This document shows, piece by piece, positions 1 to 64,000 of a DNA stretch of 64,000 bases. The translations under genes were made by a program, and so were the position numbers. The number at the start of each line of letters is the position of its first letter. The stretch's first letter is position 1. Origin of the DNA: an uncultured Gammaproteobacteria bacterium (GTDB lineage: Bacteria > Pseudomonadota > Gammaproteobacteria > Pseudomonadales > Pseudohongiellaceae); NCBI GenBank assembly GCA_903853385.1, contig CAINTJ010000142.1, positions 62,001-126,000 on the forward strand. The letters are read 5' to 3'. The notes under the pieces are model-generated. The model did no database searches. It was not told where the DNA came from and saw only the letters and a list, made by a program, of their open reading frames with translations.

Positions 1-218
1 GCATGCAGGCTTTGCAAGCCAGGGGCATTGAGCGCATCAGCTGCGGTTGCATACACGGTATTTTTGCCGACGCGATCGACCAAAGCTTGCTGGCGGGCGG
101 CCTGCAGCAACTGGTTTCCACCAACACCGTTAGGCATGCCACCAACCAACTGGACGTAGCCGGCTTGCTGGTACCAGCCATCCGCGAATTTTTACCAAAA
201 GCGCCAACGCAGGTCTGA
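1..218 (+). CDS. 3' end of a ribose-phosphate pyrophosphokinase-like gene (partial)
   Basis: Only the C-terminal ~72 residues are in the window and the reading frame is open to the left edge. The visible part has the closing pattern of the PRPP-synthetase/phosphoribosyltransferase fold: a strand ending CGCIHGIFA (compare the family's ATHGVFS), then a T-N-T turn and a final helix DVAGLLVPAIREF. Full-length members make PRPP from ribose 5-phosphate and ATP for nucleotide, histidine and tryptophan synthesis. The divergence from canonical Prs suggests a paralogue. The catalytic half is outside the window, so activity cannot be judged. Confidence 0.65.
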   Translation, partial: MQALQARGIERISCGCIHGIFADAIDQSLLAGGLQQLVSTNTVRHATNQLDVAGLLVPAIREFLPKAPTQV

Positions 219-219
219 A

Positions 220-348
220 CCACAAATCCCTGTCATTGCGTATTTTTCCGATGTGTTGTGCTTGTGGGCATATATAGCGCAAATCAAGCTGGATGAATTG
301 CGCCGCCATTTTGGGGACGGGATCCGCATTGAATATCACTTCCTGCCC
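220..348 (+). pseudogene. DsbA-family (2-hydroxychromene-2-carboxylate isomerase-like) N-terminal remnant
   Basis: Frame 1 immediately after the preceding stop reads PVIAYFSDVLCLWAYIAQ, then KLDELRRHFG and IRIEYHFLP. This matches the first strand, active-site region and first helix of DsbA/FrnE-like thioredoxin-fold proteins. No usable start codon precedes position 253 after the in-frame stop near 160. Recognisable homology ends at about 348, where the frame continues into unrelated sequence towards the DUF1003 gene. It therefore looks like the decayed or truncated 5' part of a gene whose remaining ~170 codons are gone. Reading it as a remnant is inference; a non-ATG start and a very short protein cannot be excluded. 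Confidence 0.55.
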
Positions 349-395
349 TGGTCGGATGCGCGCCCCAGCTGGTGTCAGGCCGCGCCACTCATGAC

Positions 396-911
396 TTACC
401 GGGTTTCGTTAACCAATTTGATATGGATTTCCCTGGTAAGCGCTTCAATGCGCTCACTCAGAGTCTTGGTGATTTCGGTGAGCCTGGTATTTTGCTGCAT
501 CAGCTCCAACAATTGTGCCGTTTGCTGACTGGCAAACAACTCGCGCTGCTCACTGGCCGCGGCCAGGGCTTCCCGATGCAGAGCATCCGCTTCCGCATGC
601 GCCTTGTCGCGATCCGCCTGTCGCGTTTGCGCCAGCAATATCAACGGCGCTGCATAAGCTGCCTGCAGACTGAACGCCAAATTCAGCAGAATGAACGGGT
701 ACAAGTCGAAACCGGCATAACCGAGCACGTTGATGGCTATCCAGACCACCACAATGACGGTTTGTGAGATCAGAAAAAACGGGGTGCCAAAGAATCTGGC
801 AAAGGCTTCCGCCTTCAATGCAAACCAGTCATCACCAAATACCGAGAACATGTGGGTAAACGGCAGATGAAATCTGAAATGGTTACTATTATTTTCCGGT
901 TCATTCTTCAT
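396..911 (-). CDS. DUF1003 family membrane protein
   Basis: The 171-residue product has the DUF1003 layout. A short soluble N-terminus is followed by two hydrophobic segments at about residues 44-62 (FLISQTVIVVVWIAINVLG) and 68-92 (DLYPFILLNLAFSLQAAYAAPLIL). A long charged helical tail (about 95-171) probably forms a coiled coil in the cytoplasm. Family members are small inner-membrane proteins of unknown function, sometimes near ion transporters. The gene is flanked by two gene remnants (220-348 and 937-1104), so the segment seems to have lost neighbours. The ATG at 911 is the only plausible start upstream of the first membrane segment. Confidence 0.85.
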   Translation of the reverse strand: MKNEPENNSNHFRFHLPFTHMFSVFGDDWFALKAEAFARFFGTPFFLISQTVIVVVWIAINVLGYAGFDLYPFILLNLAFSLQAAYAAPLILLAQTRQADRDKAHAEADALHREALAAASEQRELFASQQTAQLLELMQQNTRLTEITKTLSERIEALTREIHIKLVNETR

Positions 912-936
912 GGTGATGCCCTGGAGCTCTACTCGA

Positions 937-1104
937 TCAGTGAATCAGGTATTTCTGCAAAAATCGCGGCATGCAATGAGCAAAACCCTGCACTATCATT
1001 GCGGATCCACTCACCTTGGCATAGCCGGCGGCCAGATAACCGAGCGCCACCACTATGGTTAAGGCCCAGGTTATCCAGGTTATCTAGTTGCGGGTTTTGC
1101 TCAT
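937..1104 (-). pseudogene. DoxX-like gene remnant with an in-frame stop
   Basis: On the reverse strand an ATG at 1104 is followed after six codons by TAG (1086-1084). The same frame then reads ITWALTIVVALGYLAAGYAK, VSGSAMIVQGFAHCMPRF and LQKYLIH before a stop at 939-937. The hydrophobic helix ending in a G-x-x-K motif, then a F-A-H-x-x-P loop, matches the first helix and loop of DoxX/DoxX-like membrane proteins. The other three expected helices are missing. A 9-bp tandem duplication (ATAACCTGG twice) and one arm of an inverted repeat lie at its 5' end. Family assignment is by pattern only. Confidence 0.5.
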
Positions 1105-1111
1105 TGCATGC
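969..1111. repeat. Perfect 20-bp inverted repeat, arms 969-988 and 1092-1111
   Basis: The left arm begins GCATGCAATG and ends AGCAAAACCC. The right arm (1092-1111) is its exact reverse complement, and the arms are separated by 103 bp. The left arm, read on the reverse strand, encodes the GFAHCMP segment of the DoxX-like remnant. The right arm supplies the ATG-AGC-AAA-ACC start of the same remnant. An inverted copy of a gene's own internal segment at its 5' end is what a template-switch event or a small fold-back insertion would leave. No flanking target duplication was recognised. Positions 1112-1314 up to lemA contain only a probable promoter region with no gene. Confidence 0.85.
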
Positions 1112-1314
1112 GTCTATTTTTTTGTTGGTGATGCACAAGGCAGTAGTGTATAGCTATTCCACCCAATCCTGGAATGATGAAACGATCCACCAGTCAATGA
1201 ACTGCAACCCCGTGGTTTCCAGGTTACCGAATAATCGACTCTGACTCTAATATTCAGGTAGGATCAAATGCAGGATTACTGTCTCGATTGAGATTTGTTA
1301 ACAGGAGAACTTGC

Positions 1315-1923
1315 ATGAAACTACGTTTACTTTTGACTTTGGTCATGACGCTGGCGGTAAGTAGCTGCGGATACAACGATTTGCAAAGCCAGGATGAGGC
1401 GATCAATGCAACGTGGTCGGAAGTGCTAAACCAATACCAGCGCCGGGCAGATCTGGTGCCGAATCTGGTGGCAACGGTAAAAGGCTATGCCGAGCATGAA
1501 GCCGAAGTGCTGGAAGCAGTCACCAATGCCCGCGCCTCGGTGGGTGGCATCAAGGCCACGCCGGAACTGTTGAATGATCCCAAGGCCTTTGCAGAGTTCC
1601 AGCAAGCGCAGGCCGGTATGACCAGCGCGTTGTCGCGCTTGCTGGTGATATCCGAAAATTATCCGCAATTGAAAGCCGACCGCAACTTCCAGGATCTGTC
1701 GGCGCAACTGGAAGGTACCGAAAACCGCATCACAGTGGCACGCAAGCGTTATATCGAAGCCGTGCAAACCTACAACACCACGATACGCTCGTTCCCAAGC
1801 AATCTGACGGCCAAATATCTTGATATGAAAACCAAACCCAACTTCGCGGTGGAAAACGAAAAAGCCATCAGTGCTCCGCCCAAAGTGGATTTTTCCAAAC
1901 CTGCACCAGCACCACAGCAGTAG
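1315..1923 (+). CDS. lemA: LemA family lipoprotein
   Basis: The product has a signal peptide ending in a lipobox (AVSSC, cysteine at about residue 18 from this start). The LemA four-helix domain follows, with the family signatures NQYQRRADLVPNLVATVKGY, a middle AQAGMTSALSRLLVISENYP, and a C-terminal RKRYIEAVQTYNTTIRSFP. The length of about 202 residues is normal. The ATG at 1315 is preferred over an upstream in-frame start at 1288 because AGGAG lies 8 bases upstream and the signal peptide begins here. LemA is an envelope protein of unclear function that often precedes TPM-domain genes, as it does here. Confidence 0.93.
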   Translation: MKLRLLLTLVMTLAVSSCGYNDLQSQDEAINATWSEVLNQYQRRADLVPNLVATVKGYAEHEAEVLEAVTNARASVGGIKATPELLNDPKAFAEFQQAQAGMTSALSRLLVISENYPQLKADRNFQDLSAQLEGTENRITVARKRYIEAVQTYNTTIRSFPSNLTAKYLDMKTKPNFAVENEKAISAPPKVDFSKPAPAPQQ

Positions 1924-1938
1924 TTTATCCACACTGTG

Positions 1939-2811
1939 ATGCCAAACCTGCACCGCTGGACCCGTTATCTCCTGCTCTGCCTGATGCAGCTGGTGGCGGC
2001 GTTGCCTGCTGCCAATGCCGCCAGCAGTTCGCTGCAAGAGATTCCGCCACTGACCAGTCCCGTGATCGATATGACGGGCACGCTCACCGCCGGGCAACAG
2101 CAACAGCTTTCGCAAAAGCTCAGGTCGCTGCAGGACAAATACGGCGCGCAAATGCAGGTTTTGATCATTGCTTCATCGGCGCCGGAAGATGCCTTTAGCT
2201 ATTCCATGCGCGCTGTTGAAAAATCGAAGCTGGGCACTGCCAAAGTCGACAATGGTTTGCTGTTGTTCATTGCCAAAAACGATCGCCGTTCGCAACTGCA
2301 GGTGGGCTATGGCCTGGAAGGCACCATTCCGGATGTGGTGGCAAGCCGCTTGCTGGACACGGTGATGGCACCCTACTTCAGGCAAGGCGATTTTTACGGT
2401 GGCATCAATGCGATGGTGGATGCAGCCTACCAGCGCATTGCCGGCGAAATTCCGCCAGGCCCGCCAGACCAGTCCAGTCGGAGCAACAATGACAATCAGC
2501 AGGGCATATCGGTGTTTGTCATCATCGTGCTGGGAATTGTATTTATAAAAATAATGCGGGCGGTGGCCGGCAACATTATTGCGCCGGTGGCAGGAGCGCC
2601 GCTGGTTTTCGCTTTTGTGTGGCTGGTGATTGGTTGGGCCTTGATGATGTCGGCGGGAATCGCCTTGCTGGTGCTGTTACTGGCGTGGTTACCCAACGAC
2701 ATCTGGTTTGCCTTGCTCGCTTCCACCCAACGCGGCCGATCCGGCACAGGCAACAGCTGGGGTGGCGGTGGTGGCGGCTTTGGTGGCGGCGGAGCCTCGG
2801 GACGCTGGTGA
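1939..2811 (+). CDS. TPM-domain (YgcG-like) membrane protein
   Basis: A signal peptide (residues ~1-28, ending AANAA) is followed by a TPM domain at about 40-170. It shows the family opening PPLTSPVIDMTGTLTAGQQQ, GAQMQVLIIAS, and NGLLLFIAKNDR with VGYGLEG. Two or three hydrophobic segments (about 195-255) come next, then a Gly-rich tail ending in GASGRW. This matches YgcG/MOLO1-type proteins, whose TPM domain faces the periplasm and whose role is unsettled. It starts 15 bases after lemA, so the two are probably co-transcribed. GTG at 1936 directly precedes the ATG and is an alternative start. Confidence 0.9.
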   Translation: MPNLHRWTRYLLLCLMQLVAALPAANAASSSLQEIPPLTSPVIDMTGTLTAGQQQQLSQKLRSLQDKYGAQMQVLIIASSAPEDAFSYSMRAVEKSKLGTAKVDNGLLLFIAKNDRRSQLQVGYGLEGTIPDVVASRLLDTVMAPYFRQGDFYGGINAMVDAAYQRIAGEIPPGPPDQSSRSNNDNQQGISVFVIIVLGIVFIKIMRAVAGNIIAPVAGAPLVFAFVWLVIGWALMMSAGIALLVLLLAWLPNDIWFALLASTQRGRSGTGNSWGGGGGGFGGGGASGRW

Positions 2812-3323
2812 TGAAACTATTGCGGCACCTGCAACGAATACTCAAGCATGCCCTGGTAATGCCCTGGCAAGTACGTCATGCGTTTTCCAAACCGGTATGC
2901 CAGGCCATTGAACACGCGATTGCCTCCTCGGAGCGGAGCAATCGCGCTGAAATCCGCTTTGTAGTGGAAGGCGCGCTGGACTGGCCGCAGCTGTGGCGCA
3001 ATCTGGATGCGCGCACGCGGGCAGTGAACCTGTTTTCCGACTTGCGTATCTGGGACACCGAACACAATACCGGCATCCTGGTCTACGTGTTGTTTGCCGA
3101 GCAGCAACTGGAAATTGTGGCGGATCGCGGCATCAGCGCCCGCGTCGCGCCCCGGGAATGGGACAGCATCTGTGCTGGCATGACCAGGGCGTTCCAGGCT
3201 GGTCAATTCAAGCAAGGCAGCATTGAAGGATTAACCCGCATCACCGGCTTGCTGCATCACCACTTTCCCCAGGACGGCGCCCACAACCCGGAAGAGCTGT
3301 CCAATCAGGTGGTTATTTTATGA
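2811..3323 (+). CDS. TPM-domain protein, soluble paralogue
   Basis: The start ATG overlaps the TGA of the upstream TPM gene (ATGA at 2811), indicating translational coupling. The 170-residue product has no obvious signal peptide. Its conserved core contains SNRAEIRFVVEGALDWP, NTGILVYVLFAEQQLEIVADRGI and a C-terminal TRITGLLHHHFP, the pattern of the second, cytoplasmic TPM protein usually found after lemA and ygcG. The same frame stays open upstream into the previous gene, but that part is shadow sequence. The 3' end overlaps the convergent Rieske gene by 11 bases, which is unusual and leaves no room for a terminator. Confidence 0.88.
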   Translation: MKLLRHLQRILKHALVMPWQVRHAFSKPVCQAIEHAIASSERSNRAEIRFVVEGALDWPQLWRNLDARTRAVNLFSDLRIWDTEHNTGILVYVLFAEQQLEIVADRGISARVAPREWDSICAGMTRAFQAGQFKQGSIEGLTRITGLLHHHFPQDGAHNPEELSNQVVIL

Positions 3324-4395
3324 AATGGGGATCCACGCCGGTCTCGGCTGCATGCAAGCGCTCAATCACCTTGCGCATCAAGGTCGGCCCGCGGTCATGG
3401 CTGATCGACAGCACCGGCGCATTGGTGTGCAGATCAATATTGCGCTGCTGCGCTTCAATCATCACACGGTCTTCTTCAAAGGCCTGGTGAGCCAGCTGCC
3501 ACAGGTTTTCGATTATTTGCGGATTGGCCGCATGCTCCTCGCTGCGCGGGCCCCAACAGAAGAAATAGCGGCTGGTATTGGCGGTGAGCGGCGTGACAGC
3601 CTGGGAGGTAAACGTGGCAGCAAACGGCTCGCGTTCGCCGGGTGTGCCCAGCTGTACGGCTTCGGCGGTGCCGGGTGCATAGCTGCCGGTGAACATCATC
3701 AGCACGCCCGGCACCAGAAAATCATAGGTCATGAATACATCCGAATACGGACGCTGCGGATCGTTGTGGCGGCTGGGCTGGTTGCGATTCCAGCGGCTGA
3801 TACGGATGCCACGTTCCAGCAATTGCACGCGTGGTTGCAGCACGGCGGTGTCTTTGGTGCCGCGCGCGAAGCTGTTTTCATGCACGAAGGCGATGTGGGA
3901 AAAATCGGTGAGGTTGTCGTTCACCAACAAGTAGTTGGCCTGGTAGTCGAGATGGCCGCTGCGCATGTGGTAACGCGGATCATCCGGGCCGGTGGTGGAC
4001 GGAATCAGCGCATGATCGGCCGAGGCTTGCTCGCCCATCCATACCCAGATCCAGCCATCGGCTTCCTGCACTTCATAGGTACGCACACAGAAGCGCTCGG
4101 GGATGTCGTCCTGGCCGGGAATTTCTATGCAGCGGCCAGTGCTGTCGTATTTGAGGCCGTGATACAGGCAGCGCACATCGTCACCTTCCAGACGCCCGCG
4201 CGACAGTGGCGCATGCCGATGGCAGCATTGATCAGCCAATGCCGCAAGCGTGCCATCGTGTTTGCGATAGATCAGCACCGGCTGGCCGATGATGGTGAGG
4301 CCATGCAGCTTGCCCACCGGCACTTCATGGCTCCACGCGGCCACATACCAGCAGTGGCGCAACAGGGGAACATGGGAACCTTTCAACAAATCCAT
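3313..4395 (-). CDS. Rieske non-heme iron oxygenase (VanA-like)
   Basis: The 360-residue protein has an N-terminal Rieske [2Fe-2S] site, C57-x-H59 and C76-x2-H79 in the contexts CCHRHAPLS and CLYHGLKY. A catalytic domain follows with the mononuclear-iron motif NLTDFSHIAFVH (H167, H172). This order and length fit vanillate O-demethylase/aromatic ring-hydroxylating oxygenase large subunits. The family hydroxylates or O-demethylates aromatic or cyclic substrates using electrons from a ferredoxin reductase. No reductase gene is adjacent, so its electron donor lies elsewhere and the substrate cannot be inferred. It precedes no operon partner, because aguB starts 28 bases upstream on the same strand with an unrelated role. 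Confidence 0.9.
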   Translation of the reverse strand: MDLLKGSHVPLLRHCWYVAAWSHEVPVGKLHGLTIIGQPVLIYRKHDGTLAALADQCCHRHAPLSRGRLEGDDVRCLYHGLKYDSTGRCIEIPGQDDIPERFCVRTYEVQEADGWIWVWMGEQASADHALIPSTTGPDDPRYHMRSGHLDYQANYLLVNDNLTDFSHIAFVHENSFARGTKDTAVLQPRVQLLERGIRISRWNRNQPSRHNDPQRPYSDVFMTYDFLVPGVLMMFTGSYAPGTAEAVQLGTPGEREPFAATFTSQAVTPLTANTSRYFFCWGPRSEEHAANPQIIENLWQLAHQAFEEDRVMIEAQQRNIDLHTNAPVLSISHDRGPTLMRKVIERLHAAETGVDPHFIK

Positions 4396-4422
4396 TACTT
4401 CAGCCCCGGCTTTGGCCTGTGA

Positions 4423-5334
4423 TTATTCAAGGAATCTGGCAGTGAGCCCGCCATAGGCATCAATACGGCGATCACGGAAGTACGGCCACATGCGGCGCAA
4501 ACTCTCGGTACGGCTCAAGTCGAGATCAACCACAAGGGAGCCGCTGGTGCTGGCATCGGCTTGCGCCAGTATTTCGCCCTGCTGACCGACAATCATGCTG
4601 CCGCCCCAGAAGTTGATGCCACTGCCAGCGCCCGGTGCGGCTTCATGGCCCACCCGATTGGCGACCAACACTGGCAGATGATTGGCCACCGCATGCGCAC
4701 GCTGAATGGTTTGCCAGGCACCTTGCTGACGCTGGTTTTCATCATGCTGTTCCTGCGGATCCCAACCGATCGCCGTCGGATAGAGCAGCACATCAGCACC
4801 AGCCAGCGCCATCAAACGCGCCGCTTCCGGATACCACTGGTCCCAGCAGATCAATACGCCCAGTTTGCCGACGCTGGTCTTGATCGGGGTGAAACCGCTC
4901 TGCCCATCAAGCCGGGTAGCATCACCGGGTGTGAAATAGAATTTTTCGTAGAAGGCCGGGTCATCCGGGATATGCATCTTGCGATAAGTGCCGGCCAGCG
5001 AGCCATCCTTGTCGAACACCAGTGCGGTGTTGTGGAAAATTCCCGGTGCGCGCTTCTCGAAAATGCCGCCCACCAACACACAGTTGTACTGCCTGGCCAG
5101 CGCTGACAAGCGCGCTGCGCTCGGGCCATCCAGCGGCTCGGCCAGATCGAACACAGCGGTGTCTTCGCTCTGACAGAAATAATGGGTGGTGTGCAGTTCC
5201 TGCAACAACACCAGTTCCGGCTGCTGTTGCTGACACACCAACTTCAGCAAACGCTCGCTCTCGGCCAGACTCTGGTTCTTGTCAGGCCAGGCTTGTTGTT
5301 GAATTACCGCAGCGCGGAGTTTGTTGTTTGGCAT
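4423..5334 (-). CDS. aguB: N-carbamoylputrescine amidase
   Basis: This nitrilase-superfamily enzyme hydrolyses N-carbamoylputrescine to putrescine, CO2 and ammonia, the last step of the agmatine route. The Glu-Lys-Cys triad is visible as LLQELHTTHYFCQ, YRKMHIPDDPAFYEKFYFTP and LICWDQWYPE. The segment YPTAIGWDP is characteristic of AguB. The start at 5334 gives a 303-residue protein of normal length that begins just before the first strand (LRAAVIQQ). An in-frame ATG at 5370 would add 12 residues unlike the family and would lie inside the intergenic repeat. It follows aguA on the same strand, so the two probably form one pathway operon. Confidence 0.94.
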   Translation of the reverse strand: MPNNKLRAAVIQQQAWPDKNQSLAESERLLKLVCQQQQPELVLLQELHTTHYFCQSEDTAVFDLAEPLDGPSAARLSALARQYNCVLVGGIFEKRAPGIFHNTALVFDKDGSLAGTYRKMHIPDDPAFYEKFYFTPGDATRLDGQSGFTPIKTSVGKLGVLICWDQWYPEAARLMALAGADVLLYPTAIGWDPQEQHDENQRQQGAWQTIQRAHAVANHLPVLVANRVGHEAAPGAGSGINFWGGSMIVGQQGEILAQADASTSGSLVVDLDLSRTESLRRMWPYFRDRRIDAYGGLTARFLE

Positions 5335-5350
5335 GAACTTCCACCGTTGT

Positions 5351-5470
5351 CGAAGAAGTCTGGGCAGCATGGGTTCCGGCGACCGTCTAAGGCCATGGAT
5401 GGCCGCAGCGAGCCTACAGGGACGTATTCACGGCGTGTCGCAGGGGCCTGTGCTGCCCAGACTTCATACA
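5351..5470. repeat. Palindromic intergenic element between aguA and aguB
   Basis: The 14-bp arms GAAGTCTGGGCAGC (5355-5368) and GCTGCCCAGACTTC (5452-5465) are perfect inverted copies bounding about 110 bp. Inside is a second hairpin GGCCATGGATGGCC at about 5391-5404 and further short complementary blocks (for example CCGGCGAC near 5378 and GTGTCGC near 5434). It contains no credible gene. Chance reading frames through it encode Arg/Ser/Pro-rich peptides of the kind often mis-annotated across many genomes, which suggests a dispersed repeat family. Only this one copy was noticed in the window. It would fold into a strong RNA structure between two co-directional genes. Confidence 0.7.
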
Positions 5471-5476
5471 CTGAAA

Positions 5477-6505
5477 TCAATTTAATAAAGTACCAACCGG
5501 CAACTGCATCGTAGCACAGTGCGGCCCGCCATATTGTTTGATAAGGTTGCTCCCCGGCACCGACACCAGCTTCTTGCCGGGGAAACAACGCTGCAACCCC
5601 GCCAGCGCCGCCGCGTCTTCGGCACAGCCAAACACCGGCACAATCACGCTGTTGTTGACGATCAGGAAATTCACATAACTGCCCGGCAGGCGCTTGCCGT
5701 CTTCATCAAATTGCGGCGCCGGAATTTCAATCGCCTGCAGCTGATAAGGCTGACCATTGGGCTGCCGCAGCGCTGCCACTTGCGCTTTCATCTTCTGCAT
5801 CGGCTCAAAATGCACATCCGCTGCATTGGAGCAGGTGGCATAAGCGATGGTGTCGGGGCCACAGAAACGCACCAGGTTGTCAATATGGCTGTCGGTGTCG
5901 TCGCCCAGCAAGGCACCTTCGGTGATCCACAGCATGCGCTCGAGCCCGAGCTGTTCCAGCACGAATTTTTCCACCTGTGCCTTGGTGAAATCCTTGTTGC
6001 GATTGCTGTCAAGCAGGCAGTGGGCAGTGGTGAGCAAGGAGCCCTGGCCGTCGGTCTCGATGCTGCCGCCTTCCAGCTCGTACTGGATGGTCCTGAGCGG
6101 CGCGCGCCACTCACCCCAGATGTACTGGTTGATCTTGTTGTCGAGCCCGGCGTCGTATTTGTCGCCCCAGCCGTTGAACTGGAAATCGAGCAACTGCACT
6201 TTGCCATCCAGGCCCAGCGTCACCGGACCGTAGTCGCGACACCAGGTATCGTTATAGGGCGCGATCACAAAACGCGGCGCCTGCAGGCAGCGCCCGGCCA
6301 ATTGCTGTGTAATGTGCTGTTGATGTACTGCGTCCTGACACAGGATGACGGGAGTGACTTCTGCCGCAATCGCCACTGCCAGCTCCACATAATCATGCTG
6401 GATGGCGGCCAGCCAGGGCAGCCAGTCAGTCTGCTCATGCGGCCACGCCAACAACACAGCTTGTTGCGGCGCCCATTCAGGCAACATGCTGAAACGATTG
6501 CTCAT
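5477..6505 (-). CDS. aguA: Agmatine deiminase
   Basis: The enzyme converts agmatine to N-carbamoylputrescine and ammonia. This 342-residue member of the guanidino-modifying (PAD-like) fold shows the family blocks DTWCRDYGPVTL, LEGGSIETDGQGSLLTT, LLGDDTDSHIDNLVRF (catalytic His/Asp) and the C-terminal nucleophile loop GGPHCATMQLPVG with Cys at about residue 330. The ATG at 6505 has a good ribosome-binding site (AAGGAAA) and matches the family N-terminus RFSMLPEWAPQQAVLLAWPH. A further 28 upstream codons are open but unlike the family. The gene lies directly upstream of aguB, separated only by the palindromic element. Confidence 0.95.
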   Translation of the reverse strand: MSNRFSMLPEWAPQQAVLLAWPHEQTDWLPWLAAIQHDYVELAVAIAAEVTPVILCQDAVHQQHITQQLAGRCLQAPRFVIAPYNDTWCRDYGPVTLGLDGKVQLLDFQFNGWGDKYDAGLDNKINQYIWGEWRAPLRTIQYELEGGSIETDGQGSLLTTAHCLLDSNRNKDFTKAQVEKFVLEQLGLERMLWITEGALLGDDTDSHIDNLVRFCGPDTIAYATCSNAADVHFEPMQKMKAQVAALRQPNGQPYQLQAIEIPAPQFDEDGKRLPGSYVNFLIVNNSVIVPVFGCAEDAAALAGLQRCFPGKKLVSVPGSNLIKQYGGPHCATMQLPVGTLLN

Positions 6506-6590
6506 CACTTTTCCTTTCAAGTCCGGATCAGGCCCGGCAGGCGACTCGCCAGCGCCGGTGTAGGCGGCGCAGCTTATCCGAAAGGACAAT

Positions 6591-7565
6591 TCAAGGCATC
6601 AGCAAACTGCTGCCAGTGGTCTTGCGTGCCTGCAAATCAAGGTGGGCCTGGGCAGCCTGCCCCAGCATATAACGCTGGTTGATGCTGATTTTGACCTTGC
6701 CGTTTTTAATCACCGCAAACACTTCATTGGCCACTTTGCGCAGCAACTCGGGGGAGCTCACAAAATCAAACAAGGTGGGGCGCGTCATATAGAGCGAGCC
6801 TTTCTGGGCCAACAGGCCGGGGCTGAACGGCGGCACCGGGCCGGAGGAGTTGCCATAGCTGACGAACAGACCGAACTTCTGCAGGCAGTCGAGCGAAGCC
6901 GGAAAGGTATCTGCTCCGATCGAGTCATAGACCACGGGCACCATGACGCCTTTGGTAATGCGCTTTACTTCCTTTACGAAATCTTTTTCTTTGTAGTTGA
7001 TCACATGCGAACAGCCATTGGCCTTGGCCAGTTTGGCTTTGGCGACCGAACTCACGGTGCCAATCACCGTTGCCCCCAGCGCGGCAGCCCATTGGCACAA
7101 TATGAGGCCAACCCCGCCAGCGGCGGCATGGACCACAATGGTGTCGCCCGGCTTCACTTTGTAAACCTGCCGGATCAGATATTGCGCAGTCATGCCTTTG
7201 AGCATGATGGCAGCCGCCACTTCATCACTGATGCCTTTGGGCACTTTCACCAGGCGGGCAGCGGGCACATTCACCAGTTCGGCATAACAGCCGTGGCTGG
7301 CAGTGCCGGTAGCCACGCGCTCGCCGAGTGTGAATTTGCTGACGGCACTGCCGATTGCCACCACTACCCCACACATTTCCCCCCCGGGGATATGCGGCAA
7401 ACTGACCGGATACAGACCACTGCGCTGATAGATGTCGATATAGTTGACGCCGGCCGCCTTGATGCGCACCTGCACTTCGTCTTTGGCTGGTGCCGCTACT
7501 GTTATATCCTGAAGCAGCAACACTTCGGGGCCACCGGTATGCTGCATCACGATCGCTCTACTCAT
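6591..7565 (-). CDS. NADPH:quinone oxidoreductase (zeta-crystallin type)
   Basis: The 324-residue medium-chain dehydrogenase/reductase lacks zinc ligands. It begins RAIVMQHTGGPEVL and has the quinone-oxidoreductase signature GVNYIDIYQRSGLYP. The nucleotide-binding loop is VVHAAAGGVGLILCQWA, and the C-terminal block is GKVKISINQRYMLGQA. Relatives reduce quinones with NADPH by one or two electrons and protect against redox cycling. The start is supported by GGAG 7 bases upstream. The gene stands alone, 85 bases before aguA on the same strand and divergent from the MFS transporter, with which it shares a ~100-base promoter region. Confidence 0.92.
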   Translation of the reverse strand: MSRAIVMQHTGGPEVLLLQDITVAAPAKDEVQVRIKAAGVNYIDIYQRSGLYPVSLPHIPGGEMCGVVVAIGSAVSKFTLGERVATGTASHGCYAELVNVPAARLVKVPKGISDEVAAAIMLKGMTAQYLIRQVYKVKPGDTIVVHAAAGGVGLILCQWAAALGATVIGTVSSVAKAKLAKANGCSHVINYKEKDFVKEVKRITKGVMVPVVYDSIGADTFPASLDCLQKFGLFVSYGNSSGPVPPFSPGLLAQKGSLYMTRPTLFDFVSSPELLRKVANEVFAVIKNGKVKISINQRYMLGQAAQAHLDLQARKTTGSSLLMP

Positions 7566-7670
7566 GTTTTATCTCCAATCAATAGGCTCACTGCCCGTTA
7601 TGCGGGATAATTGCGACCTGCATTTTACTTGCTAACTTAACCCCTGGCTTGCCCCGGACTCCTGAAGGAC

Positions 7671-9062
7671 ATGTACGTAACCGCCGACAGTAAAGATCGC
7701 CCCCGTTATCACTTGCTGAAGTCGCTGGATTACAGCCAGCGTGAAGCCGTGGCCTCGTCCACGATGACGTCGACCTGCGACAACTTCATGAACGCGTTCG
7801 CGCTGCATCTGGGTGCCACCAGCATCCAGATGGGTTTTCTTACCGCATTTCCGCAACTGATCGGCTCCCTGATGCAGCTGGTATCAGTGTGGCTTGGCAC
7901 CTTTTTGACACGTCGGCTACTGGTATTATGCACAGCCATTTTGCAGGCATTATTGATGTTTGCGTTTGCTGCACTGGCGGTGGGGAAAGGCGACAATCTG
8001 GCCGCCGATTTGCTGTTACTGGTCATTGCCTATCAGTGTAGCTCCAACCTGATCCAGCCGCAGTGGCGTGCCTGGCTGGGCAGCATGGTGTCACAACATG
8101 AACGTGGCAAGTTTTTTGCCAGTCGCACGCGCTTGACGATGGCCACCTCGCTGGCGGTGTTTGTGGTGGGCGGCGTGGTGCTGACCCTGACCGACATCAT
8201 CGGGCTAACGTGGATCGGGTTTTTGCTGCTGTTCATGACTGCCACTGTCGGTCGCGCCTGCTCCAGTTATTTCCTGTTCCACATGAACGATCCCTCCCCG
8301 CAGCCAGTGGTGCCGGTATCGACACAGTTCTACGCCACCTTCGGCATCGTGCGCGAAGCCTTCAAGGATCCCTGCTTCCGCAACTACAGCTATTTTGTCG
8401 CCGGCATGCAGGGTGCAGCCGCCGTGTCGGCACCATTTTTTGCGGTGTACATGCTGAAAGTGCTGAACTTCAGCTATTTCCAGTACAGCATGAATCTGGC
8501 AGCTTCGATCGCCATGCAATTTTTCATCTTGCGTTACTGGGGCAAACTCAGTGACAAGCATGGCAACCGCCACATCATGCTGATCTGCAGCGCTGCGCTG
8601 CCGCTGGTGCCGGTGCTGTGGCTGTTTTCTGCCAACTTCTACTATTTACTGCTGGTGCAACTGATCTCGGGACTGGCGTGGAGCGGCTTCAACCTGACCA
8701 CCGCCAACTATCTCTATGACATACGCCCGCATCAGACCCATTTCGCCACTTATGCTGCGCTGCAGGCCGGAGTGACCGCGGTGCTGGTGTTCGCCGGCGG
8801 TCTGGCCGGCGGTTATCTGGCGGCATTCTCGGCGGTGCTGGTGAAGCTGACACCGTTCAGCCTGGGCGAAGGGCTGTTCATTGTGTTCGTGGCCAGCGGC
8901 ATTGTGCGAGCCATGGTGCTGGCGTGGTTTATTCCACGCGCCGAAGAGCCGCGCATCCGCACCCACCCGCAGCTGTTTAAACTGCTGTACCGCATAGCCC
9001 GCTACAACTCCAACGGCGTGGTGCTGGACTGGCTGACGGTGGGAGAAAAAGACGGGGAGTGA
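7671..9062 (+). CDS. MFS transporter
   Basis: The 463-residue protein has about 12 hydrophobic segments and the major-facilitator topology. The N-terminal half begins with STMTSTCDNFMNAFALHLGATSIQMGFLTAFPQLIGS (a helix 1-2 pattern). A cytoplasmic turn occurs at RYWGKLSDKHGNRHIM between the halves, which is the usual G-x-L-x-D-K/R-x-G-R motif. The substrate cannot be inferred. It resembles uncharacterised MFS proteins with an N-terminal strand containing SQREAVAS. The downstream genes encode envelope or metabolic proteins that offer no clear hint. The ATG at 7671 is used. Confidence 0.85.
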   Translation: MYVTADSKDRPRYHLLKSLDYSQREAVASSTMTSTCDNFMNAFALHLGATSIQMGFLTAFPQLIGSLMQLVSVWLGTFLTRRLLVLCTAILQALLMFAFAALAVGKGDNLAADLLLLVIAYQCSSNLIQPQWRAWLGSMVSQHERGKFFASRTRLTMATSLAVFVVGGVVLTLTDIIGLTWIGFLLLFMTATVGRACSSYFLFHMNDPSPQPVVPVSTQFYATFGIVREAFKDPCFRNYSYFVAGMQGAAAVSAPFFAVYMLKVLNFSYFQYSMNLAASIAMQFFILRYWGKLSDKHGNRHIMLICSAALPLVPVLWLFSANFYYLLLVQLISGLAWSGFNLTTANYLYDIRPHQTHFATYAALQAGVTAVLVFAGGLAGGYLAAFSAVLVKLTPFSLGEGLFIVFVASGIVRAMVLAWFIPRAEEPRIRTHPQLFKLLYRIARYNSNGVVLDWLTVGEKDGE

Positions 9063-9118
9063 ATCTGTTTTTGTTGTAACTTCGTACAATAAGGATATTT
9101 GATTGCCAAGCTGGATCC

Positions 9119-9670
9119 ATGCTTACCGCCAAACTCTCCTTGTATCACTGGTTGTTGCCGCCTGGCGCAGTCTCGCGGCTTTGCTTGCTGCTGTGCTGGC
9201 TGTTTACACCCATGGCTTTGGCTGCCACTGCCGAAGCCCCGGACTGGGTCGAAGTGGGACACGGCAGTTATAAACGCTTTTTCCTGCATGTGTACGATGT
9301 CAAGCTGGAAGCGCTGCAAACACACTTCCACTACCCTGACACCACCCCCTATGCACTCACACTGGTGTACCAACTTGATCTTGATGCTGATGTGCTGGTC
9401 GACAACACGCTGGCCGAGTGGAACAACCAGAAACTGGCGTGGCCAAAGCCCTGGCTCACCGCGTTAAAGCAATATCTGCCGGATATAAGCAAGGGCGACA
9501 GCTTGCGGCTGGAAGTGAAAGAAGACCACAGCGCCGTATTTTTTTACAACGCCAAAGCCATTGTGACATTTACTGATCAGGAATTCGTGCATGCCTTTGT
9601 CGGTATCTGGCTGAGCGAACACTCCAGCAACTCCAGTTTGCGCAATCAACTACTTGGGCCCAATAAATGA
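9119..9670 (+). CDS. Chalcone-isomerase-like periplasmic protein
   Basis: A signal peptide (residues ~1-36, ending MALAATA) precedes a domain with the chalcone_isomerase-like pattern. This pattern comprises VEVGHGSYKRFFLHVYDVKL, YALTLVYQLDLDADVLVDNTLAEW, GDSLRLEVKE and a C-terminal VHAFVGIWLSEHSS. Bacterial members lack flavonoid substrates and have unknown roles, and some bind fatty acids. The gene overlaps the next one (DUF3833) by four bases (ATGA at 9667), a pairing common in marine gammaproteobacteria. The two probably act together in the envelope. Confidence 0.85.
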   Translation: MLTAKLSLYHWLLPPGAVSRLCLLLCWLFTPMALAATAEAPDWVEVGHGSYKRFFLHVYDVKLEALQTHFHYPDTTPYALTLVYQLDLDADVLVDNTLAEWNNQKLAWPKPWLTALKQYLPDISKGDSLRLEVKEDHSAVFFYNAKAIVTFTDQEFVHAFVGIWLSEHSSNSSLRNQLLGPNK

Positions 9671-10185
9671 AAATGCTGATGATTATGCTGGCGCTATTAC
9701 TCGGCAGTTGTGGCGTAGTGCAGGTGGAAGATTACAATCACAGCCAGCCGGCTCTGGATCTGCGCCAGTTCTTCGACGGCAACCTCAAGGCCTATGGCAT
9801 GCTGCAGGATCGCAGCGGCCGCATGACCCGTCGCTTCTCTGCCACCCTGCATGGCAGCTGGCAGGGCGAAACCGGCACCCTGGTGGAACATTTTTCCTTT
9901 GATGATGGTGAACAGCAGGATCGCACCTGGATTCTGCAACACAAGGGCAACGGCCGCTTCAGCGGTACGGCCGGCGACGTCGTGGGCACCGCCGAGGGCA
10001 ACAGCGGCGGCTCCGTGTTCCAGTGGCAGTACAGCCTGAATGTGCCCTGGCGCAGCAACACGCTGGAAGTGAATCTGAATGACTGGCTCTATCTGGTAGA
10101 TGCACAGCACCTGCTCAACAAGACCACGCTGACCAAATTCGGCTTCCGTGTAGGCGAGTTGACACTGGTGATCGAGAAAATTTGA
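9667..10185 (+). CDS. DUF3833 family lipoprotein
   Basis: The 172-residue protein starts with a short lipoprotein signal (LALLLGSC, cysteine at about residue 15). The DUF3833 core follows: LRQFFDGNLKAYGMLQDRSGRMTRRFS, GTLVEHFSFDDGEQQDRTWIL and a final VGELTLVIEKI. It is a probable lipocalin-like beta-barrel lipoprotein of unknown function. Its start overlaps the stop of the chalcone-isomerase-like gene, so it is translationally coupled to it. No catalytic residues can be assigned. Confidence 0.88.
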   Translation: MKMLMIMLALLLGSCGVVQVEDYNHSQPALDLRQFFDGNLKAYGMLQDRSGRMTRRFSATLHGSWQGETGTLVEHFSFDDGEQQDRTWILQHKGNGRFSGTAGDVVGTAEGNSGGSVFQWQYSLNVPWRSNTLEVNLNDWLYLVDAQHLLNKTTLTKFGFRVGELTLVIEKI

Positions 10186-10240
10186 CCATTGCCTCTGCTT
10201 TGCTGCATCTTGCGGTTTTCCCCAGCGGCAACCTCCCTCC

Positions 10241-10858
10241 ATGAACGCCCAAGCCATACAGCTCGAAGTATTTGCCGATTATGTGTGCCCGTGGTGCTAC
10301 CTCGGCAATGCCGTGGTGGAACAACTGCAAAAGCGCTTTGGGTTGCAGGTGAAGCGCTCGCCGTTTCCGCTGCACTCCTCCACTCCCCAGGAAGGCTTGT
10401 TGCTGAGTGAACTGCTGCGCGGGGTTGATCTCACCAGTGTGCACCAGCGACTCTATGCGCTGATGGATGAGCTCGGACTCGAATACGGCCCGCGTGACCG
10501 CACCTACAACAGCCGCCTCGCGCAGGAACTCGGGCTGTGGGCCGATACCCAAAGCGGCGGCGACCAACTGCACGCGCTGCTCTATCGCCGCTATTTCGTG
10601 CATAACGGCAATCTGGCCGAACCGGAAGTCTTGTTGACTACCGTCGCGGAAGCCGGTCTGGATGTGGCTGTAGCGAAAACCGTGCTGGCACAGCGCACGT
10701 TCCGTGATGCCTGTGATGAAGCCTGGGAACGCGCGCGTCGCTTCCAGATCACCGGGGTACCTACCTTTGCCGCTGGCGGCTATCAGTTCTCGGGCTTTCA
10801 TCCACTGGCAGAAATGGAGGAGTTCATTCGTTTCCTGCAGGAAAAGACCAGCGCATGA
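10241..10858 (+). CDS. DsbA-family thioredoxin-like oxidoreductase (FrnE-like)
   Basis: The protein begins LEVFADYVCPWCYLGN, with a CPWC redox site at about residues 19-22. The all-helical insertion of the FrnE group follows, then the cis-Pro loop ITGVPTFAAGGYQFSG near residue 175. The length of 205 is typical. There is no signal peptide, so it is cytoplasmic. FrnE-type proteins act as disulfide isomerases or as isomerase-like enzymes. The gene overlaps the ATP-grasp gene downstream (ATGA at 10855), suggesting a linked function that cannot be named from the sequence. Confidence 0.92.
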   Translation: MNAQAIQLEVFADYVCPWCYLGNAVVEQLQKRFGLQVKRSPFPLHSSTPQEGLLLSELLRGVDLTSVHQRLYALMDELGLEYGPRDRTYNSRLAQELGLWADTQSGGDQLHALLYRRYFVHNGNLAEPEVLLTTVAEAGLDVAVAKTVLAQRTFRDACDEAWERARRFQITGVPTFAAGGYQFSGFHPLAEMEEFIRFLQEKTSA

Positions 10859-11622
10859 AACTGGTGTCGTTCGATCCCATGCGCACGATCGGGTTTCCGG
10901 ATGTCACCCAGCTGAAACCGACGCAGATGTATGAGCAAGCGGTTTTGCTGCACAGTGCCGACTGGGTGCTGTTCCCGGAATACTGGCAACTCAACACCTT
11001 GCAATATGCGTACAAGACTCGCGTATTTCCGAGTGAAGCCAGCTACCGCATCGGCCACAACAAGATCGAAATGACGCGCGCCTTCATGGCGGTGGCGCCG
11101 CATAACACTCCAGATACCTACATTCTTGCCAATACGCCTGGCAATGCCGAAGAGCTCTGGCACAGCATGCCGCAGCCATTCGTTGCCAAGCTGCCGAAGA
11201 GCTCGCAGGGCGAAGGCGTATGGCTGATCCAAACCCATAGTGACTGGCAGCAATATCTGGGCAAGACCGATGTGCTCTATGTGCAGGAATATCTGCCAAT
11301 TGACCGCGACTTGCGCATCGTACTGGTCGGCGACACCATTCTGGCCGCCTACTGGCGCCTGCAATCGCCGTACAGTTTTCACAACAATCTGGCGCGTGGT
11401 GGCGAAGCCGAGTTCAGCCCGGCCCCGCAGGCAGCTCTCGACCTGGTGCTGCAGGTTTCCCGGGCGCTGGCTATCAACCATGCCGGTTTTGATGTGGCAA
11501 TGGTGGGTGAACGACCCTATTTGTTCGAACTCAACCGCCTGTTTGGCAACAGAGGCATTGAGGGTGGCGATGCCCGGGTAAATGCGGCAATACTGGAGTA
11601 TCTTGTTCAGCAACCACAATGA
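10855..11622 (+). CDS. ATP-grasp domain protein (RimK-like)
   Basis: The 255-residue protein has the ATP-grasp core. The first lobe has FVAKLPKSSQGEGVWLI (glycine-rich ATP loop). The hinge reads LYVQEYLPIDRDLRIVLVGD, and the metal-binding end INHAGFDVAMVGERPYLFELN carries Asp and Glu-Asn ligands. Such enzymes join a carboxylate to an amine via an acyl phosphate, and RimK-type members add amino acids to peptides or proteins. The substrate is unknown. The N-terminal ~80 residues (FDPMRTIGFPDVTQLKP) form an unusual, conserved-looking domain. It is coupled to the FrnE-like gene and followed after 15 bases by PPK2. Confidence 0.87.
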   Translation: MKLVSFDPMRTIGFPDVTQLKPTQMYEQAVLLHSADWVLFPEYWQLNTLQYAYKTRVFPSEASYRIGHNKIEMTRAFMAVAPHNTPDTYILANTPGNAEELWHSMPQPFVAKLPKSSQGEGVWLIQTHSDWQQYLGKTDVLYVQEYLPIDRDLRIVLVGDTILAAYWRLQSPYSFHNNLARGGEAEFSPAPQAALDLVLQVSRALAINHAGFDVAMVGERPYLFELNRLFGNRGIEGGDARVNAAILEYLVQQPQ

Positions 11623-11637
11623 ATCACGACTTTTGTC

Positions 11638-12381
11638 ATGAAAATCAGAAAATTCAATTACAAGAAACAATTGCATGAACTGCAGGTGGAACTGGTCAAA
11701 CTGCAACGGCATATCATCAGCAACAATGCGCGTATCCTGATCCTGTTTGAAGGCAGGGATGCCGCCGGCAAGGATGGCCTGATCAAGCGGATTACCGAGC
11801 ATTTAAGTCCGCGTGAAACACGTGTGGTGGCACTGGGCAAACCCACTGATATGGAAAACCACTCGTGGTATTTTGAACGCTACGTCGCCCATCTGCCGGC
11901 GGATGCCGAGATGGTGCTGTTCAACCGCAGTTGGTACAACCGCGCCGGCGTGGAAAAAGTCATGGGCTTTTGTACCCCCGCCGAATATGAAACCTTCATG
12001 GCAACCGTGAATGATTTTGAGCATTTGCTGATCAAGTCCGGGGTTATTCTGCTCAAGTACTATCTGGATATCAGCCGTACTGAACAAACCCAACGCCTGG
12101 CCGAGCGGCGCAAAGACCCGCTAACCCAGTGGAAAATCAGTCCGCTTGACAAAATTGCGCTCAAACACTGGAAAGACTACTCCGCCGCCCGTGATGAAAT
12201 GTTCGTGCGTACGCACACCGAACAATCACCCTGGATCATTGTAAAAGCCGACAACAAGGAACTGACCAGACTCAATGTGATCCGGGACATTTTGCACAGG
12301 GTGGAGAGACCGGATAAAAAGAAGCGTATTGAGCACGCCGACCGCAATATTGTTTATTTGTACGGGTCTGCCTGCGTTTAA
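11638..12381 (+). CDS. ppk2: Polyphosphate kinase 2 family protein
   Basis: This 247-residue P-loop kinase has Walker A GRDAAGKDGLIKR at about residues 40-52. The PPK2 blocks are PTDMENHSWYFERYVAHLP, MVLFNRSWYNRAGVEKVMGF (Walker B and lid), and DPLTQWKISPLDKIALKHW. PPK2 enzymes phosphorylate nucleoside mono- or diphosphates using polyphosphate, or do the reverse. The class (I, II or III) is not certain, but the single-domain length fits class I or III. It lies 15 bases downstream of the ATP-grasp gene and may supply nucleotide triphosphate to it, which is inference. Confidence 0.93.
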   Translation: MKIRKFNYKKQLHELQVELVKLQRHIISNNARILILFEGRDAAGKDGLIKRITEHLSPRETRVVALGKPTDMENHSWYFERYVAHLPADAEMVLFNRSWYNRAGVEKVMGFCTPAEYETFMATVNDFEHLLIKSGVILLKYYLDISRTEQTQRLAERRKDPLTQWKISPLDKIALKHWKDYSAARDEMFVRTHTEQSPWIIVKADNKELTRLNVIRDILHRVERPDKKKRIEHADRNIVYLYGSACV

Positions 12382-12472
12382 CAGTCAGGATCGTATTCAT
12401 TGACTACCATCAATCACCTGGCTGCCGGCATCGATTAATCTGTACAGACCAGATTGCAAACAGGAGCCACCC

Positions 12473-12712
12473 ATGACCATAGAGAAACACGACCTGATCC
12501 ATGAATTCCCGGAATACAAAGACAAGATCCACACCCTGAAGATGAACAATGCCCATTTCGCCCGGCTGTTCACCGCCTATCACGAAGTGGCGCATGAGGT
12601 GCACAGCATTGAAACCGGTGCCGTCAATACCTCCGACGACCATCTGGAAATGCGCAAGAAAGAACGGTTGAACCTGAAAGACCAGCTCTTTCACATGCTG
12701 ACCCAGGCCTGA
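12473..12712 (+). CDS. YdcH family (DUF465) small protein
   Basis: The 79-residue, largely helical and charged protein matches DUF465/YdcH. It opens HDLIHEFPEYKDKIHTLKMNN, has FARLFTAYHEVAHEVHSIE, and ends RKKERLNLKDQLFHML. The function is unknown. The start is supported by AGGAG 7 bases upstream. A short inverted repeat (AATCTG at 12437, CAGATT at 12450) lies in the 90-base gap after ppk2. The gene converges on the RibD-like gene. Confidence 0.9.
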   Translation: MTIEKHDLIHEFPEYKDKIHTLKMNNAHFARLFTAYHEVAHEVHSIETGAVNTSDDHLEMRKKERLNLKDQLFHMLTQA

Positions 12713-12738
12713 GTCAGCGGCTATCAGTACAGTTCCGC

Positions 12739-13176
12739 TTACAAAGCTCGCCCCAGGTAATGTTGCAACGCAGCGTTCACCTGGGGGGCCAGCACTCCCA
12801 CTTCCACTTCAATGCCCGCCGCGCGCAACATGGCAATGCCGCGACCATTGTTGCGGGGGTCGGGATCCAGCATGCCGACACACACTTTGCTGATGCCGGC
12901 CTTGATCAAGGCCTTGGCGCACGAGGGCGTGCGACCATGAAAGGAACACGGCTCCAAAGTCACATAGACCGTCACATCCGTCGCATCGCCGCCCAGCAGT
13001 TGCAAGGCCATTGCTTCTGCATGCGGCGCGCCGGGCACATTGGTGTGGCCGCTCGCCACCACTGCACCGTTGCGCACCAGCAAACAACCTACCGGGGGAT
13101 TGTCTTCACACAGCGGCACCGCCTTGCGACCTTCCGCCAACGCCAGCTGCATGAAATGTTCGGCTACCGTGCTCAT
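12739..13176 (-). CDS. RibD-type deaminase (CMP/dCMP deaminase fold)
   Basis: The 145-residue protein corresponds to the deaminase half of RibD. Zinc-site motifs are PHAEAMAL (His and catalytic Glu) and LEPCSFHGRTPSCAKALI (two Cys), with the substrate loop GMLDPDPRNNGRGIAML. In riboflavin synthesis this domain deaminates the pyrimidine intermediate. The reductase domain of bifunctional RibD is absent here, so the protein is either a stand-alone deaminase or a paralogue working with a separate reductase. It starts only 7 bases after the stop of the M48 protease gene, hence probably in the same transcript. Confidence 0.88.
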   Translation of the reverse strand: MSTVAEHFMQLALAEGRKAVPLCEDNPPVGCLLVRNGAVVASGHTNVPGAPHAEAMALQLLGGDATDVTVYVTLEPCSFHGRTPSCAKALIKAGISKVCVGMLDPDPRNNGRGIAMLRAAGIEVEVGVLAPQVNAALQHYLGRAL

Positions 13177-13182
13177 TGCTGT

Positions 13183-14760
13183 CTATAACCCTACTGCTAC
13201 CACTTGCACAGCCATCATGTCGGCTGTCCACACCGCGCCTTCGGGGAAGGCCAGACCTGAAATGACATCGGCATAGGTATTGGGAGCCAATGCCGGCAAG
13301 GCCACGCGGCGCTGCTGGATCTGGCCATTGATCAGCACCTGGAACTGTACTTCCACTGCCCGCATTGCCACCGGGCTGCGATTGCTGACCTTGGCCAGCA
13401 CGCGGCCACGCTTGTCAGCATAAACTTCGGCTTGCGCATAAATAGCCGGATTATCCTGCACGTCCAGCCGGGCAAAGGCGGCTGTAGCTTCTTGTCCAAC
13501 CAGACCTTTGGCTAGCGAAGCCTGCTGGAAGTAGCGCTTGGCGTCGACGCGGTTGCCATCAGTCAGTGCCAGCTTGCCCAGCTCGTTCATCGCCATTGCC
13601 GTGGGCAGCAGTTTGGTACTGCGCTCCAGATCCTGGCGCGCCAGTACAGTCTGGTTGAGCCGGGCATGCGCCACGCCACGACCCAGATAATAATCGTAAT
13701 AATTGCCATCATGCTTGATTGCCTCGTTGTAACTGGCGAGCGCGTCATTGTAATGCTGCTGATAAACCAGAATGTCACCCTTGAGGCCATGAAAGCGGGC
13801 TTCTTCCGGCACCTGCTTGATGGCTGAGTCAAGCTTGGTCAGCGCCATCTGATAATCTTTTTTGGCGATGGCCTTCTCTGCTTCGTCAAAGGCTTTGTAG
13901 GCCGGCTTGGTCTTGTTCAATCTGGCGATGGCCTGCCGGAAACGCGCTTCCCCCACTTCCAGATCCCGACCCTGCAGTGAGGGCATCAAGGCTTCTACTT
14001 GCTTCCGGTTGTTATCGACCCGCTCCTGCGAGGGCGGATGCGAAGCAAACAGGCCCTCCATCCAGCCGCTCTTTTTGTCTTCGAACAAGGCTACAAAGGT
14101 TTCCTGCAAGCTAATGGCCGCATGGGGGTCGTAGCCGGCACGCACCATGTATTCGATGCCATATTGATCTGCTTCACGTTCGGCATCGCGGCCATGGTTC
14201 ATGGTAACCAGCTGCGCACCCAGCATGGCCCCGCCCAGCACAAAGTCGCTGTATCTGGAAGTTTTATCGTTGGCAGCAACCGCAACAGCACCCAGCACCA
14301 TGGCGCCTTGCATCAAGGTGCCGCGCGTCATCGCCTGCGCCCCGTGTCCGATGGCAGCATGGCTCACTTCATGGCCAAGCACGGCCGCCAGTTCGGCCTC
14401 ATTGTTGAGTTCATACAACAGGCCGCGATTGACGGCAATCTTGCCACCTGGCAAGGCCCAGGCATTGGGCACGCCGTTGTTGAGTACCACGAATTCGTAG
14501 TTGAACTTGCGATCACTCACCGCCGCCAGTCGCTTGCCGACCTGACTGACGTAGGCAGTCAACTCAGGATCGACCTGATAGGTGCCGCCCTGCCCTTGCT
14601 GCGACGGCACATACTGCTCGGCACCGATTTTGCGTTCCTCCGCTTCCGAAACCAGCGATAATTCGCTACGGCCGGTGACCGGATTGACGACACAGCCCGC
14701 CAGCAGGGCAAGCGTGGCAATGGCAGCCACTGCGGCCAGCACTGATCTGAAGTGTTGCAC
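13183..14760 (-). CDS. M48-family metalloprotease lipoprotein with TPR repeats
   Basis: A lipobox (LLAGC, Cys about residue 23 from this start) precedes an M48 catalytic domain. The zinc motif HEVSH is at about residues 130-134, and the third ligand lies in DAEREADQYGIEYM. Several TPR-like repeats (about 290-420) and a beta-rich C-terminus follow. The arrangement resembles BepA/YfgC-type periplasmic proteases involved in outer-membrane protein quality control. GTG at 14760 is preferred because AGGAG lies 9 bases upstream. A TTG start at 14793 would add 11 residues. It is divergent from pldA, another outer-membrane gene. Confidence 0.9.
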   Translation of the reverse strand: MQHFRSVLAAVAAIATLALLAGCVVNPVTGRSELSLVSEAEERKIGAEQYVPSQQGQGGTYQVDPELTAYVSQVGKRLAAVSDRKFNYEFVVLNNGVPNAWALPGGKIAVNRGLLYELNNEAELAAVLGHEVSHAAIGHGAQAMTRGTLMQGAMVLGAVAVAANDKTSRYSDFVLGGAMLGAQLVTMNHGRDAEREADQYGIEYMVRAGYDPHAAISLQETFVALFEDKKSGWMEGLFASHPPSQERVDNNRKQVEALMPSLQGRDLEVGEARFRQAIARLNKTKPAYKAFDEAEKAIAKKDYQMALTKLDSAIKQVPEEARFHGLKGDILVYQQHYNDALASYNEAIKHDGNYYDYYLGRGVAHARLNQTVLARQDLERSTKLLPTAMAMNELGKLALTDGNRVDAKRYFQQASLAKGLVGQEATAAFARLDVQDNPAIYAQAEVYADKRGRVLAKVSNRSPVAMRAVEVQFQVLINGQIQQRRVALPALAPNTYADVISGLAFPEGAVWTADMMAVQVVAVGL

Positions 14761-14806
14761 CTTGGCACTCTCCTGCTTGGCCTGTTGGAACAAGGTGGCA
14801 TTCTAG

Positions 14807-14833
14807 AGGTGTTCGGCATGCCGAGAAACACCT
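14807..14833. promoter_or_regulatory. Hairpin in the M48/pldA divergent promoter region
   Basis: AGGTGTT (14807-14813) pairs with AACACCT (14827-14833), and the interior CGGCATGCCG (14814-14823) is itself palindromic. The element sits between two divergently transcribed envelope genes, 39 bases before the pldA start, and could be an operator or an mRNA hairpin. Neither strand has a T-run, so it is not a typical terminator. Confidence 0.4.
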
Positions 14834-14871
14834 GTAGTCCCGAATTAATCCAGCATTAAGGAATAACTTTC

Positions 14872-16197
14872 ATGCAATTTATCAAGGCTTGTGTGTTTGG
14901 GCTTGCCAGCCTCACCGCCGCCGGCGCGCTGGCGCAGGATGCGGTGCAGCTGATTGATGACAACGGCCAGTCGCCACAACTGAGCGAGCTTGACCGGCTA
15001 TATATCGCCACCAGGCTCGAGCAACTCGACCTGGCCCAGTGCCAGACTCGCCTGCTCAACAAACAACCACGCGTGGTCTATCGTCAACTCACGCTGCAGC
15101 ACAACGGCCAGAACCTGCACATCAACGTGGCCGACGATGTGATGCGCACCCGCAACCTGGTGATCTACACCGAAAGCGGCAAGGAATGGCGCGAATATTA
15201 TGCCTGCCCGCAAGATCCGCTGTTGCCGGCGCTGGCGATCATTGCTACTGCCAAAGTCAGTGGCCAGGAAATCGGCAGCAATGATATCCGCCAGAAAGTG
15301 CTGGCTCGCCATACCCAGCTCTCAAGTCATGAACCCACCGAGCTGATGATCCGCACCGACAGCAATAATCCCAGCCATCCGTATCTGGATTTCACGCTGT
15401 CGCTGAAACATCCGCTGTTCGCCAATTGGGAGATGCTGGAACAACTGCAGGCAAAAGGCGCCGATGTGATGGAAGCGCTGATTCCCGGCGACCAGGAATA
15501 TCTGGTGCAGCCTTATCTGGCTTTTACTGGCCGCTTTTCCCAGTACATAGGTACGCGCCAGTCCTCTCCCGTGATGGAGCGCCGCTTCAATCCCTCACTG
15601 TTCTACCGCATCTGGTCTTCGGATGACGCGTGGTTTGATGCGGGGCTGGCACATGAGTCCAATGGCCAGCGCATCAATACGCAAGAGGCGCTTGCGCGTG
15701 AACAGCTGGACTATGTGGCGCGCGGCGAAGATGCCCAGTTTGCGCGCGACGCACTCAGCCGCGGCTGGGATTACTCCTTCATCGATTGGCAGCGCTCATG
15801 GAACAGCCAGTGGCAAACCCATTTGCAGCTGCGGCACTACCTCAGCGACGGTCCGTTGCAAGGCAAGAGCGAGGAATACAACCTCTGGGAAGATGGCGGC
15901 CGGCAAGCCAGACCACGCAGTGCTTACGATGGAGTGAGCATCAGCCTGCAATACAATTTCAATCGCAGCCGCTGCTTTGTCGGCACCGCCTTTGTATGTT
16001 TCAACAAGCTGGATGTGAAGCAGGAAACCGGCTATTCCGGACTGTTCAAACACAACACCACCACCGTTGAATTCACTACCGACTTCTTCGGTTTGCCAGT
16101 GCAATTGTGGAGCCGTAATGGTTATGCCAGCGATCTGGTGGATTACTACCGCTATACCAAAAGCTGGGGGCTGGGGATTGAGTTGAGGACGCCGTGA
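14872..16197 (+). CDS. pldA: Outer-membrane phospholipase A
   Basis: A signal peptide (~21 residues, ending ALAQ) is followed by an extra ~130-residue N-terminal domain with two cysteines. The OMPLA barrel then starts around residue 160. The catalytic His-Ser are in AHESNGQ (H261, S263). The upstream strand FSQYIGTRQSSPVMERRFNPSLFYRIW matches OMPLA's calcium and dimer region. The enzyme hydrolyses phospholipids that flip to the outer leaflet. At 441 residues it is longer than the ~290-residue E. coli protein because of the N-terminal domain. A strong AAGGA site lies upstream. Confidence 0.93.
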   Translation: MQFIKACVFGLASLTAAGALAQDAVQLIDDNGQSPQLSELDRLYIATRLEQLDLAQCQTRLLNKQPRVVYRQLTLQHNGQNLHINVADDVMRTRNLVIYTESGKEWREYYACPQDPLLPALAIIATAKVSGQEIGSNDIRQKVLARHTQLSSHEPTELMIRTDSNNPSHPYLDFTLSLKHPLFANWEMLEQLQAKGADVMEALIPGDQEYLVQPYLAFTGRFSQYIGTRQSSPVMERRFNPSLFYRIWSSDDAWFDAGLAHESNGQRINTQEALAREQLDYVARGEDAQFARDALSRGWDYSFIDWQRSWNSQWQTHLQLRHYLSDGPLQGKSEEYNLWEDGGRQARPRSAYDGVSISLQYNFNRSRCFVGTAFVCFNKLDVKQETGYSGLFKHNTTTVEFTTDFFGLPVQLWSRNGYASDLVDYYRYTKSWGLGIELRTP

Positions 16198-16209
16198 AGG
16201 CTTGCCAGG

Positions 16210-16231
16210 GCAGGCAATTTACTATGCCTGC
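16210..16231. terminator. Short hairpin between convergent pldA and TSUP gene
   Basis: GCAGGC (16210-16215) and GCCTGC (16226-16231) form a 6-bp stem with a 10-base A/T-rich loop in the 49-base gap between the two convergent stops. There is no U-tract, so it is only a weak candidate for a shared terminator. Confidence 0.3.
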
Positions 16232-16246
16232 TCGCAGCGAATATTT

Positions 16247-16990
16247 TCAAATGTTATTGATGATCAGCGTCACACCTGCAACCGCTGTCAGTATCAACAC
16301 CGCCCGGTTGAACCACAGCTGCGAAATCCATTCGAGAAATATTTTACCGGCAAACGCGCCCAGATAAATCAGCGGCGCCACCAGTAACAACGAGGGGAAA
16401 TTGTGCCCATGGAATACATCCTGCCCGATAAAAATAGGCAATTTGGCCAGATTGGCAAACGCGAAGAACATGGTGGCGGTGCCAATAAAGGTACGCTTGT
16501 CGAGATTCAATACCAGAAAATAAATATTGAGGATGGGGCCGGCCGAATTGCTGATGGTAGTGGCTAGACCCGCCAACATCCCCGAGCTGGTACGTGCCAC
16601 TTGCGGATTCGCCAACGCCCAGCGTGTCAGGCGCGGTCGCAAGGGTTCCAGCCCCACCAGCAGCAATACGAAAATACCGATGACCAGGCCCAGCGCGTGA
16701 TTATCGAGTCCGCGCAACACCAAACCGCCAATGGCAATCCCCACTATCAACGGTACCAGCATACGGCTCAGCTCACGCCAGTTGGCCAGCCGCCAGTACA
16801 AATACACGGCAGCGGAATCGCCAATCAGAAACAGCGTAAGTGTGATGCCCAGCGCTTCGCGCGACGGAAACCACAGTGCCACAGTCGCCGACAACAACGG
16901 TCCCAGCGCCGGCATGCCGCCTTTGATAAAACCGGTGCATAGCGCCATCAAGGCCAGGAACAGCAGTGAATGGATATCGAGCAATGTCAA
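16247..16990 (-). CDS. TSUP-family (TauE/SafE) membrane permease
   Basis: The 247-residue protein has about eight hydrophobic segments. It shows the TSUP repeats FIKGGMPALGPLLS (N-terminal half) and TISNSAGPILNIYFL (C-terminal half). Family members export or import sulfite, sulfoacetate or other small anions, and the substrate here is unknown. The first codon in frame is TTG at 16990, six bases after the DUF6152 stop. There is no clear Shine-Dalgarno sequence and no nearby ATG, so the exact start is uncertain. Coupling to the upstream gene would explain the weak start. Confidence 0.85.
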   Translation of the reverse strand: MTLLDIHSLLFLALMALCTGFIKGGMPALGPLLSATVALWFPSREALGITLTLFLIGDSAAVYLYWRLANWRELSRMLVPLIVGIAIGGLVLRGLDNHALGLVIGIFVLLLVGLEPLRPRLTRWALANPQVARTSSGMLAGLATTISNSAGPILNIYFLVLNLDKRTFIGTATMFFAFANLAKLPIFIGQDVFHGHNFPSLLLVAPLIYLGAFAGKIFLEWISQLWFNRAVLILTAVAGVTLIINNI

Positions 16991-16996
16991 AGGGAG

Positions 16997-18016
16997 TTAC
17001 TTCAACTGCTCTGGCATGCACCCAAATGGCTTGATCTCCAGATCCGAGGCTGCAAACTCCGCCTCACCCAGCGGAAAATCCCGCGTGAAAAACAGCGGAT
17101 CATAGGTTTCGATTGCCAGCTTGATGCGATTGGAAGCCTTGTCGAACTGGATGCGCTCCACCGTGCGCAACGCATTCGAATGCAACTGGCCACGCATCGG
17201 CTGGCCTTTCACTTCCACAAACTGGTTGATTACACCGGGCCGGTAATGATCGGTTTCCACCACCAGAGTGTTGCCGTCAAAGTGACCGCGTGAATAACCA
17301 AGTATGGTTTCCGCCGTATTGGCGGGTGCGGCGGCTTCATTCATGTGCACAGTGCGTTTGATGTCCATCCACTCATGTGCGATGACAATATTCTTGCCGT
17401 CTTTGCGGATCGCCATCGGTGTGCCCGGTGCAAACCAGCCACGCCGGATCCCCACTGGCTCACAGCGGTAGGTCGGGTCCATCGTGAAAGGATCATATTT
17501 GGCCACTGCGGCTTTGCCGGCATCAGTGAGGAAATCCATCATGAACTGCGGACCGCTGGTGGGCCGGTTGGCGGGCGCCAGCAACCACACACCATAGAAG
17601 GAATCGCGCGGGGCAACTTTGGGCAATGCGGTCTGGTCTACTCGCGGCCCGTTGACGCTGAGTATGCGACCATCCGGGAAATATGCGGTGTCGAAGAAAC
17701 ATTCGTGCTCATCACGACGATGCTGGGATCCGGTGATACGCAATTCCGTGCCAGGCTTGAGCATGTCGGGCGTAATGCCGTTGCGGGTAAGCTGGGTGAC
17801 GCCATGGGTTTCGCAGCGCCACTCGGCTGTGCGGCCATCCGCATCCTGCGCACGCATATGCAAATATGCATGCGGATTGCGTTGTTCAAATTCGGTGATG
17901 ACGCCAGTCAGGTTGACCGGCTTGTTGATATCGAAGTGTGGCGCAAAACTGTGGTGGGCTTGCGCAACTCCCGTCATGCCCAACAATACCGCCAACGTGC
18001 TCACTTGCAGTTTCAT
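16997..18016 (-). CDS. DUF6152 family periplasmic protein
   Basis: A signal peptide (~20 residues, ending VAQA) is followed immediately by HHSFAPHFD. An OB-like first domain has VNLTGVITEFEQRNPHAYLHM. A second domain (about residues 135-339) contains DPTYRCEPVGIRRGWFAPGTP and IAHEWMDIKRTVHMN. This two-part layout with the N-terminal AHHSF motif is DUF6152. Function is unknown, but it is common in bacteria with periplasmic PQQ dehydrogenases. The leader TTCAGGGGGAAAC just before ATG closely resembles that of the PQQ-dehydrogenase gene nearby. Confidence 0.85.
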   Translation of the reverse strand: MKLQVSTLAVLLGMTGVAQAHHSFAPHFDINKPVNLTGVITEFEQRNPHAYLHMRAQDADGRTAEWRCETHGVTQLTRNGITPDMLKPGTELRITGSQHRRDEHECFFDTAYFPDGRILSVNGPRVDQTALPKVAPRDSFYGVWLLAPANRPTSGPQFMMDFLTDAGKAAVAKYDPFTMDPTYRCEPVGIRRGWFAPGTPMAIRKDGKNIVIAHEWMDIKRTVHMNEAAAPANTAETILGYSRGHFDGNTLVVETDHYRPGVINQFVEVKGQPMRGQLHSNALRTVERIQFDKASNRIKLAIETYDPLFFTRDFPLGEAEFAASDLEIKPFGCMPEQLK

Positions 18017-18078
18017 GTTTCCCCCTGAACCTGTGTCCGACCTGAATCGCCGTGGTGTTTTTATATTGCCTAAACATA

Positions 18079-18114
18079 AGGGGCGGCACCCTGCGGCACA
18101 GCCCCCTGTTTTTT
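18079..18114 (+). terminator. Terminator-like hairpin with T-run, plus-strand sense
   Basis: AGGGGC (18079-18084) pairs with GCCCC(C)T (18101-18107) and is followed on the plus strand by six T (18109-18114). Both flanking genes are on the minus strand, so in this sense it would stop antisense transcription. In the minus sense it is a hairpin preceded by A's and followed only by TTATGTTT, a weaker terminator after the PEBP gene. Confidence 0.4.
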
Positions 18115-18139
18115 ATTGTTTTGGTCCTGCAACTACTGC

Positions 18140-18688
18140 TTATTTTTTGGGTTTGGCATTCGCATAGCGACCGACATAGGCAGCTTTGCCGATGATCTTG
18201 CCTTCCATTGCTTTCATGACTTCAGCGCGGGTGGCGCCTTCTGGTAGACCCAGCTTGGCATTCAGTGCATAGAATTCCCACACATAGTGGTGGAAGCGAT
18301 CCGGCAAAGGTGCGCCCGATCCCATGTAGGCAGCCTTGCCAGTGATGTTCTTGCCGTACACGCTGCCGGCGGGCAGTTTGCCTTCCGGAATTTGTGGTGA
18401 GGGAATGTCATAGGCTACCCAATGGGTAACGTCAGTACCATTCTTGTCAACAGCCACTTCAATGTCGTGCATGATGATGGCGTAGGCTACGGTTTCAGCC
18501 GGTGCACCAATGATCGTGAAGTCAGGTTGCACGTTGTCACCATGCGAAGTGAAACGCAGTGGCACTACCATGCCATCGGGAAACGCTTCGCTGCGTATTT
18601 GCATGTTGACGATATTCTGTGCCTGCACTTGCTGCACGGTGCCCACCAGAGCCACGAGGGCCAAGGCTATACCAGCTAGTTTTTTCAT
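18140..18688 (-). CDS. YbhB/YbcL family PEBP-like protein (exported)
   Basis: A signal peptide (~23 residues, VQQVQA) precedes a PEBP fold. The ligand-pocket signatures are FTSHGDNVQPDFTI, YAIIMHDIEVAVDKNGTDVTHWVAYDIP and FHHYVWEFYALNAKLGLP. Length 182 is normal for the bacterial group. Relatives bind small anions or lipids and their physiological roles are unclear. The start is supported by AAGGAGTGACAA-ATG. It lies between the PQQ dehydrogenase and DUF6152 genes, all on the same strand, so an exported-protein operon is likely. Confidence 0.92.
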   Translation of the reverse strand: MKKLAGIALALVALVGTVQQVQAQNIVNMQIRSEAFPDGMVVPLRFTSHGDNVQPDFTIIGAPAETVAYAIIMHDIEVAVDKNGTDVTHWVAYDIPSPQIPEGKLPAGSVYGKNITGKAAYMGSGAPLPDRFHHYVWEFYALNAKLGLPEGATRAEVMKAMEGKIIGKAAYVGRYANAKPKK

Positions 18689-18773
18689 TTGTCACTCCTT
18701 GGTAACAGTGTGGAAAAATAATGGATGGAATTTGCGTCATCTACGACGGTGGCAGATAGTACTCGTGAGTGCA

Positions 18774-21110
18774 CTACTGCTTCAATCGCAACGCTACTAA
18801 TTCTCCCGGATGTCCGGTATCACCAATTGGCACCACGATATATTGCACGCCGTCAATCGCATATGTCATCGGCAAACCGGTTTGTTTGGCCGGCAATTCG
18901 AATTCACTGATGATGGCACCAGTAGCCTTGTCATGGGCGCGGAACTTGCGACCACCACCGGTTTGACCGCCATAGAGACCAGCACCTTCGCCGGCAAACA
19001 ACAAGGTCTTTGTCACCAGCAAGGCGCCGCGGTCACCGTGGCCAGTACGTTCCTTGATTTCCACGCCTTTCAAGTGGGCGTTGTTCTTGATCTCGTCCGG
19101 CGTATCGGCATTGGCCATCATCCACTTGTGCTCACCGCTGTTCATGTCGATGGCAGTGATGCGGCCATAAGGCGGCTTGATCAGCGGCAGGCCGAACGGG
19201 CCTTCCATCACCAGGCCGCGTGAGGTCATCGCGTAATCGAAGTCCTTGTTCTTGGTATCCTTGCCAAGACCCACTTTCATTGGATGCGAAGTGGACGGGA
19301 TGTAAAGCATGTTGGTGTCGGGATCAAACGCCACGCCCTGCCAGTTGGCGCCGCCGCCAAAACCTGGCATGAAGATGGTGCCGCCATTCTTCTCATCCAC
19401 GATCGACGGTGGCGTGAACACCGGGCCGTAGGTGTAGCCCTTGAGAATGTTGAGCGCTTCGGCTTTCAGCTCCGGTGTGAAATCAATCAGATCATTTTCG
19501 GTGATGCCGAGGCGCTCAAACGGCAGTGGCTTGGTAGGGATCGGTTGCGTGGGTGACAGCTGCTCGCCCGGCACGCCGCTTTGCGGCACTGGTCGTTCCA
19601 CAATCGGCCACACCGGCTCGCCGGTGACACGATTGAGTGTGTACACCATGCCCTGCTTGCTCACCTGGATCGCCGCCGGAATTTTTTTGCCGTTGACAGT
19701 CAGCTCGGCCAGTACCGGCCCGGTCGGCGGGTCATAGTCCCATACATCGTGATGCACGAGCTGGAAGTGCCAGATGCGTTTGCCGGTTTTCGCATCCAGC
19801 GCCACCAGCGTTTGCGAGAACAGATCGTTGCCTGGGCGATGTCCGCCATACATGTCACCAGTGGCTGCTTCCACCGGCACATAGACGATGCCGCGCTCGA
19901 CATCGGCCGACATGGTCGACCACGCGCCAGCCGCACCGCTGTATTGCCAGCTGTTGTTGCGCCAGGTTTCCGTGCCGTATTCACCGGCTTGCGGAATTGT
20001 GTGGAAGGTCCACAACAATGCGCCAGTGTGCACATCGTAGCCACGGATGTTGCCGGCAATGCCTGACTTGGAGCCGGGTGAACCGCCGGACGGGAACGTG
20101 GCACCCACTACGATCACATCACCGACGATCGTTGCCGGCGAAGTGGCGCCGACTGGCGCTTTGTCCTTGTCGACCTCAAAGCGGTCATCGAGTTTTTCAC
20201 GCAGATCCACCAGGCCGTTGTTGCCGAATTTGGGATCAGGGCGACCGGTGACAGCATCGAGGCTCACCATCTGGTAGCCCGGTGTCAGGTTGATCAGACG
20301 GGTGACACCATTGGCGCGCCACACCGACAAACCGCGTCCGGAATTCACACGCGGCCCACCGCGGCTGCCTTCATCAAGCCGGTACATCCACAGGTTTTCT
20401 CCGGTAACCGGGTCGATCGCCACTACATCACGACGACGACCGGCGGTGGTGTAGAGCACACCGTCGACCATCAGTGGTGTAGCTTCATAATTGAATTCCG
20501 GCTGCGGGCCGTGGTTGGTGCTGTACCAGCGCCAGGCAATTTCCAGATTGGCAACATTGCTCTTGTTGATATTGGCCAGCGGCGAATAGTGGGTGGAATG
20601 GGTATCGCCGTGATAACTCAGCCACTCGGCATTCACCACGCGCTGCGAGGTACTGGCACCATTCTGCAGAGAGGCGACACGCACGGGCTCCTGTGATTCT
20701 TCCAGTTTGATGGCCACCAGTTGTGCAGCATCAGCAGCCATGGCTTTCTGGCCAGCCGGCAAACCGTTCTGCTGCAGCATGAACGCAATCAGCGACGCAT
20801 ATTGCGTCGGTGAAAAACCGCCACGATTGTTGACCGGCATCGTGCTGGCCGTGATCTGCAACAACGCACCCAACGGTTGCCCGGCCCATTTTTTCCAGAA
20901 GCCGGCGCCCACCAACGCCGGCCCGGCTTCACCGCCACGCAGCGTGGCACCATGGCATTCGATGCAGGAACGGGTGTAGAGCGTGGCACCGGCCGCAGCT
21001 TGCTGGCTGCTATAGATGCCATCGAGGGTGGATGTTTGTGCAAAGGTGGCACTGGCCATTGCACACAGCAATGACACAGCCAGGCTGCGTACAGCGAAGT
21101 GATGAGACAT
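18774..21110 (-). CDS. PQQ-dependent dehydrogenase with N-terminal cytochrome c domain
   Basis: Signal peptide (~24 residues) is followed by a cytochrome c domain (about 35-120) with heme site CIECH (C49, C52, H53) and probable axial Met91 in STMPVNNRG. An eight-bladed quinoprotein propeller (about 165-778) comes next. Typical PQQ-enzyme segments are EWLSYHGDTHSTHYSPL, HFQLVHHDVWDYDPPTGPVL and LLFAGEGAGLYGG. It resembles membrane-type glucose/alcohol quinoprotein dehydrogenases. It oxidises a sugar or alcohol in the periplasm and passes electrons through its own heme. In most alcohol types the heme domain is C-terminal. The substrate is not deducible. Confidence 0.93.
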   Translation of the reverse strand: MSHHFAVRSLAVSLLCAMASATFAQTSTLDGIYSSQQAAAGATLYTRSCIECHGATLRGGEAGPALVGAGFWKKWAGQPLGALLQITASTMPVNNRGGFSPTQYASLIAFMLQQNGLPAGQKAMAADAAQLVAIKLEESQEPVRVASLQNGASTSQRVVNAEWLSYHGDTHSTHYSPLANINKSNVANLEIAWRWYSTNHGPQPEFNYEATPLMVDGVLYTTAGRRRDVVAIDPVTGENLWMYRLDEGSRGGPRVNSGRGLSVWRANGVTRLINLTPGYQMVSLDAVTGRPDPKFGNNGLVDLREKLDDRFEVDKDKAPVGATSPATIVGDVIVVGATFPSGGSPGSKSGIAGNIRGYDVHTGALLWTFHTIPQAGEYGTETWRNNSWQYSGAAGAWSTMSADVERGIVYVPVEAATGDMYGGHRPGNDLFSQTLVALDAKTGKRIWHFQLVHHDVWDYDPPTGPVLAELTVNGKKIPAAIQVSKQGMVYTLNRVTGEPVWPIVERPVPQSGVPGEQLSPTQPIPTKPLPFERLGITENDLIDFTPELKAEALNILKGYTYGPVFTPPSIVDEKNGGTIFMPGFGGGANWQGVAFDPDTNMLYIPSTSHPMKVGLGKDTKNKDFDYAMTSRGLVMEGPFGLPLIKPPYGRITAIDMNSGEHKWMMANADTPDEIKNNAHLKGVEIKERTGHGDRGALLVTKTLLFAGEGAGLYGGQTGGGRKFRAHDKATGAIISEFELPAKQTGLPMTYAIDGVQYIVVPIGDTGHPGELVALRLKQ

Positions 21111-21337
21111 GATTTCCCCTGAAACTGGCTAACTGTTGTTATTGGTCAGGCACCGATGATGTACCCGCCCGCCCGGCTGCTGCAAGCGCAAACACTGGAG
21201 CGGGATTCACCTCCATAATTTACCCATGATTTCACTGGTGAATCCGCAGCTTTGCTCATTGGCACCGACGCCGCTACACATTGCAGGCAAGTACTTCCAT
21301 GCCCGCTGATGATGCAACCAAACATTCTGTGCTGACC

Positions 21338-21365
21338 AAGGCTGAACTCAAAGTAGTTCAGCCTT
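21338..21365. terminator. 10-bp perfect hairpin at the end of the PepSY gene
   Basis: AAGGCTGAAC (21338-21347) and GTTCAGCCTT (21356-21365) form a perfect 10-bp stem with an 8-base loop that includes the PepSY stop codon. There is no T-run after it on either strand. It may protect the mRNA 3' end or act with Rho. Positions 21111-21337 upstream of the PQQ-dehydrogenase gene hold its promoter region and no gene. Confidence 0.45.
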
Positions 21366-22520
21366 GCGCTTGAACAAGGGCTGGATCAAACGCCGCCACG
21401 CCAGTGACAAGCCGGTCCACACCAGCAACATGGCCGCTGCCGAAGCCAGCGCCGCCAGCGTTTGGCCCCAGATGCCCAATACTTCGCCGGTATGCAGGAA
21501 GCGGGCGATGCCGCGCAATTGCTGGGCTCTGGGCGTGTCGCTGAATTCGCGCACCTGCTTGATCTCACCGCTGCTGCGATCGAGCACCAAGGTATGGCGC
21601 AAATGGGCCTGCGCGCCATTGCCCTGATCGATCTCGATGCGCAGGCTTGTGTCAGCGGCAGCTGGCAAACTCAAGGTCACGCGTTGCCAACCAGCACTGC
21701 GGGCATCGGCCAAAGCCAACTGCAACAAGGCATCAATGGATTGCATGGGTGCTTGCAGCTCAGAGCCGGCGGCAGCTTGATTGGCACCATTGGGCCCACC
21801 AGCAAATGCTCCGCCAGGCCCACCCGGTGGCGCAGGAATCTCGGCCCCAAAGGCGCTATAAAGCAAATTGGCCGCCCACGGATAAGACATTACCGCCCCG
21901 CTGTAAACCACCGCCAACAGCGGTATCGCCATCCAGATGCCGAAGATGTGATGCCAGTGATAGTCGCGCACTTTACTGCTGCCATAATCGCTGCGCAGCC
22001 ACAGACGCGCCTTGAACATGGCCTTTTTCATCAATGCCGGCAGCCATAAATACATGCCACTGAGCACCAGAAACAAAAACACCACGTTGGCGATATCCAT
22101 CAGCTGACGGCCAGTGTTGCGCAGCTCACCCTGCAAATTCAGCCAGCGATGCACGCGCTCAACCGTTTCAAAAAATTCATTGAGCGCAGCTGATTGCAGC
22201 TGCATGGGCAGCGCAGTGTAGGGATCCAGATCAACGCTGGTGCGGCCCGCCCGCAGACTGACAGGGGCGCCGGCATTACTGCTTACCATGAGTGAGTTGG
22301 GATGCAGCTGCGGTTGTGACTGTCCCAGCGCCAGCAGCAACTGCTCCAGCGACATACGCGCAGTTTGTGCAGCCACCGGCACATAACGGCTTTGGGCAAC
22401 CCAGTCTTTGACCTGGCGCTCGTAGGCCAGCAGCACACCGGTCAACGACATCACAAACACAAACAGGCCGGCCACCACCCCGGCTGACAGGTGGATCCAG
22501 AAAACAGTCTTGCGCAACAT
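21348..22520 (-). CDS. PepSY-associated TM helix protein
   Basis: The membrane protein begins LRKTVFWIHLSAGVVAGLFV and has four membrane segments: about residues 8-30, 130-150, 185-205 and 345-370. Periplasmic PepSY-like regions lie between them (LEQLLLALGQSQPQLHPNSL). Conserved HWHHIFGIW and IHLSAG histidines resemble the heme-binding positions of PepSY_TM proteins, which include siderophore-iron reductases. ATG at 22520 is favoured over 22535 because the family usually starts just before RK-x-x-FW-x-H. It could move electrons to iron or to the quinoprotein next door, which is inference. Confidence 0.87.
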   Translation of the reverse strand: MLRKTVFWIHLSAGVVAGLFVFVMSLTGVLLAYERQVKDWVAQSRYVPVAAQTARMSLEQLLLALGQSQPQLHPNSLMVSSNAGAPVSLRAGRTSVDLDPYTALPMQLQSAALNEFFETVERVHRWLNLQGELRNTGRQLMDIANVVFLFLVLSGMYLWLPALMKKAMFKARLWLRSDYGSSKVRDYHWHHIFGIWMAIPLLAVVYSGAVMSYPWAANLLYSAFGAEIPAPPGGPGGAFAGGPNGANQAAAGSELQAPMQSIDALLQLALADARSAGWQRVTLSLPAAADTSLRIEIDQGNGAQAHLRHTLVLDRSSGEIKQVREFSDTPRAQQLRGIARFLHTGEVLGIWGQTLAALASAAAMLLVWTGLSLAWRRLIQPLFKRKAELL

Positions 22521-22709
22521 CAGTACATCATCCAAAACCAGAGTTGGCGTGAGTATAGCAAAGTAAGTCCTGGCATCGGCTCAAGCCGGGACGAAACGGT
22601 TTGGCCACCGAGCCGGGAACAGGCTGCGGCAGCAATTCAAACGACACCCGCTCCGGTGTTAGGCTTTTGGCAGTCGAGGGTCACCCAATAACCTGAAAAG
22701 GAGCTTTTT

Positions 22710-23567
22710 ATGCATGCATTGCTGAAAGTGGTTGTGGTCTTGGTGCTGGCAGTTCAGTGGGGCTGCGCTGGCGCGGCGGAGACTGACCCGCCAACCGTGC
22801 AATTGGTTGACGCAACCCGGCACTTCACCCTGGAAGACACCCTTCGTCTGCATGTCCCGGGTCCGCACCAGATCCCCGTTATGAATGCCAAAGCCACCGG
22901 GGTGTGGCTGGTGATTGATGATGTGGTCATGCAGAGCCTGGGTGCACCGACGGCCGAGCTGGATGCCGCAGGTACCGGTCTGGTGCTGTCTTACCGGCTG
23001 TCGATGGATCCCACCAGCGATGACAGTCGCAATCAGTGGGAGCAATTGCTGGAAAAGCAGCACGGTGGTTACCAGATGACCTTGCCGCTCGCGCTGGCGA
23101 TCGGGACTGCCGCAGCCTTGCCGGTGGCAGGCAATGGCATGCTGTTCCATGTAACCAGTCAGCACAAAGCGCTGATCCTACTGGGCATCAGCGGTGGCAC
23201 CGGCCTGGGCGCTCTCGTCATCGGCAATGGCACCAAGGCCGCAGAAATCACTGCGCTCGAGCAAAAACTCAACACTTTCAGTGCGGACGACGTGGCCGGG
23301 CGCACCGCTGCCAATGCCCGCTTGCAGGTGCTGCGTGCACCTCCCACCGAGGTCTCCAAAGGTTTCTTCCACGACATCTGCGACGACGGCAACGGCATCG
23401 GCTTTCATCGGCTGCAAACGGTGATGTGGACCTTGATCCTCGGCTTCATCTTCATTGCGCATGTCACCAAGGTCATCTCCATGCCGGAATTCCCGGAGAC
23501 CTTGCTGACCTTGATGGGAATCAGCAACTCGGTTTATCTGGGTTTCAAATTTCCGGAGAAAGCCTGA
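22710..23567 (+). CDS. Conserved hypothetical exported/membrane protein
   Basis: Not recognised by name. The 285-residue protein has a signal peptide (to about residue 23, CAGAAE) and a beta-rich domain. A TM helix follows (about 152-170, LILLGISGGTGLGALVIGNG). The C-terminal module has FFHDICDDGNGIGFHRLQTV, then a second TM helix and SMPEFPETLLTLMGISNSVYLGFKFPE. That last module recurs at the end of various bacterial proteins of unknown role. An AAGGAG site precedes the ATG. It stands between divergent PepSY and convergent TonB-receptor genes, so context gives no function. Confidence 0.75.
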   Translation: MHALLKVVVVLVLAVQWGCAGAAETDPPTVQLVDATRHFTLEDTLRLHVPGPHQIPVMNAKATGVWLVIDDVVMQSLGAPTAELDAAGTGLVLSYRLSMDPTSDDSRNQWEQLLEKQHGGYQMTLPLALAIGTAAALPVAGNGMLFHVTSQHKALILLGISGGTGLGALVIGNGTKAAEITALEQKLNTFSADDVAGRTAANARLQVLRAPPTEVSKGFFHDICDDGNGIGFHRLQTVMWTLILGFIFIAHVTKVISMPEFPETLLTLMGISNSVYLGFKFPEKA

Positions 23568-23571
23568 GGAG

Positions 23572-25461
23572 TTAACGCGTCCCGGGAGTCAGGCGAAAAC
23601 CGACATAGATCGCCTGGCCCGGGGTACGGTAGCCGATGACTTCCTGGTATTGCGCATCAAGTGCATTTTCAATACGCGCAAACAATTGCAGCGTGTGGGT
23701 CAGCTGATAGTTGCCGCCCACATCAAGCACAGCAAAATTATCGAGCGGTACTACGTCAGTGAAGGTTTGATCAATTGCATCGCGCGAGCTGCGCATGAAG
23801 GCATGTAACAACCATCGCGGCTGCGGCTGCCACTGCAACCCTGCATTGATGAGTTGGCGGGGGCGGCGCAGCCGCTGCGCACCATCGGGGCGAGCTGTGT
23901 CGTTCCAGGTATAGTTGGCCTGCCAGGACCACGCGCGCGACAACGGCAGCGCAGCACTCAATTCAACACCGCGGGAAGTACTGCGACCAGGATCCTGCAA
24001 ATAACCGCTGTAGTTGGCGAGATCGAACTCAATGGCATTGTCGACCTGTTGATCGAAATACACGGCTTCCAGTTTCAGGCCGGAAGCCGGCCAGTATTCA
24101 ACGCCGGCCTCTGCGCCCTTGCTGCTTTCCTGTTGCAACTTCACCAATGAAGCTGGTGGATAGGACCAGGCACCACTGTTGTAGGCGATTTCATACGGGC
24201 TGGGAGCGCGGAAGCCGGTGCCAATACTGGCCTTGAATTTCAACTGGTTGGCGCTGGGCAACGGCACCAGATAAGCGGTGGTGAAGCGATAGCTGGTGTT
24301 GCTGCCAAAGTCATCATTGTCGTCATAGCGGGCGCCAGCGGTGACATACCAGGCGTCGGAAAACCGGGTGAGTGCTTCCGCGAAATAACCCTGATTACCG
24401 CGGAATTTTGCTTCCTGGCCGGCCCGCTCATAATCAGCACCAAACACCAGTTTGAGTCCTGGCACAGCCTGCACCGAGCCCAGATATTCCCAGCGCTGCA
24501 ATTTGCCGGTGGTGGCAAACGCAGCAACACCGCCAGCGAAACTGGCGCGGTCAGTGTCGGTAATGGCATAGCTCACAGCATGCGAAACCCCGGTGTCGTG
24601 ATAGGTCAGGCTGGCGCGTGAAGCGCTCTGGTCGTAAGTCGAATGGCAAGCATGCGTATAACTGAAATCGCTCAGATAGCAGCCATCAAAGTCGGTGTCG
24701 CCACTCACCTCGCGGTGCACCAGCTCCGCGCGCAAATGGTCGGTGAGATTGACACCGGCGCGGGCATGCAGCGTGGTGTTGCTGTAACCGTCACGGTCGC
24801 GCAGCACAGTGTCATCCGCGCGGCTGTTGAAACCACCAGTGGTGAACCCGGTAGCCGATACAAAGCCATCGACGCTCTCATTGCCGGCGCCGATATTGGC
24901 ATTGAGCTGATGGGTGTCAAAACTGCCAGTCTGGGCTTCAAGGCTGCCATTCCAACCCTTGCCAGCCTGGCGGGAACTGATATTGAGGATGCCGCCCGCA
25001 TCCGCGCCATAGCCAAGCCCTTGCGGCCCGCGCTGCACTTCGACCCGTTCAATACCGCTGCTGAGCAATTGATCCACCTGCGGTCCGATCTGCGGCAGAC
25101 TGGGGTCGCTCAGCCGCATGCCGTCCATGATGACCAGCGTGCGATAACCTTCTTCGCCACGCATGCGCAGCGAAGCCGGCTGGCCGGCTCCGCCGTTGCT
25201 GCTGGCGGCCAGGGCGGGCAGCTGCCTGAGCACATCCTGCAAACTCAAATTGCCGTAGGCTTCGATAGCCTCGGCATCCAGCACCGTCACCGAAGTGCCG
25301 ACCTGGCGCAGCGGCACTGGAATGCGATTGGGGGTGACAACCAGCTCTTCGATGGTTGGCTGGCTGGACTGCGCACTGGCTGACGAACTGGAACATGCAA
25401 AAGACAACAACAACAAAGCAAACTGCACTCGTGCTTCCCGCACGAAATATTTCCTAGGCAT
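23572..25461 (-). CDS. TonB-dependent receptor (BtuB/CirA-like)
   Basis: A signal sequence ([18 protein letters not shown]) precedes a TonB-box-like stretch IEELVVT. The plug domain (about 45-160) has [35 protein letters not shown] and [21 protein letters not shown] ~22-strand barrel ends in [10 protein letters not shown]. The 629-residue length suits BtuB/CirA-type importers of corrinoids or iron chelates; the ligand is unknown. The ATG at 25461 lies inside the last codons of rimO. A GTG a little downstream (VQFALLLL), preceded by GGGAAG, is an alternative start. An open extension upstream to 25854 is only antisense to rimO-type sequence. Confidence 0.9.
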
Positions 25462-26785
25462 AGAGATCGTAGTCATCCGCCTCTTCGATGGTGACGGTGA
25501 CCAGATCGCCCGGCTGCAAACCTTCCGGATATTGCAAATAGACCTTGCCGTCGATTTCGGGGGCATCCGCCATGCTGCGACCAATGGCTTCCTCATCATT
25601 GACTTCATCAACAATGACTTCGATTTCCTGGCCCACTTTGGCCTGCAAACGTGCGCTGCTGATGCGTTGCTGCACTTGCATGAAACGCTCGTAGCGTTGC
25701 TGTTTGACAGCTGCCGGCACCGGATCAGGCAGCTCGTTGGCTTTGGCACCATCGACAGCGGAATACTGGAAACAGCCGACTCGATCGAGCTGTGCTTCTT
25801 CAAGAAAATCGAGCAGTTCCTGGAATTCCGCTTCGGTCTCGCCGGGGAAGCCAACTATGAAAGTGCTGCGTATCGTCAGTTCCGGGCAGATTTCACGCCA
25901 GGCCTTGATGCGCGCCAGCGTGTTTTCGGTAGCCGCCGGTCGCTTCATCAATTTGAGGATGCGCTGGCTGGCATGCTGAAACGGTATGTCGAGATACGGC
26001 AGGATGCGACCTTCCGCCATCAGCGGAATGATGTTGTCGACATGCGGATAGGGATAAACATAGTGCAAGCGTACCCACACACCCAGATGCGCGAGCGCTT
26101 CACACAGACCCTGCATGTTGCCTTTCACCGGTTGTCCATTCCAGAAACCGGTGCGGTATTTGAGATCGACGCCATAGGCACTGGTGTCTTGCGAAATTAT
26201 CAACAGCTCCTGCACACCGGCTGCCACTAGACGCTCGGCTTCGACCAAAACTTCTTCCACTGGCCGGCTCACCAGATCACCACGCAGCGACGGAATAATG
26301 CAGAACGAACAGCGATGATTACAGCCTTCGGAAATTTTCAGATAAGCATAATGACGCGGCGTGAGCTTGATGCCTTGCGGCGGCACCAGATCGATCAGCG
26401 GGTTGTGGGTACTAAGAATCGGCTTGGGAATCACCTGATGTACTGCATTCACTACTTCTTCATAGGCTTGCGGGCCGGTGACGCTCAGCACTTGTGGATG
26501 CACACGCGTGATTTCTTCGGCATTTTTACCCATGCAACCGGTGACAATGACGCGGCCGTTTTTTTGCACGGCTTCGCCGATGGCGTCGAGCGATTCTTTC
26601 TTGGCGCTGTCGATAAAACCGCAGGTGTTGACGACTACGACGTCGGCTCCTTCATAGCTGGAGACAATGTCATAGCCTTCGAGCTTGAGCTGGGTGAGGA
26701 TGCGTTCGGAATCGACCAGCGCCTTGGGGCACCCGAGTGAAACGAAACCGACTTTTTTGCTGCCTGACTCTTTACCGCTGTTCAT
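25454..26785 (-). CDS. rimO: Ribosomal protein S12 methylthiotransferase
   Basis: This 443-residue radical-SAM methylthiotransferase adds a methylthio group to an Asp of ribosomal protein S12. The N-terminal domain has three cluster cysteines (C19, C55, C84). The radical-SAM motif is [10 protein letters not shown] (C155, C159, C162), and the C-terminus is a TRAM-like domain ([20 protein letters not shown]) ending in [13 protein letters not shown] is typical of RimO rather than MiaB. Its stop codon overlaps the TonB-receptor start by eight bases. It is divergent from copC with a very short shared upstream region. Confidence 0.96.
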
Positions 26786-26814
26786 GGGCTTTTCCGATCC
26801 GGTATCTTTGCGTG

Positions 26815-27204
26815 ATGACTCACTTGTTCAAATTGATGTTGGCGTTGGCGACCTGCTGGTTCAGTTCGCTGGCGCTGGCGCATGTCGGCCTTGCCATGAC
26901 CGTTCCCGACCACGATGCGGTGCTCGAGCATATTCCGACGCAAATACAGTTCAGGTTCGGCAGCGAAGTCACCCTTACCAACCTGCGGCTTGAATTCACC
27001 AGCGGCCCGCGCAAGGGTGAACGACTCAACCTGCGCCTGCCCCGCAACAGCATCGGTCAATCCATTGCTTTTGGCACTGACATCGCAGTCGAGCTGCCGA
27101 TAATCGAAGCCGCCACCTACCAGGTCTGGTATCAGGCCATCTCGATCGATGGCCACGTACTGGTCGATGATTTCAGCTTTACTGTAAGCAATGGTGGCAA
27201 GTAA
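26815..27204 (+). CDS. copC: CopC-family copper-binding protein
   Basis: The 129-residue precursor has a signal peptide (residues 1-22, SLALA). Cleavage would expose a histidine (H23), which is the N-terminal copper ligand in CopC proteins. The beta-sandwich core ends with [16 protein letters not shown], the conserved D-x-H region. CopC carries Cu(II) in the periplasm, usually with CopD, but no copD is adjacent, so this is a stand-alone form. ATG at 26815 is chosen because an upstream in-frame start (26737) would place 26 unrelated residues before the signal peptide. Confidence 0.9.
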
Positions 27205-27284
27205 CAACGGCTGCAGCGCTCGCAGCAGTCAAGCCAGAACTGCGCCAATAGCTCGCAACCAGCACCAGCGCCGCTCATGACAAG

Positions 27285-29078
27285 TCAGCCGTTGACTCCG
27301 GCCAGCATCGCCTGTCGCTGCGCTTCCAGCTCGGCCGGCAGTTTGTCACCGAATTCCACGAACAGTTTGACCTGGTCTTCGAATTCGCGGCGACTGTTGT
27401 CGATGTCGATGCTCATCAGCTGCTCGAATGTAGCCTTGTCGTAGGCCATGCCGTTCCAGGAAATGTCATCGTAGTGTGGCACGGTGCCGAACACGGTGTC
27501 ATGGCCTTGCACAGCACCATTGACGCGTTTGACGACCCACTGCAACACGCGCATGTTCTGGCCAAAGCCTGGCCACAGCCACTTGCCTTCGGAAGTCTTG
27601 CGGAACCAGTTCACGCGGAAAATTTTCGGCGGATTGGTGACACGTTGTTCCATGCTCAGCCAGTGCTTCCAGTAATCGCCCATGTTGTAGCCGCAGAACG
27701 GCAACATCGCCATTGGATCGCGACGAATGGCGGCCTGATTGTCGGCGGCAGCCGTGGCTTCGGAACCCAAAGTGGCGCCCATGTAAACGCCATGGGCCCA
27801 GCTGCGGCTCTGATAGACCAGCGGGAAGGTGGTGCTCAAGCGGCCACCGAACAGGAAAGCGCTGATTGGCACGCCCTGCGGATTTTCCCATTCCGGGTCG
27901 ATGCTCGGACATTGGCTGGCGGGTGCCGTGAAGCGGGCATTCGGATGCGCAGCCGGAGTCGGGCTGGCAGGCGTCCAGTCCTTGCCTTTCCAGTCGATCA
28001 GGTGTGTTGGCAAGTCATTGGTCATGCCTTCCCACCAGACGTCGCCGTCATCAGTGAGTGCCACGTTGGTAAAGATGGTGTTCTTGACCATGGTGCGCAT
28101 CGCAGCCGGGTTGGAATCCATGGAGGTACCGGGCGCCACGCCAAAGAAGCCTGCTTCCGGATTGATTGCATACAGGCGGCCGTCGGCACCGGGTTTGATC
28201 CAGGCAATGTCGTCACCCACGGTCCACACTTTCCAGCCCTCGAAACCCTGCGGCGGAATCAGCATGGCGAGGTTGGTCTTGCCGCAAGCGCTCGGGAACG
28301 CGCCGGTGACATAGGTCTTGTTGCCCTGCGGATCTTCCACACCCACGATCATCATGTGCTCGGCCATCCAGCCTTCATCACGCGCCATCACCGAGGCGAT
28401 GCGCAGTGCTACACACTTCTTGCCCAGCAGCGCGTTGCCGCCGTAGCCGGAGCCATAGGAGATGATTTCGCGTGCTTCCGGGAAATGCACGATGTAACGG
28501 TTTTCCGGATCGCAGGGCCACGCCACGTCCTGGCGGCCATCCTTGAGCGGATAGCCAATGGAGTGCAGGCATTTGATAAAGGGTTTGTTGCCCAGCACAT
28601 CCAGCACCCTGGAGCCGATGCGGGCCATGATACGCATGCTCACCACCACATAAGGGGAATCGGTAAGCTGCACGCCGATCTGGGCGATGTCAGAACCGAG
28701 CGGGCCCATGCTGAACGGTATTACGTACAAGGTACGGCCAGTCATGCAACCGGCGAACAGCTTCTTGAGACTCTGGCGCATCGCCGCCGGTTCATCCCAG
28801 TTGTTGGTGGGGCCGGCATCTTCCTGTTTTTCCGAGCAGATGAAAGTGCGGTCTTCCACACGGGCAACATCACGCACATCGGAACGGGCCAGAAAACAGC
28901 CGGGACGCAGTGCAGGATTCAATTTGATAAAGGTGCCGGCCACAACCAGCTCCTGGCACAAACGGTCGTATTCGGCCTGGGTGCCGTCGCACCAGTAGAC
29001 GGAGGCGGCTTGGGTCAGTTCTGCGATTTCCTTGACCCAGGTTATAAGGGTGGTGTTGGTGGTCTTGGGAGACTCCAT
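27285..29078 (-). CDS. pckG: Phosphoenolpyruvate carboxykinase (GTP)
   Basis: The 597-residue enzyme converts oxaloacetate and GTP to phosphoenolpyruvate for gluconeogenesis. Diagnostic parts are the P-loop with reactive cysteine [18 protein letters not shown], the metal site [36 protein letters not shown], and the guanine pocket toward the C-terminus ([13 protein letters not shown]). This is the GTP-dependent family, distinct from bacterial ATP-dependent PckA. It is transcribed away from leuB, so they share a 309-base divergent region. It converges on copC with an 80-base gap and no clear terminator. Confidence 0.96.
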
Positions 29079-29387
29079 AGTGTCATTAACTCCAGAGGCT
29101 AAATGAATCCGGGGGGACGACTTTCCCTGCAGAGGCTAAAGGGTTAGCCCGGGTGACAAGTTTCAGGGAGGGTCATACAAATTAGTCGGCTATTCTAGTA
29201 TGAAAGTGACCTGTTTTCACAGGCGGGTTTGTCTGTCCGCATGGATTCTGCGTGGATTACGCATAAACTGTGCACGCGGTGTTCTCAAGGCTTTGAGCCT
29301 GGGCGGCCTCAGTGGTACATTGCGCCGCCTTTTTCATCTGACTGTCGGCCTTGACTGATACGACAGTCCCCAAGACCCGGATTCATT
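29079..29387. promoter_or_regulatory. Divergent promoter/leader region of pckG and leuB
   Basis: The 309-base region has no gene of normal size. It contains an 11-base direct repeat CAGAGGCTAAA (29093-29103 and 29130-29140) close to the pckG start, which could be a regulator site. An A/T-rich stretch around 29185-29205 (TATTCT/TAGAAT) could serve as -10 sequence for either strand. The terminator-like hairpin described at 29302-29334 lies nearer leuB. A 52-codon leucine-rich frame (29200-29358) exists but lacks a ribosome-binding site. Confidence 0.45.
29302..29334 (+). terminator. Terminator-like hairpin in the leuB leader
   Basis: GGCGGC (29302-29307) pairs with GCCGCC (29324-29329) and is followed directly by TTTTT (29330-29334). 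A small upstream hairpin AGGCT-TTG-AGCCT precedes it at about 29288-29300. No plus-strand gene lies upstream until copC, 2 kb away. A forward terminator here would therefore act on transcripts starting in the leuB leader, as an attenuator would. The large loop lowers confidence. Confidence 0.4.
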
Positions 29388-30497
29388 ATGAAGACATACA
29401 AAATTGCGCTGCTCGATGGCGACGGTATCGGCCCTGAAATCATGGTGGAAGCCGTCAAGATCATGAAGCTGGTGGCCGAACGCAACCACATCAATTTCGA
29501 ACTCACCCACACCCCGTTCGGTGCCAGCGCCTGGTTCCAGTGCGGCAGCTCATTTCCGGATGCCACCAAGCTGGTCTGCGACGAGGCCGACGCCATCCTG
29601 AAAGGTCCGATCGGCCTCAGCCATGAAGAATCCAAAAAAATTCCGGTCGACCAGCAGCCCGAGCGTGGTGCCCTGCTGCCGTTGCGTCGTCGCTACAACA
29701 CCTACGCCAATTTCCGCCCGGTGTTTCTGCCGAAAGGTCTCGCACATTTCTCGCCGCTCAAACCCGAGATCATCGGCGATGGCATCGACATCATGATCAT
29801 CCGCGAACTGGTGGGTGGTCTCTATTTCGGCAAGAAGGAAACCGGCATCAATGCTGCCGGCAAACGCTATGTCAACGAAATGCTGGAATACGACGAAGAC
29901 CAGATTCGTGCCATTCTCAAAGTCGGATTCGAAACGGCGATGAAACGCAAGAAAGTGCTGCACAACATCCACAAATCCAACGTGCTGAAGTCGAGCGTGT
30001 TGTGGAATGAAATCCTTGATGAAGTGCATAAGGATTATCCGCAGGTGAAAGTGGTGCAGATGCTGGTGGACGCCGCTGCCACCTACCTGTGCCTCAATCC
30101 CGGCCAGTTCGATGTGATGGTGATGGAGAACATGTTCGGCGACATCCTGTCGGACCAGGGCGGCGGCATCCTCGGCTCGCTCGGCCTGATGCCATCTGCC
30201 TGCATCGGCCCGGACAAGGCTTATTACGAGCCCTCACACGGTTCCGCACCCGACATCGCCGGCAAGAACATTGCCAATCCTTACTCGATGATCGGTTCGG
30301 TGGCGATGATGCTGGAATACAGCTTTGGCATGGACCAGGAAGCCAAAAACCTGTGGCAGGCCATGCAAAGCGTGTTTGCCAAAGGCTTTTCGACACCCGA
30401 CCTGTCCAAACCTGGCAGTGGCGTGAAGATGATCAGCACTTCCGAGTTTGGCGATCTGGTAGCCAGCGAATTGCGCGCGATGCCGGTTCCGAACTGA
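29388..30497 (+). CDS. leuB: 3-isopropylmalate dehydrogenase-family enzyme (LeuB-like)
   Basis: The 369-residue beta-decarboxylating dehydrogenase has GDGIGPEI at the N-terminus. The substrate loop is [23 protein letters not shown], catalytic Tyr/Lys positions lie near ELVGGLYFG and HKSNVL, the metal site is [14 protein letters not shown], and the NAD pocket is [19 protein letters not shown]. In leucine synthesis LeuB oxidises 3-isopropylmalate. In citramalate-using organisms it also processes the methylmalate intermediate for isoleucine, which fits the cimA gene at 43 kb. No leuC or leuD is adjacent. Tartrate- or other malate-type specificity cannot be excluded. Confidence 0.87.
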
Positions 30498-30784
30498 ACA
30501 TCACCGTCAAAGCACTGCAGGAACCCAAGGTTGCCTGCAGCAACTGCCAGGCCTGCTGTTGCCGCCTGGAAGTGCTGCTGATCACTGATACCGGCGTACC
30601 CGACCAGTTCATCGATGTCGACCAGTGGGGCGGCCTCACCATGTTGCGACTCGACGATGGCTGGTGTGCGGCACTTGATCGCGACACCATGCTGTGTTCG
30701 ATTTACGACAAGCGGCCGCTGATCTGCCGCGACTTTGCGATGGGCAGCGATGAATGTATTGCCGAACGGGAAGTCACTGGCTAG
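30494..30784 (+). CDS. YkgJ-family cysteine-cluster protein
   Basis: The product has a CSNCQACCCRLEV cluster near the N-terminus and WCAALDRDTMLCSIYDKRPLICRDF plus SDECIAER further on. This is the YkgJ pattern, eight or so cysteines thought to bind zinc or an Fe-S cluster. The protein is about 96 residues. No ATG, GTG or TTG lies between the leuB stop and the first cysteine. The start is given at CTG 30494, which overlaps the leuB stop. GTG 30353 inside leuB is the nearest ordinary start in frame. Start assignment is therefore uncertain, while the family assignment is firm. Confidence 0.75.
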   Translation: MNITVKALQEPKVACSNCQACCCRLEVLLITDTGVPDQFIDVDQWGGLTMLRLDDGWCAALDRDTMLCSIYDKRPLICRDFAMGSDECIAEREVTG

Positions 30785-30814
30785 CTTGCGGTGAGCTCAA
30801 CGAGACTCCAGAAC

Positions 30815-31426
30815 ATGCCAAAGCCTTTCAGTCAGGCCTGCGAAAACAACAAGCAATGCATCCTTGAACGCATCCGCACAGAATTTCCCGCCGGCAGCCT
30901 GGTGCTGGAAATTGGCTCCCTTACAGCCCAGCATCTCACTTTTTTCGCGCAGTCAATGCCCCAGGTGCATTGGCTTCCCAGCGATATACCGGAAAATTTG
31001 TCGACGGTAGTGGCGGGCCTCACTGACAACACGCTGGCCAATATCGGTGCACCGATCCCGCTGGATGTGTCGCAGCCAGACTGGCCCATTGCCGGGGTGG
31101 ACGGCATATTCAGCGCCAATACGCTGCACATCATGCCTCATGCCCATGTTGAATTATTCTTTCAAGGCGTGCAGCGCACGCTGCGTCCGGGCGGCAAGCT
31201 GTGCGTCTATGGACCCTTCAAATACCACGGAGCCTTCACCACCCCCAGCAATGCCCGTTTCGATGAATGGCTGCAAGCACGCAATCCACGCAGTGGCGTG
31301 CGCGATTTCGAGCAGGTTGACGCCTGGGCCACGGCTGCCGGCCTGCATTTGCTGGCTGATCATGCCATGCCAACCAATAATCAGCTGCTGGTGTGGGAAA
31401 TGGGTAAACGGCCACTGCCTAATTAG
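30815..31426 (+). CDS. DUF938 SAM-dependent methyltransferase-like protein
   Basis: The ~203-residue protein begins PFSQACENNKQCILERI and has the SAM-binding loop SLVLEIGSLTAQHLTFFAQ. The DUF938 blocks are WLPSDIPENL, GIFSANTLHIMPHAHVELFFQG and LCVYGPFKYHGAFTTPSNARFDEWL. The family is a class I methyltransferase-like group with unknown substrate. ATG at 30815 matches the family N-terminus better than the in-frame GTG at 30791. It lies 30 bases after the YkgJ gene and could be co-transcribed. Confidence 0.9.
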   Translation: MPKPFSQACENNKQCILERIRTEFPAGSLVLEIGSLTAQHLTFFAQSMPQVHWLPSDIPENLSTVVAGLTDNTLANIGAPIPLDVSQPDWPIAGVDGIFSANTLHIMPHAHVELFFQGVQRTLRPGGKLCVYGPFKYHGAFTTPSNARFDEWLQARNPRSGVRDFEQVDAWATAAGLHLLADHAMPTNNQLLVWEMGKRPLPN

Positions 31427-31492
31427 CCAGCCAGCACTCTGGCGGACAGGAATTATTGAACATCAATTCCGGCATGACGGAAGCAAGTCCCC

Positions 31493-31521
31493 TTTCAAAG
31501 ACATGCTGATTTCGGCATAAT
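31493..31521 (+). promoter_or_regulatory. Candidate sigma-70 promoter of the glycan operon
   Basis: TTTCAA (31493-31498) and CATAAT (31516-31521) are spaced by 17 bases, about 60 bases before the epimerase start. A repeated GAAAC block (31523-31542) follows in the untranslated leader. Match to consensus is only moderate. Confidence 0.35.
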
Positions 31522-31581
31522 GAAACAGAACGAAACGAAACAATAGGCTAGACTTCAAAGCTGTACCGTCCTTGAGTCCGC

Positions 31582-32715
31582 ATGCAAAGTTCACTGATGT
31601 CGTCACCCTTGCGAGTGACCTGTTTTGCCGGCACCCGTCCGGAATGCCTGAAACTCGCCTCTCTGAGCATGGAAGCACAATCAGACCATCGCTTCGACCT
31701 GAATTTGGTATCGAGCGGTCAACATCCGCTTATGGTATCGGAGACGTTCGCGCATCTTGGATTACCAGTGCATGCAAGCTTGCCACCGGTACCGCCAGGG
31801 TCCCCGATTTCCAAATGTATTAGCCATCTGCGCCACCATGCCAAACAGTGGCTGGAGGCCAACCGCCCGGATATCGTGTTGGTGCAAGGGGATACTTCCA
31901 CTGCCTATGCCTGTGCGCTGGCAGCCTTTGACTGTGGCTTGCCCCTGGCCCACCTGGAAGCCGGATTACGTACCAGCAACCCCATGCGGCCGTTCCCGGA
32001 GGAACCGTTCAGACGCCGCATAGCCAAGCTGACACGCTGGCATCTGGCCCCCACTTCCGACGCCGCCGCGCATTTGCGCCGCGAAGGTTTTACTGACGAC
32101 TCCATTCACATGGTGGGCAACAGCATCGCTGATCTGTTGCGGCTGACACTCGAAAATCCGGTCAGTCATCAGATTCCCTGGCGCAGTCATGGCCGTCGCT
32201 TGCTGGTGATGACGCTACACCGTCGGGAAAATTACCAGAAGGGGCTGGCAAATGTGTGTTCAGCGTTGTTGCAATTGTTGGAACTTGAGCCCGAGCTGTG
32301 CGTGGTGTGTCCCACCCATCCCAACCCCCTGGTCAGCTCGCGCCTGCAGCAGTTACTGGGCGGGCATCCACGCATTCTGGTGATTCCTGCGCTGACCTAT
32401 GGCCGCTTCATCCCGTTGTTGAAGGAAGCCTGCCTGGTGGTTACCGATTCCGGCGGCATCCAGGAAGAAGCGGCCTACATCGGCGTGCCAGTGCTGGTCG
32501 CACGCTCCGAAACCGAACGTCCCGAAGCCGCACGCTTTGGCGCAGTCCAGTTGACCGGCACCAATCCGGCGCTGCTATTGCAGGCCTGCCAGGCGTGGCT
32601 TGGCAGTGTTCGCCCAGTTCCTTGTGCCTTCGATGCCGATGCTCCGTTCGGTGATGGCAAAACCGCTGCCCGCGTGTTGTCGACGTTGTGGGCTTCCCGG
32701 CAAAGTATTCTGTGA
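31582..32715 (+). CDS. wecB: UDP-N-acetylglucosamine 2-epimerase-like protein
   Basis: The 377-residue protein follows the WecB/GT-B epimerase pattern: FAGTRPECLKLA, VQGDTSTAYACALAAF, HLEAGLRTSNPMRPFPEEP, MTLHRRENYQKGL and VVTDSGGIQEEAAYIGVPVLV. WecB-type enzymes convert UDP-GlcNAc to UDP-ManNAc for surface glycans. Small changes at conserved sites (FPEEPFRR where FPEE-x-NR is usual; PECLK for PEAIK) suggest a divergent substrate. ATG at 31597 is a second possible start. It is the first gene of a four-gene overlapping operon. Confidence 0.88.
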   Translation: MQSSLMSSPLRVTCFAGTRPECLKLASLSMEAQSDHRFDLNLVSSGQHPLMVSETFAHLGLPVHASLPPVPPGSPISKCISHLRHHAKQWLEANRPDIVLVQGDTSTAYACALAAFDCGLPLAHLEAGLRTSNPMRPFPEEPFRRRIAKLTRWHLAPTSDAAAHLRREGFTDDSIHMVGNSIADLLRLTLENPVSHQIPWRSHGRRLLVMTLHRRENYQKGLANVCSALLQLLELEPELCVVCPTHPNPLVSSRLQQLLGGHPRILVIPALTYGRFIPLLKEACLVVTDSGGIQEEAAYIGVPVLVARSETERPEAARFGAVQLTGTNPALLLQACQAWLGSVRPVPCAFDADAPFGDGKTAARVLSTLWASRQSIL

Positions 32716-33773
32716 CCGAATTCATTCAAGCTGTAACAGCCAGTGCCGCTCGCATCAGGGACAAACTCTTGCATGGCCCGGCCCGGCAGCTCATGGGTGT
32801 GAATCAGGGTGCTGTGGCCGGCACTGTGCAGGCCGATGGTTCCGCACGCTATATTTATGGCGAAATCACCGGTTATTACCTGCATTGGCTGGCTTCATTA
32901 CGGGATGCTCCGAAGGCCCCCGCCCAGGCGGCAGCAAATTGGCTACAAAACTATTTGCATAGTGCCGACATGCCGCTGACACGCATCTATCTGCAAGCGG
33001 CAGAACCGGATTGGCGCAACCAGGCCTTGTTTGCATTTGATCTGGCGATGATTGCTGGTGGTCTGACCAGAGCCAGCACAAGCAACCTGATCAGCTTGTC
33101 GCCGATACTGCTCGCGGATTTACAAAGCTGGTTGCTGCTGTTTGTTGGCGATGCAGGACTGAAGGTCTGCATTCCGCGCTCATCTGCAGCGCAACTGCCC
33201 CAGCGCTGGTCAACCCAGGGCGGCAGTTTCACTGCCAAAACTGCCAGCCGGATTTTGATGTTGCATGCACAATCCCCACTGGATGCCAGCTTGGCTGTTG
33301 CCTGCCAACAAGAGCTGCATGCACGAGCTACGCAGGCAGACAAGCTTGGCCTCGACATGATTCACCCGACCTTGTATGCGCTGGAAGGCTGTATGACCAG
33401 CGCGTCGGCCGACCATGAACAACTGGCGCGCTGGTTTGAACAGATCCTTGCCTTGCAGGCTGCAGACGGCAGCTTGCCGGAGTCCTTGCAAAACATGGAC
33501 GTGCGTCGCACCGACATTATTGCCCAGGCCTTGCGCATGGCCATCTTCCTGGAGCGCTCACTGTCACAACCCGGGCGTTATCGCACAGCCTGCGATGGCT
33601 TTGCACAAGCGCTGCTGCCACGCATTCGTCAGGATGGCAGTATGGGTTTCTGCACAGACAACAAGCCGGAAGCCAACATCTGGTGCGCAATGTTTACCGA
33701 ACAAGCCTTACGGCTGTATGCCGCCTATCTGCAGGATCAGCCTTTGCCGTTCGCAGTGGAAGCGCTGGTATGA
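32712..33773 (+). CDS. Unrecognised helical protein of a glycan operon
   Basis: Not assigned to a known family. The ~353-residue product is rich in alpha-helix and lacks a signal peptide or membrane segment. Repeated helical pairs and the stretch ALQAADGSLPESL then NMDVRRTDIIAQALRMAIF recall alpha/alpha-toroid folds such as those of sugar epimerases, lyases and terpene cyclases. It starts at a GTG overlapping the stop of the epimerase gene (GTGA at 32712) and ends overlapping the next start (ATGA). It is therefore translationally tied to glycan genes. A sugar-modifying role is inference; the catalytic residues are unknown. Confidence 0.7.
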   Translation: MTEFIQAVTASAARIRDKLLHGPARQLMGVNQGAVAGTVQADGSARYIYGEITGYYLHWLASLRDAPKAPAQAAANWLQNYLHSADMPLTRIYLQAAEPDWRNQALFAFDLAMIAGGLTRASTSNLISLSPILLADLQSWLLLFVGDAGLKVCIPRSSAAQLPQRWSTQGGSFTAKTASRILMLHAQSPLDASLAVACQQELHARATQADKLGLDMIHPTLYALEGCMTSASADHEQLARWFEQILALQAADGSLPESLQNMDVRRTDIIAQALRMAIFLERSLSQPGRYRTACDGFAQALLPRIRQDGSMGFCTDNKPEANIWCAMFTEQALRLYAAYLQDQPLPFAVEALV

Positions 33774-35953
33774 CCCGCAGAACCTTGCTGCAAAAACTTG
33801 GCGCCTGGTCACGCTTCATTCCGATGTTCATTGCCCTGAAAATTGCGGAACAGCGCAGTCTCGGCAAGCCGGTACGGCGCATGCTTGGACAGTGGGGAAC
33901 CGGCGTGTCCGTGCTCATTCCTGAAAGTGGTACACCGGAATTACTGGGCAAGACACTGGCTCATGCCACTCGTGCAGTCGCAGTGCTGGCAGAGCCTGCC
34001 GAAATCATCGTGCAGGTCAACGGCGCCAATGCCTCTGTTTACCGCGACCTGCAACGTGACTATCCCGCGGTTATCTGGCGGTTCAGTGAAGCCGCACTCG
34101 GCTTCAATGGCGCCATCGAAGCCGGCTTGCATGCAGTCCGCTATCCAGCGGTCTATCTGCTCAACAGTGACATGTATCTGGCCGATGATGCCCTGCAACA
34201 GCTGCTGCCCTACCGGTCTACTGCTGCCTTTGCGCTCGCCTCACAAATTTTTTTCCCTGACCCGCTTCGCCGCCGGGAAGAAACCGGCTGGTCGGATTTT
34301 TATGTGCAGCACACCCGCACGGTGGTCTACGAAAAAATGCCGGATAATTCACCGGTCGCGCGCGCCAGCTTCTACGCCAGCGGCGGCTCCTCGCTGTATC
34401 GCACTGGTTTGCTAAAGGAATATGTACGCGATTCCCGCGGGTTTTCCCCATTTTACTGGGAAGATGCCGATTGGGGTGTTCGCGCCTGGGAAGAAGGACT
34501 CGAATGTATTTTTGTGCCGGCTTCCACAGCTGTCCATGAACACCGTGGCACCATCAGACGCCGCTACAGCGAGGCTGAAATCAACCGCATCCTTGATCGC
34601 AATGCCTTGCAATTCGAGCTGCGTCATCACTTTACGGATGTAAGCGGCCTTCGATCCATGGGGCATCTGGCGGCCCAGACTTCAGCAACCCGCAAGGAGC
34701 TTGGCACCCTCGACATTGCGCGTGGCGTGGCCCTGGTGCGAGGACGCAGTGATGCTGCCAAACGTAGCGGCTTCACCTTTGCCAATCTCGTGAACAAATA
34801 CTATCTGCCCGGATGGCGCGCCGGATTGCCCACGGTGCTGTGGGTGACGCCGTTTGCGATTTTCCCGCCTGCGCACGGGGGTGCGCGTCGCATCACCGAG
34901 CTGGCCAAGCGTCTGAGCGATCGGGTTAACCTGATATTGCTTACCGATGAAATGAGCCTTTACCAGCAGTGTGATCCGCTGGAATTTGCCGCCTTCCGCT
35001 CCGTGCATCTGTTGCGGGGGCGCATTGATATGCCTGGCCAGGGTGTACAGGATCTGGCGACCCGCATGCGCGTGCATGCACCCGAAGCTCTGCGTTACCA
35101 GCTGCGTGAGTTGCAACAGCAATATCAGGTCGATCTGGTACAAGTGGAATTCATGGAAGCGAGCCGGCTGGTGGAAGAGCGGACCGGCAACACCCGCTTT
35201 GTGGCCTCACTGCACGATGTCTACCTTGATGGCGGGGAGCAGGACCCGATGCAGCTGGAGCTATTGCGCCGCTATGACGGCATCGTTGCCTTTTCGGAAC
35301 AAGATGCACAGTGGTTAAGCGGACTGCCTGCGCATGTGATAAAAAATGGCGCGGTAGATCGTTATGCGTACAGTGTTGCTTCCAGCCCGGGCAAACAAGT
35401 GCTGTTCATGGGCCCGTTCCGCTACCAGCCCAATTACACAGGTATCATCGCCTTTCTCACCGAAGTGTGGCCAGGCTTGCTGGCTCGTCACCCGGATGCC
35501 GAATTGATCATACTGGGCGGACCCGAATCCTGCGAAATGCAATACAGACATCCATTACTGCGTCACAAGAGCGTGCAACTGGTCAGTGAATTTGTCGATC
35601 CGGCACCGCTGCTGGCGGCCTGCACACTCACCATCAATCCTCAGCAGGAAATCCGTGGCTCAGCACTGAAAATTGCCGAGGCCTTGCTGGCCCGCCGCAT
35701 TTGCGTCAGCACTACCCAGGGCGCCCGCGGTTTCGACCGGATCGGTACAAGCGCACTGCGTATATGTGACAGCTGGGCAACCATGCTGGATGAACTGGAC
35801 TGCTTGCTGGCAGAGCCGGATCGTCGCCATGCACTGGAACAAAGCTCAGAGGTGGTACGCGCCCAGTTGTCATGGGATGGCATGGCCAACCAACTGCTGG
35901 CCCTGTACCAGAGCCTGCTACCAGCCATAGCCATGCAGCGGAATTCGCCATGA
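33770..35953 (+). CDS. Bifunctional GT2-GT4 glycosyltransferase fusion
   Basis: The ~727-residue protein joins two glycosyltransferases. Residues ~40-300 are a GT2-like (GT-A) domain. Its parts are VSVLIPESGTPELL, the acceptor/metal region YLLNSDMYLADDALQ, and FYWEDADWGVRAWEEG with its ED-x-x-W motif. Residues ~370-715 are a GT4-like (GT-B) domain. It contains LWVTPFAIFPPAHGGARR, VLFMGPFRYQPNY and the nucleotide-sugar region TINPQQEIRGSALKIAEALLA. Such fusions add two sugars in sequence to a growing glycan. The ATG at 33770 overlaps the upstream stop. Donor and acceptor are unknown. Confidence 0.88.
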   Translation: MTRRTLLQKLGAWSRFIPMFIALKIAEQRSLGKPVRRMLGQWGTGVSVLIPESGTPELLGKTLAHATRAVAVLAEPAEIIVQVNGANASVYRDLQRDYPAVIWRFSEAALGFNGAIEAGLHAVRYPAVYLLNSDMYLADDALQQLLPYRSTAAFALASQIFFPDPLRRREETGWSDFYVQHTRTVVYEKMPDNSPVARASFYASGGSSLYRTGLLKEYVRDSRGFSPFYWEDADWGVRAWEEGLECIFVPASTAVHEHRGTIRRRYSEAEINRILDRNALQFELRHHFTDVSGLRSMGHLAAQTSATRKELGTLDIARGVALVRGRSDAAKRSGFTFANLVNKYYLPGWRAGLPTVLWVTPFAIFPPAHGGARRITELAKRLSDRVNLILLTDEMSLYQQCDPLEFAAFRSVHLLRGRIDMPGQGVQDLATRMRVHAPEALRYQLRELQQQYQVDLVQVEFMEASRLVEERTGNTRFVASLHDVYLDGGEQDPMQLELLRRYDGIVAFSEQDAQWLSGLPAHVIKNGAVDRYAYSVASSPGKQVLFMGPFRYQPNYTGIIAFLTEVWPGLLARHPDAELIILGGPESCEMQYRHPLLRHKSVQLVSEFVDPAPLLAACTLTINPQQEIRGSALKIAEALLARRICVSTTQGARGFDRIGTSALRICDSWATMLDELDCLLAEPDRRHALEQSSEVVRAQLSWDGMANQLLALYQSLLPAIAMQRNSP

Positions 35954-36702
35954 GCCAGGAGTCCTACAACAAGATAGCCGCCGTCTACAGTACCGACATG
36001 GGGCAGAGCATGGCCTTTGATGATGTCGGCTATTACCGTCGGCTATGCAGCGAACGCGGGGGCCATACGCTCGAGTTGGGCTGTGGCACCGGTCGCATCC
36101 TGCTGCCCCTGCTGCAGAGTGGTATTGATATCGCCGGTGTGGATGAATCACCTGGCATGCTTGCCCAACTCCGGATCAATGCGAAAGCACTGAACCTGCA
36201 TCCGTCCATCAGTTCAGGCTCGCTGACTTCATTCAGTTCCCCGCCCTGCCACACTGTACTGGCACCTTATTCGGTAGTTACCTATCTTGCCGATACCAGC
36301 CAACTCGCCGATTTTTTTCTAGCAGTCCGCCGGGTGCTGACCACGGACGGCATTCTGGTGCTGGACACTTTTATCCCGCGCCCGGTGTCCAGTTATACAG
36401 AGTTCAGGCTTGATTACCGCCGCGAACATGAAGGCGGGATTTTGCAGCGGGAAAAGCGCATCACAGTTGAGGCCGGCTGCAACCGCATAGAGCGGCGTTA
36501 CAGTTTGCTGGAGTTGTCCGGTGTCGCAACCCGCACCTGGACCACAGTGGACGTTATCAGGCCATGGCAAGTCGCCGAGTTATTGCCACAGGCGACGGCG
36601 TGCGGGCTCACGTTAGTCGCACAGCATGGAAATTTCACCGGCACTGTGCATGCAGATGATCAGTTTGTACAACTGCATTGGCGGGCCACCGGCACCAGTT
36701 GA
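35950..36702 (+). CDS. Class I SAM-dependent methyltransferase
   Basis: The ~250-residue protein has SAM motif I LELGCGTGRILLPLLQSG with the acidic end GVDESPGML, a post-motif YSVVTYLADTSQLADFFLAVRRVL, and a strand GILVLDTFIP. Its ATG overlaps the stop of the fused glycosyltransferase (ATGA at 35950), so it is the fourth coupled gene of the operon. It may methylate a sugar or lipid-linked glycan, for example as a chain-capping step, but no substrate can be read from the sequence. Confidence 0.87.
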   Translation: MSQESYNKIAAVYSTDMGQSMAFDDVGYYRRLCSERGGHTLELGCGTGRILLPLLQSGIDIAGVDESPGMLAQLRINAKALNLHPSISSGSLTSFSSPPCHTVLAPYSVVTYLADTSQLADFFLAVRRVLTTDGILVLDTFIPRPVSSYTEFRLDYRREHEGGILQREKRITVEAGCNRIERRYSLLELSGVATRTWTTVDVIRPWQVAELLPQATACGLTLVAQHGNFTGTVHADDQFVQLHWRATGTS

Positions 36703-36735
36703 TGCATGCCAGGGCCGGCCGTGATCACCACAGTG

Positions 36736-37959
36736 TTACCAGACCATGCTGCGGGTGACAAACCAGTAGAGCCCTTCCGCCACCAGGCAGGATGACGCTA
36801 GATCCGTGAACAGTGGCCGTGGAATCGCCAATTTGATACGGGCAAGACCCAGCGCAACCGCCAGTGCTGTCAACACCACCGTGACCTGGCCGATTTCAAC
36901 GCCGACATTAAAGCCCACCAGCAGTTCCGCCAGCCGCTCTTTCGGCAGATGCATCTGCAACAGGTTGGCTGCAAAACCGAACCCATGAATAAGACCAAAT
37001 ACCAAGGTCATGATCAGCCGGATGCGTGAAGCATCACGGGCATGGCCGGTCAGCATCAGGTAACTGGCACCGAACAAACCTCCCCCGACCAGCAGCATTA
37101 CCGGCAAGGTCACACCAAAGCCCAGCGCGCGACCCACCGCCATCAGAATCAGAATGCCACCGGTGCTTAACGCCACCCAGCCGGGCCTATGCGTGCTGTC
37201 GCCAATATTTTCTGCACCGATCATCGCAATGGTAAAGGCCACCAGTGCATCAATGTACTGGCCTTCCGGACGTAAAATACCGGTTACTGCCAACGCCAGC
37301 GTTATGCTGTGGCCGATGGTGAAACCGGTGATCACGACCAGTAAATCGCGCAAATTGCGGGAAATCAGCACCAGCCCCAGCATGAACGACATATGATCAA
37401 TGCCGGTGAAGATGTGCATGATGCCCATCTCGATGTACTTGAAAAAACTGGCGCTGGCCAGATCACCTTCGCCCTCTTCCCCGTCGAGCGCAACGCTGCG
37501 ATGTTCATCGGTCAGTAACTGCTCGGAAAATTCACCTGAACTTTTTTCAATCTGGGCAAAATTGGTATGGGTGCTGGCCAGTTCGTAAAACACGTCGGAA
37601 TGAATGACCATGGCTTTTTCGCCCGGACATTCGAAACCAAATTCATAGCGGAAAAAACCGGTAATGGCTGATAGCGGGTGGGCAACTTCCTTCATCGTAC
37701 ATGCCTGCCCTTCTGCGCTGACTCCGATCTTGCTGGCAACATAAGCGCCAACTTCAGCGCTCGGCGGCACATCCTTGCCGGAAGCAGACAAGCGCTTGGC
37801 CTCAAGTTCAGGCACCGTGAACTGCACTTGCACCTGCTTGCCCTGCACCTGCCATGAACTCACACTTTCACTGAGCGTATGGGCAAAACCTGGCACTGCG
37901 ACGATGCCCAGCAGGCAGGCAAGGACGATATTGAGCTTGCGTTTCAGAGAGCCACCCAT
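36736..37959 (-). CDS. HupE/UreJ-family membrane protein
   Basis: A signal peptide (~26 residues, VPGFA) is followed by an extracytoplasmic domain of ~150 residues. Seven or so membrane helices follow, with the HupE/UreJ signature MGIMHIFTGIDHMSFMLGLVL, TGFTIGHSITLALAV, and FGLIHGFGFA. The histidine-rich helices resemble metal permeases of the HupE/UreJ group, which include nickel/cobalt transporters. The metal here is not known. It lies only 2 bases after the ppiC-like gene, so the two form an operon. That suggests the isomerase helps fold or regulate the membrane protein. Confidence 0.88.
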   Translation of the reverse strand: MGGSLKRKLNIVLACLLGIVAVPGFAHTLSESVSSWQVQGKQVQVQFTVPELEAKRLSASGKDVPPSAEVGAYVASKIGVSAEGQACTMKEVAHPLSAITGFFRYEFGFECPGEKAMVIHSDVFYELASTHTNFAQIEKSSGEFSEQLLTDEHRSVALDGEEGEGDLASASFFKYIEMGIMHIFTGIDHMSFMLGLVLISRNLRDLLVVITGFTIGHSITLALAVTGILRPEGQYIDALVAFTIAMIGAENIGDSTHRPGWVALSTGGILILMAVGRALGFGVTLPVMLLVGGGLFGASYLMLTGHARDASRIRLIMTLVFGLIHGFGFAANLLQMHLPKERLAELLVGFNVGVEIGQVTVVLTALAVALGLARIKLAIPRPLFTDLASSCLVAEGLYWFVTRSMVW

Positions 37960-37961
37960 GA

Positions 37962-38909
37962 TCAGTTGGCTCCCGCAAAGTCTTCCGGCTTGTAATCGTC
38001 CTTGTAGTCATCTGCAATAAGAATGGTGGAGCGGGAGCGCAAAAAGCTCATGATGTTGTAGAGGACACGGGCTTTTTCACTGTTGCCGTAGATGCTTGGC
38101 AGCACCTGTCTGGCCTCTTCAAAACTTTGCTGCACAGGTTTGCTGTTACTGACAACCTGCACGACATGATAGCCATCCTCATCCATGACAGGGTCAGCGA
38201 CCTGGCCACCCGCCATATTGCTGGCGACGGAAAATATCTTGTCGCCCAGATGGACTTTGGCAAGGTAATAAAACTCATCGGGATTGTAGCTTTCTTCGAC
38301 CAGACCAAAACGCTTTTTGACATCGTCCAGCTTGGTGCCGGCACGCAGGGCCATTACCGCCTCGGTGGCCTTGGCGTTGTCGGCTTCCGGCAACACCAGA
38401 TCATGTACATCCAGCTTGCCTTCGCTCATGAACTGGTCGCGATGTTTGTCGAAAAAATCGTGCAATTGCTGGTCAGTAGCCTTGCTGATGGCTGCATCGG
38501 CGGTGGCTTGCTGCTCAACAATGTTATAGAGCGCGGAACGGGTGTCCTGGTCGGTTTCGGCAAAGTCCAGTTCAAGTCCGCGCTGCACAAACAGCTCTTC
38601 CCTTAACATTTCATCGAGTACCCGCAAGCGGTCCTGCTTGCTGGTCTGCGCGAACGGGACGCCGGTTTCATTTTCCAGCTGGGAAATGAAATCGCTGCGC
38701 AGAATCGGGCGCCGGTTCACCAGCGCCAACACATCTTCCGGTACCTTGTTGGTGGTGGTGCCGCGTGCATTGAACAGGCCTATACCGCCCAGGACGAGGC
38801 CGGCCACTACACCGAAGGCATAGAGGGTCAGCGCACGGGTGTTGCTAACCTTGTCGGCTTGCAGAAAACCAGAGCTGTTGCCGGCATGCGCGGAATTGTC
38901 ATTACTCAT
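37962..38909 (-). CDS. Membrane-anchored PpiC-type peptidyl-prolyl isomerase
   Basis: A cytoplasmic tail is followed by one membrane helix at about residues 28-48 (LTLYAFGVVAGLVLGGIGLF). A SurA-like N-terminal helical domain comes next (PEDVLALVNRRPILRSDFISQLENE). The parvulin region is about 155-260 (KLDVHDLVLP, EEARQVLPSIY at the end). The protein is anchored in the inner membrane with its chaperone domain in the periplasm. The ATG at 38909 is supported by GAGG upstream. It heads the operon with the HupE-like gene. Positions 38910-39125 contain its A/T-rich promoter region and no gene. Confidence 0.87.
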   Translation of the reverse strand: MSNDNSAHAGNSSGFLQADKVSNTRALTLYAFGVVAGLVLGGIGLFNARGTTTNKVPEDVLALVNRRPILRSDFISQLENETGVPFAQTSKQDRLRVLDEMLREELFVQRGLELDFAETDQDTRSALYNIVEQQATADAAISKATDQQLHDFFDKHRDQFMSEGKLDVHDLVLPEADNAKATEAVMALRAGTKLDDVKKRFGLVEESYNPDEFYYLAKVHLGDKIFSVASNMAGGQVADPVMDEDGYHVVQVVSNSKPVQQSFEEARQVLPSIYGNSEKARVLYNIMSFLRSRSTILIADDYKDDYKPEDFAGAN

Positions 38910-39125
38910 GTACAACCTCAAGGGAAGGAACTGCAGAAAGCATGGCAACAGCAAACCAGCAATCCGCTAGTGGCAGCTGCATTCGGGCGGGGATGATGGT
39001 AAAGGACATTTGGCGTTGAACAAGCCGTCAGGAGTTAGTGAACTGTTAACTTAACAAACTTAACCAACCACTCACTTGACCTTGCGTAACAATACCATCA
39101 CCAGCGGCGTGTCCACACCGGAATA

Positions 39126-40778
39126 TCAGTGCATTTCAGCCAATTGATAAATGCGATAACTGAGATAGTCATTGATGAGTTCGTGATCGGAACACTCTAG
39201 CATGAGACCGTTGCATTTGGCGGCCACGGCGCGGCCCGCACTGGCACCGGCATCCAAAGGCAAGCCGGCAAATGCCAGCAGCTGGGTTCCCAAATACGAA
39301 ATATCGAGGGCAGACTTCGATAACAACTGGCCTTGCTCGCCGAAATTCGCACTCAACTGGTACTGGGTCAGGAATGGAATCTGTTTGTCGGATGCGTTGA
39401 TGGCGACGTTGTCGCGCAGCAGTCGCTCCGGATGTTGGGTGAATTTCCAGGCGGCTTCGGGTTGATGATCCCCAAACCAGCCAACAATGCGCGGCCGCGG
39501 CGACTGCAACCATTGTTCGGCAAGGCGGACAAAGTCAGTGGAGGAATCGCGCATGCGTCCCAGATAATCTGCCAGCGCACCACCTTGCTGCTGCTCGGCC
39601 GCATGAAACCCGGCTGCCACTTGCACCATGCCATTACCGTGCGGCCCGTGATTGCGGACGGTCAAGGCAAATATGAATACCGGTCTGGTATCAGCCGGGT
39701 TTTGTGCCAACGCCAAGGCCTTGTCGAACACCATATGATCGTAGGTCAACTCCCAGTCTTTCGGCAATTTCAGATCGCTGGCAGCGTAAAACTCCTCGAA
39801 GCCATAGAAGCCATAGGCGGACTTTGCGCTCAGAAAATTACCTTCAGTAGGATAGAGGGCGATGGTTCGGTAACCCAATGCCCGCAGTTTTGCCGGCAGG
39901 GTAGTTTGCAAACGCGGCGCCAGTGAAACCGGCGCATAGGCACCGCTGTAGCCAAATACCCGCCAGTCGAAACCTGACATCAGCGCAAACTCCGACAGCC
40001 AGGTACCACCACCGCTGGAGTGAACCATCAAAGGTCCTTGTTGCGTGCGCAGCGCCAACGGCAAGGGATGCAACATGGCATTATCGCAATCGCTGGCCGC
40101 ACACCCGCTGATCAAGGTCGGATCAAACGTGCTTTCTTCCAGGATCATAAAAATATCCGGCTGAATGCCCGCAAGCGCAGCTGTTGCTGACGGAGCGGGA
40201 ACCTCAAAGCGGGTTTGCTGATGAAAGGCCGGCAGAGAGGCCTGCACGATGCGATTGTTGAAAAAGAAATTCAGCCGGTTGATCACGCCGGTGATGCGCT
40301 CCATTTCGTTCATGGTCTGATAGGCAGCATACATCTCATCCTGCATCACCTGGGCACGGATACCTTCGCCTGGCATCATGGTGGCCCCGATTGCCAACAT
40401 CAGCGATACCGCTGCGGCCGTGATCCTGAACCGGTGCCCATGTGGCGCACTCACCATGAAATGCACAGGCCGCTCGTAGCGCAACCCGGCGACAACGCAC
40501 AAGGCGAATCCCGCACCCACACCCAGCAGGGCCAGCCCCAGCAGCGGGTATTGAATGAATATATGGAAATTTTCGCGCGGGGCCAGCAGAAAGAATCGCA
40601 CATCGGCCAGCGACATGGCCACGCCCAGATACGCCTGCTTTATCGCTGAACTCAGCACCACCAAAGCCAGCAAATACAGCGACAGCACACACGCCGTCCG
40701 CGGTCTTCGCAGCGCTGCAAACAGCGAACCGAAAATCACTAGTGTGGCAATAATGGCACTGGGGCTGGGGAAAATCAT
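39126..40778 (-). CDS. LtaS-like sulfatase/phosphatidyl-transferase membrane enzyme
   Basis: Four hydrophobic segments (about residues 5-22, 30-50, 75-97, 118-136) precede an extracytoplasmic sulfatase-fold domain. Metal and nucleophile regions are visible: PDIFMILEESTFDP, GGGTWLSEFALMSG (the Thr matches the LtaS nucleophile), FIFALTVRNHGPHGN and IVGWFGDHQPE. In Firmicutes this family polymerises glycerol phosphate. In Gram-negatives, relatives transfer phosphoglycerol or phosphoethanolamine to glycans or lipids. The donor and acceptor are unknown. Its position 2.4 kb from the glycan operon may be meaningful. Confidence 0.87.
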   Translation of the reverse strand: MIFPSPSAIIATLVIFGSLFAALRRPRTACVLSLYLLALVVLSSAIKQAYLGVAMSLADVRFFLLAPRENFHIFIQYPLLGLALLGVGAGFALCVVAGLRYERPVHFMVSAPHGHRFRITAAAVSLMLAIGATMMPGEGIRAQVMQDEMYAAYQTMNEMERITGVINRLNFFFNNRIVQASLPAFHQQTRFEVPAPSATAALAGIQPDIFMILEESTFDPTLISGCAASDCDNAMLHPLPLALRTQQGPLMVHSSGGGTWLSEFALMSGFDWRVFGYSGAYAPVSLAPRLQTTLPAKLRALGYRTIALYPTEGNFLSAKSAYGFYGFEEFYAASDLKLPKDWELTYDHMVFDKALALAQNPADTRPVFIFALTVRNHGPHGNGMVQVAAGFHAAEQQQGGALADYLGRMRDSSTDFVRLAEQWLQSPRPRIVGWFGDHQPEAAWKFTQHPERLLRDNVAINASDKQIPFLTQYQLSANFGEQGQLLSKSALDISYLGTQLLAFAGLPLDAGASAGRAVAAKCNGLMLECSDHELINDYLSYRIYQLAEMH

Positions 40779-40870
40779 AGGGGATGGATGCTAGGTTCAA
40801 GCGCCAGACCAACCGATATCAACCGGATTGGTAACGCCATTAAGATTACATGAAGATTTCCCAACATGCA

Positions 40871-41884
40871 TCAAGCGCCGGAATAGAAACTCCTGATGGC
40901 CGCCACGGTGGCGAGCACATCCGCCTTGTCGACATCCAGATGGGTGACCATGCGGATGGTGGTGCCAGGGTCTACCAGGATGCCATGGGAATGCAGATAT
41001 TGGGTCAAAGCCTCGGCAGTACCTGCCTTGGGGACCATGTATACCATATTGGTTTGAACCCAGGCGGTATCAATAGTGACTGCATCTACTGTGCGCAAAC
41101 CGGCCGCCAGCAATGCTGCATTGACGTGATCATCTGCCAACCTTGGCACGTTGTGTTCCAGGGCATATATACCGCCAGCGGCGATGATGCCCGCCTGCCG
41201 CATGCCGCCGCCCAGCATTTTACGCCAGCGCCGAGCTTGTTTGATCAGCTCCGCGCTGCCACACAACACCGAGCCGACTGGCGCACCCAGGCCTTTGGAA
41301 AGACACACCGACACAGTATCAAAGGGTTCGGCAATTACCTGCACATCAACACCGGTTTTCACGGCGGCATTGAAGATCCTGGCACCGTCGAGATGGCTGG
41401 CCAGCTTGTGTTCACGCGCCAGCCTGGCGGCGTCCTGCAGGTAGGCCAGCGGCAACACCCGGCCACTGAAGGTGTTTTCCAGACACAGCAAACGGGTGCG
41501 GGCAAAATGCACGTCATCCGGCTTGATGGCCGCCTGGATCAGGTCGAGTGCTATGGTGCCGTCTGCACTGACCGGCAGTGGTTGTGGCTGGATGCTGCCA
41601 AGCACGGCCGCACCGCCGCCTTCGTATTTGTAGGTATGGGCGTCCTGCCCCACCAGATATTCGTCGCCACGCTGGCAATGACACAACAAGGCCAGCAGGT
41701 TGGATTGGGTGCCGCTACTGACAAACAGGGCGGCTTGCTTGCCTAGCATGCGCGCCGCCAGTGTTTCCAGTTGTTGCACGGTAGGGTCATCGCCCCACAC
41801 ATCATCGCCGACGGCTGCCTGCGCCATCATCTGTCGCATGGCTGCCGAAGGACGCGTGACAGTATCGCTGCGCAAGTCAATCAT
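40871..41884 (-). CDS. ltaE: Low-specificity L-threonine aldolase
   Basis: This PLP enzyme cleaves L-threonine or allo-threonine to glycine and acetaldehyde. The 337-residue protein begins IDLRSDTVTRPSAAMRQMM. It has GDDVWGDDPTV, the PLP-contact ALFVSSGTQSNLLAL, HLDGARIFNAA and the lysine site SVCLSKGLGAPVGS. ATG at 41884 fits the family N-terminus; 41908 would add eight residues. It starts 10 bases after the stop of the alpha/beta hydrolase gene and probably shares its transcript. Confidence 0.94.
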   Translation of the reverse strand: MIDLRSDTVTRPSAAMRQMMAQAAVGDDVWGDDPTVQQLETLAARMLGKQAALFVSSGTQSNLLALLCHCQRGDEYLVGQDAHTYKYEGGGAAVLGSIQPQPLPVSADGTIALDLIQAAIKPDDVHFARTRLLCLENTFSGRVLPLAYLQDAARLAREHKLASHLDGARIFNAAVKTGVDVQVIAEPFDTVSVCLSKGLGAPVGSVLCGSAELIKQARRWRKMLGGGMRQAGIIAAGGIYALEHNVPRLADDHVNAALLAAGLRTVDAVTIDTAWVQTNMVYMVPKAGTAEALTQYLHSHGILVDPGTTIRMVTHLDVDKADVLATVAAIRSFYSGA

Positions 41885-41894
41885 GCGGACTTGC

Positions 41895-42944
41895 TCACAG
41901 CTCGGCATAAACAGCCATCGGACGCACTATTGTCAGCAGCTGCTCCAGGAAGGATTCGCGACTGGTGAATATCACGTTATGGCCGGCATCCGGAATCTCG
42001 ATCAGGAGTTTGTCCGGCGCCTGCATCTGGTCGAAATACTCACGCACTACACTGGTGGTGGTCAGCAAATCGGCCTGGCCCTGGATGAGCACAATCGGGA
42101 CCGAGAAGCGTGTGGCCAGTGCCGGCATGTCCTCTTTATCCATTGCCGCGCCCAGCAACCGGTAGGAAAACTCCTCACCGTCATCCAGATACTGCGGGAA
42201 TTCCGGCATGGGCAGCTGCATCCAGGTTTGCTGATCTTCCTCGGTGGGCGGCAGCGCCGGTGGCTCCAACTCGCTTTCCCAGTGCTCTATCCGGTCGTAC
42301 TCGCTTCTGCTGGGCCAGGGCGGAGGCCCCAGCGCACTTAACTCCTGCATTGCCTCTTCATTCGATATGGCCAATTCCAGCAACGTGGGATAGGCGGCTT
42401 CCAGCTGGCGTGGCAGATTGGTCACCTGGCCGGTACCTACATAGACCGAGAACAGTTGCGGCGCTGAGTCAATCATGTGGATGCCGAGAATCGAACCCCA
42501 GGAATGACCCAGCAACACCAGTTGTTGTTTGTGCAGATGGGCGAGCACGAACCGGCTTATTTCAATGCCATCTGCGGCGATCTGCTCGACTGACATCGTG
42601 TCAGCAATTGAGTCCCCATGCTTCTCGTAAGTCTTGCCTTCGCCGCGCTGGTCCCACATGACGACAGTGAAGTGGCGCTCCCACGAACGGAATATCGGAG
42701 TTTCCGGCATCGTGGACCCGCCCGGCCCGCCGTTCAGCCACAGCAGCACCGGATTGGCAAGGTTGTCACCCCTGATTTGCACCCACTGGTCAATGCCTCC
42801 GGCGCGCACATACATCGCCTCATGAATGCCCGTGACCACGGGCTCACCGGAGGTATTGCCGCCTACATCATCTTGCGCAATGGCAGACAACGGCAGATTG
42901 ACCAGCATAAATACAGCGATGACTTGCAGAACCACCCAACGCAC
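41895..42944 (-). CDS. Exported alpha/beta hydrolase (proline iminopeptidase-like)
   Basis: A signal peptide (~23 residues, LSAIAQ) precedes an alpha/beta-hydrolase fold. The oxyanion loop is LLWLNGGPGGSTM, the nucleophile elbow GHSWGSILG, a late acid QGQADLLTTTSV and the catalytic His AGHNVIF. HGGPGG-type loops are characteristic of the proline iminopeptidase/prolyl hydrolase family S33. The substrate may be a periplasmic peptide, but other small esters are possible. It is followed closely by ltaE on the same strand. Confidence 0.88.
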   Translation of the reverse strand: MRWVVLQVIAVFMLVNLPLSAIAQDDVGGNTSGEPVVTGIHEAMYVRAGGIDQWVQIRGDNLANPVLLWLNGGPGGSTMPETPIFRSWERHFTVVMWDQRGEGKTYEKHGDSIADTMSVEQIAADGIEISRFVLAHLHKQQLVLLGHSWGSILGIHMIDSAPQLFSVYVGTGQVTNLPRQLEAAYPTLLELAISNEEAMQELSALGPPPWPSRSEYDRIEHWESELEPPALPPTEEDQQTWMQLPMPEFPQYLDDGEEFSYRLLGAAMDKEDMPALATRFSVPIVLIQGQADLLTTTSVVREYFDQMQAPDKLLIEIPDAGHNVIFTSRESFLEQLLTIVRPMAVYAEL

Positions 42945-42979
42945 AGCTTGACCTCACCTTATTCAGGTTTGCAGATGAA

Positions 42980-44554
42980 TTATTGAGCTTGCAGATGCAA
43001 GCGGGTATTTACCATACGTAATGTAGCGAGTACTGCGGCATAAACCTGGTTGGCATGCACACCACGCGTGCGCAGATTGCGCTCGTCGCCCACGGCGGCC
43101 CAGGTGATGGTGCATTCAGTAAGAGCACCCGGTTTGCCACCTTTCGGGATGCGCACACTGTAGTCAACCAGCTCAGGCATTACCAAGCCCAGGCCGGCCA
43201 GGATGCGGGTGAGCGCATCGATGAATGCATCATAACCGCCATTGCCAATGCCACTTTGCCGGTATTCAGTGCCATTGATCTCGACCTGCAAATCCACCTG
43301 CGACTGGGCATCAAGATTGCTGTGGATCTCACAGTCAAGCAAACGAATGTGCTGGTAATCATTGCTCTCCAGCACATCGGCGATGATGAAAGGCAGGTCG
43401 TCAGCCGTGATGGTTTCCTTGGAATCACCCAGACTAACGACACGTTGCAGCACTTTCTTTAGGTTGTCAGGTGACAGCGTAATGCCCAGTTCTTCGATAT
43501 TTTTCAAGACCGAGGCTTTGCCGCTGAGTTTGCCGAGCGCATAGGTGCGCTTGCGGTCAAAACGTTCAGGGCTGAGCTGGGTTTCGTACAGCCCCCCTTT
43601 CACATCACCGTCGGCATGAATGCCTGCCGTTTGTGTGAACACATCAGCACCGAGGATCGGTTGGTTGGCAGCCACCCACTTGCCGGAGAAACGTTCCACC
43701 AACTTGCTGACTGCCGCCAGATGGGTTTCATCAATCGCGGTACGCACACCCATCTTGTCTTTCAGCACCACGGCGATCTCGGCCAGGGAAACGTTGCCTG
43801 CTCGCTCGCCCAGGCAGTTCATTGTGCAATGCAAGGTGCTGATGCCGGCTTCCACTGCCGCCATGCAGTTGGCAGTGGCAAGACCGTAATCATTGTGTGG
43901 ATGAAAATCAAACTGCAGGTGCGGAAAACGACTGCGCATGTCGGACAGTGCACGATAAACCTCGGCCGGGCTCATTACGCCGAGCGTGTCCGGCATCATG
44001 AAATGCTGGATGCCACTGGTGCCGATCAGATCGAGCAAACCAAATACATAGCCCGGGTTATCCTTGTAACCGTTGGACCAATCCTCCAGATAGGCATTGA
44101 CGCGCAAGCCGTGATCACGCGCGTACCGGACCGTCTGCATGATATCGGCGGCATGTTGCGGCAAGGTTTTGCCGAGCTGCTGTGTGCAGTGTTTTTCACT
44201 GCCTTTGGTGAGCAGATTGAGCACCTTGCCACCGGCCGCTACGATCCAGTCCACGCTGGGTTTGCCATCGACAAAGCCCAGTACTTCAACCTGTTGCAGA
44301 TGGCCGTGCGCTGCTGCCCATTCGGTAATGGCTCTGACTCCGGCCTGTTCACCCGCCGATACCCGGGCCGAAGCCACTTCAATGCGATCAATTTTCAGCT
44401 GTTCGAGCAAGGCCTGGGCAATAGTGAGTTTTTCGCTGGCAGTGAAGGCCACGCCCTGGGTTTGTTCACCATCCCGCAGCGTGGTATCCATAAACGCCAC
44501 ATAGTCAGGCAGGAGCCTGGCCGGGTCGTTTTGATTGATGCCTGTGTTACTCAA
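42980..44554 (-). CDS. cimA: (R)-citramalate synthase, Leptospira CimA type
   Basis: The enzyme condenses pyruvate and acetyl-CoA to citramalate, the start of threonine-independent isoleucine synthesis. The 524-residue protein has catalytic R27-D28 in MDTTLRDGEQ, metal ligands in FHPHNDYGLA, and a C-terminal regulatory domain (GGYDAFIDALTRIL, YSVRIPKGGKPGALTE). It aligns by eye with Leptospira CimA far better than with LeuA. The three residues that make the Leptospira enzyme pyruvate-selective (Leu81, Leu104, Tyr144) are matched by L92, L115 and Y155. TTG at 44554 is the start: AGGAGA lies 6 bases upstream. Confidence 0.9.
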   Translation of the reverse strand: MSNTGINQNDPARLLPDYVAFMDTTLRDGEQTQGVAFTASEKLTIAQALLEQLKIDRIEVASARVSAGEQAGVRAITEWAAAHGHLQQVEVLGFVDGKPSVDWIVAAGGKVLNLLTKGSEKHCTQQLGKTLPQHAADIMQTVRYARDHGLRVNAYLEDWSNGYKDNPGYVFGLLDLIGTSGIQHFMMPDTLGVMSPAEVYRALSDMRSRFPHLQFDFHPHNDYGLATANCMAAVEAGISTLHCTMNCLGERAGNVSLAEIAVVLKDKMGVRTAIDETHLAAVSKLVERFSGKWVAANQPILGADVFTQTAGIHADGDVKGGLYETQLSPERFDRKRTYALGKLSGKASVLKNIEELGITLSPDNLKKVLQRVVSLGDSKETITADDLPFIIADVLESNDYQHIRLLDCEIHSNLDAQSQVDLQVEINGTEYRQSGIGNGGYDAFIDALTRILAGLGLVMPELVDYSVRIPKGGKPGALTECTITWAAVGDERNLRTRGVHANQVYAAVLATLRMVNTRLHLQAQ

Positions 44555-44610
44555 AGGTGCTCTCCTGAAACTGCTGCCAATTCTCGCTGGTTTTTGCGCT
44601 GCCATAAACG

Positions 44611-44635
44611 AAAAAACCCGCTGGAGGGCGGGTTT
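44611..44635 (-). terminator. Attenuator terminator upstream of cimA
   Basis: On the minus strand AAACCCGC (44635-44628) pairs perfectly with GCGGGTTT (44621-44614), leaving a six-base loop (CCTCCA), and a run of six T follows (44616-44611). It lies 56 bases before the cimA start and 21 bases after the leader stop. The 5' arm can instead pair with GCGGGT at 44669-44664 in the end of the leader frame, giving an antiterminator. Confidence 0.85.
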
Positions 44636-44656
44636 CTACATCCTGACTGGATGCTG

Positions 44657-44737
44657 TTATCCGACCCGCAGACAAACCCCGGTAATAATATTGCCGGTAA
44701 TCATGCGGGGGGCGAGCAGCAAGGTGTGTATATGCAT
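44657..44737 (-). CDS. Attenuation leader peptide of cimA
   Basis: A 26-codon frame (ATG 44737, TAA 44659-44657) encodes M-H-I-H-T-L-L-L-A-P-R-M-I-T-G, then N-I-I-T-G-V-C-L-R-V-G. It contains three consecutive Leu, four Ile (three of them ATT, including a pair) and two Val codons. This is typical of branched-chain amino-acid leaders, and the frame is too short to be found by usual gene callers. CCCGC (44709-44705) can pair with GCGGG (44669-44665). GCGGGT (44669-44664) can pair with ACCCGC (44633-44628) of the terminator. No Shine-Dalgarno sequence is visible before the ATG, which is the main weakness. Confidence 0.75.
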   Translation of the reverse strand: MHIHTLLLAPRMITGNIITGVCLRVG

Positions 44738-44837
44738 GCGTGCAGTTTTGGCGATTTAAGGGCCTGAAGTCAAGCAAGCCTTGTCCTGGCTGTGTAAACT
44801 TGCACTTCTGTTCCTGCTTGTTTATCAGTGAGAAACC

Positions 44838-45296
44838 ATGGTTATCGCCCCACTCTGGCGCCGGCTGGCCGCCATCATTTATGACACCGTGCTGTTGATC
44901 GGCATCTGGATCGTGGTCGGGTTTTTGGTGCTGCGGGCGTTTGGCATTGAACAGGCACGCACGATTGATGGCGAGGTGGTGGTATTGAATCCGCTATATC
45001 AATACACCTTGTTGGCCGCAATGCTGGGCAGCGCCTTCATGTTCTTCGGCTGGTTTTGGACCCACAGCGGCCAGACCCTGGGCATGCAAGCGTGGAAACT
45101 CAAGGTGCAGAACCGGGATGGCTCAGTCATCAGTTGGCGGCAGGTGGCGCTGCGTTTTGGGGTCGGTCCGCTGGCACTGGCACCGGTGGCACTTGGTTAC
45201 TTGTGGATGCTGGTTGACCGCGAGCGCCGCACCTGGACCGATCTGGCATCGCATAGTGTCGTAGTTACCATCAGCAATTTCCCGGGAGCAACTTGA
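44838..45296 (+). CDS. RDD-family membrane protein
   Basis: The 152-residue protein has three to four hydrophobic segments and the RDD pattern: APLWRRLAAIIYDTVLLIG (R and D of the motif), QTLGMQAWKLKVQNRDGS, and DRERRTWTDLASHSVVV. RDD proteins are small membrane proteins of poorly known function, some proposed as sodium/proton antiporters. It is divergent from the cimA leader, with about 100 bases between them. It ends 4 bases from the convergent TraB gene. Confidence 0.9.
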   Translation: MVIAPLWRRLAAIIYDTVLLIGIWIVVGFLVLRAFGIEQARTIDGEVVVLNPLYQYTLLAAMLGSAFMFFGWFWTHSGQTLGMQAWKLKVQNRDGSVISWRQVALRFGVGPLALAPVALGYLWMLVDRERRTWTDLASHSVVVTISNFPGAT

Positions 45297-45299
45297 GAC

Positions 45300-46316
45300 T
45301 CATGGCTGTCTCACTAGATAGCCCTTGTCTTGCAACTGCGCCAACAGGCCGTTGTCCCGGAACATTTCACCGATGGTGAGCACGGCGAACGTGGTCTTGT
45401 TGGAAGCCAGCGCCTTGTCGGCGGCGACCAGCCACTTTTGCTGGCTCTGCTTGATGACCTCCGTGATGAGTTGGCTTTCGCTGCTCGCCAGCATCACGCT
45501 CGTGCAAGCATCAGCTTCATCCCCCCGAAAAATTACCGTGCGAAAGTCGTCGACCCAGCCCTGGGCCCAGCTGTTGGCACGGCTGCGCATTGCTTCCAGC
45601 TCCGTTTCCATGCGCTGGATCTGCGATTCCACACAGGCCATCTCGCTCTCGGCCGGCAGGCTGTTGATCATGGTTTCCACCCGTTCGGCCAGTGTGCCGT
45701 AACCGCCTTCCAGCTTGACTTCCACTTGCGTGGTTGTGGTTTTGAGTCCGCGCTTTTTCGCAACCAGACGGTTGATTTTTTTCAGGATGCTGCTGTTCTG
45801 GGCCAAGCCGTTTTTCAACTGCACTTGCTGCACCAGCAACTGGCCAGCCGCTATCGGCCGGAACTGCTCGACATCCTTCTCACCGGGAAAATACTGGGCT
45901 TTTAACGCTTCAAAGCGCTGATACAACTCCGGCGGCATTACCGCCTGCAACGGCTTGTCATCCGGGTTACGCTGCAGCCGCTTGGCCAGCCGGTAGCCGC
46001 GGATGTAGTTGATAGGGTTGAGATACACCAGTGGAGAAACTTTTATATCGGCACCTGGCGGCTCCAGATATTCATCGGCTTTGGCTATCACGCCTTCTAC
46101 CCGATCGGACTCCCAGATCATGTCCTTGGGTATGGGTGAAAGTGTGGCAAAAATCCACAACGCATTATCACCATTGCTGACCTTCCACATGGCCGGGCCA
46201 GGCAGCTTGCCGGTGACCAGGATTTGTTCCGGCGCCTCTTCGACCTGCACCTCCTGTGCCGAGACCACAAATGGCCACAACACTATCGCTGCCAACCCTA
46301 TCGCCAACCTGTTCAT
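45300..46316 (-). CDS. TraB/GumN family protein
   Basis: The 338-residue protein starts with a signal peptide (~20 residues, VVSAQ). The TraB/GumN fold has an N-terminal MWKVSNGDNALWIFATLSPIPKDMIW, where the usual GT-x-H motif is altered to ATLSP, and a C-terminal FAVLTIGEMFRDNGLLAQLQDKGY. Family members are thought to be metal-dependent proteases (Tiki-like). The central catalytic His in the canonical LGTIH is replaced here, so activity may be lost. A leader AAAGGGGGCAATC precedes the ATG. Confidence 0.85.
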   Translation of the reverse strand: MNRLAIGLAAIVLWPFVVSAQEVQVEEAPEQILVTGKLPGPAMWKVSNGDNALWIFATLSPIPKDMIWESDRVEGVIAKADEYLEPPGADIKVSPLVYLNPINYIRGYRLAKRLQRNPDDKPLQAVMPPELYQRFEALKAQYFPGEKDVEQFRPIAAGQLLVQQVQLKNGLAQNSSILKKINRLVAKKRGLKTTTTQVEVKLEGGYGTLAERVETMINSLPAESEMACVESQIQRMETELEAMRSRANSWAQGWVDDFRTVIFRGDEADACTSVMLASSESQLITEVIKQSQQKWLVAADKALASNKTTFAVLTIGEMFRDNGLLAQLQDKGYLVRQP

Positions 46317-46369
46317 GATTGCCCCCTTTGTTCATTATGGCTCACGGATGCTTTAACATCCCAGGCTCT

Positions 46370-47464
46370 TCAATTTCTCCGCTGCAGCATTACCGTGCCC
46401 ACCAGCATGCACAACAGAATCGGCAGCAGAACCGCCAACAAGGGTGGCAAGTGATAGACCAGACTGAGGTTCTGCAACAACTTCTGGATTAACGTGAAGG
46501 CAAGGCCCAGGCAAATTGCACTGAACACCCGCAGCCCCATGCTAGCCGAACGCAAAGGGCCGAAAATAAACGATACCGCCACCAGCACCAGCACTGCTGT
46601 ATTGAGTGGTTGCAAGACTTTGCGCCAGAACCCCAGAAAATAGGGAGCGGAATCCAGCCCTTGCTGCAGGAAACGCTGGGCAAAGCGCCACAGATCACTG
46701 ATGGCCATGTTGGAAGGATCCACCACCAGCACTTGCAGGAGATCCGGCGTCAGATCCAGCTCCCACTCCCGTGTCGCGAATGCCTGGCGGGAATTAACCA
46801 TGCCGGTATCCTGGTAAAAGAAATTGAATTCATTACCGTTCAACATCTGCCAGTTATGACGCTTGTCCTTGCCACTGACCGGACCCTGATAGACGGCTTG
46901 CTCGGCTTCGACTTGATGTACCAGCCGCTGCTGGTCATCGAATTCAAACAGCGTGACACCATGCAGGATGCCTTTGGTTTCGACGGTGTTGAAATGCACA
47001 AAGTCACTGCCATCACGCTGCCAATGCCCGTGCAACGACTGCCCTACCCGTACACCCAGCGACAGAATCTTGTCGACTTCTGCCTGGATTTCCAGTTGTG
47101 GTGCCACATATTCGCCGAGTGCCAGACCAACCACCATCACCAGCACAGCAGGTTTCATTACGGCCAGTGCGATCTGCCAGCGCGAATAGCCAGCTGCCTG
47201 CATGCCGACCAGTTCATTGGAGGCTGCCAGCGATCCCAATCCCGCCAGCGCACCTATCAAGGCGGAAGCCGGCAACAGTTCATAGAGATGGCGGGGAGCT
47301 ATGTAAAGCACGTAGGACAAGGCCTGCACAATGCCATAGCCAAGCTGGGTGTTGCCGAGCTCCTCAATTGTGGCAAACAGCAGGTCAAGCCCGCCCAGCA
47401 CACACAGCACCAGCAACATGGCGGCCATCACCTGGCGAGCGATATAGGAAGAAAGTCTAGACAC
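46370..47464 (-). CDS. lptG: LPS export permease LptG
   Basis: The 364-residue inner-membrane subunit of the LptB2FG transporter extracts lipopolysaccharide. Membrane helices lie at both ends (about 13-33, 60-80, 98-118, 275-350), with a large periplasmic beta-jellyroll in the middle (ETKGILHGVTLFEFDDQQRLVHQVEAEQAVY). The start is a GTG at 47464 overlapping the last codons of lptF by eight bases. It gives the expected N-terminus RLSSYIARQVM. Reading frame upstream of that is lptF antisense/overlap sequence and not part of the protein. Confidence 0.95.
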   Translation of the reverse strand: MSRLSSYIARQVMAAMLLVLCVLGGLDLLFATIEELGNTQLGYGIVQALSYVLYIAPRHLYELLPASALIGALAGLGSLAASNELVGMQAAGYSRWQIALAVMKPAVLVMVVGLALGEYVAPQLEIQAEVDKILSLGVRVGQSLHGHWQRDGSDFVHFNTVETKGILHGVTLFEFDDQQRLVHQVEAEQAVYQGPVSGKDKRHNWQMLNGNEFNFFYQDTGMVNSRQAFATREWELDLTPDLLQVLVVDPSNMAISDLWRFAQRFLQQGLDSAPYFLGFWRKVLQPLNTAVLVLVAVSFIFGPLRSASMGLRVFSAICLGLAFTLIQKLLQNLSLVYHLPPLLAVLLPILLCMLVGTVMLQRRN

Positions 47465-48521
47465 GTGAGTCTCGCGAAAACGACAGCTTGCCGGAGAACA
47501 GCAACCCGCCGAGTACCAGGAACACAGCGTGCACCCACCATAGCCCCGGCAATGCCGGCAGCTTCGCATTCGCCACCGCATTGCGACTCAACAGCAACAA
47601 ACCCAGGTAAACAATATAAAGCAAAATGCCGAGCGGCAGTCTGGCATAGCGCCCTTGTCGCGGGCTGACCCGGGCCAGTGGTACCGCGAACAAGGTCAGC
47701 ACCAGCCCCGACAGGATCAAGGACAAACGCCATTGCAACTCAGCCTGATGGGCCGGCTGCGGCGAGGCCAGCAATTGGCTGGTAGTCAGGGTTTTTTCCT
47801 CAACATCCGGACTGATGCCGAGATTGCGCGGGGGCAACCGGATGCCAAGCTCATCAAACTGGGTCAGCGCATATTCATTTTCGGTGTTGAAGCCGGCCGT
47901 AATGGTGCCGTGACGGAACAACACGAACCGGGCACCATGTTCATCCTTGATCGGCACTGCCGATTCAGACTTGATTACACGATTGTTGGCAGCATCATGC
48001 ATGAACACCTGCCGCATCTCGCCGTTATCCATCGCTTCCACATAGGTAGTGCGCTGGCTGCCGGTGATCGTCTGGAACAGCCCGGGGGCTATCAGGTCGA
48101 ATTCACTCAGGTTCTGCTGAATCTCCAGCAACTGACTGACCTTGCGCGAGCCAAGCGGGGCCAGCTGCAAACTCAGACCGGCCACCATGACTGCCACTAC
48201 GAGGGTTCCGACCATGATGATGCCGAGCAAACGCAACTGACTCATGCCACTGGCTATCAATACCGTCATTTCGCTGTCAGCATAGAGCCGGCCCAGCGCC
48301 AACAGGATGCCCAGCAACAGCGCCAGCGGCAGGATCAACTGCAGGAAGTCCGGCATCTTGTAGCCGATCACCTGCAGCAACAGATTCGGGTCCACTTCGC
48401 CTTTGGAGGCTTTGGCCAGATAGTTGAGCAAACGGCCCACCGCCACCACGATCACCAGAATCAAGCTGATGGCCATGGTGGACTGCAGAATCTGGCGACT
48501 GATGTAACGAGTGATGATCAT
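47457..48521 (-). CDS. lptF: LPS export permease LptF
   Basis: The 354-residue partner of LptG begins IITRYISRQILQSTMAISLI. It has PDFLQLILPLALLLGILLALGRLYADSEM (the coupling region), LASGMSQ-like IASGMSQLRLLGI, a periplasmic jellyroll (about 130-250) and C-terminal helices PLARVSPRQGRYARLPLGILLYIVY. ATG at 48521 is used, and one nine bases upstream is an alternative. The frame remains open much further upstream across pepA, but only as antisense. lptF-lptG divergent from pepA is the usual gammaproteobacterial arrangement. Confidence 0.95.
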   Translation of the reverse strand: MIITRYISRQILQSTMAISLILVIVVAVGRLLNYLAKASKGEVDPNLLLQVIGYKMPDFLQLILPLALLLGILLALGRLYADSEMTVLIASGMSQLRLLGIIMVGTLVVAVMVAGLSLQLAPLGSRKVSQLLEIQQNLSEFDLIAPGLFQTITGSQRTTYVEAMDNGEMRQVFMHDAANNRVIKSESAVPIKDEHGARFVLFRHGTITAGFNTENEYALTQFDELGIRLPPRNLGISPDVEEKTLTTSQLLASPQPAHQAELQWRLSLILSGLVLTLFAVPLARVSPRQGRYARLPLGILLYIVYLGLLLLSRNAVANAKLPALPGLWWVHAVFLVLGGLLFSGKLSFSRDSRV

Positions 48522-48584
48522 GGCCGGCATTCTAGCGTAGAATTTTCCCCAAGATTTCATTAATGCACGCAAGGTAAATATTCC

Positions 48585-50066
48585 ATGAACTTCACAATCA
48601 AAACCGGCAATGTCGTTACGCTCGCCACACCCGTACTGGTGCTGGGCCTGTTTGACGACGGCACCCTGCCGCCGCTCACGGCGGCAGTCGACATGGCAAC
48701 CGGCAAAGCGCTGAGCCGCATCATCAAAGCCGGCGATATCAAGGGCAAAATCGGCGATGTGCTGTTGCTGCAGAAAATCGAAGGCTGCCGGGCCCAGCGC
48801 ATCCTGCTGGTGGGCTGTGGCAAAGCCAGCGAGCTCGATGCCAAAAAATTCAGCAAAATCCTCAAACACACCGGTAGCGCGCTGCAAAAATACCAGCTGG
48901 CTGCGGCTACCGGCACGCTGGCGGCACTTGGCATCAAGGATGTCAGCATGGAACGCAAGGCCCAGTTGCTGGCGCAGAGCTTTGTCACCGGCCAGTACAA
49001 GTACCTGACCACCAAACCCAAGGCCAGCAAACAGTTCCAGCTGGACACCATCACCCTGCTGCTGGCTGATGCCAAGGAACGTGCCCCAGCCCAACGCGGC
49101 CTTGCTGCCGGCACCGCCATTGGCAAGGGCATGAATGTGGCGCGTGAACTTGGCAACCTGCCTGCCAATATCTGCACGCCCACTTATTTGAGCAAGCAGG
49201 CACTGCAGCTGGCCAAAAAACACAAGTTGCTGCAGACCCAGGTACTGAGTGAAGCGCAAATGAAACGGCTCGGCATGCATTCGTTGCTGTCGGTCGGCCA
49301 TGGCAGCGCCCAGTCCTCAGCCCTGATTGTGATGCACTACTGCGGCGCTGCCGCCTCGGAAAAGCCGCGCATTTTGGTCGGCAAAGGCATCACTTTTGAC
49401 ACTGGCGGCATCAGTCTCAAGCCCGGCGGTGGCATGGATGAAATGAAATATGACATGTGCGGCGCCGCCAGCGTGATCGGCGTGATGCATGCGCTGTGTG
49501 AACTCAAACCGCACATGAACGTAATCGGCGTCATCGCCAGTGCCGAGAACATGCCCAGCGGCACTGCCACCAAACCCGGTGATGTAGTCACCAGCATGAG
49601 TGGCCAGACCATCGAGGTTCTCAATACGGATGCGGAAGGCCGGCTGGTGCTGTGCGATGCGCTCACTTATATCGAACGCTTCAAGCCGAAAGAGGTGATC
49701 GACATCGCCACCCTCACTGGCGCCTGCATTACTGCACTCGGCTCCGTCTGCAGCGGCCTGATGAGTACCGACGACAAATTTGCCGCCACACTTTATCAAT
49801 GTGGCATCGACAGTCTGGATCTGGTCTGGCGCCTGCCGCTGTGGGAAGAATACCAGGAACAACTGCACAGCAACTTTGCCGACATCGCCAATATCGGCGG
49901 CCCCAAGGCCGGCACCATCACCGCCGCCTGTTTCCTGTCGCGCTTCACCAAGAAATATACCTGGGCGCATCTGGATATTGCCGGCACCGCCTGGCTGCAA
50001 GGCAAAGATAAGGGCGCCACCGGCCGGCCGGTGCCGATGCTGATGGAATACCTGCTCAAACACTGA
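48585..50066 (+). CDS. pepA: Leucyl aminopeptidase (cytosol aminopeptidase)
   Basis: The 493-residue M17 enzyme removes N-terminal amino acids. The C-terminal catalytic domain has GKGITFDTGGISLKPGG (metal ligand Lys and Asp), the family signature NTDAEGRLVL, and IATLTGACITALG. The N-terminal macro-like domain is about 1-165. In E. coli PepA is also a DNA-binding accessory factor in XerCD recombination and pyrimidine regulation, but this cannot be judged here. Its stop overlaps the holC start (TGATG at 50064). Confidence 0.96.
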   Translation: MNFTIKTGNVVTLATPVLVLGLFDDGTLPPLTAAVDMATGKALSRIIKAGDIKGKIGDVLLLQKIEGCRAQRILLVGCGKASELDAKKFSKILKHTGSALQKYQLAAATGTLAALGIKDVSMERKAQLLAQSFVTGQYKYLTTKPKASKQFQLDTITLLLADAKERAPAQRGLAAGTAIGKGMNVARELGNLPANICTPTYLSKQALQLAKKHKLLQTQVLSEAQMKRLGMHSLLSVGHGSAQSSALIVMHYCGAAASEKPRILVGKGITFDTGGISLKPGGGMDEMKYDMCGAASVIGVMHALCELKPHMNVIGVIASAENMPSGTATKPGDVVTSMSGQTIEVLNTDAEGRLVLCDALTYIERFKPKEVIDIATLTGACITALGSVCSGLMSTDDKFAATLYQCGIDSLDLVWRLPLWEEYQEQLHSNFADIANIGGPKAGTITAACFLSRFTKKYTWAHLDIAGTAWLQGKDKGATGRPVPMLMEYLLKH

Positions 50067-50491
50067 TGCCAAAAGTCAATTTCTACCTGCTTAAACACAA
50101 CGGCGAGCAAGCGCGGCTGGCGCTGGCTTGCCGCCTGGCGGATCAACAGACCAGGGCAGGCCAACAGGTATTCATCATGGCTGATTCACCGGCAGCCGCG
50201 CGCGAGCTGGATCAGCTGCTGTGGAGTTTTACATCTGACAGTTTTGTGCCGCATGCTTTGGCCACAGATGCGCAGGCCTCACAGGCGCAGGTGGTGATTG
50301 GCCACACGCTGCCGGCGCTGGCGGGCAGCACCTGTGTGCTCAATCTGGGGGAAACACCGATCGACGATCACAGCGGTCTCACTGCGATAGCCGAATTCAT
50401 CCTCAATGACGAGCAGGCCAAAGCTGACAGCCGGGTGCGCTGGCACCACTACAAGCAACTTGGTTTCGAACTGCAACTGCACCAGTTATAA
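50066..50491 (+). CDS. holC: DNA polymerase III chi subunit
   Basis: The 141-residue protein has the HolC pattern: VNFYLLKHNGEQARLALACRLADQ, QVFIMADSPAAARELDQLLWSFTSDSFVPH, and a C-terminal RVRWHHYKQLGFELQLHQL. Chi links the clamp loader to SSB. The start overlaps the pepA stop by one base. In most relatives valS follows directly; here three reverse-strand genes intervene before valS at 53367. Confidence 0.95.
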   Translation: MPKVNFYLLKHNGEQARLALACRLADQQTRAGQQVFIMADSPAAARELDQLLWSFTSDSFVPHALATDAQASQAQVVIGHTLPALAGSTCVLNLGETPIDDHSGLTAIAEFILNDEQAKADSRVRWHHYKQLGFELQLHQL

Positions 50492-50503
50492 CACGGGTAT
50501 AAC

Positions 50504-50518
50504 ACTGGCTCCGCCAGT
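50504..50518. terminator. Hairpin between convergent holC and HD-domain gene
   Basis: ACTGGC and GCCAGT (50504-50509 and 50513-50518) form a 6-bp stem with a 3-base loop in the 55-base gap between two convergent stops. There is no adjacent U-tract on either strand, although a T6 run lies 18 bases further on. It is a weak bidirectional terminator candidate. Confidence 0.35.
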
Positions 50519-50546
50519 TGCAGCAGCACATGGTTTTTTAGCAGCT

Positions 50547-51281
50547 TTACAGAAAGTTGTTGGGCCAGATCATCGTGCGCCACATATGCGACGCCGGTGA
50601 ATCATCAAAACCCAGACCTTCCGGCGGCTGCCGGAAATTGCGGCCGACAAAATCGGTGAAATCGTCGGGGTTGTACTGCTTGGCGGTGTCAGCAAAGAAG
50701 TAATGGTCGTACAGGGTCACTAACCGCGCCGTCATGTACCACTGATGATTTTTGGCGAATTCGGCATCGCGCATGATGTACTCGGGCGGCTGGTAGTCGG
50801 CGCCGAAAAACTTGCGGTAGCTGGGCGGGTATTCATAGCCCACGGCCGGATCCGCGATATAGCGCAATGGCTGGTGGTACTTCACCGCCCAGGTCACTTC
50901 CTCGTTCACATAAGGCGCCACGATTTGCGCGCTCCAGTAACCATGATCGGGCCGGATCAAACAGCCATTGGAAATATCGTGCAGCAGACAGGCCATGGCG
51001 ACGGTGTCATTCTGGCCATCGTCGATCGCGCGCTGGCAGGCACCCAGCAGGTGATTCACGGCAATCTTGTTGAAACGATACTTGAAGAAGTCGAGCAAGC
51101 TCGGCTTGTCCGGCATGCGTGGCAGCGCCGGATTGTCGCCCATCATGAACACGTGGTTGTCGTCCATGCGCGCCAGCATCGCATCTTCATCCCACTCATC
51201 CCCGGTACCGATGTTGCCCAGCGGTGAACGGGCAATCATGCGGGTACGGCCGGCTTGCGGCCAGGGTCGGTTGTTACTCAT
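50547..51281 (-). CDS. HD-domain phosphohydrolase-like protein
   Basis: The 244-residue protein has an HD core: AVNHLLGACQRAIDDG, AMACLLHDISNG (HD pair), DHGYWSAQIVAPYVNEEVTWAVKYHQ. A C-terminal region carries many aromatic residues. HD proteins are metal-dependent phosphohydrolases or metabolite-processing enzymes. Related sequences are often annotated as HD-family oxidoreductase-like proteins, so the reaction is open. The start ATG (51281) is preceded by GAGGAG and overlaps the end of the transporter gene. Confidence 0.82.
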   Translation of the reverse strand: MSNNRPWPQAGRTRMIARSPLGNIGTGDEWDEDAMLARMDDNHVFMMGDNPALPRMPDKPSLLDFFKYRFNKIAVNHLLGACQRAIDDGQNDTVAMACLLHDISNGCLIRPDHGYWSAQIVAPYVNEEVTWAVKYHQPLRYIADPAVGYEYPPSYRKFFGADYQPPEYIMRDAEFAKNHQWYMTARLVTLYDHYFFADTAKQYNPDDFTDFVGRNFRQPPEGLGFDDSPASHMWRTMIWPNNFL

Positions 51282-52257
51282 TGTGGTCGGCTCCTCTTGC
51301 TTCGATTGGTCTGGCATAGCGGCGCGCAATCCATGCACACACCATCAATTGCACCTGGTGAAAAATCATGATCGGCAGCAGGATCAGGCCGAGATCGGGC
51401 CCGGCAAACAGCACGCGCGCCATTGGCACGCCCTGCACCAGTGATTTCTTGGTACCGCAAAACACGATCACGGTTTCATCGTCACGGCTGAAACCAAGCT
51501 TGCGCGCGACGGTGGTGGTAAACAACAGCGCCAGTGCCAGCATCAGGCAGCACAGCGCGAACAGCACAGCGAAATCCGTCAATGGCAAGCGGGTCCAGAT
51601 ACCTTCGATCACGGCACCGGAAAAAGCGCTGTAGACCGCAATCAGAATGGTAGCGCGGTCGGTAATGGAAATCGTTGATTTATGTCTATACACAAAGTCA
51701 CCGATCCACGGCCGCAGCAGGTGGCCGGCGATAAACGGCAGCAGAATCTGCAAGGCGACTTTGCCGATGCCTGATACCGCTATTGTGCCCCCCTGCGCGC
51801 CTGACAACAAACTGACCAGCAGCGGCGTCAACAACACGCCCAGCACCTGCGACGCTGATGCCGAGGCCACTGCTGCCGGCACATTACCTTTGGCAATTGA
51901 CACAAACGCGATCGACGATTGCACAGTTGAAGGCAGCGCGCCGATATAAAGAATACCGGTCCACAGTGCGGGTGACAGCAAGCCCCCGAACAGTTTGGAC
52001 AAACCCAGTCCCAGCAACGGAAACATCGCAAACGTGCAGGCGAGGACCAACAAATGCAGACGCCAATGCGTCAGGCCCGCAATCACCGAGCTGCGTGCCA
52101 GCTTGGCGCCGTGAAAGAAGAACAGCAGCACCACGGTAATATTGGACAGCCAGTCGACCACAACAGCGGCTTTGCCGCTGGCAGGTACAAAAGTAGCCAG
52201 TGCCAGCGAAGACAGCAGCGCCAGCATGAACGGATCAGGGAGGAATTTTTTCAGCAC
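51274..52257 (-). CDS. Bile acid:sodium symporter (SBF-like) family transporter
   Basis: The 327-residue protein has about 9-10 membrane helices and the SBF/PF13593-type pattern: LPDPFMLALLSSLALATFVPASG, HGAKLARSSVIAGLTHWRLH, GALPSTVQSSIAFVSIAKGNVPAAV and FCGTKKSLVQGVPMARVLF. Such carriers take up organic anions with sodium; the substrate is unknown. GTG at 52257 with AAGG 8 bases upstream is the start, since earlier codons lie in non-family sequence. The 3' end overlaps the HD gene by eight bases, indicating coupled expression. Confidence 0.87.
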   Translation of the reverse strand: MLKKFLPDPFMLALLSSLALATFVPASGKAAVVVDWLSNITVVLLFFFHGAKLARSSVIAGLTHWRLHLLVLACTFAMFPLLGLGLSKLFGGLLSPALWTGILYIGALPSTVQSSIAFVSIAKGNVPAAVASASASQVLGVLLTPLLVSLLSGAQGGTIAVSGIGKVALQILLPFIAGHLLRPWIGDFVYRHKSTISITDRATILIAVYSAFSGAVIEGIWTRLPLTDFAVLFALCCLMLALALLFTTTVARKLGFSRDDETVIVFCGTKKSLVQGVPMARVLFAGPDLGLILLPIMIFHQVQLMVCAWIARRYARPIEARGADHNE

Positions 52258-52347
52258 AACAGATACCTTGCAGACAAGGCGGCAAGATACTAACCGGCGG
52301 CGGGCGTTACAAGGGTGCAGAGCCACCCGCCGCCACGGCAATCACAC

Positions 52348-53226
52348 TCACCCACGCTTGTCTGCCTTGATAAAATCCTGATAGCTCTGCGGTGTCCTGC
52401 CCAATAACTGTGCAAAAGCATGCATATCGCCGGTATTGCCGGCATTGAGCATGGTCAAGGTATCGGTGCACAACGGAGACAATGGCACAACATTGCCCAG
52501 CCTGGCGCAAAGCCTGATCAGCACGCCCGGCACTGGCAAATGCCAGGCCTGACCACGTCCTGACTGGGCGCGATAACTGTCGAGCATGCCGCGCATTGTG
52601 GTGGCCTGGGCACCGGCTGCATTCACTGATTGACTGTGCGCACGCTCATCGGCCAGCCAGCGACAAACGGCTTCAACCACATCGTCGATATGCACAGGCT
52701 GCAGTTGCTGAAAACCACCCATCGGCAAGAGATGCAGCGGCAAGGACGCCAGCAAACGAAACATGCGCGCACTGGCACCATCTTCGCCATAAATTACTGA
52801 TGGACGCAAATTGAGCCAGCATAGTGATGGCGGCAACGCAAACAGCACCGCCTCGGATTCACGTCGGCGCTGGAAATACGGCGTCATCAGCAGACTTTCC
52901 ACACCCAGTGCAGAGATGTTGATGATGCGTTTGACTCCGGCCTGCGCACAAGCCTTGAACAGGGCAGCCGGCGCTTGTGCCAGAATCTTTTGCATGGGCT
53001 GCGACCTGGAATCCCGCAAAACACCCACTGCATTGATGACAACATCCACACCCTGCAGTTTCGACAACCACTGCTGCGGTGTCAGATCATGCAAATAATC
53101 AATTGCCCGCTCATCAGGGTTGCGGGGAGTTCTCAGCGCCGGTATACAGTGATGCCCTGCCAGTTGCAGGCCAGCAAGCAAATGCCGACCAACAAAGCCA
53201 TTGGCACCACAGACAAGTATATTCAT
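52348..53226 (-). CDS. Extended SDR-family NAD(P)-binding protein
   Basis: The 292-residue Rossmann-fold protein begins NILVCGANGFVGRHLLAGL (G-x-x-G-x-x-G). It has DVVINAVGVLRDS and INISALGVESLLMTPYFQRRRESE (a Tyr and Arg/Lys-rich stretch) and LRPSVIYGEDGAS, as in atypical SDRs related to NDUFA9-like epimerases. The classical Y-x-x-x-K is not clear, so it may be non-catalytic. ATG at 53226 has GGGAAGG upstream; an ATG at 53238 overlaps that site. It may be co-transcribed with the transporter and HD genes. Confidence 0.87.
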   Translation of the reverse strand: MNILVCGANGFVGRHLLAGLQLAGHHCIPALRTPRNPDERAIDYLHDLTPQQWLSKLQGVDVVINAVGVLRDSRSQPMQKILAQAPAALFKACAQAGVKRIINISALGVESLLMTPYFQRRRESEAVLFALPPSLCWLNLRPSVIYGEDGASARMFRLLASLPLHLLPMGGFQQLQPVHIDDVVEAVCRWLADERAHSQSVNAAGAQATTMRGMLDSYRAQSGRGQAWHLPVPGVLIRLCARLGNVVPLSPLCTDTLTMLNAGNTGDMHAFAQLLGRTPQSYQDFIKADKRG

Positions 53227-53325
53227 AGACCTTCCCAATGAAATTCAGACAACAGCTTTTGATCTGATACGTGCAGTTCCTCCAATCAGCCCTCTCCAGA
53301 CCACACTTACAAGCCCGGCTCAGGC

Positions 53326-53331
53326 TATAAT
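53326..53331 (+). promoter_or_regulatory. Candidate valS -10 element
   Basis: TATAAT lies 36 bases before the valS start. The -35 region is weak (ACACTT about 17 bases upstream), so only the -10 match is good. Confidence 0.35.
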
Positions 53332-53366
53332 CATCCTCTATTTTTGCTAAAGATCAGTTGTATTCC

Positions 53367-56144
53367 ATGGACAAGACCTACGACCCCCACGCCATCGAAG
53401 CCCGCCACTACCAGCGCTGGGAACAACAAGGCTATTTCGCCCCGCAAGGGGAAGGCACGCCCTACTCCATCATGATTCCGCCGCCGAATGTGACCGGCAG
53501 CCTGCACATGGGCCACGGCTTCAACAACGCCATCATGGATGCGTTGATCCGCTATCACCGCATGCGCGGCCAGCCGACGCTGTGGCAGGCCGGTACCGAT
53601 CATGCCGGCATCGCCACCCAGATGGTGGTGGAGCGGCAGCTGCAGGCCCAGGGCCAGAAGCGCGAAGAGCTCGGCCGTGATGCCTTTCTCAAAAAAGTGT
53701 GGGAATGGAAAGAAGAATCCGGCAACACCATCACCGGTCAGTTGCGCCGGCTGGGTTCGTCGATTGACTGGTCGCGCGAACGCTTCACGATGGACCCCGG
53801 TTTTTCCAAAGCGGTGGAAGAAGTGTTTATCCGCCTCTATGACGAAGGCTTGATCTATCGCGGCAATCGCCTGGTCAACTGGGACTGCAAGCTGCACACT
53901 GCTATCTCCGATTTGGAAGTGAACTCGGAAGAAGAGCCCGGCAGCTTCTGGTATTTCCGTTATCCGCTGTGCAACGGCGCTACTACAAAGGATGGCCTCA
54001 ACTACATCACCATCGCCACCACACGTCCGGAAACCTTGCTGGGTGATACCGCGGTGGCGGTGAATCCTGATGATGAACGTTTCCAACACCTGATTGGCCA
54101 GCAGGTGGAGCTGCCACTGTGCAATCGCACGATTCCTATCATTGCCGACTCTTATGTTGACCCCGCCTTTGGTACCGGCTGCGTCAAGATCACCCCTGCC
54201 CATGATTTCAATGACTACGAAGTCGGCCAGCGTCACAAGTTGCCGCTCATCAATATCCTCACCAAAGACGGCACCATCAACGACAACGCTCCCGCTGCCT
54301 ATCAAGGCCTCGACCGCTTCGATTGCCGCAAGCAACTGGTGCGCGACCTGGACTCGGCCGGCCTGCTGGAAAAAGTCGAACCCCACAAACTGAAAGTGCC
54401 GCGCGGCGATCGCACTGGCGTGATCGTGGAACCGTTTCTCACCAACCAGTGGTATGTGGCGATCAAGACTCTGGCTGAACCTGCCATCAAGGCGGTGGAA
54501 GACGGCAAGATCCAGTTCGTGCCGAAAAACTGGGAAAACACCTATTTTGCGTGGATGCGCGACATCCAGGACTGGTGCATCAGCCGCCAGCTGTGGTGGG
54601 GCCATCGCATTCCGGCGTGGTATGACGCCGACGGCAAGATCTATGTTGCCTCATCGGAAACAGAAGTACGCAGCAAATACCAGCTGCCTGCCGACTTGCA
54701 ACTGACCCAGGACGAAGACGTGCTCGACACCTGGTTCTCGTCGGCGTTGTGGACCTTCGGCACGCTCGGCTGGCCCGAGCAAACGGCAGAACTCAAACGC
54801 TTCCACCCTACCGACGTACTGGTCACCGGCTTCGACATCATTTTCTTCTGGGTGGCGCGTATGATCATGATGACGCTGAAATTCACCGGCGAGATTCCGT
54901 TCAAGACGGTGTACATCCACGGCCTGATCCGCGACGCCGAAGGCCAGAAGATGTCGAAGTCGAAAGGCAACGTGCTCGACCCGATCGATTTGATCGACGG
55001 CATTGATCTGGAAACGCTGGTATCCAAACGCACCAGCGGCATGATGCAGCCGCAGCTGGCGCAGAAAGTGGAAAAAGCCACGCGCAAACAGTTCCCGGTC
55101 GGTATTCCCGCGCACGGCACCGATGCACTGCGCTACACCTATTACTCGCTGGCCAGCCTCGGCCGCGACATCAACTTCGACATGGGCCGCATGGATGGCT
55201 ACCGCAACTTCTGCAACAAGATCTGGAATGCGGCGCGCTATGTGTTCATGAACACCGAAGAGCAAACCGTCACCAAACCTCTGGACACCAGCCACTACTC
55301 ACGCGCTGATCTGTGGATACAAGCCCGCTTCCAGCACGCACTCGCCAAGGTCAATGACAGCATCGCCCAGTACCGGTTCGATCTGGTGTCGCAGGTGGTC
55401 TATGATTTCTTCTGGAATGAATACTGCGACTGGTATCTGGAATTGTCGAAGCCGGTGCTGTGGGACAAGAGCGCCAGCAACGAACAACTCAACGCCACCC
55501 GCTACACGCTGCTGAGCGTACTGGAACAAAGCCTGCGGCTGGCGCATCCGCTGATGCCGTTTATCACTGAGGAAATCTGGTTGGTGGCGGCACCCCAGCT
55601 TGGCATCAAGGGCGACACCATCATGTTGCAGCCTTATCCGACGCTGGATAAATCCGCCATCAACAGCGACGTTGAAAAAGAAATCGAATGGATGAAGTCA
55701 GTGATTCTGGCGCTGCGCAATATTCGGGGCGAACTGAATATTTCCCCTGCCAAAGCAATACCTGCGTGGTTCAGCAAAGGTAACGCGAACGACAAGGCAC
55801 AACTCGAGAGCAACCAGCAGTTCCTCACCAAGCTGGCCAAACTGGAAAGCGTCACTTGGCTTGATGATCCCGCCAACGCAGCTGCTGCAGCGATGCAACT
55901 GGCCGGCGAAATGGAAATCCGCGTGCCGCTAGCGGGCTTCGTCGACATCAAAGCCGAACAAGCACGCCTCGCCAAGGAAATCGAAAAACTGCAGACTGAC
56001 ATCACCAAGCTGACTGCCCAGCTTGGCAATGAACGCTTTGTGGCCAATGCGCCGCCGGCGGTGGTTGCGAAAGAACGCGAACGCCTGGCCGGCAATCAAG
56101 CCGCCCTGGTGCAGTTGGCCACCCAGATGAAAAAGCTGGGCTAG
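53367..56144 (+). CDS. valS: Valyl-tRNA synthetase
   Basis: The 925-residue class I synthetase charges tRNA-Val. The HIGH motif is HMGH (residues 47-50, in [15 protein letters not shown]). The editing (CP1) domain spans about 190-330, the KMSKS loop is K528-S532, and the C-terminal anticodon and coiled-coil domain ends in a Lys/Glu-rich arm. Length is near normal (E. coli 951). ATG at 53367 is used; an in-frame TTG at 53358 would add three residues. It is detached from pepA-holC by three reverse-strand genes. Confidence 0.97.
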
Positions 56145-56795
56145 CACCGCTCGCATCCTGGATGTGTGAGGTCAGCGAGAGTAATGGGGTACCGCGGCCC
56201 AATATCTTGCTGTCCCGCATCCGCACTGACCTAAGCACATACCGCTGTATCAACTGGTAGAGCGCCCCCCCGCATCCAACACCCTGATGGCCAAGAGCCG
56301 ACTTTTTTGCAGCTGAAGTTTGCTCCTACCTCAGCATGTGTGCTGCCTGGCATTGATCAAGCCGTAGCCGAATTCGGACTGGATTCCCCGGCGAATTCCC
56401 CGCCCGGCAATCCGGCCATCAATACAATTTGTTACAAACCCGAAGTCCGGCGGAATGTAGCATTATTTATTCGAAACAATCATGTGAGGCACTGCCTCGC
56501 TCGCAGGCGAATTCCGCTTTCACTCCGGCAATCTCTGATGGCAGCAACATTTTCGTGCCCGCGATGATCGTTATTTTATATCGGCTCGAGCAAGGCAACA
56601 CCCAGGCGGCTACCTATTCAAATCACTTCCTGGAGTTGATGTGACTTTCCCAAAGTCACTGTGGTCTCCGACACCAAAGACCAGTTTGACACCTTGATCA
56701 ATTTGCATCCCTCCGGTGATGGAACCACTTACCGCCGACTCCACAGAATCATTGATTAGCTGGCTACCCTACAAAATATTCTAAAGGTAAATTGA
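56145..56795. other. 650-bp stretch with no confident gene
   Basis: No known gene was recognised between valS and the metalloprotease. The stretch contains short open fragments (for example 56307-56567, 56429-56644, 56640-56759) that look unrelated to each other, like a decayed gene. The last reads PKVTVVSDTKDQFDTLINLH with upstream and downstream stops. Direct-repeat-like blocks ATTCCCCGGCGAATTCCCC occur near 56383, and a 17-base tRNA D-arm-like stretch occurs at 56248-56264. By eye it is A/T-richer near its end. It may be a remnant of mobile DNA, but this is not shown. Confidence 0.4.
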
Positions 56796-57671
56796 TTGAA
56801 ATCATTCCTCATGATTTTACTGATGTCGGTTTCCGCGCATGCGCAGGAAATCTATATCTACAACGGCAATGGGGACGTACCTGTTGACCAGGTCAACTAT
56901 GCGGCCTGGGACTGGAACCAGAAATTGGGGTCTACCTTGCATTACGCTGGCCCAGTGCATGTGGGCTACATTGAAAACGCCATCACAATCCGGGTAGGTA
57001 GTTGGACAGAGTGGAAAGCAGCTGCTTTCCCAGCCAACACTCTCGGAGTGGCCAACCAGTCTCACGGCACATCTGGCTGCGAGATTGTTATAGCGCCTGC
57101 TCAAGCGTTTCTCTACGGCATCTCCCAAGATTTGATTGCCCATGAAATTGGGCATTGTGCAGGAGCGTGGGTGCATTCAAATGACACCTTTGACACCATG
57201 TTCAATGTGAGCCAAGCCAATGGCATCACCCAAAATGATGCAGCTCTGGTGATTAAAAGCCCTACATGGCCTGCAGCGAATGCCCCATCTCTATGCCATG
57301 CCACCATGAATGCGACAGGTAAATTGCTGATACCGGAGATCTCCGGGTACGAAGGGCATCTGCAGTACATCGGGAACGTAAATGGCATTCACACTTGGAA
57401 GCCAGTACTGATATCGCATTACAACGGGCAAACCTGTCCCGGCAACAAGCTGCTCCCCGATGGCACCGTCACCCTCAATGAAGTCAGGTATTACGGTACC
57501 GGCAACTTTTCTGTAGTGCTCCACTCAGCGAAGGGTCTGTGGGAACTTGTCGCGGCACATGAAATATCAATTAAAAACGCACCCGCATCGATACGTCAAA
57601 AACAGGGATACATGCTGACGGCGTCGCCCACAAGCTCATCACCTCCGCTACACTACCGGATCATGCCGTAG
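56796..57671 (+). CDS. Secreted metzincin-like metalloprotease
   Basis: A signal peptide (~17 residues, SVSAHAQ) precedes a ~190-residue catalytic-like domain. Its zinc motif H116-E117-I-G-H120 is followed by a third histidine at H127 and a Met-turn-like D-T-M135-F. A later ITQNDAALV recalls the LSQDD calcium/turn region of matrixins. In metzincins the third His is six residues after the second; here it is seven. A ~100-residue C-terminal beta-rich domain has two cysteines. The TTG start has AAAGG 8 bases upstream. Codon use and neighbours suggest recent acquisition, which is inference. Confidence 0.7.
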   Translation: MKSFLMILLMSVSAHAQEIYIYNGNGDVPVDQVNYAAWDWNQKLGSTLHYAGPVHVGYIENAITIRVGSWTEWKAAAFPANTLGVANQSHGTSGCEIVIAPAQAFLYGISQDLIAHEIGHCAGAWVHSNDTFDTMFNVSQANGITQNDAALVIKSPTWPAANAPSLCHATMNATGKLLIPEISGYEGHLQYIGNVNGIHTWKPVLISHYNGQTCPGNKLLPDGTVTLNEVRYYGTGNFSVVLHSAKGLWELVAAHEISIKNAPASIRQKQGYMLTASPTSSSPPLHYRIMP

Positions 57672-57699
57672 TAGCGAGGCTGGGCATTGGATTCGGCAC

Positions 57700-58266
57700 T
57701 TAAGCCCGCGACATGTATTTGCCGGTGCTGGTGCTGACCTTGACGATTTCACCCTGCGCCAGATATTCCGGCACCTGCACTTCCAGCCCGGTGCTCAACT
57801 TGGCCGGCTTGCTGCGACTGGTGGCAGAAGCTCCGCGCATCTCCGGCACGGTTTCAATGATCTCCAGCGCCACGGTAGATGGCAGGATCAAGGTCAACAA
57901 CTTGCCATCCATCATCAGGCCATAAATACCTTCCAGGCCCTCGGTGATGTAGTTCTGGAACTCTGCCATCTCGGCATTGGGAATTTCGTATTGCGAAAAA
58001 TCCTCGCTGTTCATAAACACCCAGTTTTCGCCATCCTGATACGAATACTGCACTGGCACTTTTTCGCAATCGGCTTCCTTGAGCATGTCGTCACCCTTGT
58101 AGGTTTCGTCCAGCTTCTGGCCGCTTTGCATGTTGTTGTAGCGGATCTTGTAGAGAGTGGCAGCACCCCGCGCCGAAGGGCTTTTCACTTCAATTTGTTT
58201 GACGATATGGGGTATGCCGGCAAGGTCGATGACCATGCCGTTTTTCAGTTCGCTGGCTCTGAGCAT
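57700..58266 (-). CDS. efpL: Elongation factor P-like protein EfpL (YeiP)
   Basis: The 188-residue protein has the EF-P three-domain layout but the EfpL loop KSPSARGAATLYK, with Arg33 where EF-P carries the modified lysine (in KPGKGQA). It has GDDMLKEADCEK, FMNSEDFSQYEI and a C-terminal GLEVQVPEYLAQGEIVKVSTSTGKYMSRA. EfpL relieves ribosome stalling at proline-containing sequences without a lysine modification. ATG at 58266 follows GGAG and matches the family N-terminus LRASELKNGMVIDLAG. An upstream in-frame start at 58347 is not supported. Confidence 0.94.
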   Translation of the reverse strand: MLRASELKNGMVIDLAGIPHIVKQIEVKSPSARGAATLYKIRYNNMQSGQKLDETYKGDDMLKEADCEKVPVQYSYQDGENWVFMNSEDFSQYEIPNAEMAEFQNYITEGLEGIYGLMMDGKLLTLILPSTVALEIIETVPEMRGASATSRSKPAKLSTGLEVQVPEYLAQGEIVKVSTSTGKYMSRA

Positions 58267-58453
58267 AGGGGCTCCGGAAGGAAGGTGGGTACTGCAAAGC
58301 AGCGAATTGTACACAGGAACCGCCTCTTGCTGCTGCAACAGTGGCAAGTCAGGAAGGGCTTGGGCTAGTATTGCCGGGTCAGCGTATTACTGCGTCGCAC
58401 TCTTGCAGGCTGGCCGAACAATACAAAAATAATTATTAGAAACAGGTCCATCC

Positions 58454-58873
58454 ATGAACATCAAATCTACTCTGGCCGTGCTTGGTCCGGCCGTCGTGTT
58501 TGCGCTGGTTGCAGAACCACTCAAGCTGACCGAGCTGTTATCCCCCTCTCTGCTGGTGCTGGCGGTGGCATTGTTGTCATCGACAACCACCGTGCTGCTG
58601 CGCAACTTCAAAATGCCCACCCGGCAACCCCGCCCTGCTGCATCCGGCAAAGCCACGAGCTCAACCGCCAGCAACAAGGAAACCGGCCTGGTAAAATGGT
58701 TCAATGCCAGCAAGGGTTTTGGCTTCATCACCCGCGGCAATGGCGAGGAAATATTCGTGCATTTCCGCTCCATCGTGGGCCAGCGCGCGCTGCGTGACGG
58801 TCAGCGTGTGGAATTTTCGGTAACCACCGGCAGCAAAGGCTTGCAGGCGGAAGACGTGGTCGCGCTCAAATAA
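58454..58873 (+). CDS. Cold-shock-domain protein with N-terminal membrane segment
   Basis: Residues 1-52 contain two hydrophobic stretches (STLAVLGPAVVFALVA and SPSLLVLAVALLSSTTTVLL) that could form a membrane hairpin. After a Pro/Ser/Lys-rich linker comes a cold-shock domain (about 76-139) with RNP1 KGFGFI and RNP2 IFVHF. The CSD binds single-stranded RNA or DNA. Membrane-linked cold-shock proteins are known in some gammaproteobacteria, but their role is not settled. It converges on slyX. The ~190 bases upstream hold efpL/csp promoter sequence. Confidence 0.85.
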   Translation: MNIKSTLAVLGPAVVFALVAEPLKLTELLSPSLLVLAVALLSSTTTVLLRNFKMPTRQPRPAASGKATSSTASNKETGLVKWFNASKGFGFITRGNGEEIFVHFRSIVGQRALRDGQRVEFSVTTGSKGLQAEDVVALK

Positions 58874-58912
58874 GGGCAGCGGCCGGACCGGGAACCAGAC
58901 CAGGGCTGATTA

Positions 58913-59131
58913 TTAATAGTGCGGTGGCTTCTCGTCCTTGGCGGAGCCACTGTGCTCAACCCGGTCATCCAGCTCCCCGAACTTTTCACTCAACAACCTG
59001 AGTTCCACCCGCAGCACATCAATCTGCTGTTGCTGGCTGATCAGCGCCTCGTTGAGCTGCTCGATGGTGTGCTCCTGGAATGCCACTTGCGATTCCAGCG
59101 CCACCAGCGCTTCGCCGGTTCCATTGCTCAT
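58913..59131 (-). CDS. slyX: SlyX family protein
   Basis: The 72-residue, almost entirely helical protein matches SlyX: LESQVAFQEHTIEQLNEALI, SQQQQIDVLRVELRLLSEK, and a C-terminal KDEKPPHY that is nearly invariant. Function is unknown, and a coiled-coil oligomer is likely. The ATG overlaps the stop of the upstream PKHD-hydroxylase gene (ATGA at 59131), so the two are translated together. Confidence 0.94.
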   Translation of the reverse strand: MSNGTGEALVALESQVAFQEHTIEQLNEALISQQQQIDVLRVELRLLSEKFGELDDRVEHSGSAKDEKPPHY

Positions 59132-59817
59132 AGTTCAGCCCATAGCCGCAACAAGTTGTGATAGACGCCGGCCAGTTCGGTGGCAGGGCCGACAGCAGTA
59201 TTGTCATTACCAGTACCGGCTAACTGCTGGATCGCCCGGTCCAGGTCATAGAGCAATTTGCGTTTGTGGTCCTCGCGCACCATGCTCTGGATCCAGAAGA
59301 ACGAGGCCAGTCGCTGCCCGCGGGTAACCGGCTTGACTTGGTGCACACTGGTGCCGGGGTAGAGCACCATATCGCCTGCCGCCAGCTTCACTTCGTGCGG
59401 ACCATAGCTGTCATCGATTACGAGTTCACCACCGTCATAGCTGGCCGGATCCGACAGAAATAGCGTGGCTGACAGATCAGTACGAATCCGGTGCATGCTA
59501 CCGGCCACCGGACGAATCGCTCCGTCCACGTGACGGCCGTAAGTATTGCCACCCTCGTAGCAATTGAACAGAGGCGGCAGGATTTTCAGGGGTAGTGCCG
59601 CGGCAGTGAACATCGAATTACGCTGCAGCGAGCGCATGATGACTTCCCCCAATTGCTTGCCAAGAGGGTGCTCATCCGGCAATTGCTGGTTGCGCTTGAC
59701 TTGCTGCGACAGATAGCCGGCACTGCCGCGCCCGTCAGACCATTCCACTGCTGCCAGTTGCTGGTGGAATTCCTGCAACTGCGCAGCATTGAGCACAGAC
59801 GGTATCTGGATCAGCAT
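59128..59817 (-). CDS. Fe(II)/2-oxoglutarate PKHD-type hydroxylase (PiuC/YbiX-like)
   Basis: The 229-residue dioxygenase has the iron triad H96-x-D98 (in YGRHVDGAIR) and H159 (in GTSVHQVKPV), plus the 2-oxoglutarate-binding R169. The C-terminal tail WIQSMVREDHKRKLLYDLDRAIQ is typical of the PKHD/PiuC-YbiX group. Such enzymes lie beside TonB-dependent siderophore receptors and are induced by iron limitation, as seen here with the receptor immediately upstream. ATG at 59817 matches the family start MLIQIPSVL. The receptor stop is 8 bases upstream. Confidence 0.93.
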   Translation of the reverse strand: MLIQIPSVLNAAQLQEFHQQLAAVEWSDGRGSAGYLSQQVKRNQQLPDEHPLGKQLGEVIMRSLQRNSMFTAAALPLKILPPLFNCYEGGNTYGRHVDGAIRPVAGSMHRIRTDLSATLFLSDPASYDGGELVIDDSYGPHEVKLAAGDMVLYPGTSVHQVKPVTRGQRLASFFWIQSMVREDHKRKLLYDLDRAIQQLAGTGNDNTAVGPATELAGVYHNLLRLWAEL

Positions 59818-59824
59818 GAATTCC

Positions 59825-62005
59825 TCAATAATCCAGGTTGATGGCCAACACCGAAGCGAAGCCGGCTCCCGGCACCACATGGAATGGATGTAATTGATCG
59901 TAATAAAATTTGTCGGTGACGTTAGTGAGGCTGAGTTGGACAGTCAAGCTGCTGTTCACCCGGTATTTGCCCATGGCATCAAAGGCCCAGTAACCCGGCA
60001 CCGAATTGATGGGAGATACATTGCGCGCCAGTCTTTGCCCCACATAACGTGCCCCGCTGCCAATTTCAAACTTTGCTGAAATTGCATAATCCAGCCACAT
60101 CGAGAAATTGTGGCGGGCCACATTGACCATAGCACGTCCAAGATTGTCCAGACCTGGCGCAGTTTTGGCCTCTTCGCTGTCGAGAAAAGTATAACCACCA
60201 TTCACTGCCAGGCCTGGCGCGATCGAACCTGAGAGGGTCAGAGAAAAGCCATCCACTTTCTGTTCGCCGGCAAGCGCATTGAAGCCCGGATTGCCTGGAT
60301 CAGGCACGCGTGCATTGGTTTTGACAATTTCAAACATGGCGGCATCGATCTGCAGGCCGTTTTCTACATTCCATTTGCCACCCAGCTCGATGCTGCGATT
60401 CTGTTCGGGCTTCAGAAATGCATTACTGATGCCGAAGTTGCGTGCGTTGGCGATAAACGACAGACCTTCAGCGGATGGATTGAAGGAAGTGGCCCAACCG
60501 AGGTAGTAGGTACTGGCCTCGACGGGCTTGTACACCAGTGCAGCACGATAGCTCATCTGGATATCCTTGCGCAGGATTTGCTCGGTGCCACTGGTCACAC
60601 CTGCCACATCAAAGCGGTCTGCCACATAGTTGGTGGCGAAACGGTCCCAGCGGGCACCCAGCACTGCTTGCCAATTGCTGTTGAACTTAAGCGTATCCAG
60701 CACATAAGCGGCCAGACTGTCACTGTCGGTATTGGCGCGTGCGCGCACTTGCATAAGAGTGGCTGAAAATGGCTGCAAAGACGGGTTCAACAAGGAAGTC
60801 CCAGGCACCCCCACCCCCAGCCGCATCACAGGGCTGGAGCTTTCCGACGACATTTCCACTCCGCTTACCAAAGCGTGTTGCACGGGGCCGGTAGCGAAAG
60901 CCGCCACCAGCGCCACCTGCTCCTGCAACATGGCTTCCGCACTGTCACCATTAAAGACATTGCGGTTGATGTAGATGCTGGCGAGTGGAGTCGTTGCAGT
61001 GACGCCAGCAGGAATCAGCGGCTCGGTAATGCGACTGTGTCGCTCATAGTCAGACTGTCGCACATCGACACTCAACTTCAGCCTGGGTGAAAACTCGTGC
61101 TGCAGATGCACATTGGCGATATCGGTATCAGTATTGAGATAATCCGTATCAAAACCATAGAAATTGTTGCGTGCCACCGGCGCAGGCTGGCCCAGCAACC
61201 ACGGCAAACCATAGTCAGGAATGCTGTCATCCTTCTGCTTGAGATAATTGAGACTTAACAAAGTGGCATCACCCAGATCGAGGGCAAGTGAAGGGGCAAT
61301 GCCGTAATGGCTGCTTTCTGTTACATCGCGGTCCGGCACTCCACTTTGGTGTTTCACCAGGTTGAGCCTGACGCCACCATGTTCACCCAGTGCCTCCAAA
61401 GGCTGGTTGAGGTCGGCAGTAACCCGCCGGGTATCGGCTGAGCCCAGGTTCAGGTGCAATCTCTCAAATGCATCAGGCTTGGGCTGCTTGCTCGACTGGT
61501 TGATGACGCCACCGGTGGAGCCGCGCCCAAACACCATCGACGACGGGCCTTGCAATACTTCCAGCGTTTCCAGGTTAAACGGATCCCGCGCATAGCTGCC
61601 GTAATCCCGCATGCCATCGAGAAACATGTCATTTCGGGAGTTGAAACCGCGGATGGTGGGGTTGTTGCCCTGCCAGGTGAACTCACCAGCCCCGAGCGTG
61701 ATGCCGGGCACGTTGCGCAGTGCATCATTCAGCGACATCACGCCACGATCCTGCAGCAATTGTTCACTAAGTGCGCTGATGGATTGGGGGGTGTTCTGCA
61801 ACGATTCTGTCAATTTGCCTATGCTGCTATTCTCGACCTGGTAGAAAGACTGCCTCGTTTCCTCAACTACAATTTCTTCAACTGTACTGGCTGCCCAGCT
61901 CAGCTTTGCCGGCAGCAGGCCGGTACTGACCATGAGGACTTGGCTGATACATTGGGCAAGCAAGGCAGTTCTTGAAGGGCAGGACGTCTTCCTACTGGCT
62001 GTCAT
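59825..62005 (-). CDS. TonB-dependent siderophore receptor (catecholate/Fiu-like)
   Basis: A signal sequence of ~38 residues precedes a TonB box EEIVVEE and a long plug domain. Its parts are GKLTESLQNTPQSISALSEQ, LNDALRNVPGITLGAGEFTWQG, PTIRGFNSRNDMFLDGMRDYG and LEVLQGPSSMVFGRGSTGGVINQ. A 22-strand barrel follows, ending INLDY. The pattern matches the Fiu/FhuE-FoxA type of iron-siderophore receptors. It heads an operon with the PKHD hydroxylase and slyX. A palindrome over its -10 (62030-62043) fits iron regulation. Confidence 0.94.
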   Translation of the reverse strand: MTASRKTSCPSRTALLAQCISQVLMVSTGLLPAKLSWAASTVEEIVVEETRQSFYQVENSSIGKLTESLQNTPQSISALSEQLLQDRGVMSLNDALRNVPGITLGAGEFTWQGNNPTIRGFNSRNDMFLDGMRDYGSYARDPFNLETLEVLQGPSSMVFGRGSTGGVINQSSKQPKPDAFERLHLNLGSADTRRVTADLNQPLEALGEHGGVRLNLVKHQSGVPDRDVTESSHYGIAPSLALDLGDATLLSLNYLKQKDDSIPDYGLPWLLGQPAPVARNNFYGFDTDYLNTDTDIANVHLQHEFSPRLKLSVDVRQSDYERHSRITEPLIPAGVTATTPLASIYINRNVFNGDSAEAMLQEQVALVAAFATGPVQHALVSGVEMSSESSSPVMRLGVGVPGTSLLNPSLQPFSATLMQVRARANTDSDSLAAYVLDTLKFNSNWQAVLGARWDRFATNYVADRFDVAGVTSGTEQILRKDIQMSYRAALVYKPVEASTYYLGWATSFNPSAEGLSFIANARNFGISNAFLKPEQNRSIELGGKWNVENGLQIDAAMFEIVKTNARVPDPGNPGFNALAGEQKVDGFSLTLSGSIAPGLAVNGGYTFLDSEEAKTAPGLDNLGRAMVNVARHNFSMWLDYAISAKFEIGSGARYVGQRLARNVSPINSVPGYWAFDAMGKYRVNSSLTVQLSLTNVTDKFYYDQLHPFHVVPGAGFASVLAINLDY

Positions 62006-62029
62006 TAATGCAAATCCTGGTTACAAGCG

Positions 62030-62046
62030 AATTGGTTGCAATTATA
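62030..62046 (-). promoter_or_regulatory. Promoter and palindromic operator of the siderophore receptor
   Basis: TATAAT on the minus strand (62046-62041) lies about 35 bases before the receptor start. The palindrome AATTG-GTTG-CAATT (62030-62043) overlaps it. Placement over the -10 fits a repressor such as Fur, but the sequence is only a loose match to the Fur consensus. Confidence 0.4.
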
Positions 62047-62193
62047 GCGTACTGCTCAAGCCTTTGCCGGCCCAGCCGTAATAACCAGTATTGCTGTGCA
62101 TTTCATTTGTGAATTCTTTATGTACTCAGCCTTGTGGATCTTCCCGCTGATCCCAACATACTGCATAGTTTGCCTATGGTTCCCAAGGTAGTA

Positions 62194-63378
62194 ATGATGT
62201 TGCAAAGGCCCCGTTCCATGTCCGTTTCTGCCCAACAACCCGCGCTGCGCTGGCTCAATCTCGCTGTACTGTGTTTGCCGGTGCTGGTCACTGCCACACT
62301 GGTGCCGTGGTATGGCCTTGCCCATGGCTATGATGCTGTCGAATGGCTGTGGTTTGTGGCCTTGATGAGCTACTGCGAAATGTCGATAACCGCCGGATAT
62401 CACAGATTATGGTCGCACAGTTCCTACAAAGCGCATCCGCTGCTGCGAATCCTGTTCGCGCTGGGTGGTGCGTTTGCTCTGCAGAACGATTGCATCACCT
62501 GGGCTTCTGATCACCGCCGCCACCATTTGCATGCAGACGACAACGACCAGGACCCTTACAGTGCCGGCCGCGGTTTCTGGTACTCCCATTTCGGCTGGAT
62601 GCTGCGCGACTACCCGGCCACGCGCGTGGATCTGCGCAATGCCAAAGATCTGCTCAAGGATCCGGTCCTGCTCTGGCAGCGGCGCCATTATCTGGCTTTG
62701 TTGCTGGCCATGAACATCGGCTTGCCGGTGGTGATCGGGCTGGTGCACCACGATGTCGCCGGTTGCTTGCTGCTGCTGGGATTCCTGCGTTTGGTAATGA
62801 GTCAGCAATTCACTTATCTGATCAACTCCGCGGCCCATTTGTGGGGCAAACGCACCTACGACCCCAATCAAACCGCACGTGATAACTGGTTCATCGCCCT
62901 GTTTACCTATGGCGAGGGCTATCATAATTATCACCATACGTTTGCGTGGGACTATCGCAACGGGGTGCGCTGGTATCACTACGATCCCACCAAATGGCTG
63001 ATCAAGGTGATGCAGTGGTGTCGCTTGGCCTCCGACCTGCGCCAGTGTTCAAGCTATCGTATAGAAATGACCCGGGTGGCTGTGCAATTCCGCCAGGCGC
63101 TGCAGCAATGCGAGCAGTTGAACGAAGCCTCGCGCTGGCGGGAAAAAATTGAGTCCGAATATCACCAGCTGGTGAGCTCACTGGAGCAATGGACCGAAGT
63201 GCAACAAGCCTGGTACCAGGCCAAATCACAAGCCCTCAGCCACGAATTGCAGCAGGACATTGCCGGGATCAAACAACGTTACCAGCAACTGAAACAGGAC
63301 ATGCAGCAGCAGCGAGCAACCTGGCAGCAGCTGCTGGCACATGTTCGCACTGTGCAGCTAACCCCGCTTTCCAGCTGA
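62194..63378 (+). CDS. Acyl-CoA/acyl-lipid delta-9 fatty acid desaturase
   Basis: Four membrane segments carry three histidine boxes: HRLWSH (box I), HRRHHLHADD (box II) and HNYHH (box III). That is the membrane desaturase pattern of SCD/DesC-type enzymes. It introduces a cis double bond, probably at C9 of saturated acyl chains. The last ~85 residues form a charged, Gln-rich coiled coil (EKIESEYHQLVSSLEQWTEV) not usual in the family. ATG at 62194 is favoured by AAGG five bases upstream; 62218 and 62176 are alternatives. It is divergent from the siderophore receptor. Confidence 0.9.
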   Translation: MMLQRPRSMSVSAQQPALRWLNLAVLCLPVLVTATLVPWYGLAHGYDAVEWLWFVALMSYCEMSITAGYHRLWSHSSYKAHPLLRILFALGGAFALQNDCITWASDHRRHHLHADDNDQDPYSAGRGFWYSHFGWMLRDYPATRVDLRNAKDLLKDPVLLWQRRHYLALLLAMNIGLPVVIGLVHHDVAGCLLLLGFLRLVMSQQFTYLINSAAHLWGKRTYDPNQTARDNWFIALFTYGEGYHNYHHTFAWDYRNGVRWYHYDPTKWLIKVMQWCRLASDLRQCSSYRIEMTRVAVQFRQALQQCEQLNEASRWREKIESEYHQLVSSLEQWTEVQQAWYQAKSQALSHELQQDIAGIKQRYQQLKQDMQQQRATWQQLLAHVRTVQLTPLSS

Positions 63379-63387
63379 GAAGCGGGG
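63362..63387. terminator. GC-rich hairpin between convergent desaturase and NTF2-like gene
   Basis: CCCCGCTT (63362-63369) pairs with AAGCGGGG (63380-63387), spanning the desaturase stop. The 8-bp stem lies between convergent genes, but neither strand has a U-run, so it is a moderate bidirectional terminator candidate. Confidence 0.5.
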
Positions 63388-63401
63388 CCACACCACTGCG
63401 A

Positions 63402-63962
63402 CTATTGCTGTGATGGTTTGCGCGTACGCGGATCAACTTCGCCCAGCTCCGGATACCACAGTTTGCGATTGTCGCGTGACTCATTGAACACCTTGCGGCT
63501 CTTGAACAGCCATTTGCCTTTACGCTTGACCAGTTCGTCGGCATAGTGGCCCATGTACAGGAACTGGATATCGCCTTGCGGGGTTTTGTTGGTCATCGCA
63601 AACCAGTAGGCGGTGGATTTGGCGGTGTCACCTTTTACATCGATGACATGATTGATGATCTGGTGCCGGGTACGCTGGCGCCAGGTGGCATCTTTGGGCA
63701 CTGCCTCATAGTGGCCACCGCCAAAACCGGACATCGCCTTGCGTATTGCGTCCTTGCCCTTTTCAACACCAAGCACCCACTCCAACACGCCATCATCGGC
63801 CCAGGTGGACATCACGGTTTCAATATCACCTGCATCCACTGCTACCATGTAACGGTTGGACGTATTTTCGATTTCGGCGCGGTCGTCGGCATAGCCGGCC
63901 CACGCCACTGTAGCCAGCAACGCCGACAGCCCCAGCAATATCTTGCCAATAAGTTTGCTCAT
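63402..63962 (-). CDS. SnoaL/NTF2-like exported protein
   Basis: The 186-residue protein has a signal peptide (~22 residues, ATVAWA) and one NTF2-like alpha+beta domain. Its parts are DDRAEIENTSNRYMVAVDAGDIETVMSTWADDGVLEW, AIRKAMSGFGGGH and a C-terminal FLYMGHYADELVKRKGKWLFKSRKVF. It resembles SnoaL-type nuclear transport factor 2 family proteins, including hydroxysteroid and polyketide-tailoring enzymes, but the catalytic residues are not clear. ATG at 63962 with GAGGGGAAAT upstream is chosen. The window ends 38 bases before its promoter is complete. Confidence 0.87.
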   Translation of the reverse strand: MSKLIGKILLGLSALLATVAWAGYADDRAEIENTSNRYMVAVDAGDIETVMSTWADDGVLEWVLGVEKGKDAIRKAMSGFGGGHYEAVPKDATWRQRTRHQIINHVIDVKGDTAKSTAYWFAMTNKTPQGDIQFLYMGHYADELVKRKGKWLFKSRKVFNESRDNRKLWYPELGEVDPRTRKPSQQ

Positions 63963-64000
63963 GTCATTTCCCCTCAAAGATGGATTGTTTTAATAATCAA

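Follow-up and report, generated by a model that had tools for sequence, protein, structure and literature searches.

The (R)-citramalate synthase gene cimA in the 64,000-nucleotide stretch of DNA analyzed here (the window) is very probably controlled by a ribosome-mediated transcription attenuator that senses charged tRNA-Ile, and the same device appears to stand before the isoleucyl-tRNA synthetase gene ileS. At cimA, such a switch would control entry to the citramalate route of isoleucine synthesis. The leader, its promoter, the spacing, the pairing segments and the terminator are conserved by comparison, and from their arrangement we infer a transcription start at the leader ATG, ribosome stalling, and read-through. 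The kind of mechanism is already known; its targets, its compact form and its link to the replacement of a pathway appear new in the mainly open-access literature searched.

The leader and its target gene in the window

An initial annotation of the window had described an Ile-containing, 26-codon frame on the minus strand ahead of a perfect 8-bp terminator with U6, and each of these elements was verified in place. The leader peptide ORF (MHIHTLLLAPRMITGNIITGVCLRVG; 44657..44737, minus strand) comprises 26 codons plus TAA, with its ATG at 44737 and the TAA ending at 44657; it is probably leaderless and carries Ile at codons 3, 13, 17, and 18. The Ile17–Ile18 codons (ATT ATT; 44684..44689, minus strand) are the proposed stall point, and the Ile cluster falls here in most of the 39 leaders compared below. 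Segment 2 (GCGGGTCGG; 44661..44669, minus strand), the putative 5′ arm of an antiterminator, begins 17 nt past the first base of the last Ile codon. Segment 3 (AAACCCGC; 44628..44635, minus strand) is assigned by folding and by pairing in the alignment both as the 5′ arm of the terminator and as the 3′ arm of the antiterminator, and segment 4 (GCGGGTTT) with its U-run (44611..44621, minus strand) completes an intrinsic terminator, the whole hairpin with T6 spanning 44635–44611. The four short motifs that the annotation had numbered as segments 1 to 4—CCCGC (44709–44705), GCGGGT (44669–44664), ACCCGC (44633–44628), and GCGGGT (44621–44616)—are all present. When folded, the window terminator reached −13.4 kcal/mol and the 2:3 antiterminator −18.9 kcal/mol (p 0.01 vs. 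a shuffled upstream arm).

The gene that follows, cimA (42980..44554, minus strand; 524 codons), most likely starts at the TTG at 44554, with AGGAG at 44566–44562, and not at the ATG at 44605 given in a mechanical ORF list. Its product had been called a Leptospira-type citramalate synthase, a designation that the structural and family matches support, though the family score falls short of the NCBIfam cut-off. Leptospira interrogans CimA is the closest solved relative, with both the catalytic and the C-terminal regulatory parts matched: 3BLE is the best PDB match (361 bits; the next enzyme reaches 180), the C-terminal part aligns with the regulatory domain 3F6G, a LeuA_dimer domain is present, and no other characterized synthase of the superfamily matches better. 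Residues aligned to Leu81, Leu104, and Tyr144 of 3BLE are conserved if the chain numbering is taken to be offset by a 12-residue tag; we take these to be the pyruvate-pocket residues by which the Leptospira enzyme selects pyruvate. The best NCBIfam match, NF042433 (E 7.7e-188), scores 625 bits against a curated equivalog cut-off of 950, so the exact substrate is less certain and “Leptospira-type” denotes similarity only. A role for CimA as the leucine enzyme was ruled out, since a separate long 2-isopropylmalate synthase (LeuA) is encoded elsewhere in the same genome (G000:C30).

On the same strand, cimA is followed (40871–42944) by genes for an alpha/beta hydrolase and a low-specificity threonine aldolase, and at locus L113, too, a frame resembling threonine aldolase is found downstream of cimA. 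Upstream, the neighbor is a divergent RDD-family gene (44838..45296, plus strand), and on the minus strand the leader has no gene directly ahead of it that would read into it. The terminator thus belongs to the cimA transcript, and assignment to an upstream gene was rejected.

Comparison among related genomes

The relatives compared were metagenome assemblies of uncultured Gammaproteobacteria and Pseudomonadales, and CimA orthologues were found in 35 of 57. In three related genera of one family (g1–g3, window included), an Ile leader, a GYGGGTT element, and a strong terminator with a U-run precede cimA at 19 of 19 loci, i.e., those whose upstream DNA is assembled and readable; coming from three related genera, these loci are not independent events. 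Their leaders have 15–28 codons, 3–6 of them Ile (e.g., MKNTTFTMNFRTSAGIIITGVALRVG, MKISKTHTKGIIIRL, MSTTLTGKSIIIIQHFQVG, MNKATTIIKGIIIQR). Alignment of the regions upstream of cimA in related genomes, a check that the initial annotation had proposed, found leader codons and pairing segments 2–4 conserved. No such leader was found before cimA in the examined loci of g4–g8, of families f12 and f13, or of the two methanotroph relatives, Methyloglobulus and Methylomagnum; nearly all g4–g8 genomes have a full IlvA, and their cimA lacks the leader. A model of these leaders gave one real site in the window (44737–44610, minus strand; E 6.8e-11, an optimistic value with the window leader in the training set), and neither the window nor 12 related loci matched any Rfam family, the T-box model included. 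Judged by this comparison of sequences, the observation in the window is far more than chance.

A covariance model of 15 cimA leaders, run over 137 genomes of the family, gave a second strong match in nearly every g1–g3 genome. This second site lies directly before ileS, where 20 leaders with the same architecture were found in g1–g3 (in the window's own genome, MKYAQTFAIYRFIIQHRTVG at G000:C53). The Ile attenuator originally annotated at cimA is thus supported there, but its scope had been drawn too narrowly, as the same architecture precedes ileS. From a single genome, and with no Shine-Dalgarno sequence before the leader, one could have read the arrangement as an ordinary terminator next to a chance ORF, e.g., belonging to the tail of a transcript from upstream or to a leader that is not translated. 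We regard this as highly improbable: the upstream gene is divergent; the frame, Ile run, spacing, and promoter are conserved in 39 leaders at two loci; and neighboring genera with the same cimA gene have none of these elements.

All 39 leaders are short ORFs upstream of the terminator with tandem codons for the product amino acid. Over the set, Ile makes up 22.8% of residues, Leu 3.0%, and Val 4.1%, and the last Ile is itself preceded by Ile in 32 of 39. Synonymous Ile codons are mixed (ATT 109, ATC 27, ATA 15), which indicates that the amino acid, and not the DNA, is conserved. The description of a leucine/isoleucine leader accordingly stands for the Ile codons, which are conserved, and fails for leucine: the Leu3 run occurs in the window leader only. 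Leucine or valine as signal was ruled out, as their codons are not conserved across leaders, and isoleucine is, by the composition of the predicted peptides, the only residue sensed.

These data bear directly on the model first proposed for the window, a classical four-segment attenuator sensing Leu, Ile, and Val, in which a 1:2 hairpin enforces termination when the leader is untranslated. That model can call on the Leu3 run and two Val codons of the window leader and on the ability of CCCGC to pair with GCGGGT, but we consider it improbable given that Leu3 is confined to the window leader, that Leu and Val are rare overall, and that segment 1:2 pairing is no better than shuffled over the 39 leaders (median p 0.44; 5 of 39 below 0.05; window p 0.16). 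Segment 1 thus drops out of the order initially annotated and the 1:2 hairpin is ruled out; a Shine-Dalgarno-driven leader within a 5′ UTR, the other classical hallmark, is likewise lacking. Without a conserved segment 1, what is left resembles a switch with two states, antiterminator 2:3 or terminator 3:4, which ribosome position would set.

The two alternative pairings are well defined across the set. Pairing of segments 2 and 3 holds in 90.8% of cells (alignment A2) and falls to ≤57% when slid by one to three columns; pairing of segments 3 and 4 holds in 98.8% of cells over 34 leaders and falls to ≤68% when slid likewise. An outer C–G pair becomes U–A in the terminator, with the matching G to A change in segment 2, in part of the set; compensatory changes are few and restricted to the outer pair because the GC core scarcely varies. 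Folding gave terminators of −13 to −19 kcal/mol and antiterminators mostly of −11 to −21 kcal/mol. The two predicted structures are mutually exclusive through their common arm, although the ileS leaders of g2 have a weak antiterminator (about −11 to −12 kcal/mol, p 0.08–0.26) and folding recovered none in L110.

Spacing follows the same logic. In 38 of 39 leaders segment 2 lies 14–18 nt from the last Ile codon, so that in these 38 the control codons are placed where a stalled ribosome would leave the antiterminator arm free; the remaining leader, L110, has one more Ile behind its cluster. In contrast, the stop codon falls between 10 nt past and 6 nt short of the point where segment 2 begins, and segments 2 and 3 are 29–62 nt apart (39 leaders). 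The constant feature is therefore what a stalled ribosome must leave free.

The leader promoter in the window consists of a −35 box TTGACT (44768..44773, minus strand) and a −10 box AAAACT (44744..44749, minus strand) separated by an 18-bp spacer, with a 6-nt GC-rich discriminator up to the ATG; TTGAC(T/A) is conserved in 19 of 19 cimA leaders. The end of the −10 box of the best-scoring promoter lies 6–9 nt from the ATG in 39 of 39 leaders, with a mean promoter score of 10.0 against 4.3 for shuffled DNA. Transcription usually starts ~7 nt past the −10 box, which places the predicted mRNA 5′ end at the ATG or within ~3 nt of it, and the leader mRNA is probably leaderless. No Shine-Dalgarno sequence precedes the leader ATG; this had been counted as a weakness of the initial annotation, but it is what a probably leaderless mRNA would explain. 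The promoter position in all 39 leaders also argues against a transcription start downstream of 44640. The discriminators (44743–44738 in the window, and those of the other 38 leaders) are mostly GC- or C-rich. For ppGpp-activated amino acid promoters, AT-rich discriminators are expected, and stringent control of opposite sign is possible for the leader promoters.

In the mechanism we propose, transcription would begin at the leader ATG, and a ribosome would bind the bare 5′ end and translate the leader. With Ile-tRNA-Ile plentiful, the ribosome would reach the stop codon and cover segment 2, the 3:4 terminator would form, and cimA would be off. With Ile-tRNA-Ile short, the ribosome would stall on the Ile run and leave segment 2, which begins 14–18 nt downstream (approximately at the ribosome edge), free to pair with segment 3, such that RNA polymerase reads through into cimA. 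Stalling at the Ile codons that frees segment 2 for segment 3 had already been suggested for the window; the conserved 2:3 and 3:4 pairings and the conserved spacing are consistent with that part of the suggestion, while segment 1 has no place in it.

The switch and the isoleucine route

The threonine deaminase regulatory domain (PF00585) has no match in g1–g3 genomes and is present in most other relatives. With a wider model, no threonine deaminase was found in g1, in g2, or in one g3 genome, and four of the five g3 genomes have only a 405-residue form. Since the full-length enzyme, and mostly any form of it, is absent, citramalate is likely the sole or main isoleucine route in g1–g3, as far as gene content can tell, and the switch sits on the route that remains where IlvA is missing. 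This suggests that regulation follows metabolic replacement: with threonine deaminase gone, citramalate synthase becomes the isoleucine entry point and the Ile switch stands before it. Two genomes (G016 and G047) encode CimA but lack the leader, and neither of the two models detects an IlvA in them; the switch is thus not required for a CimA-only life. The same leader was not found before full-length ilvA in g4–g6 and three other families.

One IleRS was found per g1–g3 genome, the product of the switch-bearing ileS. It scores 1116 bits to the cytoplasmic IleRS 9W01 vs. 338 to the bacterial 1FFY, is eukaryote-like (type 2), and is only ~30% identical to the IleRS of sampled genomes outside g1–g3. 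This only IleRS of g1–g3 (G000:C53:30556-33069; L091, L170) is eukaryote-like, and the other genera sampled carry the usual bacterial type, an apparent replacement across the whole clade as judged by sequence similarity.

Known attenuators and wider occurrence

Attenuators of gammaproteobacterial branched-chain operons were reportedly described by Vitreschak et al. in 2004. The cimA switch resembles them in having a short leader rich in the product amino acid and an antiterminator/terminator switch before a biosynthetic gene. However, it would sense Ile only, its target is cimA and not acetolactate synthase or LeuA, it has no 1:2 hairpin, and its leader is probably leaderless. Among Ile/Val/Leu leader attenuators, ilvG, ilvI, and leuA are listed for Shewanella (PMC2659441). 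Leaderless leader peptides have precedents in trpL of Sinorhizobium meliloti (PMC7298713) and the ilvBNC leader of Corynebacterium glutamicum (PMC11857589). As in those systems, the mRNA 5′ end would be at or very near the leader ATG, here from a predicted start; unlike those systems, which involve Trp or branched-chain leaders in Alphaproteobacteria and Actinobacteria, the present one involves Ile, cimA, and ileS in Gammaproteobacteria. T-box control of ileS occurs in Firmicutes. It has also been described in Actinobacteria (PMC1262725). With the T-box our ileS leaders would share the sensing of tRNA-Ile charging in the 5′ region of ileS, but the T-box binds tRNA directly, whereas here a leader peptide would be translated, and no Rfam family is matched.

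According to the initial annotation, attenuation of a citramalate synthase by an Ile leader is not known to have been described, and our search of the mainly open-access literature found no paper that links citramalate synthase with a leader peptide attenuator. To our knowledge there is no report of a leader attenuator on Leptospira cimA. Within the portions of the mainly open-access sources covered, no paper links isoleucyl-tRNA synthetase with leader-peptide attenuation in Proteobacteria. If true, this would be, as far as the literature searched extends, the first known leader-peptide attenuation for either the citramalate route or an isoleucyl-tRNA synthetase. Being so compact, with short leaders and neither a 5′ UTR nor a 1:2 hairpin, the device lends itself to testing what ribosome-mediated attenuation minimally requires.

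With a model of 34 cimA and ileS leaders, 391 genomes belonging to the order and 369 belonging to the class were scanned. Several matches were plain terminators, and single matches therefore need reading. Only in g1–g3 was cimA seen as a target. The same form stands before two further ileS-like genes and before short ilvA genes of ~350 residues (L187–L192, L194). The two of the latter that were examined (L189, L191) encode just the PLP domain and lack the C-terminal domain that binds Ile, as if attenuation, to go by the predicted leaders, had replaced feedback inhibition. It is also found before genes with no known Ile role, encoding P-loop proteins weakly similar to PRK08118, SnoaL/DUF4440 proteins, and one GNAT protein; also among the matches, identified by eye, are a leader that precedes a thrA-like gene and one that contains Trp. 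In this way, sequence model R2 points to candidates for tRNA-Ile control among genes whose function is not known.

Specifically, at L193, L196, L199, L200, and L214, in several families, leaders ending RIIIIP or RIIIIIP, a GGTGGG element, and a terminator precede a small kinase-like P-loop gene. At L197, L198, L204, L206, and L211, Ile-containing leaders with the same pairing segments precede SnoaL/DUF4440-type genes, and at L205 a GNAT gene.

The scan tentatively raises a broader picture, possible but doubtful at present, of a portable leaderless tRNA-Ile sensor (Ile run, GYGGGTT, terminator) placed before whichever gene limits Ile supply or charging—cimA and eukaryote-like ileS here, short ilvA elsewhere, together with several genes whose Ile role is unknown—and of a wider tRNA-Ile stress regulon in Gammaproteobacteria. 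The same targets could be taken to mean that ribosome-position attenuation is induced mainly by something other than Ile starvation, e.g., inhibition of IleRS or of the ribosome during decoding of the Ile run, with the gene answering translation stress; the architecture before a synthetase gene, and elsewhere in the class before small kinase-like P-loop, SnoaL/DUF4440, and GNAT genes without a known Ile role, would fit. Yet cimA and the short ilvA encode the committed Ile step, which fits plain end-product control, and any IleRS inhibitor would act via the same charged-tRNA signal, so we give this alternative little weight beside an attenuator that senses charged tRNA-Ile.

A separate observation concerns ilvB. 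Upstream of this gene, between a TTGACA/GATAAT promoter and ilvB, 10 of 11 g1 genomes have a highly conserved structured RNA of ~235 nt (L180 = G000:C15:7983-8218, minus strand; also L176–L179 and L219–L227). Two further weak matches were found in g3; among 185 genomes of the class, the window's own was the only one with a match. It had no Rfam match even at E 1, and the 6S RNA is located elsewhere in the genome. When five sequences are compared, both partners differ in 12 of the 57 predicted pairs, and the element is a candidate for a new regulatory or small RNA.
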